Below are positions 1 to 64,000 of a stretch of 64,000 nt of DNA, piece by piece; within the stretch, counting starts at the first letter, position 1, and each line of letters opens with the position of its first letter. A program made the position numbers and the translations under genes. Source of the stretch: Spirosoma taeanense. Lineage in GTDB: Bacteria; Bacteroidota; Bacteroidia; Cytophagales; Spirosomataceae. The stretch covers positions 2,480,001 through 2,544,000 of the forward strand of contig NZ_CP053435.1 in assembly GCF_013127955.1 (NCBI RefSeq), given 5' to 3'. The notes under the pieces are model-generated. The model had not been told where the DNA came from, did not search any database, and saw nothing but the letters and a program-made list of their open reading frames with translations.

Positions 1-939
1 GCGGTGTTTACGGAAGAGATCGAACACCATTTTGTACTGAGCTGCCTGCCGGTCGTTCATCTCCGGCGTAAACTCACTTTTGTCGGTGTCCTTTTTAGCC
101 CGACGCTCATGCTCTTTGGGATACACCGACATGTCGACCTCGGTGAACTGAATCTTTAGTCCCAGGCTGGCAAATTTGGTAATGGATTCTTCAAGTTCGG
201 GTGCCGTAGGTTCGTAGATGGACCAGTGCGCCTGTAAACCCACGCCATTGATGGGGACGTTCTTTGCCTTTAGTTTTTTCAACAACTGGTAGATACGCTC
301 CCGTTTTGACGCATTTTCCGTGTTGTAGTCATTATAGAACAACTGCGCCGATGGGTCTGCTTCGTGGGCGTACTGAAAGGCTTTCTCGATATAGTCTTCG
401 CCGATGATTTCGTAAAACTTGGATTTGCGGTAGATATCCGACCCCGCGTCGGGAACGGCCTCATTCACCACATCCCAGGCGTAAACCTTTCCCTTATACC
501 GGCTTACGACGTCGGTAATATGCCGTTTCAAACGAGCCAGCAACACATCCCGGCTGACGGTTTTGCCCGTTGAATCCGTGAAAAACCAACTGGGTGTCTG
601 GTTGTGCCAGCAGAGCGTATGGCCCCGTAACCGGATGTTGTTCTGCTGAGCAAAGCTGGCGATGGCGTCGGCATCATTCCAGTAGTACCGATTCTCTTCG
701 GGATGAATCGGCCCCATCTTCATGGCGTTTTCGGGCGTCATGCTATTAAACTGAGCTTTGATCAACTCGGCATCCGGACCGGGCTGCACCATACGCGGGT
801 TTACGGCCACGCCAATGGGAAAGTAATTTTTATAAGCATCTTTCAGCGTGGGCTGATCCAGCGGATGAACTGGCTGTAGCGTTGCCCCTAAGGCGATAAA
901 GCTTCCGATGAGAATGGATAATCCCGTTAATTTTTTCAT
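1..939 (-). CDS. Endo-1,4-beta-xylanase, GH10 (partial, C-terminus off the left edge)
   Basis: Secreted GH10 enzyme that cleaves internal beta-1,4 bonds of xylan. Translating from the ATG at 937-939 gives 313 codons with no stop to the window edge. The N-terminus (MKKLTGLSILIGSFIALGA) is a signal peptide. The acid/base glutamate is visible in WDVVNEAV and the nucleophile glutamate in QFTEVDMS; substrate-binding motifs RGHTLCWHNQ and GVGLQAHW are also present. GH10 catalytic domains are about 320-350 residues, so only the last few dozen residues are missing. It is the last gene visible in the minus-strand xylan locus, 40 bases downstream of the two-domain esterase gene, which suggests co-transcription. 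Family assignment is very secure; exact substrate (arabinoxylan or glucuronoxylan) is inference. Confidence 0.95.
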   Translation of the reverse strand, partial: MKKLTGLSILIGSFIALGATLQPVHPLDQPTLKDAYKNYFPIGVAVNPRMVQPGPDAELIKAQFNSMTPENAMKMGPIHPEENRYYWNDADAIASFAQQNNIRLRGHTLCWHNQTPSWFFTDSTGKTVSRDVLLARLKRHITDVVSRYKGKVYAWDVVNEAVPDAGSDIYRKSKFYEIIGEDYIEKAFQYAHEADPSAQLFYNDYNTENASKRERIYQLLKKLKAKNVPINGVGLQAHWSIYEPTAPELEESITKFASLGLKIQFTEVDMSVYPKEHERRAKKDTDKSEFTPEMNDRQAAQYKMVFDLFRKHR

Positions 940-979
940 GAAAAAATTGAATTAATACTAATGAATAGGTGAATCGGTT

Positions 980-2926
<1,947 letters not shown>

Positions 2927-2953
2927 TTAGGTTGGTATGTAGGCCATATCTTA

Positions 2954-4539
<1,586 letters not shown>

Positions 4540-4986
4540 TAACGTACCGGGATCATTGAACGTACCTCCGTCAACGGTCAGGTGGTAATAGTGGAAGCCT
4601 TCGTCCATTGGCCCTTCCGTGGTGCCGGTCCAGAACCCATCGGTTCCTTTTGTGAGGATAGTTCCTCCGCGTCCACCGAGCCCCAGGCTCACCCGAACGC
4701 TATCGGCCAGGGGAGCCTTAATGCGGAATCTGACGTAACCCTGAGAATTTACCTGCGGAAATTCCTGCCCCGGCTGATTCAGCGTAGACGGTCTGAAATC
4801 CTCCGTTATGGCCGATTGGCCGGACTGCGCCAGACAGGTGGCGCTGGTGAGAGCAACGGCGAACAAGGTCGCTAATAGACTACGAATCATGTGGTTAAAG
4901 AGTTTAGTGAAAACGAATTTGAAGGTGATTGAGGCTATCCAAAAATCGGAATGATAAAACAGAATACCCTGACGACAAAATCTCTC

Positions 4987-6078
<1,092 letters not shown>

Positions 6079-7242
6079 TTATGGTTGGAACAGCAGTGGG
6101 GTGGTCGCGGCAACGTACTTTTTTACATTCATCCAGGTATGCCCTCCGTCGGTGACCATACTCCTGAACTGGATAGTATGGGCTTTCAGGTAGTCCATGA
6201 ACTCCGCCGTACCCTTGTACAGAAAATCATCGCTCCCCACGCTCACCCACAGCAGCTTGAATTGCTTGTTCGTATTGGCCGGATTGGCAACGATGGGTTT
6301 GTAGCTGCGCTCCATTTCGTCCGGCGACAGGTACGAACTGTAGCTGCATACCCACGCAAACTTGTCCATATGGCCGAAAGCAGTGCGGAGGGTTTGCCCG
6401 CCCCCGCGCGAAAATCCGCCAATGGCCCGGTTGTTCCGGCCCGGAATAGCCCGGTAGTTCTTTTCGGTGTATGGAATGACGTTGCTGACCAGATCGGTCG
6501 CAAAGTCGTTAGCCCGTTTCACCGCGTCGGCTCCATCCCGTACGGTCGGATCGGCGGGCTTGCTACCACCGTTTTGCTCGGCTACCCGCGCTGCAATATT
6601 ACCGTAAGGCATCACGATGATCATTGGCTTCGCTTTACCCCCGGCAATGAGGTTATCCAGAATCAGATTGGTTTTGCCGACCTTGAAAAAGGTTTCTTCG
6701 GTGTCGGTTGTGCCGCTGATGAGGTAAAAAACAGGATATTTTTTCGAGGGCGATTGGTCGTAACCTGGTGGCGTATAGACCACCAGCGAACCCGTTGTTC
6801 CGTCTATGGAGGGGTAGTACTCGTAGCTGATTGTGCCGTGGGGGACGTCGCGCAGGGCGTGGACCAGGGGCGTATCGCCGGGAATATCGACCAGACTGGC
6901 TTTGAACCGCTCGTTGGGGAAGAACGCTACGTTGGCCGGGTCCATTGCGGTAACGCCATCGACTTGAAAGCTGTAGGGATAAATGTCGGGCTTCACTGGG
7001 CCCACCGTTACGCTCCAGATACCCTGCTCGTCTTTCGTCATGGGCACGGGCGCTTTCTCGAACTGCGCGCTCAGCTTTACGTCTTTAGCCGACGGAGCGA
7101 GATACCGGAACGTAACGGATTTATCCGGATTGATCTGCGGGGATACCACCAGTGGGCCTCGGGGTGGTTGGGCCAGTACTCCCGCATACAGGCAGACCAT
7201 GGCCCATAAAAGACCCGATCGGCGGATTGTTAATTGATTCAT
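6079..7242 (-). CDS. CE1-type esterase with altered oxyanion-hole motif
   Basis: A 387-residue secreted esterase with signal peptide (1-24), E-set domain (about 30-120) and esterase-D domain (about 135-387). Nucleophile Ser278 is in GGFSRGG and His368 in DGGHTWMN, so the triad looks complete. However, where the neighbours have LLHGG or LIHGG this protein reads YLISGTTD (about 173-180): the normally conserved His-Gly that builds the oxyanion hole is Ser-Gly. It also has an insert of about 25 residues after MPYGN (NGGSKPADPTVRDG). These changes may shift substrate range or lower activity. It shares strong similarity with the 4987-6066 product and is probably its tandem paralogue. Confidence 0.88.
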   Translation of the reverse strand: MNQLTIRRSGLLWAMVCLYAGVLAQPPRGPLVVSPQINPDKSVTFRYLAPSAKDVKLSAQFEKAPVPMTKDEQGIWSVTVGPVKPDIYPYSFQVDGVTAMDPANVAFFPNERFKASLVDIPGDTPLVHALRDVPHGTISYEYYPSIDGTTGSLVVYTPPGYDQSPSKKYPVFYLISGTTDTEETFFKVGKTNLILDNLIAGGKAKPMIIVMPYGNIAARVAEQNGGSKPADPTVRDGADAVKRANDFATDLVSNVIPYTEKNYRAIPGRNNRAIGGFSRGGGQTLRTAFGHMDKFAWVCSYSSYLSPDEMERSYKPIVANPANTNKQFKLLWVSVGSDDFLYKGTAEFMDYLKAHTIQFRSMVTDGGHTWMNVKKYVAATTPLLFQP

Positions 7243-7308
7243 AGAAAGTCAGGGTTAAGGGTTTATTGGCTTGTAACCGACCAGGGGGTAAGCGTATCCG
7301 GGCTGCTT

Positions 7309-9405
7309 TTATTGGGTAATAATGTCAATTTCAGCATAGCCCGGAGCCGAGCCTTCCTGCGTCGTTTTTAAAGCACGTAGTTTTATGTATCGGGCTTTGG
7401 TCGGCTCAAGCGGTTTGGTTTGCCAGAATGGATTGTTTTTAATGTTTGAAAACTCGCCCTCACTAACCCGTTTCCAGGTTACGTTATCGGCTGAAACCTC
7501 AAACTGATACTGGGTGATAATACTGCCTTCTTCCCACCAGTTTTGAGCAGGCAGATACTTAAAACCAACCAAATGCTCTTCTTTACCCAGATCGATAATT
7601 AAGTCCACGGGCAGTTTCTGGCTTTTGGCCTGATGCCATGAGGTACTGGGATTGCCATCTAAAAGCTGATATGCCGACCTGGCATCAGTACTCATAATTT
7701 TCCAGGCTGTGCGGGCAATGTCAAATTTTTCGTCGCTGACGACGCTGCTTTGTTTGGTGAAGGGGTTGTAGGCAATCGCTTTGATGGCTACCTGACCCCC
7801 GTCAGTTTTAACCGGAGCCGTGTATTGGTTGGCAGTTGCGGAGGGCGTACTACCATCGAGCGTATAGTACAGTGCTGATTCGGTATCCCCCGGCTTAAGA
7901 TGAATGGTACCTGTCTGGTCACGGGTAATAATCGGGGGCGTTAGGATCAGAGGAGCGTTGTATACTTCGAGATTGGAGATCAGCGGGGCGCCTTTGGCGT
8001 CCAGAATCGTCAGCCGCAGTTTCGTGGCTTGGACCGTCGGAAACCGAAGTATACGTTTATACCCAATGGTTGTCTCTCTCGCAATTTCTTTCCAGCTGCC
8101 ATCAACAAGAGCCTCAACCGTAAACGATTTGACCCGTTGCCCTAGCCGGATGGGTTCCTGCACCAGAAACCGGTTGAAAGCAGTAGGTCTATTAAAATCT
8201 ATCGTTAACGATGCGTTCCGAACATCATCGTTCGTAGCCCAGTAGCTTTCTTTATCGGCGTCAATGGCTTGGCTGGCATCATAAACTGAACGGTTTGCTC
8301 GGACCTGTGAGGCCATGGCACGGGCATTCCTGACCAGATTTAATGCAAAGGCTTCGTTGACTGCTTTGGCAAAGTCCCGTACGGCTTTTTCATCTGTTTC
8401 GTGGATGAGCCCACTGGGCATGATTGGAAAATTGAGCAGCAGCGTAGCGTTCCGACCAATGGAGTTATAGTAGATATCCATTAGTTGGGGGAGGGTCTTT
8501 ACCTTTTTATCTTCACGCTCATGGTAAAACCATTCGGGACGTATGGAGGTGTTTACTTCGCCGGGTACCCAGGTATCGCCATTTTCTACGCCGTAGCGCA
8601 GCATGTTCTCGGGGACATCGCCGGTTGCATTCAATAAGCTCCAGTTGGTTTCGCCTACATAGCCCGCTTCGGTACCCACCCAGCGTAGGTCGCCCCGATC
8701 GCCCCCATCATTCCAGATAACGATTTTAGGTTGTAGCTCACGAACAAGTTTATACGTATTGGGCCAGTCGTAATACGTCTTAGCGTCGATTTTCCGCGTT
8801 TCGTTGGCTCCGCCATAGTAACCCGACCCGCCGTTAGCTCCATCGAACCAGACTTCAAAAATGTCACCGTAGTTGGTTAATAGCTCTCTCAGCTGGTTGC
8901 GGAAATACGTGATATATTCAGGCTTACCGTAGTCAGGATGATTCCGGTCCCAGGGCGATAGGTATACGCCGAATTTCAACCCATATTCCTTGCAGGCATC
9001 GGCCAGTTCCCGCACGATGTCGGCTTTCCCATTTCGCCAGGAGACATTTTTTACGGAGTATTCGGTGTATTTGGAAGGCCAGAGACAAAAGCCACTGTGA
9101 TGTTTGGCCGTAAAAATAATGCCTTTCATACCGGCCTCTTTACAGATACGTGCCCATTGCCGACAGTCCAGTTTGGTCGGGTTGAACAGCTTTGGATCTT
9201 CGTTGCCCAGACCCCAGGCCATATCGGTATAGGTGTTGATTGAAAAATGGATGAAGGCGTAATATTCCATTTTTTGCCAACGCAGCTGGTTTGCGCTGGG
9301 AAGCGGGCCAACGGGTTGAGGGGGCGTTGATTGCGTATAGCCAGCAAAACCGGTCAGCAAACAAAGTGCAAGGGTTGTGAATAAAGCTTTAGGCGTAACA
9401 GACAT
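7309..9405 (-). CDS. Alpha-L-fucosidase, GH29, with C-terminal discoidin-type modules
   Basis: A 698-residue secreted glycosidase. Signal peptide at 1-24. The GH29 barrel covers about 35-360; motifs include GIIFTAKHHSGFCLWPS, KFGVYLSPWDRN and EVWFDGANG, where Asp188 is the expected nucleophile. After the barrel come an F5/8-type C (discoidin) module at about 365-475, a chitobiase C-terminal-like segment at about 490-560 (LYYTLDGSTPSA) and a second F5/8-type module at about 575-698 (NWWEEGSIITQYQFEVSAD). This is the layout of type-B GH29 fucosidases. In a xylan PUL it may remove alpha-L-fucose from xylan side chains or from contaminating xyloglucan; that role is inference. Confidence 0.93.
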   Translation of the reverse strand: MSVTPKALFTTLALCLLTGFAGYTQSTPPQPVGPLPSANQLRWQKMEYYAFIHFSINTYTDMAWGLGNEDPKLFNPTKLDCRQWARICKEAGMKGIIFTAKHHSGFCLWPSKYTEYSVKNVSWRNGKADIVRELADACKEYGLKFGVYLSPWDRNHPDYGKPEYITYFRNQLRELLTNYGDIFEVWFDGANGGSGYYGGANETRKIDAKTYYDWPNTYKLVRELQPKIVIWNDGGDRGDLRWVGTEAGYVGETNWSLLNATGDVPENMLRYGVENGDTWVPGEVNTSIRPEWFYHEREDKKVKTLPQLMDIYYNSIGRNATLLLNFPIMPSGLIHETDEKAVRDFAKAVNEAFALNLVRNARAMASQVRANRSVYDASQAIDADKESYWATNDDVRNASLTIDFNRPTAFNRFLVQEPIRLGQRVKSFTVEALVDGSWKEIARETTIGYKRILRFPTVQATKLRLTILDAKGAPLISNLEVYNAPLILTPPIITRDQTGTIHLKPGDTESALYYTLDGSTPSATANQYTAPVKTDGGQVAIKAIAYNPFTKQSSVVSDEKFDIARTAWKIMSTDARSAYQLLDGNPSTSWHQAKSQKLPVDLIIDLGKEEHLVGFKYLPAQNWWEEGSIITQYQFEVSADNVTWKRVSEGEFSNIKNNPFWQTKPLEPTKARYIKLRALKTTQEGSAPGYAEIDIITQ

Positions 9406-9469
9406 GACTTAAGATTTACCAGGTCAGTTGAAGTAAGGATACATCCTGCCGAAGCAGGCCAGCAGATTA

Positions 9470-10411
9470 TTAGTTTTTGAGCCAGTTGTTCAGTTTCATC
9501 CACGCAAACAGGGGCTCCATCCAGCCGGGGTGACGGAAGATGAACCCGTGATCGCCCTTCGGGTAGATGTGCAGTTCAACGGGCACTTTCAGATGTCGCA
9601 GTTTTTCAAAATAAACGATGCTGTTGTCGACATCGACCAGTTTGTCGTCAGCCGCGTGGGTCAGGTAGGCGGGCGGTGTATTGGCGCGTACCTGTAACTC
9701 ATTGGAAAAAAGGTCGGCATCTTGCCGGGACGGATTTTTACCCAGCAGGTTATCCCGCGAACCACCGTGCGTCAGGCTGTCCTGCATACTGATCACCGGG
9801 TAAATGAGTATCTGAAAATCAGGCCGCAGGCTGGTGCTGGTACTATTGTCGATATAGGCTTTCTCGAAATGCGTAGCGGCCGTTGATGCTAGATGGCCAC
9901 CCGCCGAAAAGCCCATTATACCTACTTTGGTGGGGTCAATTCCCCATTTGGCGGCATTGTCGCGAACCAGTTTGATAGCCTGTTGGGCGTCCTGCAGCGG
10001 ACCGATTTTCTTATCGGGCATAATAACATCGCTGGGCAGACGGTACTTGAGCACAAAAGCCGCCACACCCTTTTCGGCCAGCGCTTTCGCCGTGCTGACG
10101 CCTTCGCCTTTATACACGACCACGCCATAGCCGCCACCGGGAATGACAATGACAGCCGCCCCGGACGCTTTATCGGCAGCGGGTCTGAAATACTCCAGTG
10201 TGGGTTTAGTGATGCCTGTTAATACCCCCGATTCAGCCCCCGACTCCTGTATGTCCGATGCTTTTGAATTGGGTACTGCACCCGGATAAAGCGGGGTGAT
10301 CTCCTGCGCTTTTGCGATGACCGGAGCAAGCCATAGCCAGCCAGTCAACGCGGCCATTGTCGCTGTTGCCCGATGGCTTTTAACCCATGTAATTGAACGA
10401 AATGATCTCAT
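9470..10411 (-). CDS. Secreted alpha/beta hydrolase, acetyl-xylan-esterase-like (BD-FAE type)
   Basis: A 313-residue protein with a long N-terminus (MRSFRSITWVKSHRATATMAALTGWLWLAP) that ends in a signal peptide. The hydrolase domain has the oxyanion-hole segment VIVIPGGGYGVVVYKGEG (about 87-104), the nucleophile elbow GFSAGGHLA with Ser169, an Asp in THAADDKLVDVD and the terminal His in YPKGDHGFIFRHP. This resembles bifunctional carbohydrate esterases (BD-FAE) and CE-type acetyl xylan esterases. Position between a fucosidase and a CE6-like esterase supports de-acetylation of xylo-oligosaccharides. An internal Met at 19 could be an alternative start. Family sure, specificity not. Confidence 0.85.
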   Translation of the reverse strand: MRSFRSITWVKSHRATATMAALTGWLWLAPVIAKAQEITPLYPGAVPNSKASDIQESGAESGVLTGITKPTLEYFRPAADKASGAAVIVIPGGGYGVVVYKGEGVSTAKALAEKGVAAFVLKYRLPSDVIMPDKKIGPLQDAQQAIKLVRDNAAKWGIDPTKVGIMGFSAGGHLASTAATHFEKAYIDNSTSTSLRPDFQILIYPVISMQDSLTHGGSRDNLLGKNPSRQDADLFSNELQVRANTPPAYLTHAADDKLVDVDNSIVYFEKLRHLKVPVELHIYPKGDHGFIFRHPGWMEPLFAWMKLNNWLKN

Positions 10412-10556
10412 CTGATCCGAATTGACTGATTTCTTATTCTGGCTGTTTTAAACGGTTTTAACCGAAAGGCAGCATGTTTTAGTATCGTAGGTTTTTGTCG
10501 TACTCCGGGATGACAAACCGGTTAACCTGGGTCCAAAGACTTATTTAAAACTTACC

Positions 10557-11420
<864 letters not shown>

Positions 11421-11450
11421 TTAGGGTAGGCGAAACGATGGAACTAGGCG

Positions 11451-13025
11451 TTAGTTAGACGAAATTGTGTCGGTAATCCGGAAGTAGTCGAAGTCGGCAA
11501 ATCCACCCGTCTGTTGGGTAGCGTAGCTGAACAGCCCGAACCGGTAACCCATGAAGTGCGGGATGGTATAGGGCATCTTCAGCGCTTCGCCAATAGGAAG
11601 CCAGGCTTTACCGTCCAGGCTGTAGAAAAAATGAGCGATGTCTTTACGATTGCGGAAATCACATTCTGCTTTCAGGTACACCGTTTTCTGACTCAGAGGC
11701 ACCCGCTGCACCTCCACCGGTTTTCCGGTAACTGCGCTGACCATGACTATCGATCTGCTGCCAGCTTCTGCTTTGACACCCACCAGACCATAGTTTTTCT
11801 GCAGCAGAATCAAACCGGCAAAGTCACCAGCCTTCAGGTTCGACGCATCAAGCAACGTAGTACCCGAGGATGCAGGACCTATCGTTCGCTGAGTGAGCGT
11901 ATTTCGGGCCATCACAACGGAGGTATCGGTTCGTCCGGTCTTCAGGCGCAGAAAGCCTTTCCGCTCCGTCACCGACCAGAGGCTGTTGTTGGGGTTGTGA
12001 TTCCACTGCCACACCAGCGGCAGGCCTGGCTCACCTTTTTGGCGGGTGAATTCGTCGGAAGCCACGATGCCGGGGATCAGTCCTGTGCTGGCCGGAAGGT
12101 CGAGTGTTTCGGGCACTTTACCGGTAACGCCCAACACCGGCCAGCCGTCTTCCCATTTAATCGGTACCAGATACGGAATACGGCCTACTCCGCCAAAATC
12201 ACGAAACAGGTAGGCATACCAGCGGCCATCGGGCGTATCAATCAGGCCGCCCTGCGCTACGCCTAAATCCTGGAGCGCTACCCGGCCCTCCCAGGGACCG
12301 GTTAGCTTGTCGGCGCGGTGAATAACCACGGTGCGCATACCACCTTTGGGCCAGGTGATGTTGAACAGGTAATACTTGCCATTCACTTTGAACAGCTGCG
12401 ACCCCTCGGCGGGTAAGCCTCCTCCGGTACCGGAGGGTGCGCTGGCGTTTTCAATCAGGACCTGTTCGGTAGTGCCGGGTTTCACGCCCGACACATCGGC
12501 TGTGAGTTCGACAAGTTTGAGTTTGCCTGCGCCATAAATCAGGTACGTTCGGCCGTCGTCATCAAAAAATAAGCTGTGGTCATGATACGAGGGTTTGAAA
12601 GATACCTCTTTCCAGGGGCCTTTTTCAATATCCTTCGTGGTGTACACATAGGTTTTTCCAGTTGTCTGGGCAAAGGTGGTTACGTAATAGAAGCCGTTGT
12701 GGAAGCGCAGGCTACTGGCCCACGAACCTCGTCCGTAGGTACTCTTGCCATTCGTCAGATTCAGCGCATCGACATTAGCCAGCGTATCATAGGCGTAACT
12801 AACCAGTCGCCAGTTTACCAGGTCTTTCGACTTCATGATTGGCAATCCCGGACTCAGGTGCATGGTCGTACTGCTCATGTAGTAGGTATCGCCCGCCCGA
12901 ATTATGGCCATATCGGGTACATCAGCGAAAATAATCGGGTTCCGGGCATTCTGCGCGTTGGCTGAAAGCTGCGTCAGTACAAGCGCCAGCAATAACAGAC
13001 CAGAATTAGCAAGCAGGCTTTTCAT
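11451..13025 (-). CDS. Glycoside hydrolase GH43, arabinofuranosidase/beta-xylosidase
   Basis: A 524-residue secreted GH43 enzyme. Signal peptide at 1-24. The five-bladed propeller covers about 28-320, with base Asp38 in FADVPDMAIIR, the pKa-modulating Asp in YHDHSLFFDDDGRTYLIYG and the acid Glu in LPAEGSQLFKVNGKYYLFNI. A C-terminal beta-sandwich at about 330-520 (LPLVWQWNHNPNNSLWSVTERKGFLRLKTG) is the GH43_C2 concanavalin-like module. The ADVPD motif with STTMHLSPGLPIM is typical of the GH43 subfamily-12-like arabinofuranosidases. The expected role is removal of arabinose side chains or xylose from oligosaccharides. It is preceded by a hairpin after the upstream GH43 gene. Confidence 0.92.
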   Translation of the reverse strand: MKSLLANSGLLLLALVLTQLSANAQNARNPIIFADVPDMAIIRAGDTYYMSSTTMHLSPGLPIMKSKDLVNWRLVSYAYDTLANVDALNLTNGKSTYGRGSWASSLRFHNGFYYVTTFAQTTGKTYVYTTKDIEKGPWKEVSFKPSYHDHSLFFDDDGRTYLIYGAGKLKLVELTADVSGVKPGTTEQVLIENASAPSGTGGGLPAEGSQLFKVNGKYYLFNITWPKGGMRTVVIHRADKLTGPWEGRVALQDLGVAQGGLIDTPDGRWYAYLFRDFGGVGRIPYLVPIKWEDGWPVLGVTGKVPETLDLPASTGLIPGIVASDEFTRQKGEPGLPLVWQWNHNPNNSLWSVTERKGFLRLKTGRTDTSVVMARNTLTQRTIGPASSGTTLLDASNLKAGDFAGLILLQKNYGLVGVKAEAGSRSIVMVSAVTGKPVEVQRVPLSQKTVYLKAECDFRNRKDIAHFFYSLDGKAWLPIGEALKMPYTIPHFMGYRFGLFSYATQQTGGFADFDYFRITDTISSN

Positions 13026-13119
13026 AGAGCAGCGGAGCTAAACGGAGATTCTTTTAATGATCAGGTGGACCAGCCGGTTCGGGGCTTGCACCGCGAAAGA
13101 ATGAAGGGCCAGGCCGCTG

Positions 13120-13162
13120 GAGCGGTGACGTAGGCCGGGATCAGTCACTTACGTCACCGCTC
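13120..13162 (-). terminator. Hairpin between the two GH43 genes
   Basis: A perfect 13-bp stem (GAGCGGTGACGTA, 13120-13132, with its complement at 13150-13162) closes a 17-base loop two bases after the stop codon of the upstream GH43 gene. No U-tract follows on the minus strand, so it is more likely a processing or mRNA-stabilising element, or a weak terminator, than a strong intrinsic one. Confidence 0.5.
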
Positions 13163-13164
13163 TT

Positions 13165-14847
13165 TCATTTATACATTGGATCATCGCCCTGGTACTTCAG
13201 GAGCCGGAACGAAGCTGTATTCGTTGTAGGCTCTCCGGACGAAGTAGCATAGAGACCGTACACGCAGCCAATAAACCCACCCGCTGCTTTGGTGCTTAGG
13301 AATTTGCCGTCTACGTTATCTTTCAGTAGCGTCCAGTTCCTGGCATCCGTTGATACATGAAAGCTGTACGTATCCCCTGTTGAGCTAATGCGAAGGCTGG
13401 TTTTACCTGCCGGATTAGCCAAGGGCAGCTCGGCCAGCACCTCCATGTTTTTTTCTCTTGGCTTGCTTTTGTAGAGTTGAAGGACGGCCTTTCCCTGCGA
13501 GGTTGATTTGGCTAAAAAGTAAAAGTGGTCTTCATCCTGAAAAATCACTAATCCTGCTTTTTCATTGTCTGCTTTCGGGCTGAAATCCAGTTCGGTTTCA
13601 GCCGTGCTATAAAGGTGCTGCTGGCGTTTGCCGATAAATGCCGGGTTGCCCATTTTCATAACCGTCTCGGGTTTCAGCTTCAGGGTTAACCCTTGTTTTG
13701 GGGAGAGCGAAAACCAGCTTTTGTCGAGGGTGCGCATGAACAGCAGGGTGGGGTCAAGCTCCTTGTCGAAGGTCAGCGTATAGCCAAAATTACCCGATTG
13801 GGGCAACGCGCCTTTCGACTTTGCCTCCGGGTAGTTTACGGAGTAAACATACTTAATCTCCTTGCTGTCGGGGTTAATGATGGGCCAGTCGTCTTTCCAC
13901 TCGACCGGTGCGATAAAAGTTTCGCGGCCCGTATTGTAGTAGTCGCCTTCGTAAGGACGAACAGCCAGGAAGATCGAATACCATTTTCCGTCGGGGCCTT
14001 CCACAAACTGCGCGTGGCCAGCCGAGGTAACCGGGTTTTTGCGATCGGCCGGTAAATCACGCTGCGTCAGAATCGGGTTATGCTCGTAGGGCACATACGG
14101 CCCCCAAACAGATTTACTGCGCAGCACAACTTCAGAATGATTGACGGAGGTTCCACCTTCGGCGGCATAGAGATAATACCAGCCGTTGCGCTTCAGAATA
14201 TGCGGAGCTTCAATCCAGACGGGCTTTTTAGAAAGGTCTACGCCCCCGTTCACCAGTTGTTTTTCTTCACCAGTTACCTGCAGCTTGTTGTAATCGAACG
14301 CATACATTCGAATCGTCCGGTGACCCGAGTATAGAGGCTTATGGTCGGGGGCATCGCTGTTGTAGAGGATATAGGCCTTGTCCGTTGCTTCGTCGAAGTA
14401 AATGGATGGGTCGATGCCGCGTACCTGGGGAAGTTTCACCGGATTGCTCCACGGCCCGGCGGGGTTTGTGGCCGTTACGACAAAGTTGCCGTCGTGGTCA
14501 ATGTCGGTGCAGGTAACGTAATACGTGCCCTTATGGTAACTGATGGCAGGAGCAAAAAGACCGCGTGTCATTCGTTCGCCCATAAAATCCATCTGTTCGG
14601 GGCGATCTATGACATTACCGACCTGCTTCCAGTTTTTCAAATCTTTGCTGTGAAATACCGGGATGCCGGGAAAATAGGAAAAGGTGGAGTTAACCAGATA
14701 ATAATCGGGGCCCACCCGAACGATACTGGGGTCGGGATAAAATCCCGTCAAAATTGGATTGACCAGTTTAGTCTGGGCCGATAGACTGTGGCTCAGAAAG
14801 AAGCTAAGTAGTCCAAAAACAATTGAGAGCGTTCTCTTCGATAACAT
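13165..14847 (-). CDS. Glycoside hydrolase GH43, beta-xylosidase-like
   Basis: A 560-residue secreted GH43 enzyme. I take the ATG at 14845-14847 (MLSKRTLSIVFGLLSFFLSHSLSAQ) because it gives a clean signal peptide; an in-frame ATG at 14868 is possible. The catalytic base is in GFYPDPSIVRVG, the second Asp in RGIDPSIYFDEATDKAYILY and the acid Glu in WIEAPHILKRNGWYYLYAAEGGT. The C-terminal region from about 330 is a GH43_C2 beta-sandwich (KSWFSLSPKQGLTLKL, NEKAGLVIFQDEDHFYFL). This fits beta-xylosidases acting on xylo-oligosaccharides imported by the adjacent SusC/SusD pair. A terminator lies between it and susD. Confidence 0.92.
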   Translation of the reverse strand: MLSKRTLSIVFGLLSFFLSHSLSAQTKLVNPILTGFYPDPSIVRVGPDYYLVNSTFSYFPGIPVFHSKDLKNWKQVGNVIDRPEQMDFMGERMTRGLFAPAISYHKGTYYVTCTDIDHDGNFVVTATNPAGPWSNPVKLPQVRGIDPSIYFDEATDKAYILYNSDAPDHKPLYSGHRTIRMYAFDYNKLQVTGEEKQLVNGGVDLSKKPVWIEAPHILKRNGWYYLYAAEGGTSVNHSEVVLRSKSVWGPYVPYEHNPILTQRDLPADRKNPVTSAGHAQFVEGPDGKWYSIFLAVRPYEGDYYNTGRETFIAPVEWKDDWPIINPDSKEIKYVYSVNYPEAKSKGALPQSGNFGYTLTFDKELDPTLLFMRTLDKSWFSLSPKQGLTLKLKPETVMKMGNPAFIGKRQQHLYSTAETELDFSPKADNEKAGLVIFQDEDHFYFLAKSTSQGKAVLQLYKSKPREKNMEVLAELPLANPAGKTSLRISSTGDTYSFHVSTDARNWTLLKDNVDGKFLSTKAAGGFIGCVYGLYATSSGEPTTNTASFRLLKYQGDDPMYK

Positions 14848-14964
14848 TACAGTAATTGTTAAGGTCAATCGGCAGTTTACTGGGGTGCCAGCCTAAATAG
14901 CAGCGTTTTGAGTCTTTGCCGGAGTATTTCCTGCTCCCCAGCAGGGCGCTAAGCACAGGGAAGC

Positions 14965-15003
14965 GAAAAAATGTAAGAGGATTCTTCAAGCAAATCCTCT
15001 TAC
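14965..15003 (-). terminator. Intrinsic terminator downstream of susD
   Basis: On the minus strand, an 11-bp stem (GTAAGAGGATT; arms 14993-15003 and 14973-14983, loop 9) is followed by ATTTTTT, the classic pattern of a Rho-independent terminator. It lies 27 bases after the SusD stop codon. It should make SusC/SusD mRNA more abundant than the enzyme genes, as known for many PULs. Confidence 0.75.
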
Positions 15004-15030
15004 GTCCGGCAAAGCGCGTTCAATCAACAA

Positions 15031-16851
15031 TTAATAGCCCTGGTTTTGGGGGAATTTAGGTCCCTGAACAACCCGGTCAATCTGTGATTGCGGAATGGGT
15101 CGCAGCATATGGAAGTCCTGAATATAGGGAGCGGCTTCCGGGTTCCAGGCTTTCACGCGCCGTACCAGCGAACGGGTGCGCACCAGATCATGCCACCGCT
15201 GCCATTCACCAAAAAACTCGCGGCTCCGCTCATCCAGAATAAAGTCCACCGTAACGTCGGCAGCCGTAATAGTCAGGGCTGTGGCGGCCGCTGCGTTCTG
15301 GGCGGACGTATTGGTTTTGCGGAAAGCAGCCCGTTGTCTTACCGTATTGAGTAAAGCGACTGCTTTAGCAGCATCACCTGCTTTCAAATAAGCCTCTGCC
15401 CCCGTCAGATACACATCAGAAAATCGGTACAGAACAACCGGCCGGGTTGAGGGGTCGTTGAAGTTAGCTCCGCGGCTGGGGTCCATGAACTTCTTGAGCG
15501 ATGGGAAAATGCCGTTGTTCCACAAGCTGGGTGGCACAACAATTCCTTTGAAGGGTCTGCTACCTACAAATTGCGGAGCACCGGCTATCTCGATATCGGG
15601 AATCCAGACGGCCGTATCAGCGCCTGCTACGGTCGTGTACCCAATGCCGCGCATGTTGTTGGCGGCATTGGGAGTGTTGGTAACCGAGGTATTGGCGATA
15701 TAGACCGAATAGAACGAACTAGCGTAGCGCGAGTCAACATCTCGTTTTGTGAAGGCCTGATCCAGGAAATAGCTTTTCCCCGCGTTCGCTCCCGTGGGCC
15801 ATTTATAGCTGTTTGGCCGCATCCGGACATACGGGCGTCCGTACTGTGAATCCCGGATCATGCCGGATGGGCCGCTGTTTACTAACGTCCCGGCCGTGTT
15901 TTTGAACGAGTTGATACCGCTGTTGTTGGGGTAGTTCCAGGTAGTAAACCAGGGCGTCAGGTTCTGGGCGGCTCCGCCACTGGCTCCGGCTCCAACCTGA
16001 TAATAGCCATATTTAGGGTCCAGAACGTGATCGCTCACAAACATCGTTTCTTTTCCGTAATCATTGGCCGGTACGAACGCGTCGCCAAAATCCTGCCACA
16101 GATCGAGCCCATAAGACGACTTGCTGGCAATGATGTCGGCGCAGATATTGGCGGCCTGCGTGAAATCGGTCACATTATTGTTCAGCCAGCCCCGGGTCAG
16201 ATAAGCCTTTGCCAGCAGCAGCTGAGCAACGGGTTTGGTAGCTGCTTTACCCAGGAACGGCGCGGTTGGCTGGTTGGGCAAATCGGCTGAGGCCTCCGTA
16301 AGGTCTTTGATGATCAGCTCGTAAACCTGAGCGGCCGGCTGCCGGGAGGCTTCCTGCGAAGGAACCGTAATAAATTGGGTATGAAGTGGCACATCCCCCC
16401 AGGTCTGCACCAGATAGAAGTACCAGAAGCCTCTCAGGAATTTGGCCTGGGCCAGATATTGCTTTCGGGTAGTTTCGGGTAAGTCAATTGTTTGTCCGTA
16501 CTGCAGCACGCCGTTCAGCGTATTGATATCCTGAAAAGCGGTGCCCCAGGCTGATCCGAAATTGCTGCCGTTCAGGCCGTTGTAAGTATACGTAATTCCG
16601 CTGCCGGCGCTGGCTCCCATCAGGAACTCATCGGTACCCGCCTGCATTTCTACGGTGAACCCTTCGGTACCCCATTGCGACCGGATGTCGTTATAGACGC
16701 CGGCAATACCGCCCAACACACCAGCCGCGCTGTTGAAATAGGAGGGAACAATCTGGGATTGGGGGTTTTCTTCCAGTATTTTTTCGCAGCCAGTGCTAAG
16801 CAAAGCTGTGAGGGTAATCAGGCACCCAACTTTTATGGCTTTCATTGTCAT
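15031..16851 (-). CDS. SusD/RagB-family nutrient-binding lipoprotein
   Basis: A 606-residue surface lipoprotein that binds oligosaccharide and caps the neighbouring SusC porin. The signal sequence MTMKAIKVGCLITLTALLSTGC ends in lipobox LSTGC with Cys22; the second Met (16843-16845) may be the true start. The SusD-like N-terminal region (EKILEENPQSQIVPSYFNSAAGVLGGIAGVY) and the RagB C-terminal region with KPVAQLLLAKAYL, VYLTGAEAYLKAGD and LDERSREFFGEWQRWHDLVRTRSL are clear. It starts 8 bases after the SusC stop codon, so the pair is cotranscribed. Xylo-oligosaccharide as ligand is inferred from the enzymes downstream. Confidence 0.95.
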   Translation of the reverse strand: MTMKAIKVGCLITLTALLSTGCEKILEENPQSQIVPSYFNSAAGVLGGIAGVYNDIRSQWGTEGFTVEMQAGTDEFLMGASAGSGITYTYNGLNGSNFGSAWGTAFQDINTLNGVLQYGQTIDLPETTRKQYLAQAKFLRGFWYFYLVQTWGDVPLHTQFITVPSQEASRQPAAQVYELIIKDLTEASADLPNQPTAPFLGKAATKPVAQLLLAKAYLTRGWLNNNVTDFTQAANICADIIASKSSYGLDLWQDFGDAFVPANDYGKETMFVSDHVLDPKYGYYQVGAGASGGAAQNLTPWFTTWNYPNNSGINSFKNTAGTLVNSGPSGMIRDSQYGRPYVRMRPNSYKWPTGANAGKSYFLDQAFTKRDVDSRYASSFYSVYIANTSVTNTPNAANNMRGIGYTTVAGADTAVWIPDIEIAGAPQFVGSRPFKGIVVPPSLWNNGIFPSLKKFMDPSRGANFNDPSTRPVVLYRFSDVYLTGAEAYLKAGDAAKAVALLNTVRQRAAFRKTNTSAQNAAAATALTITAADVTVDFILDERSREFFGEWQRWHDLVRTRSLVRRVKAWNPEAAPYIQDFHMLRPIPQSQIDRVVQGPKFPQNQGY

Positions 16852-16859
16852 GTCCGGGA

Positions 16860-19800
16860 TTAAAATTTAAGATTCACACCCACCGTAAATTGCCGAATCG
16901 GTGGGTTATTCAGATTCACGGCGATCTGGCGCTCCGGCGCTCCGCGTTCGCTGGCTCCCTGTGGGTTCAGGGTGGCTGTACCCGAAGCATAGCTGTTCCC
17001 CTCCGGATCAATGGCCAGATTCTGGCTCACCAGTGGTGAATAAATAATGAATGGATTGGTGGCGTTGACGTAAACCCGGGCCGAACCAGCACCAATCTTT
17101 TTGATTAACTGGCTGGAGAAGGTATACCCCAGGTTAATACTTCTGCACTTGATGAACGAGCCATCGTAGTAACCCAGCGTAGAGCCAAAGTAAGCAACCG
17201 CACTACCGGCGTCCGGGGCAGGGAAGGCATTGGTCGGGTTATTGTCTGTCCAGTAGTCTACTTTCACCTGGTTCACCCGGCCCTGATTAAAGAACGCAAA
17301 CCCGCCCGAGCCCGTTGAATTACCCGTGAGGTAAGGAACCAGCACTTTCATGCCCATCCGGGCAAAGGTTACAATAGACGCATCGAAGCCTTTGAAGGTG
17401 AATCGGTTCGTTAGCCCTCCTTCCCATCTGGGCTGGAAATTACCCAGTATCTGGCGGTCGCTGGCATCAATCTTATTGTCTCCGTTAACATCTTCCACCC
17501 GGATCTGCCCTGGAAACTGAACCGGTGAGGTTTGTTTTGCCAGCGTGCCATTTTCCTTATCTGATAATTGCCAGATGCCCAGTTTTCTGTAATCGTAGAT
17601 GACCGAAAGAGGCTGACCAACAAACCACCCGGCGCCCAGGTTCGCTTTTTCTTCGGGCGTGGTCAGTTGCGTAATTTTCTCGCGGTTGAAGAAGTAAGTT
17701 ACGTCGGCACTCCAGTTAAAGCCCTGCGGGTTTCTGAATATGTCGAAGGTTAGGGCCGCTTCCAGCCCTTTTCCTTCGGTCCTTCCCAAATTTTTCAGGG
17801 TCGAACCCGCTCCGTTGCTGGGTGGTAAGGGCACCGACAGCAAGATATCTTTTGTCTTTTGATGGTACCAGTCTACCGAACCCGTGATGCGGTTATTCAG
17901 GAAACCGAAGTCAATCCCGATATCCGTTTGCGAGGTTGATTGCCATCCCAGGTCAGAAGCTGGCAGGCTGGTAACGGTATAGGCCAACTGCTGGCCGGCC
18001 GTCCCGAGGCCAAAGTTATAATAGCCTGCCGACAAGGCTCCCAGCGTAGCGTAGGCGCCAACATTTCGGTTACCCGATATGCCCCAGCCAGCTCTCAGCT
18101 TCAGGTTCGATACAACCGGAACGCTTTTCATAAACGGCTCCTCAATAATGTTCCAGCCGGTTCCGACGGCGGGGTAGTTGAAGTACCGGTTGCTGGGCGA
18201 TAGCGTCGATGATCCGTCCCGGCGCAGGGTCAGCGTTAGCAGGTAGCGGTCATTGTAGCTGTAATTGATGCGGCCCATGTAGGAGATCAGACCTACTTCC
18301 GAGAACGAGTTTCCAAAGTCGGAATTGGCAACGGGCTGCCCGGCGGCAAGTGAAAAGTTCGACGTTTTGATGTAATCCGCCGGAACCCCGGTTACCGTAA
18401 ACCGGCTACCCAGCGAGTGGTTTTTGGTGATCTCATACAGTCCGGTAAAGCCTAGTTTGTGTTTTCCGGCAAACACTTTATCGTAATAGAGCAGGTGCTG
18501 GAAGTTGACGTCCCAGTACTCGGTATTGCTGATTTCGGCGTTCGACGAGGACTGAACCGTTGCGTTGTTGAAGTAGGTAAGCGGACCACCATAGCCATTG
18601 TAGTTCGACTGGCTGAAGTTCAGACCAGCATTAAACCGATAACGCAGACCGGGTAAAATATTTACCTCAGCGTACAGGCTATTGAACGTCCGCAATGACC
18701 GGGTGCGACCCAGATACGAATCTCTTTTTGTGAGAATTGTCAGCGGACTGATCGTGGCGGCATCAATGGAGCCTTCTGCCGGAAACAGATTTACGGAACC
18801 ATCGGCATTGTAGGGCGCGGCCAGTGGGGTCAAGCGTACCAGTCCGCCCGGAATGCCGCCACCACCTGGCGTGTTCTGATAGATCAGCGTGTTTAATGTA
18901 TTAAGACCAATCTTGATATTCTTGCCGAGTCGCTGGTCGAGGGTAGCCCGAATAGTAAATCGTTGGAAGTTCTGGCTGGGAATGATCCCCGTTTCGTTAA
19001 AATAACCGAGGCCCAACGAATATTGGGTGTTTTCGACCCCGCCCTGCATACTCAGCTGATGGTTGGTATTGAAGCCATTGCGGTAGATAAGATCCTGCCA
19101 GTCGGTAGAAATGCCGGCCGCCAGCGCATCCTTCTCTTTCTGGGTCAGCGGGTAAGCGGTTGTTCCGGGAGCCGACCGGTTATACGTAGTAGCATCCGCT
19201 TTAAACTGGGCATATTCCGATCCGGTCATGACATTGAACCGGCCCATAATGCTGGTGACGCCATGATACCCGTCGTAGCTAAACACCGGTTTTCCGATTT
19301 TTCCCCGTTTGGTGGTGATCAGAATTACGCCACCGGCCCCTCTCGACCCATAGATAGCCGTAGCGGAAGCATCTTTCAGAATTTCGAGGTTGGCAACATC
19401 ATCCGGGTTGATGTCGTTCAGGCCGCCATACGGAATGCCATCGACGACAACTAAAGGGCCATCGAGCCCATCACTCGACCCGGAGTTCGTAGTTAAAGTT
19501 CGATTGCCCCGGATTCGGATTTGACCTTGTGCCCCGGGCGTAGAACCATTACTGACAACGGTCACCCCGGCAGCGCGACCTTTGAGCTGGCTAACCAGGT
19601 TTGGCGCGGGCACTTCTTTCAGCGTAGCCTCACTGACCGAAGCAACCGCCCCCGTAACATCCCGTTTGCGTTGCGTGCCGTACCCAACGACAACCACTTC
19701 ATTCAGGGTTTTATCATCATTAGCCAGCGTAACGTTAATTACAGACCGGGCGCCTACGGTCAACTCCTGCGTTACGTAGCCAATGAAAGAGAAAACCAGT

Positions 19801-20327
19801 ACCGTTCCGGCGTCCTCAGGCACGCTGAGCCGATAAGCGCCGTTCCCATCCGTAGTTGTGCCGCGCGTGGTGTTCTTGATCTGAATATTTACACCCGGTA
19901 AACCCTCGCCGGTTTCGCCCGTGACCCGGCCAGTGATCTGTTTGTCGACGGCAGCCTCCAGACTTGCTTCACCAGCAGCGTTCTGCGGAAGCTGCGTTGA
20001 CGGAGCAACTTCTCTTTTGATCACGATTTGCTGGCCGACAACCTCATAACTCAGTTTAAGCGGAGTCAGAATATGGTCCAGCACCTGCGCGAGCTGTTCA
20101 TTTTTAGCCTGGTAATTGATTTTACGCTTCGACTGGATGATTTCCCGGCTGAATAAGAACTGGACGTTTGCCTGTTTTTCAATTCGTCGGATCGTTACCT
20201 CAATATCCTCATTTTGGGCTGAGATACTAACTCGCCGACTCAGCAGTTCCTGGGCTTTGCCGTCAAGAGCAAAGCCTACATGGGTTAGAGTTAGGGCAAG
20301 CAAAAGTTGCAGGCTTGAAATTTTCAT
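16860..20327 (-). CDS. SusC/RagA TonB-dependent transporter with STN signalling domain
   Basis: An 1155-residue outer-membrane receptor that imports oligosaccharides with energy from TonB. I chose the ATG at 20325-20327 (MKISSLQLLLALTLTHVGFA) because it opens with a signal peptide and has AGGA just upstream; an in-frame ATG at 20369 adds 14 unlikely residues. Domains in order: STN (secretin/TonB short N-terminus) about 25-105, carboxypeptidase-regulatory-like about 130-215 (GVNIQIKNTTRGTTTDGNGAY), plug about 220-345 (VVVVGYGTQRKRDVTGAVASV, LEILKDASATAIYGSRGAGG), then the 22-strand barrel ending in a terminal Phe (TVGVNLKF). The STN domain is the part that contacts FecR anti-sigma factors, which matches the adjacent fecR/sigma pair. 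Substrate is probably xylan fragments. Confidence 0.95.
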   Translation of the reverse strand: MKISSLQLLLALTLTHVGFALDGKAQELLSRRVSISAQNEDIEVTIRRIEKQANVQFLFSREIIQSKRKINYQAKNEQLAQVLDHILTPLKLSYEVVGQQIVIKREVAPSTQLPQNAAGEASLEAAVDKQITGRVTGETGEGLPGVNIQIKNTTRGTTTDGNGAYRLSVPEDAGTVLVFSFIGYVTQELTVGARSVINVTLANDDKTLNEVVVVGYGTQRKRDVTGAVASVSEATLKEVPAPNLVSQLKGRAAGVTVVSNGSTPGAQGQIRIRGNRTLTTNSGSSDGLDGPLVVVDGIPYGGLNDINPDDVANLEILKDASATAIYGSRGAGGVILITTKRGKIGKPVFSYDGYHGVTSIMGRFNVMTGSEYAQFKADATTYNRSAPGTTAYPLTQKEKDALAAGISTDWQDLIYRNGFNTNHQLSMQGGVENTQYSLGLGYFNETGIIPSQNFQRFTIRATLDQRLGKNIKIGLNTLNTLIYQNTPGGGGIPGGLVRLTPLAAPYNADGSVNLFPAEGSIDAATISPLTILTKRDSYLGRTRSLRTFNSLYAEVNILPGLRYRFNAGLNFSQSNYNGYGGPLTYFNNATVQSSSNAEISNTEYWDVNFQHLLYYDKVFAGKHKLGFTGLYEITKNHSLGSRFTVTGVPADYIKTSNFSLAAGQPVANSDFGNSFSEVGLISYMGRINYSYNDRYLLTLTLRRDGSSTLSPSNRYFNYPAVGTGWNIIEEPFMKSVPVVSNLKLRAGWGISGNRNVGAYATLGALSAGYYNFGLGTAGQQLAYTVTSLPASDLGWQSTSQTDIGIDFGFLNNRITGSVDWYHQKTKDILLSVPLPPSNGAGSTLKNLGRTEGKGLEAALTFDIFRNPQGFNWSADVTYFFNREKITQLTTPEEKANLGAGWFVGQPLSVIYDYRKLGIWQLSDKENGTLAKQTSPVQFPGQIRVEDVNGDNKIDASDRQILGNFQPRWEGGLTNRFTFKGFDASIVTFARMGMKVLVPYLTGNSTGSGGFAFFNQGRVNQVKVDYWTDNNPTNAFPAPDAGSAVAYFGSTLGYYDGSFIKCRSINLGYTFSSQLIKKIGAGSARVYVNATNPFIIYSPLVSQNLAIDPEGNSYASGTATLNPQGASERGAPERQIAVNLNNPPIRQFTVGVNLKF

Positions 20328-20429
20328 AATCCTGAGCCAGACATTGCTATTAATAAAACAGTGATACATACACGTTTGCGTTTAGGGCTTTTAGGGAAAA
20401 GGCAAAACATAACCTACTCGATGAAAGAA

Positions 20430-20490
20430 GAAATGTGTTTTTTTGACACATTTGTAGGCGCTCGATCGATAGTGTTGGTTGCACTATCGC
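20430..20490 (-). other. Hairpins in the fecR-susC spacer
   Basis: The 228-base gap between fecR and susC holds two inverted repeats: AAATGTGT at 20431-20438 with ACACATTT at 20446-20453, and CGATAGTG at 20467-20474 with CACTATCG at 20482-20489. Neither has a U-tract on the minus strand. They may be attenuator, operator or mRNA-processing sites ahead of susC. I could not find a Bacteroidota promoter consensus in this gap, and a sigma-specific promoter may lie here. Confidence 0.35.
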
Positions 20491-20555
20491 TTTCTATTAA
20501 AAAGAGATAGTTTTTATACCATAGGTGATGATTTGATTACGTGTTAAAGAGACAA

Positions 20556-21623
20556 TTACGTACAACCCTGGCTGTGGATAATGACCTGGTTGTCAATGAT
20601 TTCGAACGTAGACTCAATCGTGAGGCAGATAAGCCGGATTTTCTCCAGAAAAGGTACGTCGTTGAGTTGTCCGGTAAAGGTGCAGTTTCTGAGAAGGTGC
20701 CGATCATACCGAATGGGCATATGATAGCTTGCTTCCAGTTGCGTAAAAATGTCGGGCACCGGCGCGAAGTCGAACTTGAATGGCTGATTGACAATGGCTG
20801 ATGAATTTTCCTTCGACGAAAGGATACCGCCTTTACTGATCTTATCCGTTTTGGTTTCGAGACTAAGCTGTTCGTTTTTCATCAGCAGAACGGGTTCATC
20901 GGGGGAAGCGGCTGGGATAACCGAAACTTTACCCGTTTTTACCTTCACGTAAGCCGTTATTTCTTTGTCGAAAGAACGTACCTGGAAGCTGGTTCCCAGA
21001 ACTTTAGTGGTTAGATTGGGGGTGTAAACGATGAACGGTTTAGCCGGATTCTTGCTCACTTCAAAAAAACCTTCTCCCTGCAGATACACCTCCCGGAGTT
21101 TATGTATGTACTGTTTGGGATAACGTAGCTGGCTACCTGATGATAGCAGAACCGAAGAATTGTCCGGCAGGAGCACGACTAATGGCTGTCCCGTTACGTT
21201 CTTTACCGTCTTCCACTCCTGCTCATTCAACTGCCGACTGTTGTGTTCAGCTAAGGTGGCTAAGCGGTCAGAGCCCAACCTATCGGATTGCCACCAGACA
21301 AGCAGGCAGACAACGGCGGCTGCGGCCATCCAGCGCCCCCAATGCCATAAAGGCCTGGTGATCGTAAGAGGAGAAGGAAGCTGCTCCAGAATTTGCTCTG
21401 CTTTATCTTTTCTCTGTTGGTCAGACACCTCAGCTCGCTTGCCCTGGATTACCAGAAAGGTTGCTACAGCCTGCTCGTAGAGGTCCCTTTTTTCGGGATG
21501 TTGAGCCAGCCATTGCTCCCAGTAGGCCTGATCGGCCGGGTGCCTTTCCCGAACCCACGTTCGAAAAGCATCATTCTCAAGAAAATCGTCAACGGTTGAA
21601 AGAGGGTCGGGCGGCTGCTGCAT
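20556..21623 (-). CDS. FecR-family anti-sigma factor
   Basis: A 355-residue inner-membrane regulator. Residues 1-95 are cytoplasmic and hold the sigma-binding part (DDFLENDAFRTWVRE...AYWEQWLAQHPEKRDLYEQAV). One membrane helix lies at about 98-113 (WMAAAAVVCLLVWW). The periplasmic FecR domain covers about 150-245 (QPLVVLLPDNSSVLLSSGSQLRYP, VYLQGEGFFEVSKNPAKPF) and a DUF4974 domain covers the C-terminus (FDFAPVPDIFTQLEASYHMPIRYD). It lies between the sigma gene and the STN-bearing susC. By the known Fec/Fox-like scheme, ligand-loaded SusC signals through this protein to free the sigma factor. Confidence 0.93.
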   Translation of the reverse strand: MQQPPDPLSTVDDFLENDAFRTWVRERHPADQAYWEQWLAQHPEKRDLYEQAVATFLVIQGKRAEVSDQQRKDKAEQILEQLPSPLTITRPLWHWGRWMAAAAVVCLLVWWQSDRLGSDRLATLAEHNSRQLNEQEWKTVKNVTGQPLVVLLPDNSSVLLSSGSQLRYPKQYIHKLREVYLQGEGFFEVSKNPAKPFIVYTPNLTTKVLGTSFQVRSFDKEITAYVKVKTGKVSVIPAASPDEPVLLMKNEQLSLETKTDKISKGGILSSKENSSAIVNQPFKFDFAPVPDIFTQLEASYHMPIRYDRHLLRNCTFTGQLNDVPFLEKIRLICLTIESTFEIIDNQVIIHSQGCT

Positions 21624-21677
21624 TGGTACTTTTCTACTATTTTTAATGATAGTATGGAGTTCCAGTTCGCTTATACC

Positions 21678-22277
21678 CTACTTCGAGAAGATATTTTGAA
21701 AAAAAAGGCAAATGACCACAAGTGTGTGAACAAGCCATCGACTTCGAAGCTTGTGAAGGGCTTTCTGTAGAAAATTGGATACCGATTGTCGATTTACATT
21801 CATAACCTCGGCAATTTCTGGTATGGATAGATTTTCGTAGTAACGCAAGTACAAAGCTTCACGCTCACGGGCAGGTAGTGCAGCCAGTTGATCCTGAATC
21901 ATTTTCGTCATGCTGACCAGTGACTCCTCTCGAATCAGCAAGGTTTCGGAGTCCGTCTCTTCCACTACTGACGTATCCCAGTCCAGTTCTTCACATTTTA
22001 ATCGTTTATGTGCCCGTAGATACTGAAGGATATGGTGCCGGATGGATTTTAGTAAGTAATGCCTAACGGAATCCGTTTCGTTAATCTGTGAGCGATTTTG
22101 CCAGAGCTGCAAAAACAACTCCTGTATACAGTCCTCAACTACCGCATCCTCAACCATGAATTTTAGCCCATAGTGCTTCAGCACACCATAATAGCGTTCG
22201 GCCAGTAAACCCAATGCCTGTTTATTCCCTGCGCGATAGTCCTGCCATAACGCCTGGTCCTGTGGCTGAAAAGTCAT
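21678..22277 (-). CDS. ECF-type RNA polymerase sigma factor
   Basis: A 199-residue sigma-70-family protein. Region 2 covers about 20-95 (LLAERYYGVLKHYGLKFMVEDAVVEDCIQELFLQLWQNR) and region 4 covers about 120-185 (LAALPAREREALYLRYYENLSIPEIAEVMNVNRQSVSNFLQKALHKL as separate helices with the recognition helix near NVNRQSVSNFLQKA). The C-terminus has a hydrophobic tail (WLVHTLVVICLFFQNIF), unusual for a soluble sigma factor. It is 54 bases upstream of fecR. It should direct transcription of the SusC/SusD operon when released by the anti-sigma factor. Target promoters are unknown. Confidence 0.93.
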   Translation of the reverse strand: MTFQPQDQALWQDYRAGNKQALGLLAERYYGVLKHYGLKFMVEDAVVEDCIQELFLQLWQNRSQINETDSVRHYLLKSIRHHILQYLRAHKRLKCEELDWDTSVVEETDSETLLIREESLVSMTKMIQDQLAALPAREREALYLRYYENLSIPEIAEVMNVNRQSVSNFLQKALHKLRSRWLVHTLVVICLFFQNIFSK

Positions 22278-22755
22278 GAAGCTTTTATGACGTATAGCTG
22301 CAAAAATAAAAAATTATACAAATTTTTTAAATTGTGCAATAAGTAGTTCTGCCCGGTTGTGAAATAATCACAGAGTGGCAGGCAAAGAGGAACTTACCCG
22401 GCGTGTATAGCTTGACCATTCTCAGCTATATCTGGCTCAGGCGTCCTGGTATGGCAGAAGCTGGTGGTTGACCCTGATGGGGCCTTTTCCCGCTGCGAAC
22501 TGACAGGGGCAGACAGACCGCCCGGAAGACTAATACCTAAAGCGCCTGGAAACGAACGCATATTCAATCATGGCGATACTGGAACTGGTTTATGTAAAAT
22601 GGTATATAGCCAACCGTGTAGGGCTCAGTCATAGAACTTCAGTTGAGCGCATATCTGCCCTGTTACTGAGAAGTGTCAATACACTGTCTGAGCCGCACGG
22701 ATGAGACAAAATTCAAGTCGCTGCTAAACTGCTTTACCTCTGCGTTTACTGAACG
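22278..22755. other. Intergenic region upstream of the sigma gene
   Basis: This 478-base stretch has no convincing gene. A minus-strand TATTTTTG at 22301-22308 fits the Bacteroidota -7 element TAnnTTTG and lies 24 bases before the sigma-gene start, but I see no good -33 TTTG at the right distance, so it is only a weak promoter candidate. The bases around 22310-22340 are very AT-rich. From 22380 to 22755 I see nothing recognisable. Confidence 0.4.
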
Positions 22756-23835
22756 TTACTTGTCAGTTTTACTGGTATATGTTTCGATCAGCGTTTTGGC
22801 TTCTCCGAACGTCAATAGCGAAACACAACCATGCCGGGCTTCGGATGGAAAGCTTACGTCTTCTTCAACCGTCCAGTGAATCAAATCTGAGGAGTAAGAA
22901 GCGCCAAAACGGTTCGTCATGCAATAATCGTAGTACAACAGCCAGCCTGGTTTGAGGGGATCTTTGGCTACGGTTGGACCTTCGGTAATGACCGGAACTA
23001 TCTGACCGTTATTCAGGGGGCCTTCAACGAGGGTGTATGGGCCCTCGGGGTTCCTGGCGGTAGCTACCCGAATGGCTCTCCGTTCTCCGGTTTTGGCACC
23101 AAATTCTTCCTCTTTATGGAAGAGATAATACGTTCCGTTGTGTTCCTGCAGGGTACCGTCAATTACCGAGTAGGAAGGCGCAAACAGTACGTTGGCCGGC
23201 GTAAATGTTTTCCAGTCGCGGGTTCTGCAGTACCAGAGCCGGCTTTCTTTCCAGCCGGCATCTTTAAAGGAGGAAGACCAGAGTAAGATATAATCACCTG
23301 TTTTATCATCATAAAACCATTCGGGCGCCCAGATATTTCGGGCCAAGGCTCCCGACTCATCCCGTACGTCTTTCATCAGGGGTAACGAACCTTCAACCTG
23401 CCAGTGAATCAGGTCTTTAGAGGTTAGGTAGAGACAGCTTGGCCCAACCTTTTCCCGGTCGAGCCCTTGTCCGCCCCCGGTTGACATGATTCGCCAGAGC
23501 CCATCCGGCCCCCGACGTACGTAAGGATCGCGCATATGCTGATCCGATACCGGTTTGTTATCGTTTAACGGCGTCCAATGGCGGCCATCAGTAGACAAGG
23601 CGATGTGTAGTTTATTGATCAGCATGGGGTCTGGCAGGGGCACCTCAACCGTATTTCCCTTAGCATCAATTTCAATCCGCGTCGGATACCGTTGACGGAA
23701 GTAAGTCAGCATCCAGACTGGTTTGCCTTTTTGGATGGTAAGCGCACTAACGGCTGCGGAAGCTGATTCTTTGTTCGATTGGGCCAAAGCTCCGCTGAAG
23801 GAGATAGCCAAAAGAATGAATAGGGTATGTTTCAT
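22756..23835 (-). CDS. GH43-like five-bladed propeller glycosidase
   Basis: A 359-residue secreted protein from the ATG at 23833-23835 (MKHTLFILLAISFSGALAQ); the longer frame to 23871 adds residues ahead of the signal peptide. Repeated propeller-blade motifs are seen: LHIALSTDGRHWTPL, MRDPYVRRGPDGLWRIMSTGG, YLTSKDLIHWQVE, IWAPEWFYDDKTGDYILLWSS, VIDGTLQEHNGTYYLFHKEEE. Asp in MRDPYV, Glu in APEW and Asp/Glu in IDGTLQE are candidate catalytic residues of the GH43/GH62/GH117-like clan. It probably acts on a plant sugar released by the locus; the exact family and substrate are not settled. It lies upstream of the sigma gene on the same strand. Confidence 0.78.
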   Translation of the reverse strand: MKHTLFILLAISFSGALAQSNKESASAAVSALTIQKGKPVWMLTYFRQRYPTRIEIDAKGNTVEVPLPDPMLINKLHIALSTDGRHWTPLNDNKPVSDQHMRDPYVRRGPDGLWRIMSTGGGQGLDREKVGPSCLYLTSKDLIHWQVEGSLPLMKDVRDESGALARNIWAPEWFYDDKTGDYILLWSSSFKDAGWKESRLWYCRTRDWKTFTPANVLFAPSYSVIDGTLQEHNGTYYLFHKEEEFGAKTGERRAIRVATARNPEGPYTLVEGPLNNGQIVPVITEGPTVAKDPLKPGWLLYYDYCMTNRFGASYSSDLIHWTVEEDVSFPSEARHGCVSLLTFGEAKTLIETYTSKTDK

Positions 23836-23912
23836 TGGACTGTAATTTAAAGAGCGTGTTGCAGCCAACAAAGTGTGAGTTGTACAGGCTCAGGAAGGTT
23901 TTCAGGTGTAGG

Positions 23913-24662
23913 CTAATGGGCGGATAAGGGCTTTACGGATACTTCTTTGAAATAGACAACATCGTCTTTGAAATAGACAACATCGTCGTCGCCGTGATTT
24001 TGCAGACCAATGTAACCCGAGTCAGGTCGGCGACCGGGAAAAGGCTCAAAATCAAATTTTCGGGCGGGGGTGGGGTCACCTTCGCGGTAGTCGGTCACTT
24101 TTACGCCGTTGACGACGACAATCGTTCGTGGCCCGTCGAGGGTAATCTCCATAGTGTTCCACTGAGGGCCGGGCTTACCGGGTTTGGCTAAGGGTTTGGT
24201 GAGCGAATAGAGCGTCCCGGTAACGTGGTAATCGTCTTCACCCGAGGTTTCGGGGTGATTGTCGATCTGGACCTCATAGCCGTAGAAAACGGGCATCCAC
24301 TCCTCGCGGGGTTCAATGGGTATGCGGATAAACACGCCCGAGTTGCTGTTTTCTTTCTGCATTCGGTACACTACCCGGATGGTACAGTTGCCAAATTTCT
24401 CGTTTGTCCAGTACAACAGACCCAGTCCACCTTTGCCACGAATCAGGCCGTTCTCGACAAACATGCTGCCCTTGCCTACGTGCCGCCAGCCGCTGAGGTC
24501 GGTGCCGTTGAAAAGCTGTCGCCAGCCGGTGTCCTGCCGGCTTGTAGCTAGTGTATCAGTTGATAAGTAAGGAGTAGCCGTGGCAAAGGGGCCGAAGCCA
24601 ATCAGGCTGCACACTATTCCGGCGAGTCTGATTCGGGCGTTTTTGGGTAGCGTCATGAGCAT
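23913..24662 (-). CDS. DUF1080 (3-keto-disaccharide hydrolase) family protein
   Basis: A 249-residue secreted protein with a signal peptide (about 1-28). The DUF1080 concanavalin-like domain covers about 45-249: GWRQLFNGTDLSGWRHVGKGSMFVENG (split over the first strands), RMQKENSNSGVFIRIP, YGYEVQIDNHPETSGEDDYHVTGTLYS, WNTMEITLDGPRTIVVVNGV and GYIGLQNHGD. Family members act on sugars or 3-keto-glycosides in Bacteroidota. Near the C-terminus the segment DDVVYFK is present twice in tandem because of a 21-bp duplication; this adds 7 residues to the last strand. Start of the minus-strand run that includes the xylan genes. Confidence 0.85.
   Translation of the reverse strand: MLMTLPKNARIRLAGIVCSLIGFGPFATATPYLSTDTLATSRQDTGWRQLFNGTDLSGWRHVGKGSMFVENGLIRGKGGLGLLYWTNEKFGNCTIRVVYRMQKENSNSGVFIRIPIEPREEWMPVFYGYEVQIDNHPETSGEDDYHVTGTLYSLTKPLAKPGKPGPQWNTMEITLDGPRTIVVVNGVKVTDYREGDPTPARKFDFEPFPGRRPDSGYIGLQNHGDDDVVYFKDDVVYFKEVSVKPLSAH
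23945..23986. repeat. 21-bp perfect tandem duplication inside the DUF1080 gene
   Basis: The 21-bp unit 23945-23965 is repeated exactly at 23966-23986. It keeps the reading frame and duplicates the peptide DDVVYFK. Two identical copies point to recent replication slippage. Confidence 0.95.
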
Positions 24663-24767
24663 AAGAAATGGACTGCGCCGGAGAGCGCCGTTAACGTATA
24701 AACAAGAAGGATAGGTTCGCTTACTTATCAGATACCAATTATGCCTCAGTCAACGTGCAGGGAGGCA

Positions 24768-24811
24768 ACGAAAAAGCCCGGCTATGGTTCGTCGCCATAG
24801 TCGGGCTTTAA
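24768..24811 (-). terminator. Intrinsic terminator downstream of mqo
   Basis: A 15-bp stem with one mismatch (arms 24773-24787 and 24795-24809, AAAGCCCG... and ...CGGGCTTT) is followed on the minus strand by a T-run. It lies 20 bases after the mqo stop codon and may work in both directions. Confidence 0.85.
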
Positions 24812-24830
24812 TCCTGACGTAAGAAAAATC

Positions 24831-26363
24831 TTACCGGGTTACTTCGGGCATCTGCTCTTCCTGAGTCAGGCCCAGCACTTCACTGGTGTGTCGGCGAAGT
24901 TCATGCCCGAGTTGGGGGTTCTTCGCCAGAACTTGCCCGTAGGACGGGATCATTTCCTTTAGCTTTTGCTGCCACTCGGGTGAATCCAGTCGGGTCGGAA
25001 AGCACTTCTTCATTAGATCGAGCATGATGGAGACGGCCGTCGAAGCACCCGGCGAAGCGCCCAGCAAAGCGGCAATGCTGCCATCGGCCGCGCTGACTAC
25101 CTCCGTGCCAAACTCCAGAACACCCCCTTCGTTTTCGTCCTTCTTGATCACCTGCACCCGCTGACCAGCAATCTCCAGGTCCCAGTCTTCCATGCGTGCG
25201 TTCGGGAAATATTCTTTCAGCGCGTTTAGCCGGTCTTCGGGCGACTGCATCACCTGCTGAATTAGATACCGGGTCAGCGGAATATTATGCAGACCGGCCA
25301 TCAGCATGGGGGCCATATTGCTCAGTTGAATAGACTTCGGCAGGTCCATATATGATCCACTCTTCAGAAACTTGGTGGAGAAACCAGCGTAGGGACCGAA
25401 TAGCAGTTCCCGCTTGCCTTCGATCATGCGGGTGTCCAGGTGGGGCACCGACATGGGCGGAGCACCGACCGACGCTTTACCGTAGACTTTGGCCTGATGC
25501 TGTTCAATAACGTCAGGATTGGTGCATTTGAGCCACTGTCCACTGACGGGGAAGCCACCGAAGCCCCGGCTTTCGGGGATGTCGGATTTTTCGAGCAGCC
25601 GCAGCGAACCACCACCAGCGCCGATGAAAATGAAATCAGACTGCACCTCACGGACCTGGTTGGTCGTTACGTTCTCCACCCGCATTTTCCATCCGCCCAG
25701 CGACTTGGAGCGCCACAGATCGCGCACTTCGTGAGCAAAATACAGCCGGACACCCGGCATATCGCTCAGCCGCCGGAACATGGCCCGGGTCAGGGCACCA
25801 AAGTTTACGTCTGTACCGATGTCCATACGGGTGGCGGCTACGGGCTGGGCCGGGTCGCGGCCATCCATAACCAGCGGCATCCATTCGGCTAACTGCGCTG
25901 GGTCTTCCGAGTAGTGCATGCCATGGAACAGATAGTTCTGCTGAAGCGCGTCGTAGCGTTTGTGCAGGTACTTTACGTTATCCTCGCCCCACACGAAGCT
26001 CATGTGCGGGATGGAACGGATGAAGTTGGGCGCGTCGCTCAGAAAACCCTTCTGGACGAGGTACGCCCAGAACTGTTTCGACTGTTCAAACGATTCGGCA
26101 ATCTTGATCGCTTTCGAGGTTTCAATGGTGCCGTCTTCGCGTTCGGGGGTATAATTCAGCTCGCAGAAAGCCGAGTGGCCCGTGCCGGCGTTGTTCCAGG
26201 CGTCGGAGCTTTCGGCAGCCGCGCTGTCGAGACGTTCATAAATTTCAATAGTCAGGTCTGGTTGCAGTTCTTTCAGCAACACACCCAAAGTGGCACTCAT
26301 GATGCCGGCTCCGATTAGAATGACATCCGGGCCTTTTTGATTTGTAGTCTTCTTCTTAGCCAT
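24831..26363 (-). CDS. mqo: Malate:quinone oxidoreductase
   Basis: A 510-residue FAD enzyme that oxidises malate to oxaloacetate and passes electrons to the quinone pool at the inner membrane face (EC 1.1.5.4). The dinucleotide-binding motif [15 protein letters not shown] is at about 14-28 and the family signature [23 protein letters not shown] follows. Further Mqo blocks are [49 protein letters not shown] and [16 protein letters not shown]. Length is normal (about 490-510). It is a single gene with its own terminator. Very secure. Confidence 0.97.
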
Positions 26364-26476
26364 AATGTTAGCTGGAGATTCCCCCGGTATATTACAATTT
26401 TGCCGGGTTGGTTGTTCCGGAAAGTGAAGCTAGGCCCGACAAAGTGACTTATGTGAAGTTGCGTATTGGATAGATA

Positions 26477-27223
26477 CTATTCCGAAATTAATTTCTGGTT
26501 GACTGCATCAATAAACCGCTGCATGCGCTCGTGATGAGTGCCCCGCCAGTACACTTGTCCGCACTGCCGACAGCGCCAGAATAGGTCCTGCCCTTCGCGT
26601 ACTTTCGGCGGGAGCTGCGCCAGTATGATTTCTTTGGCGATTGGCTCCAGCAGACCGTTGCAGGTCAGGCAGCGCTCGAATGGACGGGTCTCTGCGGTCA
26701 GCCGAAACCGGTGCAGAATCTCAACGAGCTGTTGTTTGGGGTTGGTGTGTCGGACGAAATAACCGTACTCAACCAGACTGCGCATCAGCAGGCCACGGTC
26801 CCGGGTTAAGAGCATCCGCCCCTCGGTATGCGAGATACAGGCCAGTTCCTCATCACTGTAATCGTTCCGGTAGAGCGTGTCGAAGCCAAACAGCCGCAGG
26901 TAGGTTGCCAGCGTCCCCAGATGCACATCCAGCACAAACCGAAATTCTGCCAGCGGCTCTGGCTGAACCCGCGAAACCGTTTTTACGTCGAGCTGGGCGA
27001 AAGCGGGATAGACGCTGATAAAGTCGGTATCCTGTACGAGATACGAAAAATCAACGGATTGACTATTGACCAGTAGCAGGCCGATTTCCGGATGAGGCAC
27101 CCCCAGCGATTCAATTACGTCCTTGACCGATACGCGTCCGCTGATCGTATGCGAAAAGGCATTATACCGCCGACGATTCGGCAAAAAATCGTTGAGTTCA
27201 CCGTAAAACCGAAACATAGCCAT
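26477..27223 (-). CDS. Mut7-C RNase-domain protein with N-terminal ubiquitin-like domain
   Basis: From the ATG at 27221-27223 (MAMFRFYGELNDFLP) the product has 248 residues. The longer frame to 27280 begins inside a 36-bp palindrome and is unlikely. Domain 1 (about 1-85) is a Mut7-C ubiquitin/ThiS-like fold (FSHTISGRVSVKDVIESLGVPHPEIGLLLVN). Domain 2 (about 95-245) is the PIN-like Mut7-C domain: FVLDVHLGTLATYLRLFGFDTLYRND, RMLLTRDRGLLMR, and a zinc ribbon CLTC...CRQCGQVYW. The family is thought to have RNase activity by comparison with Drosophila Mut7 C-terminus; the target is unknown. It follows the conserved gene at 27290 by about 67 bases. Confidence 0.85.
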   Translation of the reverse strand: MAMFRFYGELNDFLPNRRRYNAFSHTISGRVSVKDVIESLGVPHPEIGLLLVNSQSVDFSYLVQDTDFISVYPAFAQLDVKTVSRVQPEPLAEFRFVLDVHLGTLATYLRLFGFDTLYRNDYSDEELACISHTEGRMLLTRDRGLLMRSLVEYGYFVRHTNPKQQLVEILHRFRLTAETRPFERCLTCNGLLEPIAKEIILAQLPPKVREGQDLFWRCRQCGQVYWRGTHHERMQRFIDAVNQKLISE

Positions 27224-27244
27224 AGGGATACAACCGAAACACTC

Positions 27245-27280
27245 ATGACTGCGTTTGCTTTCGAAAGCAAACGCAGTCAT
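27245..27280. repeat. 36-bp perfect palindrome
   Basis: The bases 27245-27280 form a perfect inverted repeat with centre TTCGAA and 18-base half-sites (ATGACTGCGTTTGCTTTC). It sits in the 67-base gap between two minus-strand genes, 9 bases after the upstream stop codon. It could be a hairpin terminator without a clear U-tract, an mRNA processing site, or an operator. Confidence 0.85.
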
Positions 27281-27289
27281 CCACGCGTC

Positions 27290-29026
27290 CTATTCAGCAA
27301 CGGGGGCCTCCTGAGCCGTCACATGCTGGCTGAAAATTTTCTCCAGACACTTGATCGTGATGAGATACGTAGGCTTTACGCCCAGGGTGCCGAGGCTGCC
27401 CGACGCGAGCGTGCCGCCCGTAATGAGCGGGTTATCAGAAGCGTAATAGGCGTAACGCACCTTTACGTTCGGGGGCACGCTGTTTCGAATTGCTACGTGC
27501 GACTGAATGGCCTTCTGGTAATGCGCGCCTTCCATTTCCAGCCCCACCGCTTTCCAGGAGGAATTCCGGAAATAGCTCAGAATATCTTTATTCTGCAGCG
27601 ACGTGCCCAGCACCGTAATCATCGCCCCTTCATAGACGGCGAGGCCGTGGCCTTCAAAATCGGCTTTGCAGAAATCGTTATCGAGCGGATAGTTATCGGC
27701 AGTACCTTCAAAAATGTGGGAGGTGGGCAGCATCAGATCGCCTTTGCCGCCGGTCAGAATCCCGGCTTTACCGATGATTGAAATGGAGGCTACGTTCAGC
27801 GAGTACGGCTCCTCATGCGGTTCGTAGGGTTTCAGTAGCTCATCCATAGCCTCAAAAGCTTGCTCGCCAAAGGCATAATCCATGACCAGTAGCAGCGGCT
27901 GGGCAGCCTGCACCTGCGCCGGATCGTGGCTGATTTCGGGAGATAGCTGGGGAATATTGATACGGGCCGTATCAATCAGCTGAACCAGCAGGTTGGTACC
28001 GCCCGTATCGGCGAGTTCATGCAGACCATGCGCCAGAGTATAGTCAGAAACCTGTTGGCGTAGCTCCTGCTGACCTGGCTGACTTAATTTCAGGGCCAGG
28101 TCGTAAAGGTCATCCCAGGTCGTTGTGTTTTCCAGAGCTGCCGGTCCGTATAGACAGTTCATAACGCTGTGCGGGTTGGCGCTGATGATGTGCAGGGGGC
28201 GTTCCTGGAGGTTGTTTTCCCAGATGTATTGTTTGATGCGGGTAGCCCAGCGTTCGCCGTAGAGATGCTGTCCAACGCGCTCGCGGAGCATGGGCGTGAA
28301 GTTGATCTCACGGTCAACCCCCGTTTCGCGAATCTCGCTTATAGAAACCATGCCCAGGTTATAGACAATCTGAAATAGCCCGTTATTGGTGCCGGCCGTT
28401 TCTTCAAACCGTCGGTAAGCGCGCTGGGTCTCTTCGAAGGTACGGCCCAGGATGGAACTCAGGTACGTAAGCGCCAGCTCGTGTTCATCTTCGTTGACCA
28501 TACCTCCCGCCCGGATGATGGCTTCCAGCTTCTCCCATTCGCGGGTTTTGCTGCCCCGCTCCTGAAACGCGTTCCGCCGGATTTTATCGGCTTCCATGAA
28601 CATGAACGTCAGGTGGGTCAGGATGTCGTAAATTTCACTGCGGCCATTGGTAACCTCAATCACCATCTGCTCCTGATCGACGCGGTAGCAGTTCCGCCGG
28701 CGTTTGGCGGGTACCAGCACCGGAAAGTGCGAATATTCGAAGCCTTCCCGCGAAGCCAGTGTAATGATCCGGCAGGCTTCAATGCCTTTGGGCAGCCGGT
28801 CCATGACGTAAACCAGCCCGTCGAGTTCGACCCGCTGCGGATCGCCCACCAGACCGTAAATTTCGGGTTGAAGGATAAGCAGCGCCCGGCGGATCTCTTC
28901 GCCCGATACGCCTGAGGGTTTATAAAAACCCCGGTTGAACAGGTGGCGCATGGTGATATATAAGCGTTCGATAGCCACGCGGGATTCCTGAGCGCGGGTC
29001 AGGGGAGGGGATTGTTCAAGACTCAT
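27290..29026 (-). CDS. Conserved Bacteroidota protein with phosphorylase-like C-terminal region
   Basis: A 578-residue cytoplasmic protein from the ATG at 29024-29026 (MSLEQSPPLTRAQ); a further ATG at 29050 is possible. I do not recognise a characterised family; it may be what Pfam calls DUF6909. The N-terminal part is largely helical and contains the basic stretch VPAKRRRNCYRVDQ. The last about 220 residues show glycine-rich turns GKAGILTGGKGDLMLPTSHIF and the phrase KAVGLEMEGAHYQKAI, resembling the Met-Glu-Gly signature of the purine-nucleoside-phosphorylase/nucleosidase fold, then YYASDNPLITGG. A nucleoside-related reaction is an inference. It lies just ahead of the Mut7-C gene on the same strand. 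Confidence 0.7.
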   Translation of the reverse strand: MSLEQSPPLTRAQESRVAIERLYITMRHLFNRGFYKPSGVSGEEIRRALLILQPEIYGLVGDPQRVELDGLVYVMDRLPKGIEACRIITLASREGFEYSHFPVLVPAKRRRNCYRVDQEQMVIEVTNGRSEIYDILTHLTFMFMEADKIRRNAFQERGSKTREWEKLEAIIRAGGMVNEDEHELALTYLSSILGRTFEETQRAYRRFEETAGTNNGLFQIVYNLGMVSISEIRETGVDREINFTPMLRERVGQHLYGERWATRIKQYIWENNLQERPLHIISANPHSVMNCLYGPAALENTTTWDDLYDLALKLSQPGQQELRQQVSDYTLAHGLHELADTGGTNLLVQLIDTARINIPQLSPEISHDPAQVQAAQPLLLVMDYAFGEQAFEAMDELLKPYEPHEEPYSLNVASISIIGKAGILTGGKGDLMLPTSHIFEGTADNYPLDNDFCKADFEGHGLAVYEGAMITVLGTSLQNKDILSYFRNSSWKAVGLEMEGAHYQKAIQSHVAIRNSVPPNVKVRYAYYASDNPLITGGTLASGSLGTLGVKPTYLITIKCLEKIFSQHVTAQEAPVAE

Positions 29027-29106
29027 AACTGGTAGAGTAAATGGCCGCAAATTACGGGTCTGGCGTTTCTAAGTAGTAGCATTCATGATAAATTAAGCGT
29101 TACCTG

Positions 29107-29114
29107 TAAATTTG
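29107..29114 (+). promoter_or_regulatory. Candidate -7 element for the DUF1028 gene
   Basis: TAAATTTG matches the Bacteroidota -7 consensus TAnnTTTG and ends 22 bases before the start codon at 29137. No clear -33 TTTG lies 19-21 bases further upstream, so support is partial. Confidence 0.4.
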
Positions 29115-29136
29115 ACGACTATAACCTGAATGAATC

Positions 29137-30114
29137 ATGCGTCTGTTTCTTTCCATTCTTCTTTTACCGGTTACTATATGGGCCCAGCACACGCGTAGTG
29201 GTGATCCTTTCGCCCATACGTTTTCCATCGTGGCCCGTGACGAAAAAACCGGCGATCTGGCCGTAGGAGTGCAGAGTCACTGGTTCAGCGTTGGCACGTC
29301 GGTATCGTGGGGCGAAGCAGGCGTTGGCGTTGTGGCGACGCAGTCGTTCACCAACAAATCGTTCGGTTTACGTGGACTGGCCTTGCTAAAAGCAGGAAAA
29401 ACGGCGCAGCAGGCCCTCGACGAGCTGCTTCTCACCGACGAAGGACGCGACGTGCGGCAGGTGGCCATCGCCGACGTAAAGGGGAATGTAGCGGTTCATA
29501 CGGGTAAAAAATGCATTGACTTTGCTGGCCACCAGAAAGGCACGAATTACTCGGTTCAGGCCAATATGATGCTGAACAACACGGTTCCGGCTGCAATGGC
29601 GGCTGCTTTCGAAAAAAACGCCGGACTGGCCCTGCCCGAGCGGGTTCTGTCGGCGCTCAACGCGGCCCAGGCCGTCGGGGGCGATATTCGCGGGCGGCAG
29701 TCGGCCGTTTTGCTCGTAGTGAAAGGCAAAGCCACCACAGAACCCTGGAACGACAACCACCTGGTCGACCTGCGCGTGGATGATGCCAATCAGCCCCTTG
29801 CTGAACTGGCCCGGCTGCTGCGGGTGCATCGGGCCTACGAGCACATGAACAACGGCGATCTGGCTACAGAGAAAAATGACATGAAAACGGCCATGCAGGA
29901 ATACGGGGCGGCCATGAAGATGTTTCCCAAAAATCTGGAAATGCAGTACTGGACCGCCATCGCCCTGGCCAATACCAAACAGGTATCGAAAGCCGCCGGG
30001 ATGCTTCGGGCTATCTACGCACAGGACCCGAATTGGCGCGAACTCACCCGCCGACTGCCCAAAGTTGGTTTGCTGACAGTATCCGAGGCTGAACTGGCGC
30101 AGTTGATAAAGTGA
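29137..30114 (+). CDS. DUF1028 Ntn-hydrolase-like secreted protein
   Basis: A 325-residue protein with signal peptide at 1-16 (MRLFLSILLLPVTIWA). The DUF1028 domain covers about 22-225: HTFSIVARDEKTGDLAVGVQSHWFSVG, GVVATQSFTNKSFG, ALDELLLTDEGRDVRQVAI, YSVQANMML. DUF1028 proteins have an Ntn-hydrolase-like fold; biochemical function is unknown. After it comes a tail of about 95 residues with tetratricopeptide-like helices (HMNNGDLATEKNDMKTAMQEYGAAMKMFP...MQYWTAIALANTKQVSKAAGML). The next gene starts 20 bases later on the same strand, suggesting an operon. Confidence 0.87.
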   Translation: MRLFLSILLLPVTIWAQHTRSGDPFAHTFSIVARDEKTGDLAVGVQSHWFSVGTSVSWGEAGVGVVATQSFTNKSFGLRGLALLKAGKTAQQALDELLLTDEGRDVRQVAIADVKGNVAVHTGKKCIDFAGHQKGTNYSVQANMMLNNTVPAAMAAAFEKNAGLALPERVLSALNAAQAVGGDIRGRQSAVLLVVKGKATTEPWNDNHLVDLRVDDANQPLAELARLLRVHRAYEHMNNGDLATEKNDMKTAMQEYGAAMKMFPKNLEMQYWTAIALANTKQVSKAAGMLRAIYAQDPNWRELTRRLPKVGLLTVSEAELAQLIK

Positions 30115-30134
30115 TTTAAGCCTACTTTTACGAA

Positions 30135-31079
30135 ATGAATAGTTGGATTCGGGCGCTGGTTCTGGTTGGTTTATGCGTCCTGATGCTCGGCCAGTCCCTT
30201 CGGGCGCAACCCATGCCCGCGATGCCGGGCCCCGCCGACCCGTCGGGTATTCGGCAGGGGCGCTTCCTTGGGGTTGTGGTCGGAACGGCGGCTTTCTATA
30301 CCCTTACGCTCCTGATGCTGCGCAAGCAGTGGTATAAAAAGAGCGTTCCGTTTCATAGCTTCAACGACAATGGGGAGTGGTTGCAGATGGATAAAGTTGG
30401 CCACGCAGCTACCGCCTATTGCATGAGCCGGGGCGGCTATGAACTGATGCGCTGGAGTGGCGTGAACGAACGCGCCAGTATCCTGACGGGCGGGTTGCTG
30501 GCGTTACTGTTTCAGACTACCCTCGAAGTGTATGACGGCCATGCCGAAGGCTGGGGCTTTTCGAAAGGAGATATGCTGGCCAACGTAGCCGGGACTGCCC
30601 TGTTCGTGGGGCAGCAGTACGGCGCTGGTCAGCAGGTGGTGAGTATGAAATACGGTTTCCGTAAAACGATTTTCCCACCATATCGTCCTAACCTGCTCGG
30701 TAAAACGACCGGCCAGCAGATGCTTAAGGACTATAACGGCCAGCAGTACTGGCTATCGGTTAATCTGGCGTCGGCGTTGCCGGTGGGACCGTCGTTTCCG
30801 CGCTGGCTCAACCTGGATCTGGGGTATAGCGGCAGCGGGATGGTCGGCGGCCACGAAAACCCGCGCGTGTTCGATTCGAATGGCAACGAGCTGCAGTTTA
30901 CGCGCTATCGCCAGTTTTTTCTCTCGCCCGATGCCGATCTGTCGCGGGTTGGAACGTTCTCACCCGCCCTGCAGCGGTTTATCGGGACGGCGCAGTTTTT
31001 CAAGATTCCGGCGCCTTCGCTGGAATTCAGCCGCGTTAAAGGCGTTCGGTTTCACCCGCTTATCCTGCCTAAGGAGTAG
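30135..31079 (+). CDS. DUF2279 (YfiM-like) membrane-associated protein
   Basis: A 314-residue exported protein with a signal peptide or anchor at about 1-24 and another hydrophobic segment at about 40-58 (FLGVVVGTAAFYTLTLLML). The DUF2279 core covers about 70-165: HSFNDNGEWLQMDKVGHAATAYCMSRG as strand-turn-helix with conserved DK.GHA, TLEVYDGHAEGWGFSKGDMLANVAG. The C-terminal half has beta-rich outer-membrane features (YWLSVNLASALPVGPSFPRWLNLDLGYS). Probably membrane-associated in the envelope; function unknown. Its stop lies 7 bases from the convergent HAD gene. Confidence 0.85.
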   Translation: MNSWIRALVLVGLCVLMLGQSLRAQPMPAMPGPADPSGIRQGRFLGVVVGTAAFYTLTLLMLRKQWYKKSVPFHSFNDNGEWLQMDKVGHAATAYCMSRGGYELMRWSGVNERASILTGGLLALLFQTTLEVYDGHAEGWGFSKGDMLANVAGTALFVGQQYGAGQQVVSMKYGFRKTIFPPYRPNLLGKTTGQQMLKDYNGQQYWLSVNLASALPVGPSFPRWLNLDLGYSGSGMVGGHENPRVFDSNGNELQFTRYRQFFLSPDADLSRVGTFSPALQRFIGTAQFFKIPAPSLEFSRVKGVRFHPLILPKE

Positions 31080-31086
31080 AGTCTGC

Positions 31087-31938
31087 TTATTCGGGAATCA
31101 GGACCGATTCGCAGATATAGGTCGGAATAATCCCGGTGCTTCGAATCAGAATCTCGGCGTCCTGCGGCTGGGTGTTGCCGCTGAGCACTAGCGCGGTATC
31201 CAGCCCAAATTTGTTCCCGCCGATGATATCTGTAAAGAGCGTATCGCCCACCATCAGAATGTCTTTTTTGCTGACATGGGCTGCGTTTTCGAGTCGTTCA
31301 TAGGCAAACATGAACAACTGGGCGTCGGGTTTGCCAAACCGGATAAACTGCTTCCCGACTATCGTTTCGATCATTTCGGCCACGGCGCCGATGGCAATGG
31401 CAATGCGGTTCTTGGAGACGGGGTAGGTTTCGTCAGTATTGGCTACGATAACCGGAATGTTACGTTTCCGCAGCAGATTAACGGTTTTGTTGAGGTCGGT
31501 ATTCCAGTCGAACCCTTCGTCGTCCAGCATCACCAGCGCGTTGATGTCGGCTACGTCGGTTAAGTCAACCTGACTGATAGGCAGGGTTTTAAGCCCGGTT
31601 GTTTCGAGGTAATGAGCCGAATTTTCGGTGCCCAGGTACGCCACGGTGCCGTGGTGTACTTTCAGGTCGAGGTATTCCCGCGCCAGCATACCCGATGAAA
31701 TAATCCGGTCGGGGGGAATGCCGTAGAAACCCTGCCGGTAATAGGATTCGGCCAGTTCCCGCGGTCCGCGCGACGCATCGTTCGTCAGGACGTAAAACGA
31801 TTTATCATTGTCGCGCATCCAGGCGAAGGTATGTTCGATACCCGGCAGCAGACCTTCGTAATTTTTGAGAACGCCGAAGGCATCGAAGAAAATGACTTTA
31901 TAGTTGGCGGCTACCTCTTTGAAATCGGCGAGTTGCAT
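31087..31938 (-). CDS. HAD-superfamily class IIA hydrolase (NagD-like)
   Basis: A 283-residue cytoplasmic protein of the HAD-IIA (NagD-type cap) group. Motif I is VIFFDAFGVLKNY: the nucleophile Asp19 is present but position +2, usually the acid/base Asp, is Phe. Motif II (Thr/Ser) may lie in YVLTNDASRG. Late motifs are clear: RFGKPDAQLFMFA with the Lys and DILMVGDTLFTDIIGGNKFGLDTALVLSG with the metal-binding Asp. Some relatives (TIGR01459-type) have Trp at the same place. Phosphatase activity may therefore be reduced or different; substrate unknown. Confidence 0.87.
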   Translation of the reverse strand: MQLADFKEVAANYKVIFFDAFGVLKNYEGLLPGIEHTFAWMRDNDKSFYVLTNDASRGPRELAESYYRQGFYGIPPDRIISSGMLAREYLDLKVHHGTVAYLGTENSAHYLETTGLKTLPISQVDLTDVADINALVMLDDEGFDWNTDLNKTVNLLRKRNIPVIVANTDETYPVSKNRIAIAIGAVAEMIETIVGKQFIRFGKPDAQLFMFAYERLENAAHVSKKDILMVGDTLFTDIIGGNKFGLDTALVLSGNTQPQDAEILIRSTGIIPTYICESVLIPE

Positions 31939-32085
31939 GAATCAGGGTTTGGCACCAGTGATCGAATCGTTTTGAGCGTTCAAAACGTCCTTGCGTGGGT
32001 GCAGCGGCCACCAAAAATACGAGTTTGCCGTCAAAATAAGCCGAACGGAATCTGATCCACCAGCAAGTTGAGGCAATTCGTGCTG

Positions 32086-32544
32086 TTACAATGCCGAGAA
32101 GGTGAAGGTTAAGGTAGTTTTATAAGCTCCTTTGGGTTTAAATATATCGGTACCGGGGGCCAGCCGGTATTTGATTGTTATCGGACGAGACGAATAGGCT
32201 GAGCTGACTGTGCCGCTTAGAATCGTTTGGGCAGTTGTCGAAAGCTGTTTCTCCGCCTGTACTGGAGTCGAACTGGTGACCTGCACATACATTGAGCCAA
32301 TGGGAATGCTGTTGACACCGCTGATAAGGTTCCCGGAAGCCCGTACCTGAAGCGTAATGTTTTTATTGGCAGCTACGGTCAAGGCTAATGTCTGCTCCGA
32401 AACTGAAACGCCGTTCTGAAAGTCTGCCGCCGTTTGCACATATAAGTCAATGGCCGGGTCAAGTATAGTGATGGCTGTTACCTGTCCACGTGCTTGTGAA
32501 ATTCCCAACCAGCTTAACAGGCTTAGCCAGACCCAATGCTTCAT
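32086..32544 (-). CDS. Small secreted fibre-subunit-like protein (third paralogue)
   Basis: A 152-residue protein with signal peptide at 1-20 (MKHWVWLSLLSWLGISQARG). The mature part is all-beta in character and shares its layout with the two subunit-like proteins at 33387 and 34064: an NGVS segment, the phrase ITLQVRASGNLISGVNSIPIGSMYVQVT, and a C-terminal strand GAYKTTLTFTFSAL close to GAYTTTLTFTAVAN. It overlaps the stop codon of the chaperone-like gene by 4 bases (ATGA), so translation is probably coupled. Being last in the operon and the most divergent, it may be a tip or terminator subunit; that is inference. The segment LDPAIDLYVQ loosely recalls CS1-type pilins, but not enough for assignment. 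Confidence 0.65.
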   Translation of the reverse strand: MKHWVWLSLLSWLGISQARGQVTAITILDPAIDLYVQTAADFQNGVSVSEQTLALTVAANKNITLQVRASGNLISGVNSIPIGSMYVQVTSSTPVQAEKQLSTTAQTILSGTVSSAYSSRPITIKYRLAPGTDIFKPKGAYKTTLTFTFSAL

Positions 32545-33359
32545 GGCATATCGGTTTCAAGTTCGGCCACCTGCAGCGGAATATCAGTTCCGCTGTCAAT
32601 AATAGCGATAATCAGATATCGCCCTTTGGCCAGCTTCTCGGGCAATAGAGTCTTCAACCAGATTCGCTCTCCGGGCATGGTGTTAACGGGCACCGGCGGT
32701 AGTTTAATTTCCTCAGCCGTCTGCAGGTTCGTTAACTCAACCCGTAACTGACTTTCCAGGTCGAGCTCACCTGCATTACGTACACGCACCTGCAGTTGCT
32801 GAACCTCTTTGTTGTGGCTGAGAAAGAGCGTATCAATCTCCATTGTTTTCAGTTTAACGGCGGCTGGTATATGGTACAGGTGAACCCCGATCTGAACTTT
32901 GAAGATAAACCCAGATTTACGTCCCTGGGCTTCGGCAATTTCGCGTTCGTTTATCTGCGTCAGCATCAGCATTCCATTCCGTAGCTGCTGATTGCCTAGC
33001 TTATCAGGATTGAGGGACACCAGCACCTCCTGTTGACTACCCGGCTCAAGTTCAACGGTTTCAGGCTGCACTCGCAGGTAGGGACAGCAGGAGGACGGTA
33101 ACGAGCCGGCAGGGTGAAACTGCTTTTCGCCGAGCGAATCGCGTCGCCAGTCAACGCAGCTTGCCCGAATCACCATTCGCACAGCACTTGGGTTAGTGAC
33201 TTTGATACGAACAGGAGCAAGTTTGTTATTTTTTTCCTCGAAATATACTTTCGGTGGTTCAACCTGAAAGCCAGCCTGTCCGAAGGTCCGGCTGGTTATG
33301 GCCAGGAATAAAAATAAAAAACGAAACAAGGGAATATCATTGCTATTGAACGAACGCAT
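32541..33359 (-). CDS. PapD-like periplasmic chaperone candidate
   Basis: A 272-residue exported protein with a signal peptide at about 1-27. Two Ig-like beta domains can be read. The first (about 30-155) starts FQVEPPKVYFEEKNNKLAPVRIKVTNPSA, the opening strands known from pilus chaperones and related PapD folds, and ends with an alternating hydrophobic strand (NGMLMLTQINER). The second (about 165-268) includes VRVRNAGELDLESQLRVELTNL. Cysteines in RASCVDW and SSCCPYL may form a disulfide. It lies between subunit-like genes and opposite a large outer-membrane barrel gene. A chaperone for the subunits fits best, but no homology search was possible; a plain adhesion or scaffolding protein is an alternative. 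Confidence 0.6.
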   Translation of the reverse strand: MRSFNSNDIPLFRFLFLFLAITSRTFGQAGFQVEPPKVYFEEKNNKLAPVRIKVTNPSAVRMVIRASCVDWRRDSLGEKQFHPAGSLPSSCCPYLRVQPETVELEPGSQQEVLVSLNPDKLGNQQLRNGMLMLTQINEREIAEAQGRKSGFIFKVQIGVHLYHIPAAVKLKTMEIDTLFLSHNKEVQQLQVRVRNAGELDLESQLRVELTNLQTAEEIKLPPVPVNTMPGERIWLKTLLPEKLAKGRYLIIAIIDSGTDIPLQVAELETDMP

Positions 33360-33386
33360 AGAAATTCTGCCAGAACGAGATGTGGA

Positions 33387-33917
33387 TTAATTAGCTACAG
33401 CTGTAAACGTCAGGGTGGTTGTATAAGCACCCGCTGGTTTCAGAAATGCATTATTACCGGCGGCCGTGGAAAACTGCATGGAAATCTGTTTCGACATCGA
33501 AGCTGGAATTCCCGTCGCCAGCGACTGGTCGGTGGTCGAAAGAGCCGATACGACTGACTGCGTACCTAGCCCCGTACCGGTCGTCTGGGCTGAAATGTTG
33601 CTTACCGGAATGGTGTTGCTGCCACTCACCATATCCGTACCGGAGGTTTTGATTTTCAAATCGTAAGCACGGTTGCAGGTTATCGTCAGTTGGTTGGAGA
33701 CTGCCGAGGAAACCCCATTGATATAATTTACCGGGGTTGTAAAGTTGAGGCTAACGGTAGTAACATTGACAGTTACCTGCAGTACGTCTGATATATTGGT
33801 GGTCAGCGTGGCGTTGCCCGACGACTGACCCATGACGGATCCATAGCTGAGGCAAAAGATAATTAGAGATAGACGTATAGCCTGCCTCAGTAAAGTAGTA
33901 TAAAGCATATTTAACAA
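33387..33917 (-). CDS. Secreted fibre-subunit-like protein (second paralogue)
   Basis: A 176-residue protein with signal peptide to about 31 (ending VMGQ). The mature part (about 145 residues) is Ser/Thr/Asn-rich and beta-predicted. It begins SGNATLTTNISDVLQVTVN and ends AGAYTTTLTFTAVAN. A central block, SNISAQTTGTGLGTQ and VVSALSTTDQ, is identical in the first paralogue. Conserved features are NGVS, YDLKIKTSG, SMSKQISMQFSTAAGN and the final strand. It lies 27 bases upstream of the chaperone-like gene and 146 bases downstream of the first subunit gene and its hairpin. Probably a minor structural subunit; function inferred from context. Confidence 0.68.
   Translation of the reverse strand: MLNMLYTTLLRQAIRLSLIIFCLSYGSVMGQSSGNATLTTNISDVLQVTVNVTTVSLNFTTPVNYINGVSSAVSNQLTITCNRAYDLKIKTSGTDMVSGSNTIPVSNISAQTTGTGLGTQSVVSALSTTDQSLATGIPASMSKQISMQFSTAAGNNAFLKPAGAYTTTLTFTAVAN
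33535..33599. repeat. 65-bp block identical to 34212-34276
   Basis: This block is identical over 65 bases in the two subunit genes, while flanking coding sequence differs at many positions. It starts GTCGAAAGAGCCGATACG and encodes the shared central peptide. It suggests recent duplication or gene conversion. Confidence 0.92.
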
Positions 33918-34005
33918 TTTACGTTACGGTTGGCTGGTCTATGCCCGGTTGGAGTGTGTTCGCAGTATTATAAATTATCCCGGAGGGAATATGCGTACAG
34001 GCATT

Positions 34006-34060
34006 AAAAAGTAAACAAGGACCGGTCAAGACAGTCTTGACCGGTCCTTGTTTACTTTTT
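34006..34060 (-). terminator. Long perfect hairpin after the first subunit gene
   Basis: Two 27-base arms (34006-34032 and 34034-34060) pair perfectly around one central base, ending in an A-run / T-run (AAAAAGTAAAC... and ...GTTTACTTTTT). On the minus strand the right-hand run gives a terminal U-tract. It begins 3 bases after the stop codon of the 34064-34591 gene. This is a strong intrinsic terminator, placed inside the probable operon, and would favour the first subunit over downstream genes. Confidence 0.88.
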
Positions 34061-34063
34061 AGC

Positions 34064-34591
34064 CTAGTTGGCTGTAGCCGTAAACGTCAGCGTGGTCGTA
34101 TAATCACCTGATGGTTTTAAAAAAGCGCTGTTACCGGCGGCCGTGGAAAACTGCATGGAAATCTGCTTCGACATTGAAGGTGGTACAGCCGTTGCCAGCG
34201 TTTGGTCGGTAGTCGAAAGAGCCGATACGACTGACTGCGTACCTAGCCCCGTACCGGTCGTCTGGGCTGAAATGTTACTTACCGGAATCAGGTTTTGTCC
34301 GTTAACCAGATCGGAGCCCGAAGTTTTGATCTTCAAATCGTAAGGACGATTCGACGTTACGGTTAACTGATTCGGGACGGGCTTGGTGACACCATTATTG
34401 TAATCAGCCGGTGTGGCAAACTCAATATCAACGTTAGCGGTGTTTATCTTCAATTCCAGCACATCGCTCAGCTTGACATTCATTGTTGATGTCCCCGACG
34501 ACTGAGCAAAGGCCGGAATTGTTCCGAGCCCCATCATTAGTAGACTCGCAATAGCTAGTCGCTGCACATTTAATGTTGGTTGAAATACCAT
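34064..34591 (-). CDS. Secreted fibre-subunit-like protein (first paralogue, probable major subunit)
   Basis: A 175-residue exported protein; signal peptide at about 1-29 (ending in PAFAQ). The mature protein starts SSGTSTMNVKLSDVLELKIN and ends SGDYTTTLTFTATAN. Conserved with the 33387 gene over most of its length: YNNGVTKPVPNQLTVTSNR, YDLKIKTSGSDLVNG, SNISAQTTGTGLGTQ, MSKQISMQFSTAAGN. All-beta pattern with a terminal TLTF strand recalls donor-strand-exchange pilins, though I cannot name a Pfam family. It is first in the operon, has a consensus promoter about 62 bases upstream and a strong terminator after it, the pattern expected for a major subunit. Confidence 0.7.
   Translation of the reverse strand: MVFQPTLNVQRLAIASLLMMGLGTIPAFAQSSGTSTMNVKLSDVLELKINTANVDIEFATPADYNNGVTKPVPNQLTVTSNRPYDLKIKTSGSDLVNGQNLIPVSNISAQTTGTGLGTQSVVSALSTTDQTLATAVPPSMSKQISMQFSTAAGNSAFLKPSGDYTTTLTFTATAN
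34212..34276. repeat. 65-bp block identical to 33535-33599
   Basis: Second copy of the 65-base identical block, in the first subunit gene. See the entry at 33535 for interpretation. Confidence 0.92.
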
Positions 34592-34652
34592 AAAAATAGG
34601 TTTTATAGATTAAGTAAAGTGAACTGTTAACTAAAAAGATACTATATTTACT

Positions 34653-34683
34653 CAAATGTAAAGTACTTAGTACTGGTATCAAA
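34653..34683 (-). promoter_or_regulatory. Bacteroidota consensus promoter for the subunit operon
   Basis: Reading the minus strand: TTTG (34680-34683), 19 bases, then TACATTTG (34653-34660). This is an exact match to the Bacteroidota vegetative promoter TTTG-N19-21-TAnnTTTG. Transcription would start near 34646, about 55 bases before the first subunit start codon. The divergent usher-like gene starts at 34700, so the -33 element is only 16 bases from that start. Confidence 0.85.
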
Positions 34684-34699
34684 AAAAATAGAATTATTA

Positions 34700-37522
34700 A
34701 TGATAAAATATTTACTGTTTAGTTGGTTTTTAACGTTTTCAGCACTAGCAAACTGGGTCGATAAGCCGCAGCCAACTCGCTTAGTTGTTAAAGAACCACA
34801 CTTAGAGGGTGCGCCTGGAAGTACATTTTTTAATCAGATCACACTGACGAACTCAACAGATCAGGTTAGAAACGTACGACTTAAACTGATAGCACCTAAT
34901 GCCTTTCGCCTGCTGACGCAGCTACCAGCCAGTTTGTCTCTGGCTCCCCACACATCCCGAAAGCTTTCGCTCAAATTTTTAATAGATCGCAGCTGGATTC
35001 AAACCGAGGCTGTAGTCCGCCTTGAAACTCTTCAGGATGACCCAGCTGAAGCATCCGTCATCGAGTTTGTCGTCAGGCAGAACAATAATATACCGTCAAT
35101 ATTGACGTTCTCGCTCATTCACGAAGCCCCCTATATTTCAGCCGGGCAGGATACGCTGCCTATACTACTAAACTTCTCTAATCAGGGCCCCCGACCCCGT
35201 AAGGTCCGATTAACGCTTTTTTCTATACCAGGAGGTTTTCGGCTGACGCAGCTGCATCCGGTGCTGACGGTTAGTGCCCGTACTGATACAATCCTGACCT
35301 TGACTTGTCTGGTTGGTAGGTCGGTGCAGTGGGATCGAACGTATGACCTGGCTATTGAAGCGCAGGAATTGCTGCCAGGCGACGTGGCTGGACTCCTTCT
35401 TGGCAGCATTGTTTGTCGACCGGTGCTGCTGTCATCGACCAAGCGACTAACGGAAAAACGCCAGAACGACCTTGCCGCGGGTGGCATAGCGCTGAGCCTT
35501 AGTCGGTTCGGTGCGGCCGGGATGGTGCGGGAGGTGCGGGCCTGGGGACAGGAAGATCTGGTTAAAGGAAGTTTGACCTATCAGGCTCACTACCTTAATT
35601 ACATTGGTCAGCGTTACCATGAACTACGCGATACCTACCTGCAGTATCAGCAGTCCGATTTCCAGCTGCGAGTAGGGAGCCTGTTTGATTATCACGAACT
35701 GGCGCTGATTGGCGTGGGGGTGAAGTTTTCACATATGCTGGGCGAATCTACCCGTCTGGAAGGGTGGGCCTTACGGAATCAGTCGAACTGGCTTGCTAAT
35801 TTACCCGGCATCAACCAGTCGGTGCCCGGTCTTAGCCAGTCGGGTGTCGACCAGACATATTCGCTGCGCCTGTCCGGGCGAATACCCTTGTCGGGCGTAG
35901 CGGTTTATGAAGCCAGCAGCAGCTATTATCGCCAGCAACGTTACAATCGGGCCGGAGTGCTGAACTTTGCCACGGCACTGTGGCAGCCTGACAAACGAAC
36001 GAAATTTCGACTTATGGCGGGGCAGAGCATAGAAGCGTCGCCGGGACAGGCTAACCGACAGCAGACCGTTGGCTGGGCGCTGGCGGGCGGTTATGAACGA
36101 ACAGGTGAAATCCTGGAGATTCGGGCGTCAGCTAATTTCAGCAGTCCCGTTTATGGAGGCATTCAGCGCGGGGCAGCTCTCATTGATCAAAGTTTGACTT
36201 ATAAAAAATGGCGTACAACACAACTCGCTTATAGGTTTAGCCAGGTTCAGTATGATCAGCGAATTTACACGGCCGCAAAGGAGGTAAGTCGACAACGGTA
36301 CGGCAACACCATAGCCGAGATGACGATGGCGCAGCAGTTCAATCGTCTGACCTGGCTGCTGCGGCCTTATTTCTGGATTCAGCAGCAGTCATTGCCCGGC
36401 AGCGCCATGCAGCGTTCAGAGTCGTATCGGCTGCTGACGTCCCTGCGGCTGGAAACCCAGAGAGGGGTGCGGTTGGAAGCGGGTGTGGATGCCGGACTGG
36501 TAAATGGTGTAGCACCCCCGACCGATAGATTTAAACAGCCTTCGTTTCGGTATTACGGTTCGCTGGGTATAAACCGGCTAAATCTGGCGGGTTTTTACCA
36601 GCGGGGGGTGTTTCTGATAAACGACCGACTGCCGGGAAGGGGAAGTCCGGGGGCTTACCGGCAAATTTCTATTTCTCCGTCGTGGCAGGTTCGCCTGCTC
36701 GATAATCGGCTACTGCTTAATGTCGGGGGCGGGCTCACCTTTAACAGTATCACCAGGTCATGGAGTGGGCTGTCGTACAATAGCATTACCTATGCGATGA
36801 AGGATAACCTGTTGGTTCGTTTTGAGGCTAATCTGCTTTCCTACGCAAATCAGTTTGCTGATATTGCGGCCGTTCCCTGGCAGGATTCACAGCTTCGATT
36901 TGAGGTGACAAAGTTATTCAAGCGGTCACCGTTTAAAACAAGTCGGACTTTACGGCTACGATTCTTCGAGGACCAAAACGCTAACCAGATGAAAGATGGC
37001 GACGAAAATTACCTCGATGGGCTAATCGTTAACGTGGGGACTGCGACGCTGATCACTGATAAAAAAGGAGCCGTCATCTGCAAAGATATTGCACCCGGGC
37101 TGCATCAGGTCCGGACAGTCAGTAAACTTGCGACGGGTGAGCCGGTCTGGTTTCAGGATACCCTGCGCGTGGGCAAATCCATGCAGCGGGATATAGCAAT
37201 CCGTAAAACCTGGCGAGTAAGCGGTCAACTGCATTATAACCGGGTCAAATACGAAAGTCTGCCCTACGATCTCGAACAACACCGGATCGAAACCTTCGGA
37301 CAGAGTGGTGAAGTTTATCGTACTTATGCCGACGCACAAGGCAATTTTACGCTTTATCTACCCGTAGGCCAGTACCAGCTTGAGATAGTACCCGTTCAGA
37401 CTCCGTCCGTCCGGAAAACAGTCGCTTACCGGGTCGACCCAGATAATGCGCCTACTAAACTCAACATTGAACTCGAACCGAATGGCCGACCCGTGCGCGT
37501 CAAGCGATTTTCGAGCCGCTGA
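34700..37522 (+). CDS. Usher-like outer-membrane beta-barrel protein
   Basis: A 940-residue exported protein; signal peptide at 1-17 (MIKYLLFSWFLTFSALA). Two Ig-like/NEW3-like domains span about 25-230 (FFNQITLTNSTDQVRNVRLKL; LPILLNFSNQGPRPRKVRLTL). A long region of amphipathic strands with aromatic ends (about 255-780) reads as an outer-membrane barrel; RVGSLFDYHELALIGVGVKF recalls the gated-barrel motif of ushers only loosely. At about 785-935 come two small beta-sandwich domains: the first (RFFEDQNANQMKDGDENYLDG) has the SdrD/usher-CTD Asp/Asn-rich turn, the second is carboxypeptidase-regulatory-like (TYADAQGNFTLYLPVGQYQLEIVP). Leader AAAAAAAATAGAATTATTA lacks a Shine-Dalgarno site. An usher or exporter for the divergent subunits is the favoured reading; a general surface protein is the alternative. 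Confidence 0.6.
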   Translation: MIKYLLFSWFLTFSALANWVDKPQPTRLVVKEPHLEGAPGSTFFNQITLTNSTDQVRNVRLKLIAPNAFRLLTQLPASLSLAPHTSRKLSLKFLIDRSWIQTEAVVRLETLQDDPAEASVIEFVVRQNNNIPSILTFSLIHEAPYISAGQDTLPILLNFSNQGPRPRKVRLTLFSIPGGFRLTQLHPVLTVSARTDTILTLTCLVGRSVQWDRTYDLAIEAQELLPGDVAGLLLGSIVCRPVLLSSTKRLTEKRQNDLAAGGIALSLSRFGAAGMVREVRAWGQEDLVKGSLTYQAHYLNYIGQRYHELRDTYLQYQQSDFQLRVGSLFDYHELALIGVGVKFSHMLGESTRLEGWALRNQSNWLANLPGINQSVPGLSQSGVDQTYSLRLSGRIPLSGVAVYEASSSYYRQQRYNRAGVLNFATALWQPDKRTKFRLMAGQSIEASPGQANRQQTVGWALAGGYERTGEILEIRASANFSSPVYGGIQRGAALIDQSLTYKKWRTTQLAYRFSQVQYDQRIYTAAKEVSRQRYGNTIAEMTMAQQFNRLTWLLRPYFWIQQQSLPGSAMQRSESYRLLTSLRLETQRGVRLEAGVDAGLVNGVAPPTDRFKQPSFRYYGSLGINRLNLAGFYQRGVFLINDRLPGRGSPGAYRQISISPSWQVRLLDNRLLLNVGGGLTFNSITRSWSGLSYNSITYAMKDNLLVRFEANLLSYANQFADIAAVPWQDSQLRFEVTKLFKRSPFKTSRTLRLRFFEDQNANQMKDGDENYLDGLIVNVGTATLITDKKGAVICKDIAPGLHQVRTVSKLATGEPVWFQDTLRVGKSMQRDIAIRKTWRVSGQLHYNRVKYESLPYDLEQHRIETFGQSGEVYRTYADAQGNFTLYLPVGQYQLEIVPVQTPSVRKTVAYRVDPDNAPTKLNIELEPNGRPVRVKRFSSR

Positions 37523-37543
37523 TCTGCTCCGGGTTGAGAGGCT

Positions 37544-38584
37544 TCACAGTTTCAGCGCCCGCAGAATCTTATCGGTGTCGAACTGCTCAATCGACGGAAA
37601 ATAAATCTCGTATGCTTCGCGCTGGAGCTTGGTGGCGTAGGTTCGATGGAAAAAGTATCGACCGTATTTTATGACGTAGTTCAGGATAAAGAAACGGTAC
37701 ACTTCGGGCAGAAAGCGAATCTCGTTCTCGGTCAGGGGATAAATCTTGTGGTATTCCTGCAGAAACAGCAGGAACCGGTCTTCGGCCAGCGGGCTAATCT
37801 GGTAACTAAAGACCGTCCGGTCGCCGACGTCGGAGGTAACCCGGCTGAAAAAGTAAAAATCCAGCACCCGATAGCTAATCCGGAACCAGTCGTAATCCCA
37901 GCGGGAATACAGTTCAAAGTTATCCGTTACCGAGAAATTGCCGATGTTCCAGTCCACGAATACGGGCATGGTTTCGACGGTTTTAGCCACGAGTTTCTGT
38001 CGGTTAGTGAGGAATAATTCACACTGTCGTTTCAGCTCATCGACATGCATCCGGTGTTCAAACTGCCCGGTTTCCGTTTCAAGCATATCGAGCATATCCC
38101 AGATGTCGGAACGTAACGTTTTCGATGATTTGGGTAATACCGTACTGACGCGCGCGCAGGCCTGATGAAACTTGGCTATCTGCCGGCCCAGCGCCTGAAT
38201 CTGGTGTTCATCCAGCCGGCGGGGCAGCTTCCTCTGAATCCGGATTGGGTTATAGAACACCACCCAAGCATCGACAATCCCTTCCCGGTGCCGGTAAGTA
38301 TACACCTGCCCGTCGCGCACCAGCGATTTCGCCAGTACATTCTCGAATGGATACAGCAGGTTGTTGGCCAGCGCGTGGATGATGCGGTGATCTTCCAGAA
38401 AATGTTCGTATTTCCCGAAATAGGAAAGTTTGGCAATAATATGGTCGCCGTTATCGAAGGTAACTTTGAACACGTGGTTGGTTGAAACCTTCGCGCTGAT
38501 ATCTTCAATGGTATGAATCTGCACCGAAGCGTCGAAGTCCGCCCAGGCTTTACGGATTATTGCAGGGTAATCAACAAGTCGCAT
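37544..38584 (-). CDS. APH-like kinase-fold protein with altered catalytic motif
   Basis: A 346-residue cytoplasmic protein of the aminoglycoside-phosphotransferase/choline-kinase fold. The N-lobe has TNHVFKVTFDNGDHIIAKLSYFG with the ATP-binding Lys in IIAKLS. The catalytic loop reads FVDWNIGNF, with Asp and Asn present but the usual His two before Asp missing; the metal-binding Asp is in WDYDWFRI. The C-terminal half is rich in aromatic residues. It lies 69 bases downstream of the glutamine-synthetase-family gene on the same strand. It may phosphorylate a small amine or amino-alcohol, by inference from that partner. Stop codon is 21 bases from the convergent barrel gene. Confidence 0.78.
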   Translation of the reverse strand: MRLVDYPAIIRKAWADFDASVQIHTIEDISAKVSTNHVFKVTFDNGDHIIAKLSYFGKYEHFLEDHRIIHALANNLLYPFENVLAKSLVRDGQVYTYRHREGIVDAWVVFYNPIRIQRKLPRRLDEHQIQALGRQIAKFHQACARVSTVLPKSSKTLRSDIWDMLDMLETETGQFEHRMHVDELKRQCELFLTNRQKLVAKTVETMPVFVDWNIGNFSVTDNFELYSRWDYDWFRISYRVLDFYFFSRVTSDVGDRTVFSYQISPLAEDRFLLFLQEYHKIYPLTENEIRFLPEVYRFFILNYVIKYGRYFFHRTYATKLQREAYEIYFPSIEQFDTDKILRALKL

Positions 38585-38653
38585 GAACGCGTTTAAGGTT
38601 TGCAGTCTGTGGTTTGTAATTGGGTTTGATAACTACAAACGTTTAACTTTTTA

Positions 38654-40012
38654 TTAAATTATTTCAAAATATCGCTTCAGTTCCCAGTCGCTGACCTGGC
38701 GGGCGTACTGCCGCCATTCCCAATCGCGGGTGCGGGTGAAGTGGTCAACGAATTCGGCTCCGAAGAGTTCGGTGGCGATAGGCGAGTGGGCCATTGCCAT
38801 CGTGGCATCGGCCAGGTTCGTTGGCAGAACGCCGTTTTGTTTGTCGGCATAACCATTGCCAACTGAAGCAGCCACGGTGAGGGGAAGCTGGTGCCGGATA
38901 CCATATAGCCCCGACGCCAGGGCAGCGGCTATGGCCAGATACGGGTTCGTGTCGGCGCCCGAAACCCGGTGCTCAACGCGGGTATAAGCTGCCTTATGAT
39001 TCAGAACGCGCAGCGCCGTTGTCCGGTTGTCCATCGACCACGTAAGGGTAGTTGGTGCCCAGGCTCCTTCAACCAGGCGCTTATAACTGTTGATGGTCGG
39101 GGCAAACATAGGCGTAATATGGGGCAGGCAGTGCAGCTGACCGGCAATGAACTGGCGCATCAGCTCACTCATATTGTTCGGGCGGGCCGAATCAAAAAAC
39201 AGGTTCCGGGTCTTGTTCAGATCCCACAGACTCTGGTGAATATGGCCGCTGCAGCCCGGCAGATCAGCATTCCACTTGGCCATGAACGTAGCCACCAGAT
39301 CGTGCCGGTAGGCAATTTCCTTAACGGCCGTTTTGAAAAGAGCGGCTTTGTCGGCGGCCCGCACCACCTCGTCGTGCATGATGGCCGCTTCGTACACGCC
39401 AGGGCCCGTTTCCGTATGCAACCCCTCGAGCGGAATATCGAACTGAATCAGCCAATCAAACAGGTCGTGGTAGAATTTGCTTTCGAGTGAAGGCCGCAGA
39501 ATCGAGTAGCCGAACATACCAGGCGTGAGCGGTTCCAGCCTCTGAAAGCCTTTCTGCTGCAGACTCTGGGGCGTTTCGCGAAAATTAAACCACTCGAACT
39601 CCTGCGCATATTCGGCATGAAAGCCTAGCTCACGGCATTGTGCGGCTATCCGTTTGAGCAGCGACCGGGGGCAGGCCGCCAGATCATTACCGTCGGGTCG
39701 GCTGAAATCCGCCAGAAAGAACGGGATGTTATTTTCCCAGGGTATCTGCCGCAGGGTCGTCAGATCAAGCCGGACGGGCGCATCGGGGTAGCCGGAATGC
39801 CAGCCGGTAAGCTGTCCGTTATCGTAGGGGGTGTCGGCAGAATCCCAGCCCCAGACAACGTCGCAGAAACCGTAACCATCCGTCAGGCCATCCAGAAATT
39901 TTTGCCGATGGATAACTTTACCCCGCAAAACGCCGTCAATGTCGGTAAAGGCATATTTAATTTTTTGAAAATCGCTCTGGGTAATGAAGTCGATACTGGC
40001 TTGCTGGTCCAT
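38654..40012 (-). CDS. Glutamine synthetase family protein (gamma-glutamyl ligase type)
   Basis: A 452-residue enzyme of the GS superfamily from the ATG at 40010-40012 (MDQQASIDFITQSDFQK); an ATG at 40024 is also in frame. The N-terminal beta-grasp region has KYAFTDIDGVLRGKVIH. Catalytic blocks are AEYAQEFEWF, GLHTETGPGVYEAAI (metal-binding Glu), ATFMAKWNADLPGCSGHIHQSLWD (His of the ATP/ammonia site), TLTWSMDNRTTALRV and RVEHRVSGADTNPYLAIAAAL. These are complete. Length fits GlnA3/PuuA-like ligases rather than the about 470-residue GSI enzyme; the partner kinase-like gene suggests amine metabolism. Substrate is unknown. Confidence 0.87.
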   Translation of the reverse strand: MDQQASIDFITQSDFQKIKYAFTDIDGVLRGKVIHRQKFLDGLTDGYGFCDVVWGWDSADTPYDNGQLTGWHSGYPDAPVRLDLTTLRQIPWENNIPFFLADFSRPDGNDLAACPRSLLKRIAAQCRELGFHAEYAQEFEWFNFRETPQSLQQKGFQRLEPLTPGMFGYSILRPSLESKFYHDLFDWLIQFDIPLEGLHTETGPGVYEAAIMHDEVVRAADKAALFKTAVKEIAYRHDLVATFMAKWNADLPGCSGHIHQSLWDLNKTRNLFFDSARPNNMSELMRQFIAGQLHCLPHITPMFAPTINSYKRLVEGAWAPTTLTWSMDNRTTALRVLNHKAAYTRVEHRVSGADTNPYLAIAAALASGLYGIRHQLPLTVAASVGNGYADKQNGVLPTNLADATMAMAHSPIATELFGAEFVDHFTRTRDWEWRQYARQVSDWELKRYFEII

Positions 40013-40218
40013 AATGCATGGCAAAGTCTTCGGAATGTCAGCAGCAACGATCCGGAAGGCGTCCTGTTGAGCGCGCGAAAGGTACTAAAATTGGATTATT
40101 TGCGGGGTAAAACCTGATTGCATAACCGTAAAGAGCGCACGCTGCCTGTAAAAATCTACTTAAAGAACGCTCACAACCGGCGGTCGTAGAAGAGGGGTTG
40201 TCTGTATGCGAGCCGGGG

Positions 40219-40818
40219 TCAATACGGACCACCACCAATATCAACCCCAAGTTTCAGACTGAAGTAGGTATTGGCGCTCTCGTAATTGGTGCTGAGTCCA
40301 TTACTACCAATCAAAACGCCTTTGGATGGCGGAACCAGGTTATACTCAAGGCCCAGATTGAAATGACCGGTTTTGAAACCCGCGCGGACCATCCCCCCAA
40401 ATTTGTTCCCAACGGCAATCGAGCCACCGGTGTTGCCAGTGCTGCTGTTCGAGTTCAGGCTGGTGCCAGCCGTTGTAAACAGCCCAACTCCAACCCCAAC
40501 GTAAGGCCGGAAACCGGTTTGTGAAAGCAGGTAGGTGCCAGTTGCCAGATACGAGCTTGCCGCTTTAAATTCACCTTCGGTGTTTTGGCCATTGAGAATA
40601 TAAGCCCTTGCCATAGCGGCCAGTTCGATTCGCAGCCCCAGATCAAGCTGATCGTTAACCCCGTATTTGGGTTCGAGCGATGCCAGAATGCCGCCCGATG
40701 CACCGGAGCCCGTAGGTTTAGCATAACCCAGAGACAGGTTAAACTTAACCGGTCTGAAGTTCTGTGCCTGGGTTGAAAAAGCCACCAGAACGAGCAGGAG
40801 GGGAAGTATGCGCTTCAT
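40219..40818 (-). CDS. Outer-membrane beta-barrel protein
   Basis: A 199-residue exported protein from the ATG at 40816-40818 (MKRILPLLLVLVAFSTQAQ). The mature part shows eight or so amphipathic strands with a Gly-rich pattern: VKFNLSLGYAKPTGSGASGG, LDLGLRIELAAMARAY, FRPYVGVGVGLFTTAG, HFNLGLEYNLVPPS, TYFSLKLGVDIGGGPY, ending in an aromatic residue as known for OmpA/OmpW-like barrels. Function is unknown. It is a single gene between the GS-like and HtrA-like genes. Confidence 0.8.
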   Translation of the reverse strand: MKRILPLLLVLVAFSTQAQNFRPVKFNLSLGYAKPTGSGASGGILASLEPKYGVNDQLDLGLRIELAAMARAYILNGQNTEGEFKAASSYLATGTYLLSQTGFRPYVGVGVGLFTTAGTSLNSNSSTGNTGGSIAVGNKFGGMVRAGFKTGHFNLGLEYNLVPPSKGVLIGSNGLSTNYESANTYFSLKLGVDIGGGPY

Positions 40819-40959
40819 AGAGGGAGTGAAAGGTTGAATAATCACTGCGAACCTACATCAACCCATAAAAGTCTCCAAATTGACAGTGCCAGTGTAAAGC
40901 CCAGCAGATTGAATCATAGCACATTGGCCTTATACGTAATCCAGTAAATGTATTTGCCG

Positions 40960-41000
40960 GTAAAAAATATCCCGCCCGAAATATATTCTCGGGCGGGTTA
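40960..41000 (-). terminator. Intrinsic terminator downstream of the HtrA-like gene
   Basis: On the minus strand, CCCGCCCGA (40989-40997) pairs with TCGGGCGGG (40971-40979) around a 9-base AT-rich loop, followed by ATATTTTTTA. It lies 25 bases after the stop codon. Strong Rho-independent pattern. Confidence 0.87.
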
Positions 41001-41022
41001 AAAACAAACGGCTACGCGTCGG

Positions 41023-42075
41023 TTATTTCAATTCGCCCGGGATCACGATGATGCCTTTCTGACGGTTTTCGCGCAGAACTGACAGCTGAATGGATCGACC
41101 AATGGTATCGTCGGTCAGCAGCCGGTGCAAATCATCGACCGTCGAAACGGGCTGGCCATTAAACCCGACAATGATATCACCGGGTAGTAGTTCGGCATTT
41201 CCCGCGAAGCCATCAGCTTCGACGCTGGTAACCACGACGCCAGTTCTGACCGTGAGTTGATTATACAGCCTGATCCGTTCCGTCAGGTTGATGAGTTGAC
41301 CGGCAATGCCCAGATAGCCCCGCCGAACGCGCCCTTCCATGATCAGCTTTCCGGCTACAAACGCGGCCAGATTCGACGATACCGCAAAGCAGATGCCCTG
41401 TGCAGGCAGTATAACGGCCGTATTGACGCCAATAACGTCGCCGTTGGAGTTCACGAGCGGCCCACCCGAGTTGCCGGGGTTCAGGGCTGCGTCGGTCTGA
41501 ATAACGTCGTCGATGAGCCGTCCCGATTCGGAGCGGAGCGTGCGGCCGAGGGCGCTCACTACGCCCGCCGTCAGGGAGTACTGAAAGCCGTAGGGATTGC
41601 CAATGGCAATGGCAATCTGACCGACCTGTAGCTGTCCAGAGTCGGCAAACCGAATGGCCCGCAGGCCGTCGGCATATATTTTCAGCACGGCAATATCGGT
41701 GGCGGGATCGCGACCAATCAGCATAGCCTCATAATCGCGGGAGGGACCATCGGTTCGTTCGGGCAGGGACACGTCGATACGACTGGCTCCCGCTACTACA
41801 TGGTTGTTGGTGATGATGTAGCCGTCGGTCGAGATGATAAAACCGGAGCCGGTTCCGCTGGCCTCTTCGCTGCCGTTGGGACGACGGCGGGGCTGATTCG
41901 CCGGTGCTGTAGGGATTCTTCGCCCGCTGACCTTGATCTGAACGACCGACGCACTGACTTTTTTGGCTACATTTACCACCGTATTAGAATACGCATCGAG
42001 CAAGATCGAATCCTGTTCGCCCAATCCGCCCGGCTGCGAAACCGGGTCGGGATAAGCCACAAGCTGGGTGTCCAT
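41023..42075 (-). CDS. HtrA/Deg-like serine protease with one PDZ domain
   Basis: A 350-residue S1C-family protease. The trypsin-like domain covers about 70-245; catalytic residues are His92 in TNNHVVAG, Asp127 in ATDIAVLKI and Ser203 in NPGNSGGPLVN. A PDZ domain follows at about 250-345 (RRGYLGIAGQLINL, GFAGNAELLPGDIIVGFNGQPVSTVDDLHRLL). No signal peptide is seen: the N-terminus MDTQLVAYPDPVSQPGG is hydrophilic. This suggests cytoplasmic location or an unannotated upstream start, although I see no such start in the frame. A quality-control role is known for the family; here it is inferred. Confidence 0.9.
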   Translation of the reverse strand: MDTQLVAYPDPVSQPGGLGEQDSILLDAYSNTVVNVAKKVSASVVQIKVSGRRIPTAPANQPRRRPNGSEEASGTGSGFIISTDGYIITNNHVVAGASRIDVSLPERTDGPSRDYEAMLIGRDPATDIAVLKIYADGLRAIRFADSGQLQVGQIAIAIGNPYGFQYSLTAGVVSALGRTLRSESGRLIDDVIQTDAALNPGNSGGPLVNSNGDVIGVNTAVILPAQGICFAVSSNLAAFVAGKLIMEGRVRRGYLGIAGQLINLTERIRLYNQLTVRTGVVVTSVEADGFAGNAELLPGDIIVGFNGQPVSTVDDLHRLLTDDTIGRSIQLSVLRENRQKGIIVIPGELK

Positions 42076-42265
42076 AAAAGTTGTTTTGTTAGATGAACGG
42101 AGTCTCTGTCATGTTCTGTTCCAGGACAAAAGTTTCATAGATTCCCCGGCGGCAGCGCGTCATTCTGGCACTTTTGATGACCTGGTTCGGTCGCCTTTCA
42201 CTGCGACGGCTCCATATAGCGCGGTAATTACCCTAAAAGCCTGCCTAAACGGCAGATTCATCTTC

Positions 42266-42442
42266 ATGACGTTTGAGGAGTACCTTCTATTGAAGAAAAT
42301 TGACGCAGAGCAGTTTCTGGCTGCCGAACCGGCGCGTTATGAGGAGTGGAAAGCCGAGTTTTCCCAAATGCATCCGGAAAGTTTCACCGTTCAAAAAAAA
42401 TTTCTCCTGAACGATACCCGGAGAAAGTATCTTGTTTCCTGA
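42266..42442 (+). CDS. Small conserved Cytophagales-type protein
   Basis: From the ATG at 42266 the product has 58 residues: N-terminus MTFEEYLLLKKIDAEQF, C-terminus FLLNDTRRKYLVS. The frame continues upstream to 42068, but that part overlaps the HtrA promoter region and looks non-coding. The pattern (LKKID...F....P...W...F...HP.SF..QK.FL.N..RR) is one I associate with short hypothetical proteins of Cytophagales; I cannot name a family. It is hydrophilic and probably helical. Function unknown. Confidence 0.65.
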   Translation: MTFEEYLLLKKIDAEQFLAAEPARYEEWKAEFSQMHPESFTVQKKFLLNDTRRKYLVS

Positions 42443-42504
42443 TAATGTGTCCAACGGTCTGAAGGACAGGCTGTTTTCGTATCATTTACTATACTGTTAT
42501 AACT

Positions 42505-42912
42505 ATGAGCATTACGTTAGGAGAACTACGGGGAATTACTGACCCGGTTCTGAAAGCGCTGAAAGGGCATGGATTAAATGACAGTGAAGCTTTGCTGGAA
42601 GCCGCCAGGACCCCCCAGAACCGAAAAGCGCTGGCCGATGCCACCGGTGTATCAACACAGGTGATTCTGGAACTCGCAAACCGCGCCGATCTGGCCCGAA
42701 TTAAAGGCATTGGTCGGGTTTATAGTGATTTAATGGAAGAAGCAGGCGTGGATACAGTAAAGGAGCTGGCTCAACGGTCGGCCACAAATCTGCACGCAAA
42801 GCTGATTGAGATCAACAGCGTCCGGCAGTTTACCCAACGTCCGCCGTCCGTAGAACAGATTACTGATTTTGTGGAGCAGGCAAAGGCCCTGCCGGGTGCA
42901 TTGGAGTATTGA
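42505..42912 (+). CDS. DUF4332 helix-hairpin-helix protein
   Basis: A 135-residue cytoplasmic protein. Two pairs of helix-hairpin-helix-like motifs are visible: ITDPVLKALKGHGLNDSEALLEAA and ADLARIKGIGRVYSDLMEEAGVDTVKELAQRS. This is the DUF4332 pattern, related to DNA-binding HhH folds such as those of RecA-associated and topoisomerase domains. DNA binding is inferred from fold only. A terminator directly follows. It stands alone, on the plus strand. Confidence 0.83.
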   Translation: MSITLGELRGITDPVLKALKGHGLNDSEALLEAARTPQNRKALADATGVSTQVILELANRADLARIKGIGRVYSDLMEEAGVDTVKELAQRSATNLHAKLIEINSVRQFTQRPPSVEQITDFVEQAKALPGALEY

Positions 42913-42916
42913 TGCG

Positions 42917-42972
42917 AAAGCCGGCTGAATTATCCTGACCGCTGTTCTGGGTTAAATCAGCCGGCTTTTCAG
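42917..42972 (+). terminator. Terminator downstream of the DUF4332 gene
   Basis: AAAGCCGGCTGA (42917-42928) pairs with TCAGCCGGCTTT (42957-42968) around a 28-base loop and ends in TTTT. It lies 4 bases after the stop codon. Confidence 0.75.
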
Positions 42973-43413
42973 CTGTATGCTCCGTTAGCCTTACGTTCAT
43001 AAGTTGCCAATACCATTCTGCACAGGTTACAATACCGCCATTTCAATAACTATCATCTGCTCTGTTGACAATCGCTGGCCGTTTCCGGTATCCAGCGTGT
43101 TTGTATGCGTCTATACTTGAGCCAACTTTAGATAAATTGTATGATAATGAAATAAAATTCTAAGTTTTTTATATAAGCCAAAATTAAATTTTGATTAATA
43201 AGGCAGGTCCTTATTTTTGGGCGATCATGTCGGTGATTTATAATCGAATTATCTAAATAATTTAATGACTAAAAACAAAAAGCGAAATGCTTTTATCGCC
43301 GTAACCAGTTCACATTTTCGCCCGGTCTCTCACTGAGCTAATCCGGCTCCTTTATCCCTGTTCCTACGAACAGTGACGCTATTCTGCTTTCTTACGTAAA
43401 TCAACCTGAATAC
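42973..43413. other. Leader region of the second susC gene
   Basis: This about 440-base stretch has no credible gene. It is AT-rich from 43120 to 43270, with a candidate promoter at 43190-43219 and a long untranslated leader of about 190 bases to the susC start at 43414. A long leader may carry post-transcriptional control, but I see no recognised riboswitch. Confidence 0.5.
43190..43219 (+). promoter_or_regulatory. Candidate promoter of the second susC/susD pair
   Basis: TTTG at 43190-43193, an 18-base spacer, and TATTTTTG at 43212-43219. This matches the Bacteroidota consensus in both elements, with a spacer one base shorter than usual. Confidence 0.55.
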
Positions 43414-46400
43414 ATGAAAAGACGTTTTTACCACTTGTGCCGCCTGCCCGGAATCAAGTGCATCGGCCTGATGCAGTTAGTCTTGATCGGCCAGTTTTCT
43501 ACCGGCTCGTTTGCGGGTTTGCCTTTGTCGTCCGAATCGACTGCGCCGATTCGTCATAAGCAACCGGCGGTCCTGCCAATCAACGGGAAGGTTGTCGATG
43601 CTGCCGGTGAGGCTGTCCCCGGGGCAACGGTAGTATTGAAAGGAAGCTCTTCGCTGGGAACGACCACCGACGCCGAAGGCGGGTTTACTCTGAACGTGCC
43701 GGATGGGAGCACAGCGCTCGTGGTGTCGTCTATCGGCTATGTCACCCAGGAAGTCGCCATCAGCAACAGAACCCAGATTGTAGTCACGCTGCAGTCGGAC
43801 GTAAAAGCCCTGAGTGAAGTGGTCGTAACGGGATACTCTTCTCAATCCCGAAGAGACATTACCGGAGCGGTGACTACTGTTGATACAAAAGAGCTGACCA
43901 AGGTAACGGCTCCCAACGTTGCCCAGCAGCTGCAGGGTCGGGTGCCTGGGGTAACGGTTACGTCGAATAACTCACCGGGTGGTGAGGCAACGGTTCGTAT
44001 CCGCGGATTTGGCACGATCAACAATAACGACCCGCTTTATATTATTGACGGTGTGCCGACCAAAGGTGGTCTGAACAGCATTAACCCCAATAACATTGAG
44101 TCGATGCAGGTGTTGAAAGATGCCGCGTCGGCGTCAATTTACGGGTCAAGAGCCGCGAATGGCGTCATCATTATCACTACTAAAAAAGGAAAGGTAGGCA
44201 CTCCGCAATTTACGTTCAATTCGAGGGTTGGGGTACAGGTCGGGAAAGTTGACCTCGGACTGATCAGGAACCCGCAGGAGTTTGGCGATTTGCTCTGGAT
44301 ACAGCGCCGGAACGCGGGTGTCTTAACCAACGGTAATCCTTCGCATCAGCAGTATGGCAATGGCCCCACGGCCGTTGTTCCGGATTATATTCTGGCCGGG
44401 TCAAGCTATGGTCTGTCGGAAGGCGACCCCCGAACCAATCCTTCACTTTACAACTACAATCGTACTGGGTTCTACCAGATCGTAAAGGCTAACAAAGAAG
44501 GCACGGACTGGCACAAAGCGATTCTGCGCCCGGCCGCCATCCAGGAATACAACATTGGCGCGAATGGCGGAACCGAAGCCGGGCGCTATGCCATTGCCCT
44601 CAACTACTTTAAACAGGACGGGGTGCTGATTCATACGTCGTTTGATCGCTATTCGTTACGGTCTAATACCGAGTTTCTGTTCAAGAAACGAGTGCGCCTG
44701 GGCGAGAATCTGGAAGTGAGCTATACGCAGAACAAAGGGTATTACAGCAACAACGGAACCGCTAGCACGGCGAATAACCAGGATGGCAACCCGATTGGAA
44801 ATGGCTACCGGATTCCATCCATTATTCCGGTGTATGATATCATGGGCAACTTTGCGGCAACCCGGGCGGCCGGGCTGGGGCCTGCCACAAACCCGGTTGC
44901 TCAATTGTGGCGGGCAAGAAATAATCAGCTGAATACGTTCAGAGCGTTTGGCAATGCTTATGCCGAAATCGATATTCTGGAAAATCTGGTCGCCAGATCG
45001 AGCATTGGAATCGATATTACGAATGCCAACCGGGCCAGTTATACGCTTCTGGATCTGGAAGAGGCCGAAATTGAAGCGGCTAATTCCCTGACGAATGCCA
45101 ACGCGTATGATATAAACTGGACCTGGTCGAATACACTGAATTATTCAAGAACGTTTGCCAATGTTCATAAGCTGAGTGTGCTGGCCGGCTCTGAGGCTAT
45201 CAGGGGAACGGGCCGGGATTTCTCGGCCACGCGCACGACTTTCTTTTCGGAAGACCCCCAGTACATGTTTCTTAATTCTGGAACGGCCGGAATCAATAAC
45301 TCAGGTTCTGGCTACGAATGGGCCCTCTTCTCGCTATTTGGGAAAGTCAATTACTCGCTGAAAGACCGCTATCTGCTCGAAGCTACCATCCGCCGTGACG
45401 GATCATCACGTTTCGGCCAGAATAACCGCTACGGAACTTTCCCAGCCGTCAGTGCCGGTTGGCGCTTATCCGATGAATCGTTTATGGCCGGACTAACCTG
45501 GATCAACGACCTGAAGATTAGAGCCGGCTGGGGCCAGACGGGTAACCAGGAAATTGGGAACTATAACGGTTTCAGCACGTATCGTTCCAGCCTGAGCCAG
45601 TCATCCTACGCCATTGACGGGTCGAACAATTCGGTTCAGTCGGGTTTTGACACTGAAGCCTTCGGCAATCCGGATGCCAAATGGGAAACCACCACGCAGA
45701 CCAACATCGGCCTGGACGCTACGTTGCTGAAAGGCAAACTGGGTATCACACTCGACCTGTATGATCGTACCACCTCCGACATGTTATATCAGGTTAGCCT
45801 CCCGGCCACGCAGGGTGTGGCCACGATTCCGTTTGTCAACGTGGGCGAAATGAACAACAAAGGGATAGACCTTGGTCTAAATTTCAACGGTAAAGCGCTG
45901 GATGGAAGTCTGAGCTACGGCGTAGGCGTCAATTTTTCTACGTATAAAAACCGGGTCGTCCGACTCAACAGCAGTTCGTCGGCCGTCCTGCTCGGACCTG
46001 CTATTCGTAGTTACACCTGGACCCGATCGGTGGCGGGTATGCCCCTCTATTCGTTTTATGGGCTGAAAATTGACGGTATTTACCAGAACCAGAGTGAAGT
46101 CGACGCGGGACCGAAATACCCCGGTTATGCCGCTGTAGGCAAATACAAATACCACGATACCGACGGGGATGGCACCATTACCGATAACGACCGGATGTTT
46201 CTGGGCAACCCTCACCCGGATTTTACCTATGGTATCAACCTGAACCTGGGCTATAAGAACTTCGACCTCTCGGCTTTCTTCCAGGGCGTACAGGGGAACG
46301 AACTCCTGAACATGGTGAAACGCTGGGTTGACTTCAACAACCAGGCCGGTAACCGGAGCCTTCGGATGCTGTACGACTCCTGGACGCCGGAGAATCCGGA

Positions 46401-46722
46401 TGCGGTTCTGCCAATTCTCGATGCCAATGACAGCCGCAGCCAGCAGCCGTCCAGCTACTTTATTGAAGACGGTTCCTATTTCCGGATGAAAAACCTGACC
46501 CTGGGGTATACGTTACCGGCATCACTTGCCCAGAAAATCAGATTCGAAAACGCCCGCGTCTTCCTGCAGGCGCAAAACCTCTTCACGATCACTAAATATA
46601 GCGGTATCGACCCGGAAGTAACCTCAGTTGGTTCAACGCCGGGCAGTACGGTTCTGGGCGTCGACCAGGGGAATTATCCGAATTCCAAAATGTACCAGAT
46701 TGGACTCAATTTTGGCTTTTAA
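43414..46722 (+). CDS. SusC/RagA TonB-dependent transporter (second pair, no STN)
   Basis: An 1102-residue outer-membrane transporter. Signal peptide at about 1-34. A carboxypeptidase-regulatory-like domain covers about 55-135 (INGKVVDAAGEAVPGATVVLKG), then plug at about 140-255 (LSEVVVTGYSSQSRRDITGAV, MQVLKDAASASIYGSRAANGV), then the barrel ending in Phe (YQIGLNFGF). Unlike the 16860 gene it lacks the STN domain and no anti-sigma gene is nearby, so control differs. It pairs with the susD gene 48 bases downstream. No glycosidase lies beside it, so the substrate is unknown. Confidence 0.95.
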   Translation: MKRRFYHLCRLPGIKCIGLMQLVLIGQFSTGSFAGLPLSSESTAPIRHKQPAVLPINGKVVDAAGEAVPGATVVLKGSSSLGTTTDAEGGFTLNVPDGSTALVVSSIGYVTQEVAISNRTQIVVTLQSDVKALSEVVVTGYSSQSRRDITGAVTTVDTKELTKVTAPNVAQQLQGRVPGVTVTSNNSPGGEATVRIRGFGTINNNDPLYIIDGVPTKGGLNSINPNNIESMQVLKDAASASIYGSRAANGVIIITTKKGKVGTPQFTFNSRVGVQVGKVDLGLIRNPQEFGDLLWIQRRNAGVLTNGNPSHQQYGNGPTAVVPDYILAGSSYGLSEGDPRTNPSLYNYNRTGFYQIVKANKEGTDWHKAILRPAAIQEYNIGANGGTEAGRYAIALNYFKQDGVLIHTSFDRYSLRSNTEFLFKKRVRLGENLEVSYTQNKGYYSNNGTASTANNQDGNPIGNGYRIPSIIPVYDIMGNFAATRAAGLGPATNPVAQLWRARNNQLNTFRAFGNAYAEIDILENLVARSSIGIDITNANRASYTLLDLEEAEIEAANSLTNANAYDINWTWSNTLNYSRTFANVHKLSVLAGSEAIRGTGRDFSATRTTFFSEDPQYMFLNSGTAGINNSGSGYEWALFSLFGKVNYSLKDRYLLEATIRRDGSSRFGQNNRYGTFPAVSAGWRLSDESFMAGLTWINDLKIRAGWGQTGNQEIGNYNGFSTYRSSLSQSSYAIDGSNNSVQSGFDTEAFGNPDAKWETTTQTNIGLDATLLKGKLGITLDLYDRTTSDMLYQVSLPATQGVATIPFVNVGEMNNKGIDLGLNFNGKALDGSLSYGVGVNFSTYKNRVVRLNSSSSAVLLGPAIRSYTWTRSVAGMPLYSFYGLKIDGIYQNQSEVDAGPKYPGYAAVGKYKYHDTDGDGTITDNDRMFLGNPHPDFTYGINLNLGYKNFDLSAFFQGVQGNELLNMVKRWVDFNNQAGNRSLRMLYDSWTPENPDAVLPILDANDSRSQQPSSYFIEDGSYFRMKNLTLGYTLPASLAQKIRFENARVFLQAQNLFTITKYSGIDPEVTSVGSTPGSTVLGVDQGNYPNSKMYQIGLNFGF

Positions 46723-46770
46723 CCAACGGCCTGTCAAAAAATTCACGCCGGTTGTCCGGCTCATACACGC

Positions 46771-48432
46771 ATGAAAAAGAAATTCTTAGTCTTAACAACA
46801 GCCGTCGGCCTGGGTCTGATGAGTTCCTGCAGCAAGGATTTTCTGGAAACAACGCCCCTGGGTGTTGCCAATGATCAACTGCTTGCCAGCAAATCCGGTG
46901 TAAATGGCGCCCTGATTGCCGCCTATAGTCTGCTCGATGGGGTAGGAGCTGGCCCTACCAATACAGCATCGGTCAGCAACTGGATATTCGGTTCTGTCGC
47001 TTCAGATGACGCCTATAAGGGAAGTGACGTAGGCGATCAGGCGCAGATAACGACCCTTGAGCGCTACTCCATTCAGGCCGATCTGGGCCTATACAATGAC
47101 AAATGGGTAGCTTTATACGACGGAATTTCCCGCTCGAACGACGTATTGAAGCTGATTCCCAGGGCCACGGACATGACCGATGCCGAAAAAGCGCAGGCCA
47201 TGGGCGAAGCTCGTTTTCTGAGAGCCTGGTATCACTTTGAGGCCAAAAAAATCTGGAACATGGTGCCTTACGTCGACGAAACGGTGACCGATTTTATCAA
47301 TCTGCCGAACGATAAGGATATATGGCCAAAAATTGAAGCTGACTTCCAATATGCAATTGACAACCTTGCGGCCACCAGGGCGCAGGTTGGCCGAGCGAGT
47401 AAGTGGACCGCTAAAGCCTATCTTGCCAAGGCTCACATGTACCAGCAGGATTATTCGGCTGCTAAACCTCTGCTGGACGATGTGGTTAACAATGGTCCTT
47501 TTTCGCTGGTCGCCAGTTTCCACGATAACTTCCGGATCGTTACAGAAAACAACAGCGAGTCGGTTTTTGAGGTCCAGATGTCAGTTGGCGATGGCGGCAG
47601 CGGGCAAAATGGTAGCTGGGGCGATAACTGGAATTTTCCGTACGGGTCAGCGCCCGGCGGGTGCTGCGGCTTCTATCAGCCTTCACAAAACCTGGTTAAT
47701 GCTTTCAAAACCGACGCCAGTGGTTTACCTCTTCTGGATACGTTCAATAATGTTGATGTGAAAAATGATGAAGGGCTGGCTTCTACGGCTGCCTTCACGC
47801 CCTACGAGGGTACGCTGGACCCCCGGCTAGACTGGACCGTGGGCCGCCGGGGTATTCCGTTTCTCAACTGGGGCGTTCATCCCGGCCGAAACTGGATTCG
47901 TGACCAAAGCTTCGGCGGACCATACACGTTCAAGAAGTTCTTTGCCTACAGTGGCGAAAATGCCGGTGCCGAATCGCCCAGAGCGAATGCCAATAACTAC
48001 CGGGCTTTACGTTTTGCCGACGTTCTTTTGATGCGCGCTGAAGTAGCAGCTGAAGAAAACGACCTGGCTACGGCTCTGAAGATTGTAAATCAGATCAGGT
48101 CCCGGGCGGGCAATGTAGTCGTGACCGACGCGGCTGGTAAGCCTGCGGCCAACTACCTGGTTAAAACTTACCCGGCTTTTCCCAGTCAGGACTTTGCCAG
48201 AAAGGCGGTTCGCTTTGAGCGACGGCTGGAACTGGCCATGGAGGGCCACCGCTTTTTCGATCTGGTGCGCTGGGGCGTAGCGAGTGACGTGCTAAATGCT
48301 TACCTGGCTAAAGAAAGCCAGAAACGAACCTATCTGAATGGCTCCACTTTTGTGAAAGGAAAAAATGAATTTTTTCCCATACCGCAGGCCCAGATAGACA
48401 TTATGGGCGCTTCCGTGCTAAAGCAGAATTAA
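46771..48432 (+). CDS. SusD/RagB-family lipoprotein (second pair)
   Basis: A 553-residue surface lipoprotein. The signal MKKKFLVLTTAVGLGLMSSC has lipobox MSSC with Cys20. RagB/SusD features include FLETTPLGVANDQLLASKSGVNGALIAAY as the N-terminal helices, AMGEARFLRAWYHFEAKKIW, ASKWTAKAYLAKAHMYQQDY and the C-terminal RFERRLELAMEGHRFFDLVRWG. It should capture ligand and pass it to the SusC made from the gene just upstream. The pair looks like an orphan transport unit. Ligand unknown. Confidence 0.95.
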   Translation: MKKKFLVLTTAVGLGLMSSCSKDFLETTPLGVANDQLLASKSGVNGALIAAYSLLDGVGAGPTNTASVSNWIFGSVASDDAYKGSDVGDQAQITTLERYSIQADLGLYNDKWVALYDGISRSNDVLKLIPRATDMTDAEKAQAMGEARFLRAWYHFEAKKIWNMVPYVDETVTDFINLPNDKDIWPKIEADFQYAIDNLAATRAQVGRASKWTAKAYLAKAHMYQQDYSAAKPLLDDVVNNGPFSLVASFHDNFRIVTENNSESVFEVQMSVGDGGSGQNGSWGDNWNFPYGSAPGGCCGFYQPSQNLVNAFKTDASGLPLLDTFNNVDVKNDEGLASTAAFTPYEGTLDPRLDWTVGRRGIPFLNWGVHPGRNWIRDQSFGGPYTFKKFFAYSGENAGAESPRANANNYRALRFADVLLMRAEVAAEENDLATALKIVNQIRSRAGNVVVTDAAGKPAANYLVKTYPAFPSQDFARKAVRFERRLELAMEGHRFFDLVRWGVASDVLNAYLAKESQKRTYLNGSTFVKGKNEFFPIPQAQIDIMGASVLKQN

Positions 48433-48462
48433 CTATGGCTGCTGAGGGCAGGGGGTGAACGC

Positions 48463-48512
48463 AGCGAAGCCTCCTTCTGGCGACTTAAGTTCGGTCAGAA
48501 GGAGGCTTCGCT
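48463..48512. terminator. Hairpin between convergent susD and cdaA
   Basis: A 17-bp perfect stem (AGCGAAGCCTCCTTCTG, 48463-48479; complement at 48496-48512) with a 16-base loop lies between the two convergent stop codons. No T-run follows on either side, so it may be a bidirectional terminator or an mRNA-end protector. Confidence 0.6.
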
Positions 48513-48526
48513 ACGTTGTCCAAGGA

Positions 48527-49348
48527 TTACTGCAACTCGGGTTTGGGCAGCCCGGGTTCGCGCAGATACCGACCCAGCCGGTCTTCCAGTTCGCCAATGG
48601 TCAGGTTAGTGAACAGCTCGCCGTTAAGCGCCAGCGCCAGCCGGCCGCTCTCTTCGGATACTGCGATGACGGCTGCATCGGTGGCTTCGCTCATGCCCAC
48701 CGCGGCCCGGTGCCGGAAGCCCAGAGCGGGCGGCAGTTCATCATCGTCCGAAACAGGGAGAATGCAGCGGGCCGCCAGAATCCGGCCGTCGCTGATGATT
48801 ACGGCCCCGTCGTGCAATGGACTATACTGACTGAAAATGGCCAGGAGCAAGGGCTTGGACACTTCGGCGTCAATCACTTCGCCCGACTGCGCGAACTTCT
48901 GCATATCGTCGTTTTTGCGGATGACCAGCAGGCCGCCCGAAAACTCGGTGCTCAGGGTTTTGCAGGCATCCAGGATAGGACGGAGGGGCGTTGTTGGCTC
49001 GGGCATGCCGGACTGACGCAGCAGCCAGCGCCGGAGCCAGCGGCTGTTGGCGACGTTGGTCGATTTGCCGATAAGCAGGAGAAAGCGCCGGATTTCCTGC
49101 TGGAAAATAATGATCAGCGCCAGCGCACCCACACTGATAAAATACTCCAGAATGGTAGTCAGCAGGTTCAGACCGAGGGCTTTCACCAGCAGATAGGCCA
49201 GATAAACGAGCAGATAGCCGATGAACACCCGGCTGGCTACACTGCCCCGGACAAGATTGTAAATTTGGTAGATCAGCAGGGCGACCAGCGCGATGTCGAT
49301 CAGGTCGAGCCAGCCGACGTCCAGAAAGCCCAAGCGAAAGGCCAGCAT
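48527..49348 (-). CDS. cdaA: Diadenylate cyclase, CdaA type
   Basis: A 273-residue membrane enzyme that makes cyclic di-AMP from two ATP. Three membrane helices lie at about 15-95 (LIDIALVALLIYQIYNLV, VFIGYLLVYLAYLLV, FISVGALALIIIFQ). The DAC (DisA_N) domain covers about 100-260 with the catalytic DGA in LHDGAVIISDG and the ATP-binding RHR in GFRHRAAVGMSE. Length and order fit CdaA (DacA/YbbP). c-di-AMP is known to control cell-wall and potassium homeostasis. It stands alone, on the minus strand, convergent to the susD gene. Confidence 0.95.
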   Translation of the reverse strand: MLAFRLGFLDVGWLDLIDIALVALLIYQIYNLVRGSVASRVFIGYLLVYLAYLLVKALGLNLLTTILEYFISVGALALIIIFQQEIRRFLLLIGKSTNVANSRWLRRWLLRQSGMPEPTTPLRPILDACKTLSTEFSGGLLVIRKNDDMQKFAQSGEVIDAEVSKPLLLAIFSQYSPLHDGAVIISDGRILAARCILPVSDDDELPPALGFRHRAAVGMSEATDAAVIAVSEESGRLALALNGELFTNLTIGELEDRLGRYLREPGLPKPELQ

Positions 49349-49460
49349 TGAGGAACAGGTAATGGTTTGGGGTTAAAGATAAGCAGATTCTGACCGCTTT
49401 GCCTATCGCCGGTGACAAAAGCGAGTAACCTGTAGCCGGTTAGGTCGCGGGCTGGGAAAA

Positions 49461-50474
49461 TCAAATAAGCACCGTCTGACCTTCTATCGCCAAATAAGTC
49501 TCTGGAAATACGGCCCGCGCTTCGTTCAGAAAGTCTTCATACTGCTTATACCGCGATGAAAAATGCCCGATCAGCAGCCGGCCCACTTCGGCGCGGGCAG
49601 CAATGGTAGCCGCCTGGCTGGCCGTTGAATGATAGACTTCGGCGGCCCGCTGGGCGTTATCGTCCAGAAACGTAGCTTCATGGTAGAGCAGGTCAACCCC
49701 CCGGAGCTGTGAAATCAAGCCTTCTACGTAGCGGGTATCGGAGCAGAACGCATACGAGCGGGCGGGTGGACCCGGCTCCGTTACGTCATCGGCTGCGTGG
49801 ATAATCTGACCGTCCGCATTCAGAATATCATGTCCTTCTTTAAGCAGCTTCAGATACTGCACCGGCACATCGGCCGGAAGCCGCTCGCGCAGCAGCCGGC
49901 GGGCGTGGGGCTTCTCCCGAAAGAGATAGCCCGAGCAGTCGATCCGGTGCTGCAGTGGAATCGACTCGACGGTCAGTTGCGGATGATCAAGCAAGCGCAT
50001 TGGCTGAGCCGGATCCACCACCTGAAAGTGCAGCCGGTAGCCCAGTCGTGAGTCCGATACCCGAAAGATCGTAGTCAGCACTTCATCCAGACCGCGCGGT
50101 CCAAACAAAAACAGGTCTTCGGTCCGACCGGAAAGATTGAGCGTTGACAGGAGCGGTGGCAGGCCGAAATAATGGTCGCCATGGAGGTGGCTGATAAAGA
50201 TATAACGCAGCCGCCCCATCCGGATTTTCTGCTCAATCAGCCGAAGCTGGGTGCCTTCGCCACAGTCGATGAGCATATAATCGCTGCCAACCGTAAGCAA
50301 CTGGGCGGTTGGGTGATAGCGCAGGGCGGGCGTGGCCGAGCCCGCGCCCAGGATCGTCAGCGTAAACGGCAGATTGGCCGGTCGGTGGTGTTCCGGTTCG
50401 TGGTGTGTGGTGCCCTGGTTAATCGGTGTCCCGGCTGAAGCCGCCCCCTGCATCGTACTCATCGTCGTCCTCAC
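49461..50474 (-). CDS. rnz: Ribonuclease Z
   Basis: A 337-residue metallo-beta-lactamase-fold RNase that trims the 3' end of tRNA precursors. Motifs: FTLTILGAGSATPALRYHPTAQ (first strand and PxP-like loop), the zinc motif FISHLHGDHYFGLPPLLS, LLYHEATFLDD and a terminal LLIGHFSSRYKQYEDFLNEA. The long N-terminal part before LPFTLTI (about 35 residues) is unusual and may mean the true start is a later codon; Met1, 5 and 8 are possible. It overlaps the STAS gene by up to 56 bases, so the two may be translationally coupled. Confidence 0.93.
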   Translation of the reverse strand: MRTTMSTMQGAASAGTPINQGTTHHEPEHHRPANLPFTLTILGAGSATPALRYHPTAQLLTVGSDYMLIDCGEGTQLRLIEQKIRMGRLRYIFISHLHGDHYFGLPPLLSTLNLSGRTEDLFLFGPRGLDEVLTTIFRVSDSRLGYRLHFQVVDPAQPMRLLDHPQLTVESIPLQHRIDCSGYLFREKPHARRLLRERLPADVPVQYLKLLKEGHDILNADGQIIHAADDVTEPGPPARSYAFCSDTRYVEGLISQLRGVDLLYHEATFLDDNAQRAAEVYHSTASQAATIAARAEVGRLLIGHFSSRYKQYEDFLNEARAVFPETYLAIEGQTVLI

Positions 50475-50835
50475 TGCGAAAATCGTTCTCCAATTCGTTC
50501 ATAAACACGGCATCTATGGCTTCTTCCACAGTTGGCAGGATGATCAGGTCACTGATGCCGGCCGTGTCCAGCGATTCAATTAACTCATCGTTCTTAGTCA
50601 CTAACACCAATATGCCAACTTCGTTAGTGCACTGCCGGTTTATTTTCCGAATGGTGCTGAAACCCGCCGGTTCCACCGTCTGCACGGGCGCCATATCAAC
50701 GATGATGTTGCTGTAGCCTTCGCGGAAGAGATTCCGGCTCAGCGTTTCGAAGGTCGGGGTGATGTCTTCGTTGAATGAGCTTTCAGCCAGGCGAATCAGC
50801 GCGTATTGTTCGGTTTTTTCAATCGTGTAGTTCAT
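50419..50835 (-). CDS. STAS-domain (anti-anti-sigma-like) protein
   Basis: A 138-residue cytoplasmic protein. The STAS fold covers about 1-110: MNYTIEKTEQYALIRLAESS, FREGYSNIIVDMAPVQTVEPAGFSTIRKINRQ (around the usual phosphorylation site, here AGFSTIRK), VGILVLVTKNDELIESLD, LIILPTVEEAIDAVFM. The tail (ELENDFRSEDDDEYDAGGGF) is strongly acidic. STAS proteins act in partner-switching with kinases; none is nearby. Its last codons overlap the 5' end of rnz. Confidence 0.87.
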   Translation of the reverse strand: MNYTIEKTEQYALIRLAESSFNEDITPTFETLSRNLFREGYSNIIVDMAPVQTVEPAGFSTIRKINRQCTNEVGILVLVTKNDELIESLDTAGISDLIILPTVEEAIDAVFMNELENDFRSEDDDEYDAGGGFSRDTD

Positions 50836-50902
50836 ACTTACTGGTTAATAGGTCGGGGCAAACTAATCAGTGCTGCGGGGCTGCCTGACTCGTTTTGCGA
50901 GG

Positions 50903-51843
50903 TTATGAATTTGTAATAGCCTGCAGGATATTGGCTTCAATCCGCGAAAGCGGATCGGTTTCGGCAGCAGCCGGCTGGAAGGTCTGACCCGTAACCGTCT
51001 CGAATAGTTCGATGTAGCGCCCGGAAATCTGCTCTACCCATTCATCTGACATGGTCGGTACGGTCTGACCTGTTTTGCCCTGAAACCCGTTCGCAATAAG
51101 CCATTCTCTAACGAATTCTTTCGACAATTGTTTCTGCGGCTGCCCCCCCGCTGGTTGTCGGCGTAAACGTCGGCATAGAAATACCGTGACGAGTCGGGCG
51201 TGTGGACTTCATCGATCAGGTAAACCTTACCGTCGAGGTTTCCGAACTCGTATTTGGTGTCGACCAGAATCAGCCCACGCTCCGCAGCCATAGCCGTACC
51301 GCGTTCAAACAGCGCCAGTGCGTACTGCTCCAGCTGACTGTAATCGGCTTCGTTAACGATACCCTGGCTCAGAATTTCCTCCCGGCTGATGTCTTCGTCG
51401 TGGCCCTCGTGGGCTTTGGTCGAGGGCGTAATGATCGGCTGGGGCAGGCGGTCATTCTCCCGTAATCCATCGGGGAGCGCTACCCCGCAGAGCGTCCGGT
51501 GTCCGTCGCGATACTGCCGCCAGGCGTGGCCCGCCATGTAACCGCGTACCACCATCTCGACTGCATAAGGTTCGCAGCGGAGACCGATGCTGGCATTCGG
51601 GTCTGGTACACTAAGGAGCCAGTTCGGCACAATATCGGCCGTTGCACGCAGAAAATACTCGGCGGTCTGGTTCAGCACCTGGCCTTTATAGGGAATAGGC
51701 CGGGGCAGAACAACGTCGAAGGCCGAAATCCGATCCGAGGCAATCATTACCAGTTTATCGGGAAAGGCATAGACATCGCGGACTTTGCCCCGGTAAAAAC
51801 CTGTCTGGCCGGGGAATTGAAAATTGGTTTCCTGAATGGTCAT
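50903..51843 (-). CDS. purC: SAICAR synthase with apparent frameshift
   Basis: Phosphoribosylaminoimidazole-succinocarboxamide synthase, a step of purine synthesis. The frame from 51843 reads the normal PurC start ([33 protein letters not shown]), continues through [13 protein letters not shown] and then becomes nonsense ending at 51034. The expected C-terminus ([15 protein letters not shown]... to ...ILQAITNS) is in another frame, 50903 to about 51140. The frames meet at a run of seven C residues (51143-51149; G on the coding strand). One extra G or two fewer would give a complete enzyme of about 312-313 residues. As purC is normally needed, a sequencing error or homopolymer slippage is likelier than true loss. 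Confidence 0.88.
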
Positions 51844-51870
51844 CTATTCGGGTTGCAGTTCAATGCAATT

Positions 51871-52878
51871 TTAAGAATACAGTTTTTTAATGACTTCCTG
51901 CTGCGTCCGAACAAAATGCTGTCGTTCGGCCGGCTGACTCAGGAGCGTATTAGGCGGAAAAACGCTGTGCCGGGCGTAACTCTCCGCATATAGCTCGTAA
52001 CGTTGCCGGGCGAGCAGGTTGCCCGCTGCCGGCCGCTGGCGAAAGTCGCGCAGGGCGGCCAGGTCAATATCGGCGTTCGCGACCATGCTTTCTCCATAAC
52101 CAGCTTCGGCCAGCACAAGTCCTTTCGGATCAACAATCTTCGATCCGGCGTCCGTCGAGCCAAAGGGCATGGGGGAGTTGGCCAGTCCCGCGGAGTTGGC
52201 CGATACCACGTAAGCCATATTCTCTACGGCCCGCGCCAGTTTCGCTACGTTCCGCTGGGTCAGGAGCGGACTGCCCACCTCGGCGGTTGAGTGCAGCAGC
52301 ACTTCGGCTCCGCGCATAGCCAGGCACCGGGCCAGTTCAGGATACAGAATCTCTTCCGAAGCAATGCAGGCCAGGTTGCCAATATTGGTTTTAACCACCG
52401 GGAACAGCGAATCGTACCCATAGGCATCCAGGTATAACTCCCATACGTCGTGGGGCGTGGGGGCATACATGGCGTTCAGTCGGCGGTAGCGCAGCAGAAC
52501 ATCCCCGCTGGGGCCGATGATAAAGCTGGTCTGGAAATAGAGTTCCGGAAAAAAAGGGTCCTGTTCATACGCGTTCCCGGAAAAATAAATCTGCTGACGC
52601 TGCACCATAGCGCCCAGGGCTTCATAAATACGGCCATTGATCTCCAGTGCAGCTTTTTCGCGCCATTGTTCAGTCGTTTCGCCCATGGGAAAACCCGTCA
52701 GGAAATACTCCGGCACAACTACCAGCAGCGTATCGCGGCCGATGTGATTAATCGACGCGCTCAGCTGCTTTTCGACGCGGTCAATACTTTTCAGCATGAC
52801 GGTTTCGGCTTCGTCACGGGTTTGATACGGATTGACAGCGTGGCAGGTAAGCTGAAGAGCAAGGGCTTTATAAGGCAT
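51871..52878 (-). CDS. Nitrilase/carbon-nitrogen hydrolase superfamily protein
   Basis: A 335-residue cytoplasmic protein from the ATG at 52876-52878 (MPYKALALQLTCHAVN); the frame extends to 52971 but the added residues look non-coding. The catalytic Glu is likely in VVVPEYFLTGFPMG and Cys in NLACIASEEILYPELARCLAMRGAEVLLHS. The Lys normally seen after the third strand is not evident: the matching segment reads LLRYRRLNAMY, with Arg there. Substrate unknown. Located between purC and bshB1, which are divergent. Confidence 0.83.
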   Translation of the reverse strand: MPYKALALQLTCHAVNPYQTRDEAETVMLKSIDRVEKQLSASINHIGRDTLLVVVPEYFLTGFPMGETTEQWREKAALEINGRIYEALGAMVQRQQIYFSGNAYEQDPFFPELYFQTSFIIGPSGDVLLRYRRLNAMYAPTPHDVWELYLDAYGYDSLFPVVKTNIGNLACIASEEILYPELARCLAMRGAEVLLHSTAEVGSPLLTQRNVAKLARAVENMAYVVSANSAGLANSPMPFGSTDAGSKIVDPKGLVLAEAGYGESMVANADIDLAALRDFRQRPAAGNLLARQRYELYAESYARHSVFPPNTLLSQPAERQHFVRTQQEVIKKLYS

Positions 52879-53086
52879 CAGTGAACAAGGGATATGAAAT
52901 CTGTTCGGATAGGCGGGAAGCTGTGTTTGCTGATCGCAAACCGTCCCACGGCCAAAAATAAGGCATTTCAAACCAGAAACGCTAACGGGTCATTTGAACA
53001 AATTTCCGGATTGTTCGCTTGTTTATTCGTCCGGATGTTATCCCGGCAACTCTTTTTCTGAACTACCAAACTCTCGACTACACTGT

Positions 53087-53806
53087 ATGACCGTTGATGT
53101 ATTGGCAATTGCAGCGCATCCCGACGACATTGAAATGACCTGCGGAGGAACGATTCTTTCGCTGGGGGCGCAGGGAAAAACCATTGCAGGTATTGACCTG
53201 ACCCGTGGCGAACTGGGCACCCGGGGCACTCCGGAAATTCGCCTGCATGAATCAGCCGAAGGAGCCCGAATTATGAATCTGGTTGCCCGCGAGAATATGG
53301 GCTTCCGGGATGGATTCTTCCGCAATGACGAAGAACACCAGATGGCCCTCATCCCATTGATCCGGCAGTTCCGACCCGAGATTGTGCTAACCAACGCCCC
53401 CGACGACCGGCATCCGGACCACGGGCGGGCCGCCGAACTGGTGGTGCAGGCTAGTTTTTACGCCGGGCTGCGGCAAATCAAAACCACCGGCAAAGATGGC
53501 CAGCCCCAGGAAGCTCACCGGCCAAAATTTATTTATCATTTTATCCAGGACCGCTCGCTCAAACCTGATTTTGTGGTGGACGTATCGCCTTACTGGGAAG
53601 GTAAACTGGCGGCTATCAAAGCCTACAAAAGTCAGTTCTTCGACCCGGAGAGCAACGAGCCGGACAGTTATATCTCGGGCGAAGCCTTTATGAAATTCCT
53701 TGAATCCCGTACCCGCGAACACGGTCACATGATTGGCGTTGAATTTGGGGAAGGGTTCATTAGTAAGCGGATGCTGGGCGTTGCCGATCTGTTCGCCCTG
53801 GTGTAA
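53087..53806 (+). CDS. bshB1: Bacillithiol biosynthesis deacetylase BshB1
   Basis: A 239-residue zinc-dependent deacetylase of the PIG-L/LmbE family, removing the acetyl group from GlcNAc-malate in bacillithiol synthesis. I take the ATG at 53087 (MTVDVLAIAAHPDDIEMTCGG); the frame to 52994 has no family support. Zinc motif AHPDD is at 10-14 and the second zinc His in DDRHPDHGRA. Typical BshB1 stretches TRGELGTRGT, ESAEGARIMNLVARENMGFRDGFF and FYAGLRQI are present. Bacillithiol is known in Bacteroidota and Firmicutes. Single gene followed by a hairpin. Confidence 0.93.
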   Translation: MTVDVLAIAAHPDDIEMTCGGTILSLGAQGKTIAGIDLTRGELGTRGTPEIRLHESAEGARIMNLVARENMGFRDGFFRNDEEHQMALIPLIRQFRPEIVLTNAPDDRHPDHGRAAELVVQASFYAGLRQIKTTGKDGQPQEAHRPKFIYHFIQDRSLKPDFVVDVSPYWEGKLAAIKAYKSQFFDPESNEPDSYISGEAFMKFLESRTREHGHMIGVEFGEGFISKRMLGVADLFALV

Positions 53807-53888
53807 CGGAGGCACTGGTAAGCACTTGTTTCGCTTGTCGATACCGCGTTATTCTGTCGCGGTAGGTGTCTGAACAGCTTCACTGCCA

Positions 53889-53927
53889 GTGAAAAGGGGA
53901 TAAAGCCATGGCTCTATCCCCTTTTCA
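53889..53927. terminator. Terminator hairpin between bshB1 and the beta-helix gene
   Basis: A 14-bp stem GTGAAAAGGGGATA (53889-53902) pairs with 53914-53927; AGCC/GGCT extends it with a mismatch. It lies between two convergent stop codons and probably works in both directions. Confidence 0.7.
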
Positions 53928-53949
53928 CCGATTAACTGAACCAGCTGGA

Positions 53950-55386
53950 CTAAAACGAATCGTAATCGTAGGCACCCATGTCGGGCCGATCATCTTCGGT
54001 CGACTTTCCGGTCAGGTCGTTGGTACCGGCGCGGTTGCGGTCACCGGCATTACGGCCCGGTGAGTTGGGAGCAAGCATATAGGGCGGGCGCACGGGATCA
54101 CTTCCCAGGTTGAACAGAGGCTGGGCCTGCAGACTGTTACGGTCAAGTCCCTTGCTCTGGAGCTGCGCCAGCGAGGAGCTGCTCAGGTCTGTCTTGCCAT
54201 TGGACCCTTTGATAAACAGACGACCGCTGCCCGACGGCTTGTAAAACAGATTGTAGTCGCTCACAAAGCTGGTGGCGTTGACCTGATATAGATTGATTAT
54301 GGGGTTGGTGTTGCTGGTACCGTAATAAATATTGTTGACCAGTTCAATCGTACCCGACGACGCTTCGAGCGATACCAGTGGGCGGGAGGTGCCGCCTTCT
54401 ATAAAGGTATTGTTGTTAATCTTGTAGTCGGCCGCCCGCAAATAAATCGCCGTCGCTTTCGGATTGTCGAACAGGTTGTCTTCAATAGTGATGTTACGAC
54501 AGGCGCTGCCGCTGGCTGGCAGGAGCTGAAGGGCAGTCCCGTAAAGGTTATTGCTGCCCGACCGAATAAACGTGTTACGTCGGATGGTAACGTTCGACAT
54601 TTCGTACAGGTCAACAATGGTCTTGGTAGCGCCATCGAACGTACAATCTTCAATCAGCAGTGATTTGAACCCTTTTAACTGACAGACGTTGTCCGAGCCG
54701 CTGAGGTTGGATTCGCTCTGATCGAGTGAAGTTTTTAGTCGGCGGAATACGACGTTGCCCACATCATTGGCTGCCTGCCCGAACCGGGGGCCACCAAAGC
54801 GGATTCCTTCCATCTGAACATCTTCAAGGGTAATGTCTTCACAGTTCACCGTCGCCCGCATGGCTACGTAGCCACCCGTAAAGCGAACGTTTTTCAGCAG
54901 GCTCTGACCTTTTACCGTAAAAAAGCGTACCCCAGCCGTATTGCCGGAAGTCTGGCTGTAATTCGTGATGACGAGGTTTTCAAGGATGATATTCCGGATA
55001 TTGGCGGGGCCGGTACCATTGAACACAACCGCGGATTCCTTTTCGTTCGCGTCAAGTACGGCCTGTCCGTCAACGCCCCGCAGCGCCAGCGAGAAACTGC
55101 CCATTTTCTTGTTGCGAAGCGTAGCCGATGGAGACAGCAGGGTGCCACTCAACTGGAGTTCATAATCCTGATCGAACGTAGCAGGTAGTTCGTTAAAGGC
55201 TTGCTGCAGATCGGTATACGTTTTTCCGGTTTGAATGTTTACAATCTGTCCATTGGCAGCAAGCCGAGCTGCGGCCTGATGAGGAACCGGTTCACTGGAA
55301 TGTTGAAGCAGATCGACATTCGTACAACTGCTGAGAAATACGGACGTGAGCAACAACCACGTCAGTTGGCGCGATAGGCAAATCAT
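53950..55386 (-). CDS. Right-handed parallel beta-helix lipoprotein (polysaccharide-lyase-like)
   Basis: A 478-residue lipoprotein from the ATG at 55384-55386; MICLSRQLTWLLLTSVFLSSC ends in lipobox LSSC (Cys21). The mature part shows beta-helix coils: NIRNIILENLVITNYS, LLKNVRFTGGYVAMRA, CEDITLEDVQMEGIRFGG, FKSLLIEDCTFDGATKTIVDLYEM, CRNITIEDNLFDNPKATAIYLR. The end carries NAGDRNRAGTNDLTG...RPDMGAYDYD, common in PL6/DUF5123-type secreted helix proteins. It may bind or cleave acidic polysaccharide; lack of clear catalytic residues leaves this open. It stands alone between bshB1 and an SGNH gene. Confidence 0.8.
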   Translation of the reverse strand: MICLSRQLTWLLLTSVFLSSCTNVDLLQHSSEPVPHQAAARLAANGQIVNIQTGKTYTDLQQAFNELPATFDQDYELQLSGTLLSPSATLRNKKMGSFSLALRGVDGQAVLDANEKESAVVFNGTGPANIRNIILENLVITNYSQTSGNTAGVRFFTVKGQSLLKNVRFTGGYVAMRATVNCEDITLEDVQMEGIRFGGPRFGQAANDVGNVVFRRLKTSLDQSESNLSGSDNVCQLKGFKSLLIEDCTFDGATKTIVDLYEMSNVTIRRNTFIRSGSNNLYGTALQLLPASGSACRNITIEDNLFDNPKATAIYLRAADYKINNNTFIEGGTSRPLVSLEASSGTIELVNNIYYGTSNTNPIINLYQVNATSFVSDYNLFYKPSGSGRLFIKGSNGKTDLSSSSLAQLQSKGLDRNSLQAQPLFNLGSDPVRPPYMLAPNSPGRNAGDRNRAGTNDLTGKSTEDDRPDMGAYDYDSF

Positions 55387-55577
55387 AAAGTTAGAGTGGG
55401 TTAACCGCGCGACTATCAAGCGTCACAAAACGATGCCGCAAGTTAATGACGGTTGATCACCCTACCATATAATAAATTTGTAATATAATGTGAATGTATA
55501 TTGTAATATAAAGAATATTATTTTGGTAACCATAAAGTTACCAAAAATGTACATTTAAAAACTATATAAGATTGATT
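55387..55577. other. AT-rich leader with repeats and a palindrome
   Basis: The spacer before the beta-helix gene holds two direct copies of TTGTAATATAA (55478-55488 and 55501-55511, 23 bases apart) and an inverted repeat TTTTGGTAAC (55521-55530) with GTTACCAAAA (55537-55546). These could be regulator-binding sites for the beta-helix gene or end signals of the SGNH gene. No consensus promoter is clear. Confidence 0.45.
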
Positions 55578-56576
55578 TTATAGACTAATAGTGCGGTAAA
55601 TCTGCTGAAGCCAGAGTGACCGGCCCAGGCAATTCCAGTGGGTGTCACCAACCAGGTATGGCGACTGGGCGGACTGTTTGAAGGGAGAATATACGTTAAC
55701 TGGTTTCACCCGTAAGGCCGGATGACTCTGTACCCGTTCGATGAGGTGATTATAAGGTCCCCGGTTAGGTTCCAGAATGCTGGCTTTGTTCGGGATAATA
55801 GACAGATAAACTTCATCGAAACCCAGCTTTATATACCGATCGGCCACGACGTTAACACTGTCAACCAGGTTACTGACCTCACGGTCGGTCAAGGATGCGT
55901 AGGACGATAAATCCGCTGTAGTATCGGTATCCGAGTGCAAAAAGATATGCTGGTGATTGCGGGACAGACTGACACCGGTGCTGGTCCGGTCGAACCAGTT
56001 CAGGGTAAATCTGGCTTTCAGTTCTTTGAACCAGAATGCCCAGTCGTGGCTGAACAGCGCCGATTCGAGTCGTTCCTCCATATCGCTCCGGTGCAGGTCA
56101 TCGCCCAGTCGCCGACGCCACGAAAGTGTTGGCGCGGGCGTTCGGCTGGTGTCTGCCTGCACAACCAGTTCATTGACCGGCCGCGAAAAATGATCCCGAA
56201 AATGCCGTTCGACCGATTCCAGGAGCAGAACGTTACGCTTGCCGGGGTCTAATTGCGCCCGCTGCACAAAATCCCATTTGACGCGCTGGAAGTGACTTAC
56301 CCGAAAATCATCTTTGTTAATACGCTGCTCTTCGGAGAAACTATCGCCTATAATATACAGGTGTGTCGACGCCGTATCGCTGGACCGGTTGGCGCGCTGG
56401 CAATTGGGCTGGTGATCTTTGAACTGGGGCAGGGCCGAAATGCGGTACAAATCCCCATAGCGGTAATCATCGACAATGATGCCCGCTTCATAGAGCCAGT
56501 GCGCAACGGTTGACGAAAGGCCGCCTGCCCACAACACGAGAGCAGCAAAAAGGACGGTATAACGCAGAAAACGCAT
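55578..56576 (-). CDS. AlgX/AlgJ-like SGNH-fold membrane-anchored protein
   Basis: A 332-residue protein with an N-terminal anchor (MRFLRYTVLFAALVLWAGGL). The SGNH features are HLYIIGDSFSEEQR (nucleophile Ser in GDSFS) and a terminal Asp-x-His in LVGDTHWNCLGRSLW. This pair resembles AlgX/AlgJ/DltD-type proteins, which transfer acetyl groups to extracellular polysaccharides. Mid-part LRVKPVNVYSP precedes the Asp/His site. The genes on the same strand upstream include a GT2 and a UDP-galactopyranose-mutase-like gene, so a role in modifying a surface glycan is possible. Acceptor unknown. Confidence 0.75.
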   Translation of the reverse strand: MRFLRYTVLFAALVLWAGGLSSTVAHWLYEAGIIVDDYRYGDLYRISALPQFKDHQPNCQRANRSSDTASTHLYIIGDSFSEEQRINKDDFRVSHFQRVKWDFVQRAQLDPGKRNVLLLESVERHFRDHFSRPVNELVVQADTSRTPAPTLSWRRRLGDDLHRSDMEERLESALFSHDWAFWFKELKARFTLNWFDRTSTGVSLSRNHQHIFLHSDTDTTADLSSYASLTDREVSNLVDSVNVVADRYIKLGFDEVYLSIIPNKASILEPNRGPYNHLIERVQSHPALRVKPVNVYSPFKQSAQSPYLVGDTHWNCLGRSLWLQQIYRTISL

Positions 56577-56648
56577 AATAAGGAATCAGACAGGAAAAGC
56601 GCTGGAGAACGATGCATCTGTAAAAATTTCCACCTTTTTCCCTGCCAT

Positions 56649-59387
56649 TTAACGTAATCGAATACTAAATAACTGCACCGCCTGCTTCGCGCCACTCAGA
56701 ATGAATAGCTCATTCGAGCGTTCATCAAACTGTAGGGCGACTGGGAAATCGCTGGGAATGGGCCGATCGCCGATAATCCGGCCGTTCAGATCGTACAGGG
56801 TCGTAAAATTACCCGATTTTACGCTGATTAGCTCAACGCCCGCGCCAAGCCGGTGGTAGCGAACGTTATTGCCACCGGATTGCAGCGCCCGAACTTCAAA
56901 CCGGCGCTGTCCCTGCTGGTCGAGTACGGCAATTTCGGTGTCGGTTGCCCGCAACAGCAGCCAGTTGGTTTGATCTTCGTCCGGGAACAGCCGGAACACG
57001 CCACTGCGTACGGGACGATACAACTGGGTCCGGTGCGCGATCAGACCATTGGCGTTGAGCCGCAGCAGCTGCCCGTTTTCGGTGATTGTCTGAATGTCGG
57101 TGCGGCCTACGGGCTGCAGGGCCGGTCCGGCAAATTTAACCTCTAGCTCATCTTCACTTGTCGACTCAATCCGCACCGGATAGTGGGGCAACTGCTGACC
57201 GTTCTCACGCCAGCGGTTTAGCGTTCCGTCGGGTTGCATCGCCAGGACCTCCATACCCGCTGGCATTGCAATCACCTGAAACGGTAGCAGGAGTGGAGCC
57301 TTATGCGCAGCGGCCATAATCTGGAAAAACGCACGGTTCTGGCGGTCGAGGGCGTAAACCTGCCCATTCTGATGCGCAACCAGAGCTACCCAGTTTCGTT
57401 GCTGACTACCGCGGGGGCGGGTCAGGAACGTAGGGTCCATGCCGGCTGGCAAGCGAATTGACTGCAACTGTACTTCTTTCCGGCCCTGTGCAGATGAACC
57501 CGGATCGGCGATGTAGAGCGTCTGGTCGGTCATGAATAGGTACTGCAGTCGGCCATTGTCCAGAAAATCAACGGGTAGGGTATTGCTGCGTATAGGTCCG
57601 TCGGTGCGGTCCTGAACAATCTTGTCGCCATCGGGCGTAACCAGGACAAACTGCCCGGCATCATTCTGGGCGTAGAACTGCACTGGTCCCTCGCTTAGAC
57701 TACCGGCCACAACCGGCGCTGAAATCAGGGGGGCATTGAATTCTACTTTTTTCTGCAACAGCACCCGGTTCAGAACGGCCTGGCTGGCCCGGCGGGTCGT
57801 ACGGCCCAGCACCAGTGTCGACAGAATATTCTGGTTGCCGTAGCTGGCCTGATAGGCAATGTTTTCGAGGTTGGCAAAGGCCGAGCGGGCACCCGTGGCG
57901 TTCGGGTGGTCGAGCAGGTTCTGCCAGGCAAGGGGCCAGCCAGCGGTGACCAGGGTTTGTGAACGATCAGACCCAAGCCGATTCAGCCGGGCAAAGGCCG
58001 TAAAATTCGCCGGACGTAACGTAGCGTTCAGCAGTTCGGCCTGACGTGCATCGGCCGACCAGACCGCTCCCCGCTGGACTTGCCGGAGGTATTCCTGCAT
58101 CGCTTCTTCCGCATTGGCAACAATCAGCGACGAGCCGTGCTGCGTAACCCAGCTTCGCGGAAAACCGGCAAATAGGCTACTGAAAAGTGATGCCGGGAGT
58201 TCGGGAACATCCAGCCGCAGAATTTTATGCCCCAGAAACGTCTTCAGACTCGGTGATTTAGCGCCAGCCTGGAAAGCGGCCTGCTGATAGGCGGTCGAAA
58301 GCTGGCGAATATCCCGGGCGTTCAGCACCAGCACCTGCTGCCGCAAACCGGCTGGGGATTCCATATGACACAAGAGTATGTCGGCGCCAAGTGCCTGATA
58401 AAGTGCTTCGGTCGCCGGTTCAATCTGGCTGAAACGTTCACGCAGGAAATCGCTGGAAGCCGAACTAAGCAGCTGGCTCAGGGTCCGGCCAAATCGTTTG
58501 GCGTCGCTGATGCCGATGTGATAGAGCGTGGCCGTTGTCTGCGGAATCAGATCGGCACTACGAATCCGCCGGGGCGTCTGACCCGCAAAGAGAGAGGCTA
58601 CGTCCCGGCGAGCACCGATTTCGTCGGCTGCGTAACCGATCAGGTGCGAACGGCTGACGGAGGGCCGGAATTGCAGATTTAACTCTTCGGGCAAAAACAA
58701 CCGTACCAGCGAGCCGGCACTGCCGAACAGCGACTGAAGCACCTCGGGCCGGACGGAAAGACCCGCCCAGTGATCAGCGTCGACCTGAAAGCTGGGTTCG
58801 GTGCGCGGCAGTTTCAGGGACTGGTGCATCCGTTTAGCGACGTTCTCAATCAGGATGCCCGATATGCTCCCTACCAGAAAACCATCCATGAGGATAAACG
58901 AGCCAACCGCTTCTCCTGACCGCGATACCAGGTCCAGGATTTTCTCGCCCGAAAAAGTATGGTTGAGAACCCGGTACTGCCTTGGATTGGGGGTCGTGAG
59001 TCGGTTCAGAAACGCCTGATCAGCGCCAGACGTGGGGATGTAAAAGATGAATTCAAGCGTCGTCCTGGAGACGGGGTGGAGGGAATACCGAATATTTTTG
59101 CCCTTCACAAACCCGAGCACCGTCGCCGTATCGGCCGTGGCGTAGAGAAAGCGGTCGAGCCGCTGGCGGGCCTCATCAAAGATAGGGACCTGCTGCAACG
59201 AAATCTCCTTGCGTAACACCTGGGCCGATACGGTATCCTGCAGGCGGTCGCTGGCCAGCACCAGCACGGCGCCCGGCGGTATCAGCGAGCCGACTGTTCG
59301 ATTCGACGGAGAGAACTGCCGGTAAGCCAGCCATCCGACAATCAACAGCACAACTGCGCCAACACCAATCCAGAGGCTTCGTTTCAT
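56649..59387 (-). CDS. Large membrane-anchored periplasmic protein, function unknown
   Basis: A 912-residue protein from the ATG at 59385-59387 (MKRSLWIGVGAVVLLIVGWLAYRQF), a single N-terminal helix anchor. The frame to 59429 adds residues in a repeat-rich leader. Periplasmic part 1 (about 30-560) has alternating alpha/beta DUF3352-like segments (VGSLIPPGAVLVLASDRLQ, DHWAGLSVRPEVLQSLFG). Part 2 (about 570-912) is propeller-like, with repeated short strand units such as VLVTPDGDKIVQDRTD, LYIADPGSS, VYALDRQNRAFF, DQQGQRRFEVRAL and LYDLNGRIIGDRPIP. I do not recognise a characterised family. It lies between the SGNH gene and the UGM-like gene. Confidence 0.75.
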   Translation of the reverse strand: MKRSLWIGVGAVVLLIVGWLAYRQFSPSNRTVGSLIPPGAVLVLASDRLQDTVSAQVLRKEISLQQVPIFDEARQRLDRFLYATADTATVLGFVKGKNIRYSLHPVSRTTLEFIFYIPTSGADQAFLNRLTTPNPRQYRVLNHTFSGEKILDLVSRSGEAVGSFILMDGFLVGSISGILIENVAKRMHQSLKLPRTEPSFQVDADHWAGLSVRPEVLQSLFGSAGSLVRLFLPEELNLQFRPSVSRSHLIGYAADEIGARRDVASLFAGQTPRRIRSADLIPQTTATLYHIGISDAKRFGRTLSQLLSSASSDFLRERFSQIEPATEALYQALGADILLCHMESPAGLRQQVLVLNARDIRQLSTAYQQAAFQAGAKSPSLKTFLGHKILRLDVPELPASLFSSLFAGFPRSWVTQHGSSLIVANAEEAMQEYLRQVQRGAVWSADARQAELLNATLRPANFTAFARLNRLGSDRSQTLVTAGWPLAWQNLLDHPNATGARSAFANLENIAYQASYGNQNILSTLVLGRTTRRASQAVLNRVLLQKKVEFNAPLISAPVVAGSLSEGPVQFYAQNDAGQFVLVTPDGDKIVQDRTDGPIRSNTLPVDFLDNGRLQYLFMTDQTLYIADPGSSAQGRKEVQLQSIRLPAGMDPTFLTRPRGSQQRNWVALVAHQNGQVYALDRQNRAFFQIMAAAHKAPLLLPFQVIAMPAGMEVLAMQPDGTLNRWRENGQQLPHYPVRIESTSEDELEVKFAGPALQPVGRTDIQTITENGQLLRLNANGLIAHRTQLYRPVRSGVFRLFPDEDQTNWLLLRATDTEIAVLDQQGQRRFEVRALQSGGNNVRYHRLGAGVELISVKSGNFTTLYDLNGRIIGDRPIPSDFPVALQFDERSNELFILSGAKQAVQLFSIRLR

Positions 59388-59491
59388 TGTTGTCTGCCTG
59401 TTTGCTTGTTCGGTTGTCTGGCTGTTCATCGCCGAAACGGATTATGTTTTCACCAACAAACAACCAAACTGGCAAACAAGCAAGCAATCGT

Positions 59492-60883
59492 TTATTTTCC
59501 CCACATTGCGTTTGCCGTTTCGGGGAAAGGCATCGTTACTTCAGGAACATTAGTAGCCACGCGGTTTGCCCATTCAACTCCCTGCATCAGCGAGTGGTCC
59601 TGGTTGCTGACCTCGTATTTCCAGGCACCGAACCGGCCCCGTGAGTAAATGCCAAACGGCTCCAGTTTGGGCAGTACGGCCTTCAGAATGGCGTCGCGCT
59701 CAACAGAGGGTGTTGGGTAACCATACTCAAAGGCCATGTGCCAGGTCGATACAATCTCGTCTTCCGGCTGAATCAGCTGATCTTCTCGGAGCGCCCGGAT
59801 CGTATCCTCAATCAGAGTCTCGCGGTTGACCGGCTTAGCCGACGACTCGCTCGTTTCGGTCATCAGCGACCAGTTCTGCGTAATATCCGGTACGTTGTTG
59901 GGGCTGTAGTTCGAGAATACCGTGACGCGGTAATACGGGCTGTTGTATTCCGGGAAGTACATCCAGCACATGGTTTCCAGACTCGGTTTGGGCTGTCCTT
60001 TCAGACCAACGCCCACGACGTTCGTTGACGAGTGTTTCAGGCCCTGCGCCGTTTCCACCGTCTGCGAGTCCAGTCCTTCAACCTTACGGGTAAAGATATC
60101 GAGCGGAACGGTACTCATCAGGTATTCGTACTGAATCGTTGATCCATCGGCCATCACGATTTTCTTCTCCGGCCCGATAACTTTCTCCACGGTGCAGTTC
60201 AGCTTTACGTTTTCGCGGCCAACCAGATCGCCAACGGATTCCCAGATGCCGCCCGTGCCGCCATGTTTGGGGAACTTGAACGTGCTGTTGGGGCCCCAGG
60301 AGAAGTCGTCCTGATTAAAGATAATATTCTTGGTAACTCGCTGCAGGTCGGTTACGGCCACGCGTTCGCCCACCCAGACCGCGTTCATTTCTTCCGGCGG
60401 GTAAGCCCATACCTTGAAGTTATAGGGAAACATGAACGTTTCGGCCAGACCGGGTCCGAAGGTCTGCAGAATCCACTCGCGGAAGTTGGCGGGCTTAGTG
60501 TTGGTGGGGAACTTATAGTTGTGAATGATGCCTTCGAGGCATTTCCACATGGTTTCGGGCGTGAGGTACTTGATGTTGTTCTGGAACGGATACGGAACGA
60601 ACCGGTTCTCAATCCAGACCCACGACTCGCGCTGGTGGCTGAGCCAGCCGTCTTCGCCCAGTGCCTTGACCATCAGGTCGTCGAAATACTTGTAGTGCGA
60701 AAACTGAACGTGGCCCCCTACGTCCCAGGTGAACCCTTTTTCGTCAACAAAGCTCTTGGAGAGACCGCCAATGCGGTTTTCTTTTTCTAAAACGATGAAA
60801 TCGGTGATGCCTAATTCTTTCAGGCGGTAAGCGGCTCCGAGGCCCGTCGGCCCCGAGCCGATGATTACATATTTGTAGTTCAT
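59492..60883 (-). CDS. UDP-galactopyranose-mutase-like FAD amine-oxidase-fold protein
   Basis: A 463-residue flavoprotein. The FAD motif is at 6-14 (VIIGSGPTG) with LEKENRIGGLSKSF following; then FTWDVGGHVQFSHYKYFDDL and ENRFVPYPFQNNIKYL, as in UDP-galactopyranose mutases and related protoporphyrinogen-oxidase-like enzymes. It also contains FPKHGGTGGIWESVGDLV and the C-terminal SLMQGVEWANRVATNVPE. Role likely in making or isomerising a sugar nucleotide for surface glycans, given the GT2 gene upstream; a canonical mutase would be about 370-390 residues, so the specific reaction is uncertain. Confidence 0.82.
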   Translation of the reverse strand: MNYKYVIIGSGPTGLGAAYRLKELGITDFIVLEKENRIGGLSKSFVDEKGFTWDVGGHVQFSHYKYFDDLMVKALGEDGWLSHQRESWVWIENRFVPYPFQNNIKYLTPETMWKCLEGIIHNYKFPTNTKPANFREWILQTFGPGLAETFMFPYNFKVWAYPPEEMNAVWVGERVAVTDLQRVTKNIIFNQDDFSWGPNSTFKFPKHGGTGGIWESVGDLVGRENVKLNCTVEKVIGPEKKIVMADGSTIQYEYLMSTVPLDIFTRKVEGLDSQTVETAQGLKHSSTNVVGVGLKGQPKPSLETMCWMYFPEYNSPYYRVTVFSNYSPNNVPDITQNWSLMTETSESSAKPVNRETLIEDTIRALREDQLIQPEDEIVSTWHMAFEYGYPTPSVERDAILKAVLPKLEPFGIYSRGRFGAWKYEVSNQDHSLMQGVEWANRVATNVPEVTMPFPETANAMWGK

Positions 60884-60994
60884 AGATTGAGTTAAGACCT
60901 TATGGTCGTATCCGTATTAGGTTATATAGTCGCATAGCCAGCAGTCTGTTCGAGTGCATAGACACTGCCAGACCAGATAACCGAACAAATTTAA

Positions 60995-61756
60995 TTAAGC
61001 TGCTACTGGCTCCGGTTTTTTCAGGGCTTTGACTTTACCCGCCAGTTCAAAGCGGAACTGAGCCAGTTCTTTAAAGCTCTGAATGCATACCTTCAGCAGT
61101 TTCCACTTCAGAATGGAAACCGTGCCGGTTTGCCGCTCTTTGTGCGTAATCGGAATATCGAAGGTGTTGAAGCCCGCTTTCTTGGCCATAACGGCCAGGA
61201 AAATATTCGGCGCAAACGGCGTTGGCGTTGGGAGCTGAGCCAGCAGCCGCTTCAGGAAGGTGCCCCGAATGAGTCGGAACGGGATATTGCTATCCATAAT
61301 GTAGGTTCCGTAAATAAAGGCGATACTGAGCCGAAGAATTTTGGTGATTACCAGTCGGGCCGGGGCGTCGTACCGTTCTTCGCGGTAGCCCAGAATAAAC
61401 GGCGATTCGTCGCGCTTAGCCCACAGCTTGCCAAAGTCGTCGGTAACAAACTGATCGTCGCTGTCGGTCTGAAAAATATATTCGGAATCGAGCGCAACGG
61501 CCTGACGATACCCGTTGACTACTGCATTGCCATGGCCACCATTGGGCTGATGAACAACCATCAGTTTGGGATACTTATCTTTAATCTGGTCCAGAATCTT
61601 GCCGGTGTTATCACGGGAGCCATCGTTGACAACAATCAGGCGGGTATTTTCAGCTGGAAACTGACGGGTTAACAAATCGGTCCATTGCTTGACAACGACT
61701 TCAATCACTTCTTCTTCGTTGTAAGCTGGCATTACAATTGACAGCAGGAGGCTCAT
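60995..61756 (-). CDS. Glycosyltransferase family 2 (dolichol-phosphate-mannose-synthase-like)
   Basis: A 253-residue GT2 enzyme. N-terminus SIVMPAYNEEEVIEVVVKQW; nucleotide-sugar site VVNDGSRDNTGKIL; DXD-type motif QTDSDDQFV; acceptor-side segment SNIPFRLIRGTFLKRLL. It lacks the multi-helix C-terminal domain of some DPM1-like enzymes, so it is likely peripheral to the membrane. It lies 111 bases upstream of the flavoprotein gene on the same strand, likely one unit. It probably attaches a sugar to a lipid carrier for surface glycan. Confidence 0.9.
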   Translation of the reverse strand: MSLLLSIVMPAYNEEEVIEVVVKQWTDLLTRQFPAENTRLIVVNDGSRDNTGKILDQIKDKYPKLMVVHQPNGGHGNAVVNGYRQAVALDSEYIFQTDSDDQFVTDDFGKLWAKRDESPFILGYREERYDAPARLVITKILRLSIAFIYGTYIMDSNIPFRLIRGTFLKRLLAQLPTPTPFAPNIFLAVMAKKAGFNTFDIPITHKERQTGTVSILKWKLLKVCIQSFKELAQFRFELAGKVKALKKPEPVAA

Positions 61757-62060
61757 GCAGCGTATTTATGAGGTTCATGATGGGCGGGCCATTGGGGCCG
61801 ACCAATACGCCGAGCAAAGACGGCCGCGACGCAAAGGGTATCTATCTATAAAACACGACAAATATAGGGAAATGTTATGGGCCATTCCCTGAACTGAATA
61901 GGACATTATTTAGCGGGAAACCGTAAACAGCCCAAATTCATAGGATTTGGCAGGTGATCCTGAGTCTGGTCCTATGCCGGTTATTTGCTTATGCTGGTGA
62001 GGGTAAGTTATTTTACGGCCGGGCCTGCCTGTCGCGCCGGCCGAAAGAATTTTTCCGCCC
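61757..62060. other. Divergent promoter region
   Basis: This 304-base gap separates the divergent GT2 and EamA genes. A minus-strand TATATTTG at 61859-61866 fits the -7 element for the GT2 gene, without a clear -33 site. An inverted repeat CGGCCGG/CCGGCCG (62016-62022 and 62037-62043) lies just before the EamA start. I see no gene. Confidence 0.4.
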
Positions 62061-62990
62061 ATGCTGTTTTTAAGCCTTAGCATTCTGCTCTCCGTTGCAC
62101 TGCTTCTGAATTTTCGTCTGTTTCCGCGCTACGAAGTCAATACGTTTCAAGCCATTGTGTTTAACTATCCGGTTTGTTTTCTAACCGGACTTTTGCTGTT
62201 GCCCGCCGGTCAGTCGTTTTCCATTGATTTGGGTCAGACCTGGACATGGCTGGCCCTGGGGCTGGGTGTTGGATTCATCCTAACGTTTCTGCTATCGGGC
62301 GCTTCGACCCAGCGGATGGGCATTACCGTTACGTCGCTGGCCAATAACCTGTCGCTGGTGATTCCAGTCTGTTTCAGCCTGTTCGTCTTCGGGGCAGGCG
62401 GCAAGTCGTTCGACCTGTTCAATTACCTGGGTTTAGCGCTGGCGCTTGTGGCGGTAGGGTTAAGTACGTTCAAAAAAGAGAGGCCGGTCGTTTCGACGGA
62501 AGATCAGCCAAAACCGCGTCGGCTGGGCGCTGGAGTGCTGTTGCCGGTAGGGGTTTTCCTGTTTTACGGCGCTACCAATACGCTGATCAATTACATGAAC
62601 ATCCGCTATATTCCGTCGGCCGATAAAACCGTTCAGGTAACGCTGACGATGGTCGTGGGGGCTATTGCCGCCGGGTTCGTCATGCTGACGGTGCGGCTGC
62701 TGCAGGGACGCGAAACAATCCAGTTCCGCAGCCTGATTGGAGCCGTTACGCTGGGGGTTCCCAACTTTCTGAGCTTTTACACGCTTCTACTGGCCCTGTC
62801 GCAGTTTGGCGGCAACGGAGCGTTTGTTTATCCGATTTATAATATCGGGGTTATTTTGCTGGCAGCCCTGCTGGCGTCTCTGTTTTTCCAGGAAGCTTTA
62901 TCGACGGCCAACAAATTCGGGCTGGCGCTGGCCATTCTGGCCATTGGCCTGATCTCCTGGCAGGAACTGGCGCGGGTGTTTGGTCAGTAG
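62061..62990 (+). CDS. EamA/DMT-family transporter
   Basis: A 309-residue inner-membrane protein with about ten hydrophobic helices (for example MLFLSLSILLSVALLLNF, LALGLGVGFILTFLLSG, FNYLGLALALVAVGLSTF, GAGVLLPVGVFLFYGATN, FGLALAILAIGLISWQEL). Two EamA-like five-helix halves are recognisable, with the conserved lysine-rich turn in between (KKERPVVSTEDQPKPRR). The transported compound is unknown. Length fits the family (about 290-310). Confidence 0.87.
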   Translation: MLFLSLSILLSVALLLNFRLFPRYEVNTFQAIVFNYPVCFLTGLLLLPAGQSFSIDLGQTWTWLALGLGVGFILTFLLSGASTQRMGITVTSLANNLSLVIPVCFSLFVFGAGGKSFDLFNYLGLALALVAVGLSTFKKERPVVSTEDQPKPRRLGAGVLLPVGVFLFYGATNTLINYMNIRYIPSADKTVQVTLTMVVGAIAAGFVMLTVRLLQGRETIQFRSLIGAVTLGVPNFLSFYTLLLALSQFGGNGAFVYPIYNIGVILLAALLASLFFQEALSTANKFGLALAILAIGLISWQELARVFGQ

Positions 62991-63133
62991 GCCTGATTAG
63001 CCGACAAACAGGTTTGTTTTCGCTTAAATCGCGGAATAAGACGGGTTATAATAGGGTAATAAGTAGTCGTTTCTTTCTTTCCTACTATATTCAGGCTCAT
63101 TTCCTGATTAATACGCATAAACCTTAGTTTCTG

Positions 63134-64000
63134 ATGGATCCATTTCAGATTAAAAAGGCCCCTACCCAATACGACGTAGCCATCGTTGGCTCAGGAGCCG
63201 GGGGCGGCATGGCCGCTTATACACTCGCCAAAGCCGGGGCCAAAGTTGTGTTACTGGAAGCCGGTGGGTATTATGATCCCGCTGACCCTAAGTATATTAC
63301 GCAGCTGAAATGGCCGTGGGAGTCACCCCGGCGCGGTGCCGGTACAACCCGGGCCTTTGGTGATTTCGATGCCGCCTGGGGGGGCTGGGAGATTGATGGT
63401 GAACCCTATACGACCGTAAGAGGTACAGAATTCCACTGGTTCCGGTCGCGGATGCTCGGCGGACGCACGAACCACTGGGGCCGCATTTCGCTCCGTTTTG
63501 CTCCCGATGATTTCCGGCGGAAAAGTATGACGGGTGTGGGTGAAGACTGGCCTATCGGCTACGACGATTTCAAACCGTTTTATGACCGCGTAGACCGGCT
63601 CATCGGGGTGTTTGGTTCCATTGAAAACATGCCCTCCGAACCCGATGGAATCTTTCTACCACCACCGAAACCGCGTCTGCACGAGCTGATGATTCGGAAG
63701 GGAGCGCGCAGTATCGGTATTCCGGTTATACCATCCCGGCTGTCGATGCTGACCAAGCCCATTAACGACGAACGCGGACAGTGTTTCTACTGTAGCCAGT
63801 GCGGTCGTGGCTGTCAGGCCTATGCCGACTTCTCGTCGTCGTCGGTTCTGGTCAAACCAGCGCTGAAAACCGGTAACGTAACGCTCATCAACGGAGCCAT
63901 GGTTCGCGAAGTCCTGACCGACCCGCAAACCGGACTGGCAACGGGCGTCAGCTATGTCGATACCGAGTCGCTGCAGGAAGTGACCGTTAAAGCTAAAACA
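63134..64000 (+). CDS. GMC-type oxidoreductase (partial, right edge)
   Basis: 289 codons run from the ATG at 63134 to the window end without a stop. The FAD motif is YDVAIVGSGAGGGMAAYTLA (about 14-33), then VVLLEAGGYYDP. The GMC block RSRMLGGRTNHWGRISLRF (residues about 106-124) follows. A cysteine-rich segment QCFYCSQCGRGCQAY (about 218-232) lies in the substrate domain; some GMC relatives of the gluconate-dehydrogenase/glucoside-3-dehydrogenase group carry such Cys clusters, which may bind metal. Its relation to the sugar-related DUF1080 protein is remote (38 kb away). Substrate unknown. Confidence 0.88.
   Translation, partial: MDPFQIKKAPTQYDVAIVGSGAGGGMAAYTLAKAGAKVVLLEAGGYYDPADPKYITQLKWPWESPRRGAGTTRAFGDFDAAWGGWEIDGEPYTTVRGTEFHWFRSRMLGGRTNHWGRISLRFAPDDFRRKSMTGVGEDWPIGYDDFKPFYDRVDRLIGVFGSIENMPSEPDGIFLPPPKPRLHELMIRKGARSIGIPVIPSRLSMLTKPINDERGQCFYCSQCGRGCQAYADFSSSSVLVKPALKTGNVTLINGAMVREVLTDPQTGLATGVSYVDTESLQEVTVKAKT

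Follow-up and report, generated by a model that had tools for sequence, protein, structure and literature searches.

The locus between positions 32086 and 37522 of the window (the whole 64,000-nucleotide stretch of Spirosoma taeanense DNA analysed here) raises the question of whether a member of the Bacteroidota builds surface fibres by a chaperone-usher-like route, distantly akin to the one by which Enterobacteria make their pili. The type V pili (Mfa/FimA) of this phylum are donor-strand fibres. In the abstract of PMC5789003, type V pili are given as the known pili of the phylum; that of PMC10104325 places archaic chaperone-usher pili in Proteobacteria, Cyanobacteria and Deinococcota and does not name Bacteroidota, and the accessible part of PMC4793230 excludes chaperone-usher systems from its survey. 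No description of a Bacteroidota chaperone-usher system was found among the matches listed in a search of titles and the beginnings of abstracts, with subscription papers and some preprints lying outside its range. We consider it probable (about 0.78) that the locus encodes a divergent chaperone-usher-like pathway, which would export small Ig-like subunits and string them into a surface fibre.

Gene content and conservation of the locus

Three subunit genes (sub1 to sub3) and the gene of a two-Ig protein were found on the minus strand, with the gene of a 940-residue barrel protein divergent from them. All five open reading frames (ORFs) lay where the original prediction had placed them, as genes for three paralogous exported subunits, for a two-Ig protein and, divergently, for a barrel protein. 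The features are as follows.

32086..32544, minus strand: sub1, exported subunit of 152 aa without N-terminal extension, tip-like (ORF, alignment)
32541..33359, minus strand: PapD-like periplasmic chaperone of 272 aa with two Ig-like domains, about residues 30-165 and 172-272 (ORF, predicted model, profile comparison)
32865..32909, minus strand: G1 strand of the chaperone, residues 151-165, with alternating hydrophobic residues (alignment, column counts)
33387..33917, minus strand: sub2, exported subunit of 176 aa, paralogue of sub3; N-terminal extension at residues 32-44, about 33786-33824 (ORF)
34064..34591, minus strand: sub3, exported subunit of 175 aa; strand-like N-terminal extension at residues 31-43, about 34463-34501 (ORF)
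34592..34699, no strand: intergenic stretch of 108 bases between the divergent units, with presumed promoters (sequence)
34700..37522, plus strand: usher-like outer-membrane barrel protein of 940 aa (ORF, predicted model, Foldseek)
34775..35416, plus strand: N-terminal part of the barrel protein with two beta-sandwich domains, residues 26-127 and 135-239 (predicted model)
35480..36919, plus strand: barrel, residues 261-740, with 25 longer strands listed by DSSP (predicted model)
35777..35851, plus strand: longest loop of the barrel, residues 360-384, joining strands 6 and 7 (predicted model)
36947..37474, plus strand: two C-terminal beta sandwiches, residues 750-824 and 828-925, SdrD_B / CarboxypepD_reg-like (model, family scans)

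The sub1 gene overlapped the chaperone stop by 4 bases, and the ORF list starts sub2 at a TTG, with an ATG in frame three codons further in. Signal-peptide-like starts were seen by eye on all five proteins, and the common C-terminal strand that had been claimed for the three small proteins was evident in the alignment as a YxTTLTF type. Single-sequence scans of the five window proteins against Pfam and NCBIfam gave nothing above any cut-off. The neighbouring genes encode DUF6909, DUF1028 and DUF2279 proteins, a HAD hydrolase, one protein without family, glutamine synthetase and a barrel-like protein; none looks part of the system.

Of 200 genomes of the family, 25 contained barrel homologues, the own genome included, and these fell in 10 of 36 genera; the locus is therefore patchy, like accessory fimbriae. 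Homologues of barrel, chaperone and subunit occurred together in all 24 loci fetched for the 24 barrel relatives (subunits in 23 of the 24 when searched with single sequences), a gene association far beyond chance. The own genome gave one chaperone match, one barrel match and three subunit matches, all within this locus. The gene order and the conservation of the locus are established. The alignments used below comprised 25 chaperones (A1), 25 barrels (A2) and 36 subunits (A3).

The two-Ig protein is a PapD relative

The predicted model of the 272-residue protein consisted of two Ig-like domains (pLDDT 90.5). When the chaperone profile (A1) was compared with eight fimbrial chaperones of E. coli K-12, 217 columns were aligned at E 5e-12, with 12 reversed or shuffled controls at E 0.09-0.79. 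The structure comparison with PapD/CooB-like chaperones that had been suggested for this product (gene at 32541) gave matches to CsuC, CfaA and FimC, and to the Gram-positive WxLIP; CsuC and CfaA occupied Foldseek ranks 1-5. The controlled profile comparison and the fold establish the two-Ig protein as a genuine relative of PapD, homologous to PapD-type chaperones, and convergence was rejected for it on the profile comparison with its controls. The original prediction had called the system distant or convergent; with homology found by profile and fold, "distant" therefore holds and "convergent" does not, for the chaperone part only.

The alternating hydrophobic residues of the G1 strand and the basic cleft residues were kept in the 25 close members, and in the wider set of 77 the basic cleft residues were absent in about half. 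In the alignment H160 falls where FimC and PapD have K112, and K37 (33249-33251) falls at the place of R8; R8 and K112 are the basic cleft residues of PapD. PF00345 (PapD_N) did not match the window chaperone and gave sub-threshold or weak matches (E <= 0.1) in 4 of the 25 members; its curated cut-off was passed by one relative (L122). WxLIP_PGBD matched 13 of the 25 weakly and another relative (L135) above cut-off. A single-sequence PDB search reached PapD at E 0.23 only. Among the cross-controls between unlike families, the comparison of A1 with A3 reached E 0.0039 (probability 8.6%) over 23 columns close to the N-terminus, and the others lay at E 0.027 or worse.

By profile and by VIA-align, the nearest solved relative of the chaperone was WxLIP, a likeness to the WxL/WxLIP system of Firmicutes. 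One could accordingly picture a WxL/WxLIP-like surface complex, with the two-Ig protein staying as a bound surface partner and the barrel serving as a mere export pore. We regard this as unlikely: compared directly by profile, the protein gives a strong match to PapD-type chaperones, its G1 motif and cleft residues are the ones found in assembly chaperones, and a barrel in usher-like order stood in all 24 loci, whereas monoderm WxL loci need none. To our knowledge, the WxL/WxLIP system of Firmicutes has no outer membrane and no usher; unlike it, the core set of the window system always has a linked barrel protein. No WxL family occurred among the matches of the 36 subunits. A term search of the accessible text of PMC10599100 gave no mention of chaperone, PapD or pilus.

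The subunits, the barrel protein and their wider relatives

The alignment revealed an alternating stretch of the tatxNVxLxDVL kind after the signal-like start of sub2 and sub3, which is missing in sub1. In the window and in 14 compact relatives (L028-L041), one subunit encoded beside the chaperone lacks or replaces this extension, as judged by eye. In other relatives, the subunit domain of longer proteins is C-terminal (13 of 13), two of these proteins having a tandem of two such domains, as in L042:6042-7058. Taken together, the extension and the C-terminal domain correspond to how shaft pilins and tip adhesins are laid out. At the DNA level, sub2 and sub3 shared 50/60 to 56/60 identities over columns 301-480 and 26/60 to 31/60 over the first 180, a contrast as might be left by gene conversion or partial recent duplication.

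Profile comparison of the subunits with E. coli pilins gave weak similarity, and by eye the window subunits lacked both cysteines conserved in the E. coli pilin set (A7). The subunit profile matched TLP-1 and TLP-2 (PDB 9ikj, 9ikk; 16 chains each) through its N-terminal 60 residues, at E 1.7e-6 and 7e-7; unlike the roughly 145 mature residues here, the TLP proteins have about 237. Neither a literature search nor a search of 296 genomes gave an identity for TLP. Export by T9SS was rejected, no secretion-tail family being listed for the 36 subunits.

The locus has the general layout of a chaperone-usher operon and type V pili belong to the same phylum, so two conventional readings deserve mention, a chaperone-usher operon of the ordinary proteobacterial type and a type V (Mfa/FimA) pilus; we hold both to be very unlikely. 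Against the former, PF00577, the usher family model, gave no match in the window genome and none above cut-off in 296 phylum genomes, the E. coli positive control being matched. Against the latter, no Pfam fimbrillin (FimA/Mfa) family was found among the 36 subunits, and no lipoprotein-style cysteine at the signal-peptide ends was seen by eye. The proposed pathway would share a donor-strand fibre with type V pili, but it has a PapD-like chaperone and an usher-like barrel instead of lipoprotein processing.

The model of the 940-residue protein (pLDDT 82.7, pTM 0.53) agreed with the domain order read from the sequence at the outset. It starts with a pair of beta-sandwich domains, continues with a large barrel and ends in two further sandwiches. 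The barrel alone is not specific; in the predicted model it has periplasmic domains before it and two sandwiches after it. Comparison of this product (gene at 34700) with ushers, as originally suggested, was borne out in part. The nine best Foldseek matches were FimD and PapC, but superposition on them was poor, and with a second aligner MtrB, OprD-type, BtuB and AlgE scored as high as or above FimD for the barrel part. The plug of FimD sits between barrel strands 6 and 7. This loop measured 25 residues in the window barrel and 4-28 in the 25 homologues; a plug insertion was absent from all 25, and no insertion of at least 8 residues was found elsewhere in the barrel. Where an "usher-like plug or barrel" had been looked for, the predicted model thus contains the barrel and not the plug. 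These models support an usher-like architecture without a plug, and the outer-membrane pore appears to lack the usual one.

No sequence link was found between A2 and the E. coli ushers; as the plug is also absent, usher homology therefore rests on fold and context. A single-sequence PDB search with the barrel gave nothing useful, and profile matches to NOMO2 and alpha-2-macroglobulin-like lipoproteins were set aside as due to common sandwich domains. The barrel profile matched in 113 of 296 phylum genomes, which is not a count of systems, most of the matches listed covering the C-terminal sandwich only.

The scores of non-usher barrels, the absence of plug and sequence link, and the match of the subunits to TLP, a filament-like chain without usher annotation, would all suit an unrelated outer-membrane transporter or anchor, with subunits self-assembling like TasA or archaeal threads. 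Such an arrangement is quite unlikely, as the Foldseek ranking and the domain order favour ushers, the genes co-occur in 24 of 24 loci, and full-length relatives of the barrel protein adjoin this chaperone in further families of the phylum too: eleven chaperone-linked large proteins (u29) aligned with A2 over 851 columns at E 5.8e-39 (reversed control 0.012).

The chaperone profile matched in 57 of 296 phylum genomes and the subunit profile in 9. A wider set was assembled from 40 stretches with chaperone-profile matches, ten more, and two distant loci, one of them labelled candidate division WOR-3. Among its 52 chaperone matches, 35 were followed by a same-strand ORF of at least 450 residues starting at most 150 bases downstream, 27 had a barrel-profile match and 19 a subunit-profile match; 12 had neither such a linked ORF nor a barrel-profile match. 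The u29 proteins failed to match the E. coli ushers (E 0.016). Twelve other chaperone-linked large proteins (u23) aligned with these ushers over 222 columns, including the plug stretch, at E 1.2e-5 and 81% probability (reversed control 0.042), and the three weak PF00577 matches in the 296 genomes all fell in large proteins of this plug-region, E. coli-usher-related kind. The match of u23 to A2 ran through the C-terminal sandwich only (E 4.9e-11, 148 columns); therefore sharing of the barrel between the two usher kinds is not supported by sequence.

Several loci of the wider set showed features of their own. Chaperone-linked large proteins whose relationship to E. coli ushers extends to the plug region were present in L152, L153, L154, L155-L160, L121, L124 and L126. 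Clear C-terminal SPOR domains occurred in 3 of 9 large proteins scanned from various loci (L153, L157, L158), these three belonging to the E. coli-usher-related group, and a marginal one in L117 of the other group. Chaperone homologues without an adjoining barrel gene were seen in L105, L107, L109 and L113, whose neighbouring genes looked, by eye, like those of green sulfur bacteria. In L093, L095 and L097, an array of four or five almost identical subunit genes lies next to a single chaperone gene and a single barrel gene, together with a two-domain protein of 477-478 residues. The chaperone of L135 and L136, loci of a candidate division WOR-3 genome and of an unassigned bacterium, is accompanied by a shorter barrel-like protein with 657 residues.

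A proposed pathway and its place among fibre systems

Judging from the signal-like starts, the subunits would enter the periplasm via Sec. We infer that the 272-residue chaperone would bind the C-terminus of each subunit and lend its G1 strand to the incomplete fold. The chaperone-subunit complex would then reach the 940-residue barrel protein, where the N-terminal domain pair and the two sandwiches at the C-terminus may act as the periplasmic domains of an usher. There, the N-terminal extension of sub2 or sub3 would displace the chaperone strand of the preceding subunit, and the growing chain would leave through the barrel as a fibre. Since sub1 has no extension, it could receive a strand and could not donate one, and would be the tip, with sub2 and sub3 making up the shaft. 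Because the barrel is without a plug of the FimD kind, gating would need some other element, perhaps the N-terminal Ig pair.

The locus resembles archaic (Csu) and alternative (CFA/I) chaperone-usher pili in its chaperone fold, G1 motif and operon parts, in a large outer-membrane barrel flanked on both sides by periplasmic domains, and in the two-domain proteins of its relatives. Unlike those systems, its usher is predicted to have two Ig-like N-domains and no plug, and its proteins match neither usher nor pilin models. Because PF00577 went unmatched and no plug was found, we file the locus as a divergent variant working like the chaperone-usher pathway and not as a plain member. The chaperone-usher-like interpretation originally offered is supported by the chaperone homology, by the ushers among the best Foldseek matches of the barrel and by the constant presence of the barrel with the chaperone in the examined loci, but not by a sequence link to ushers.

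A broader scheme is tentative and, to our mind, rather doubtful: one chaperone family, standing between PapD and WxLIP, may serve plug-bearing FimD-related ushers and plug-less ushers in different branches of the phylum, the window locus being plug-less with its N-terminal Ig pair as the gate. On this view, the chaperone-usher and WxL routes may be branches of one old chaperone-assisted assembly scheme.

If the proposed pathway is true, it would be a second donor-strand fibre route in a phylum known for type V pili. It would also supply an intermediate for asking how PapD-type chaperones and WxLIP relate, and a natural plug-less case in which to test whether usher gating needs a plug.
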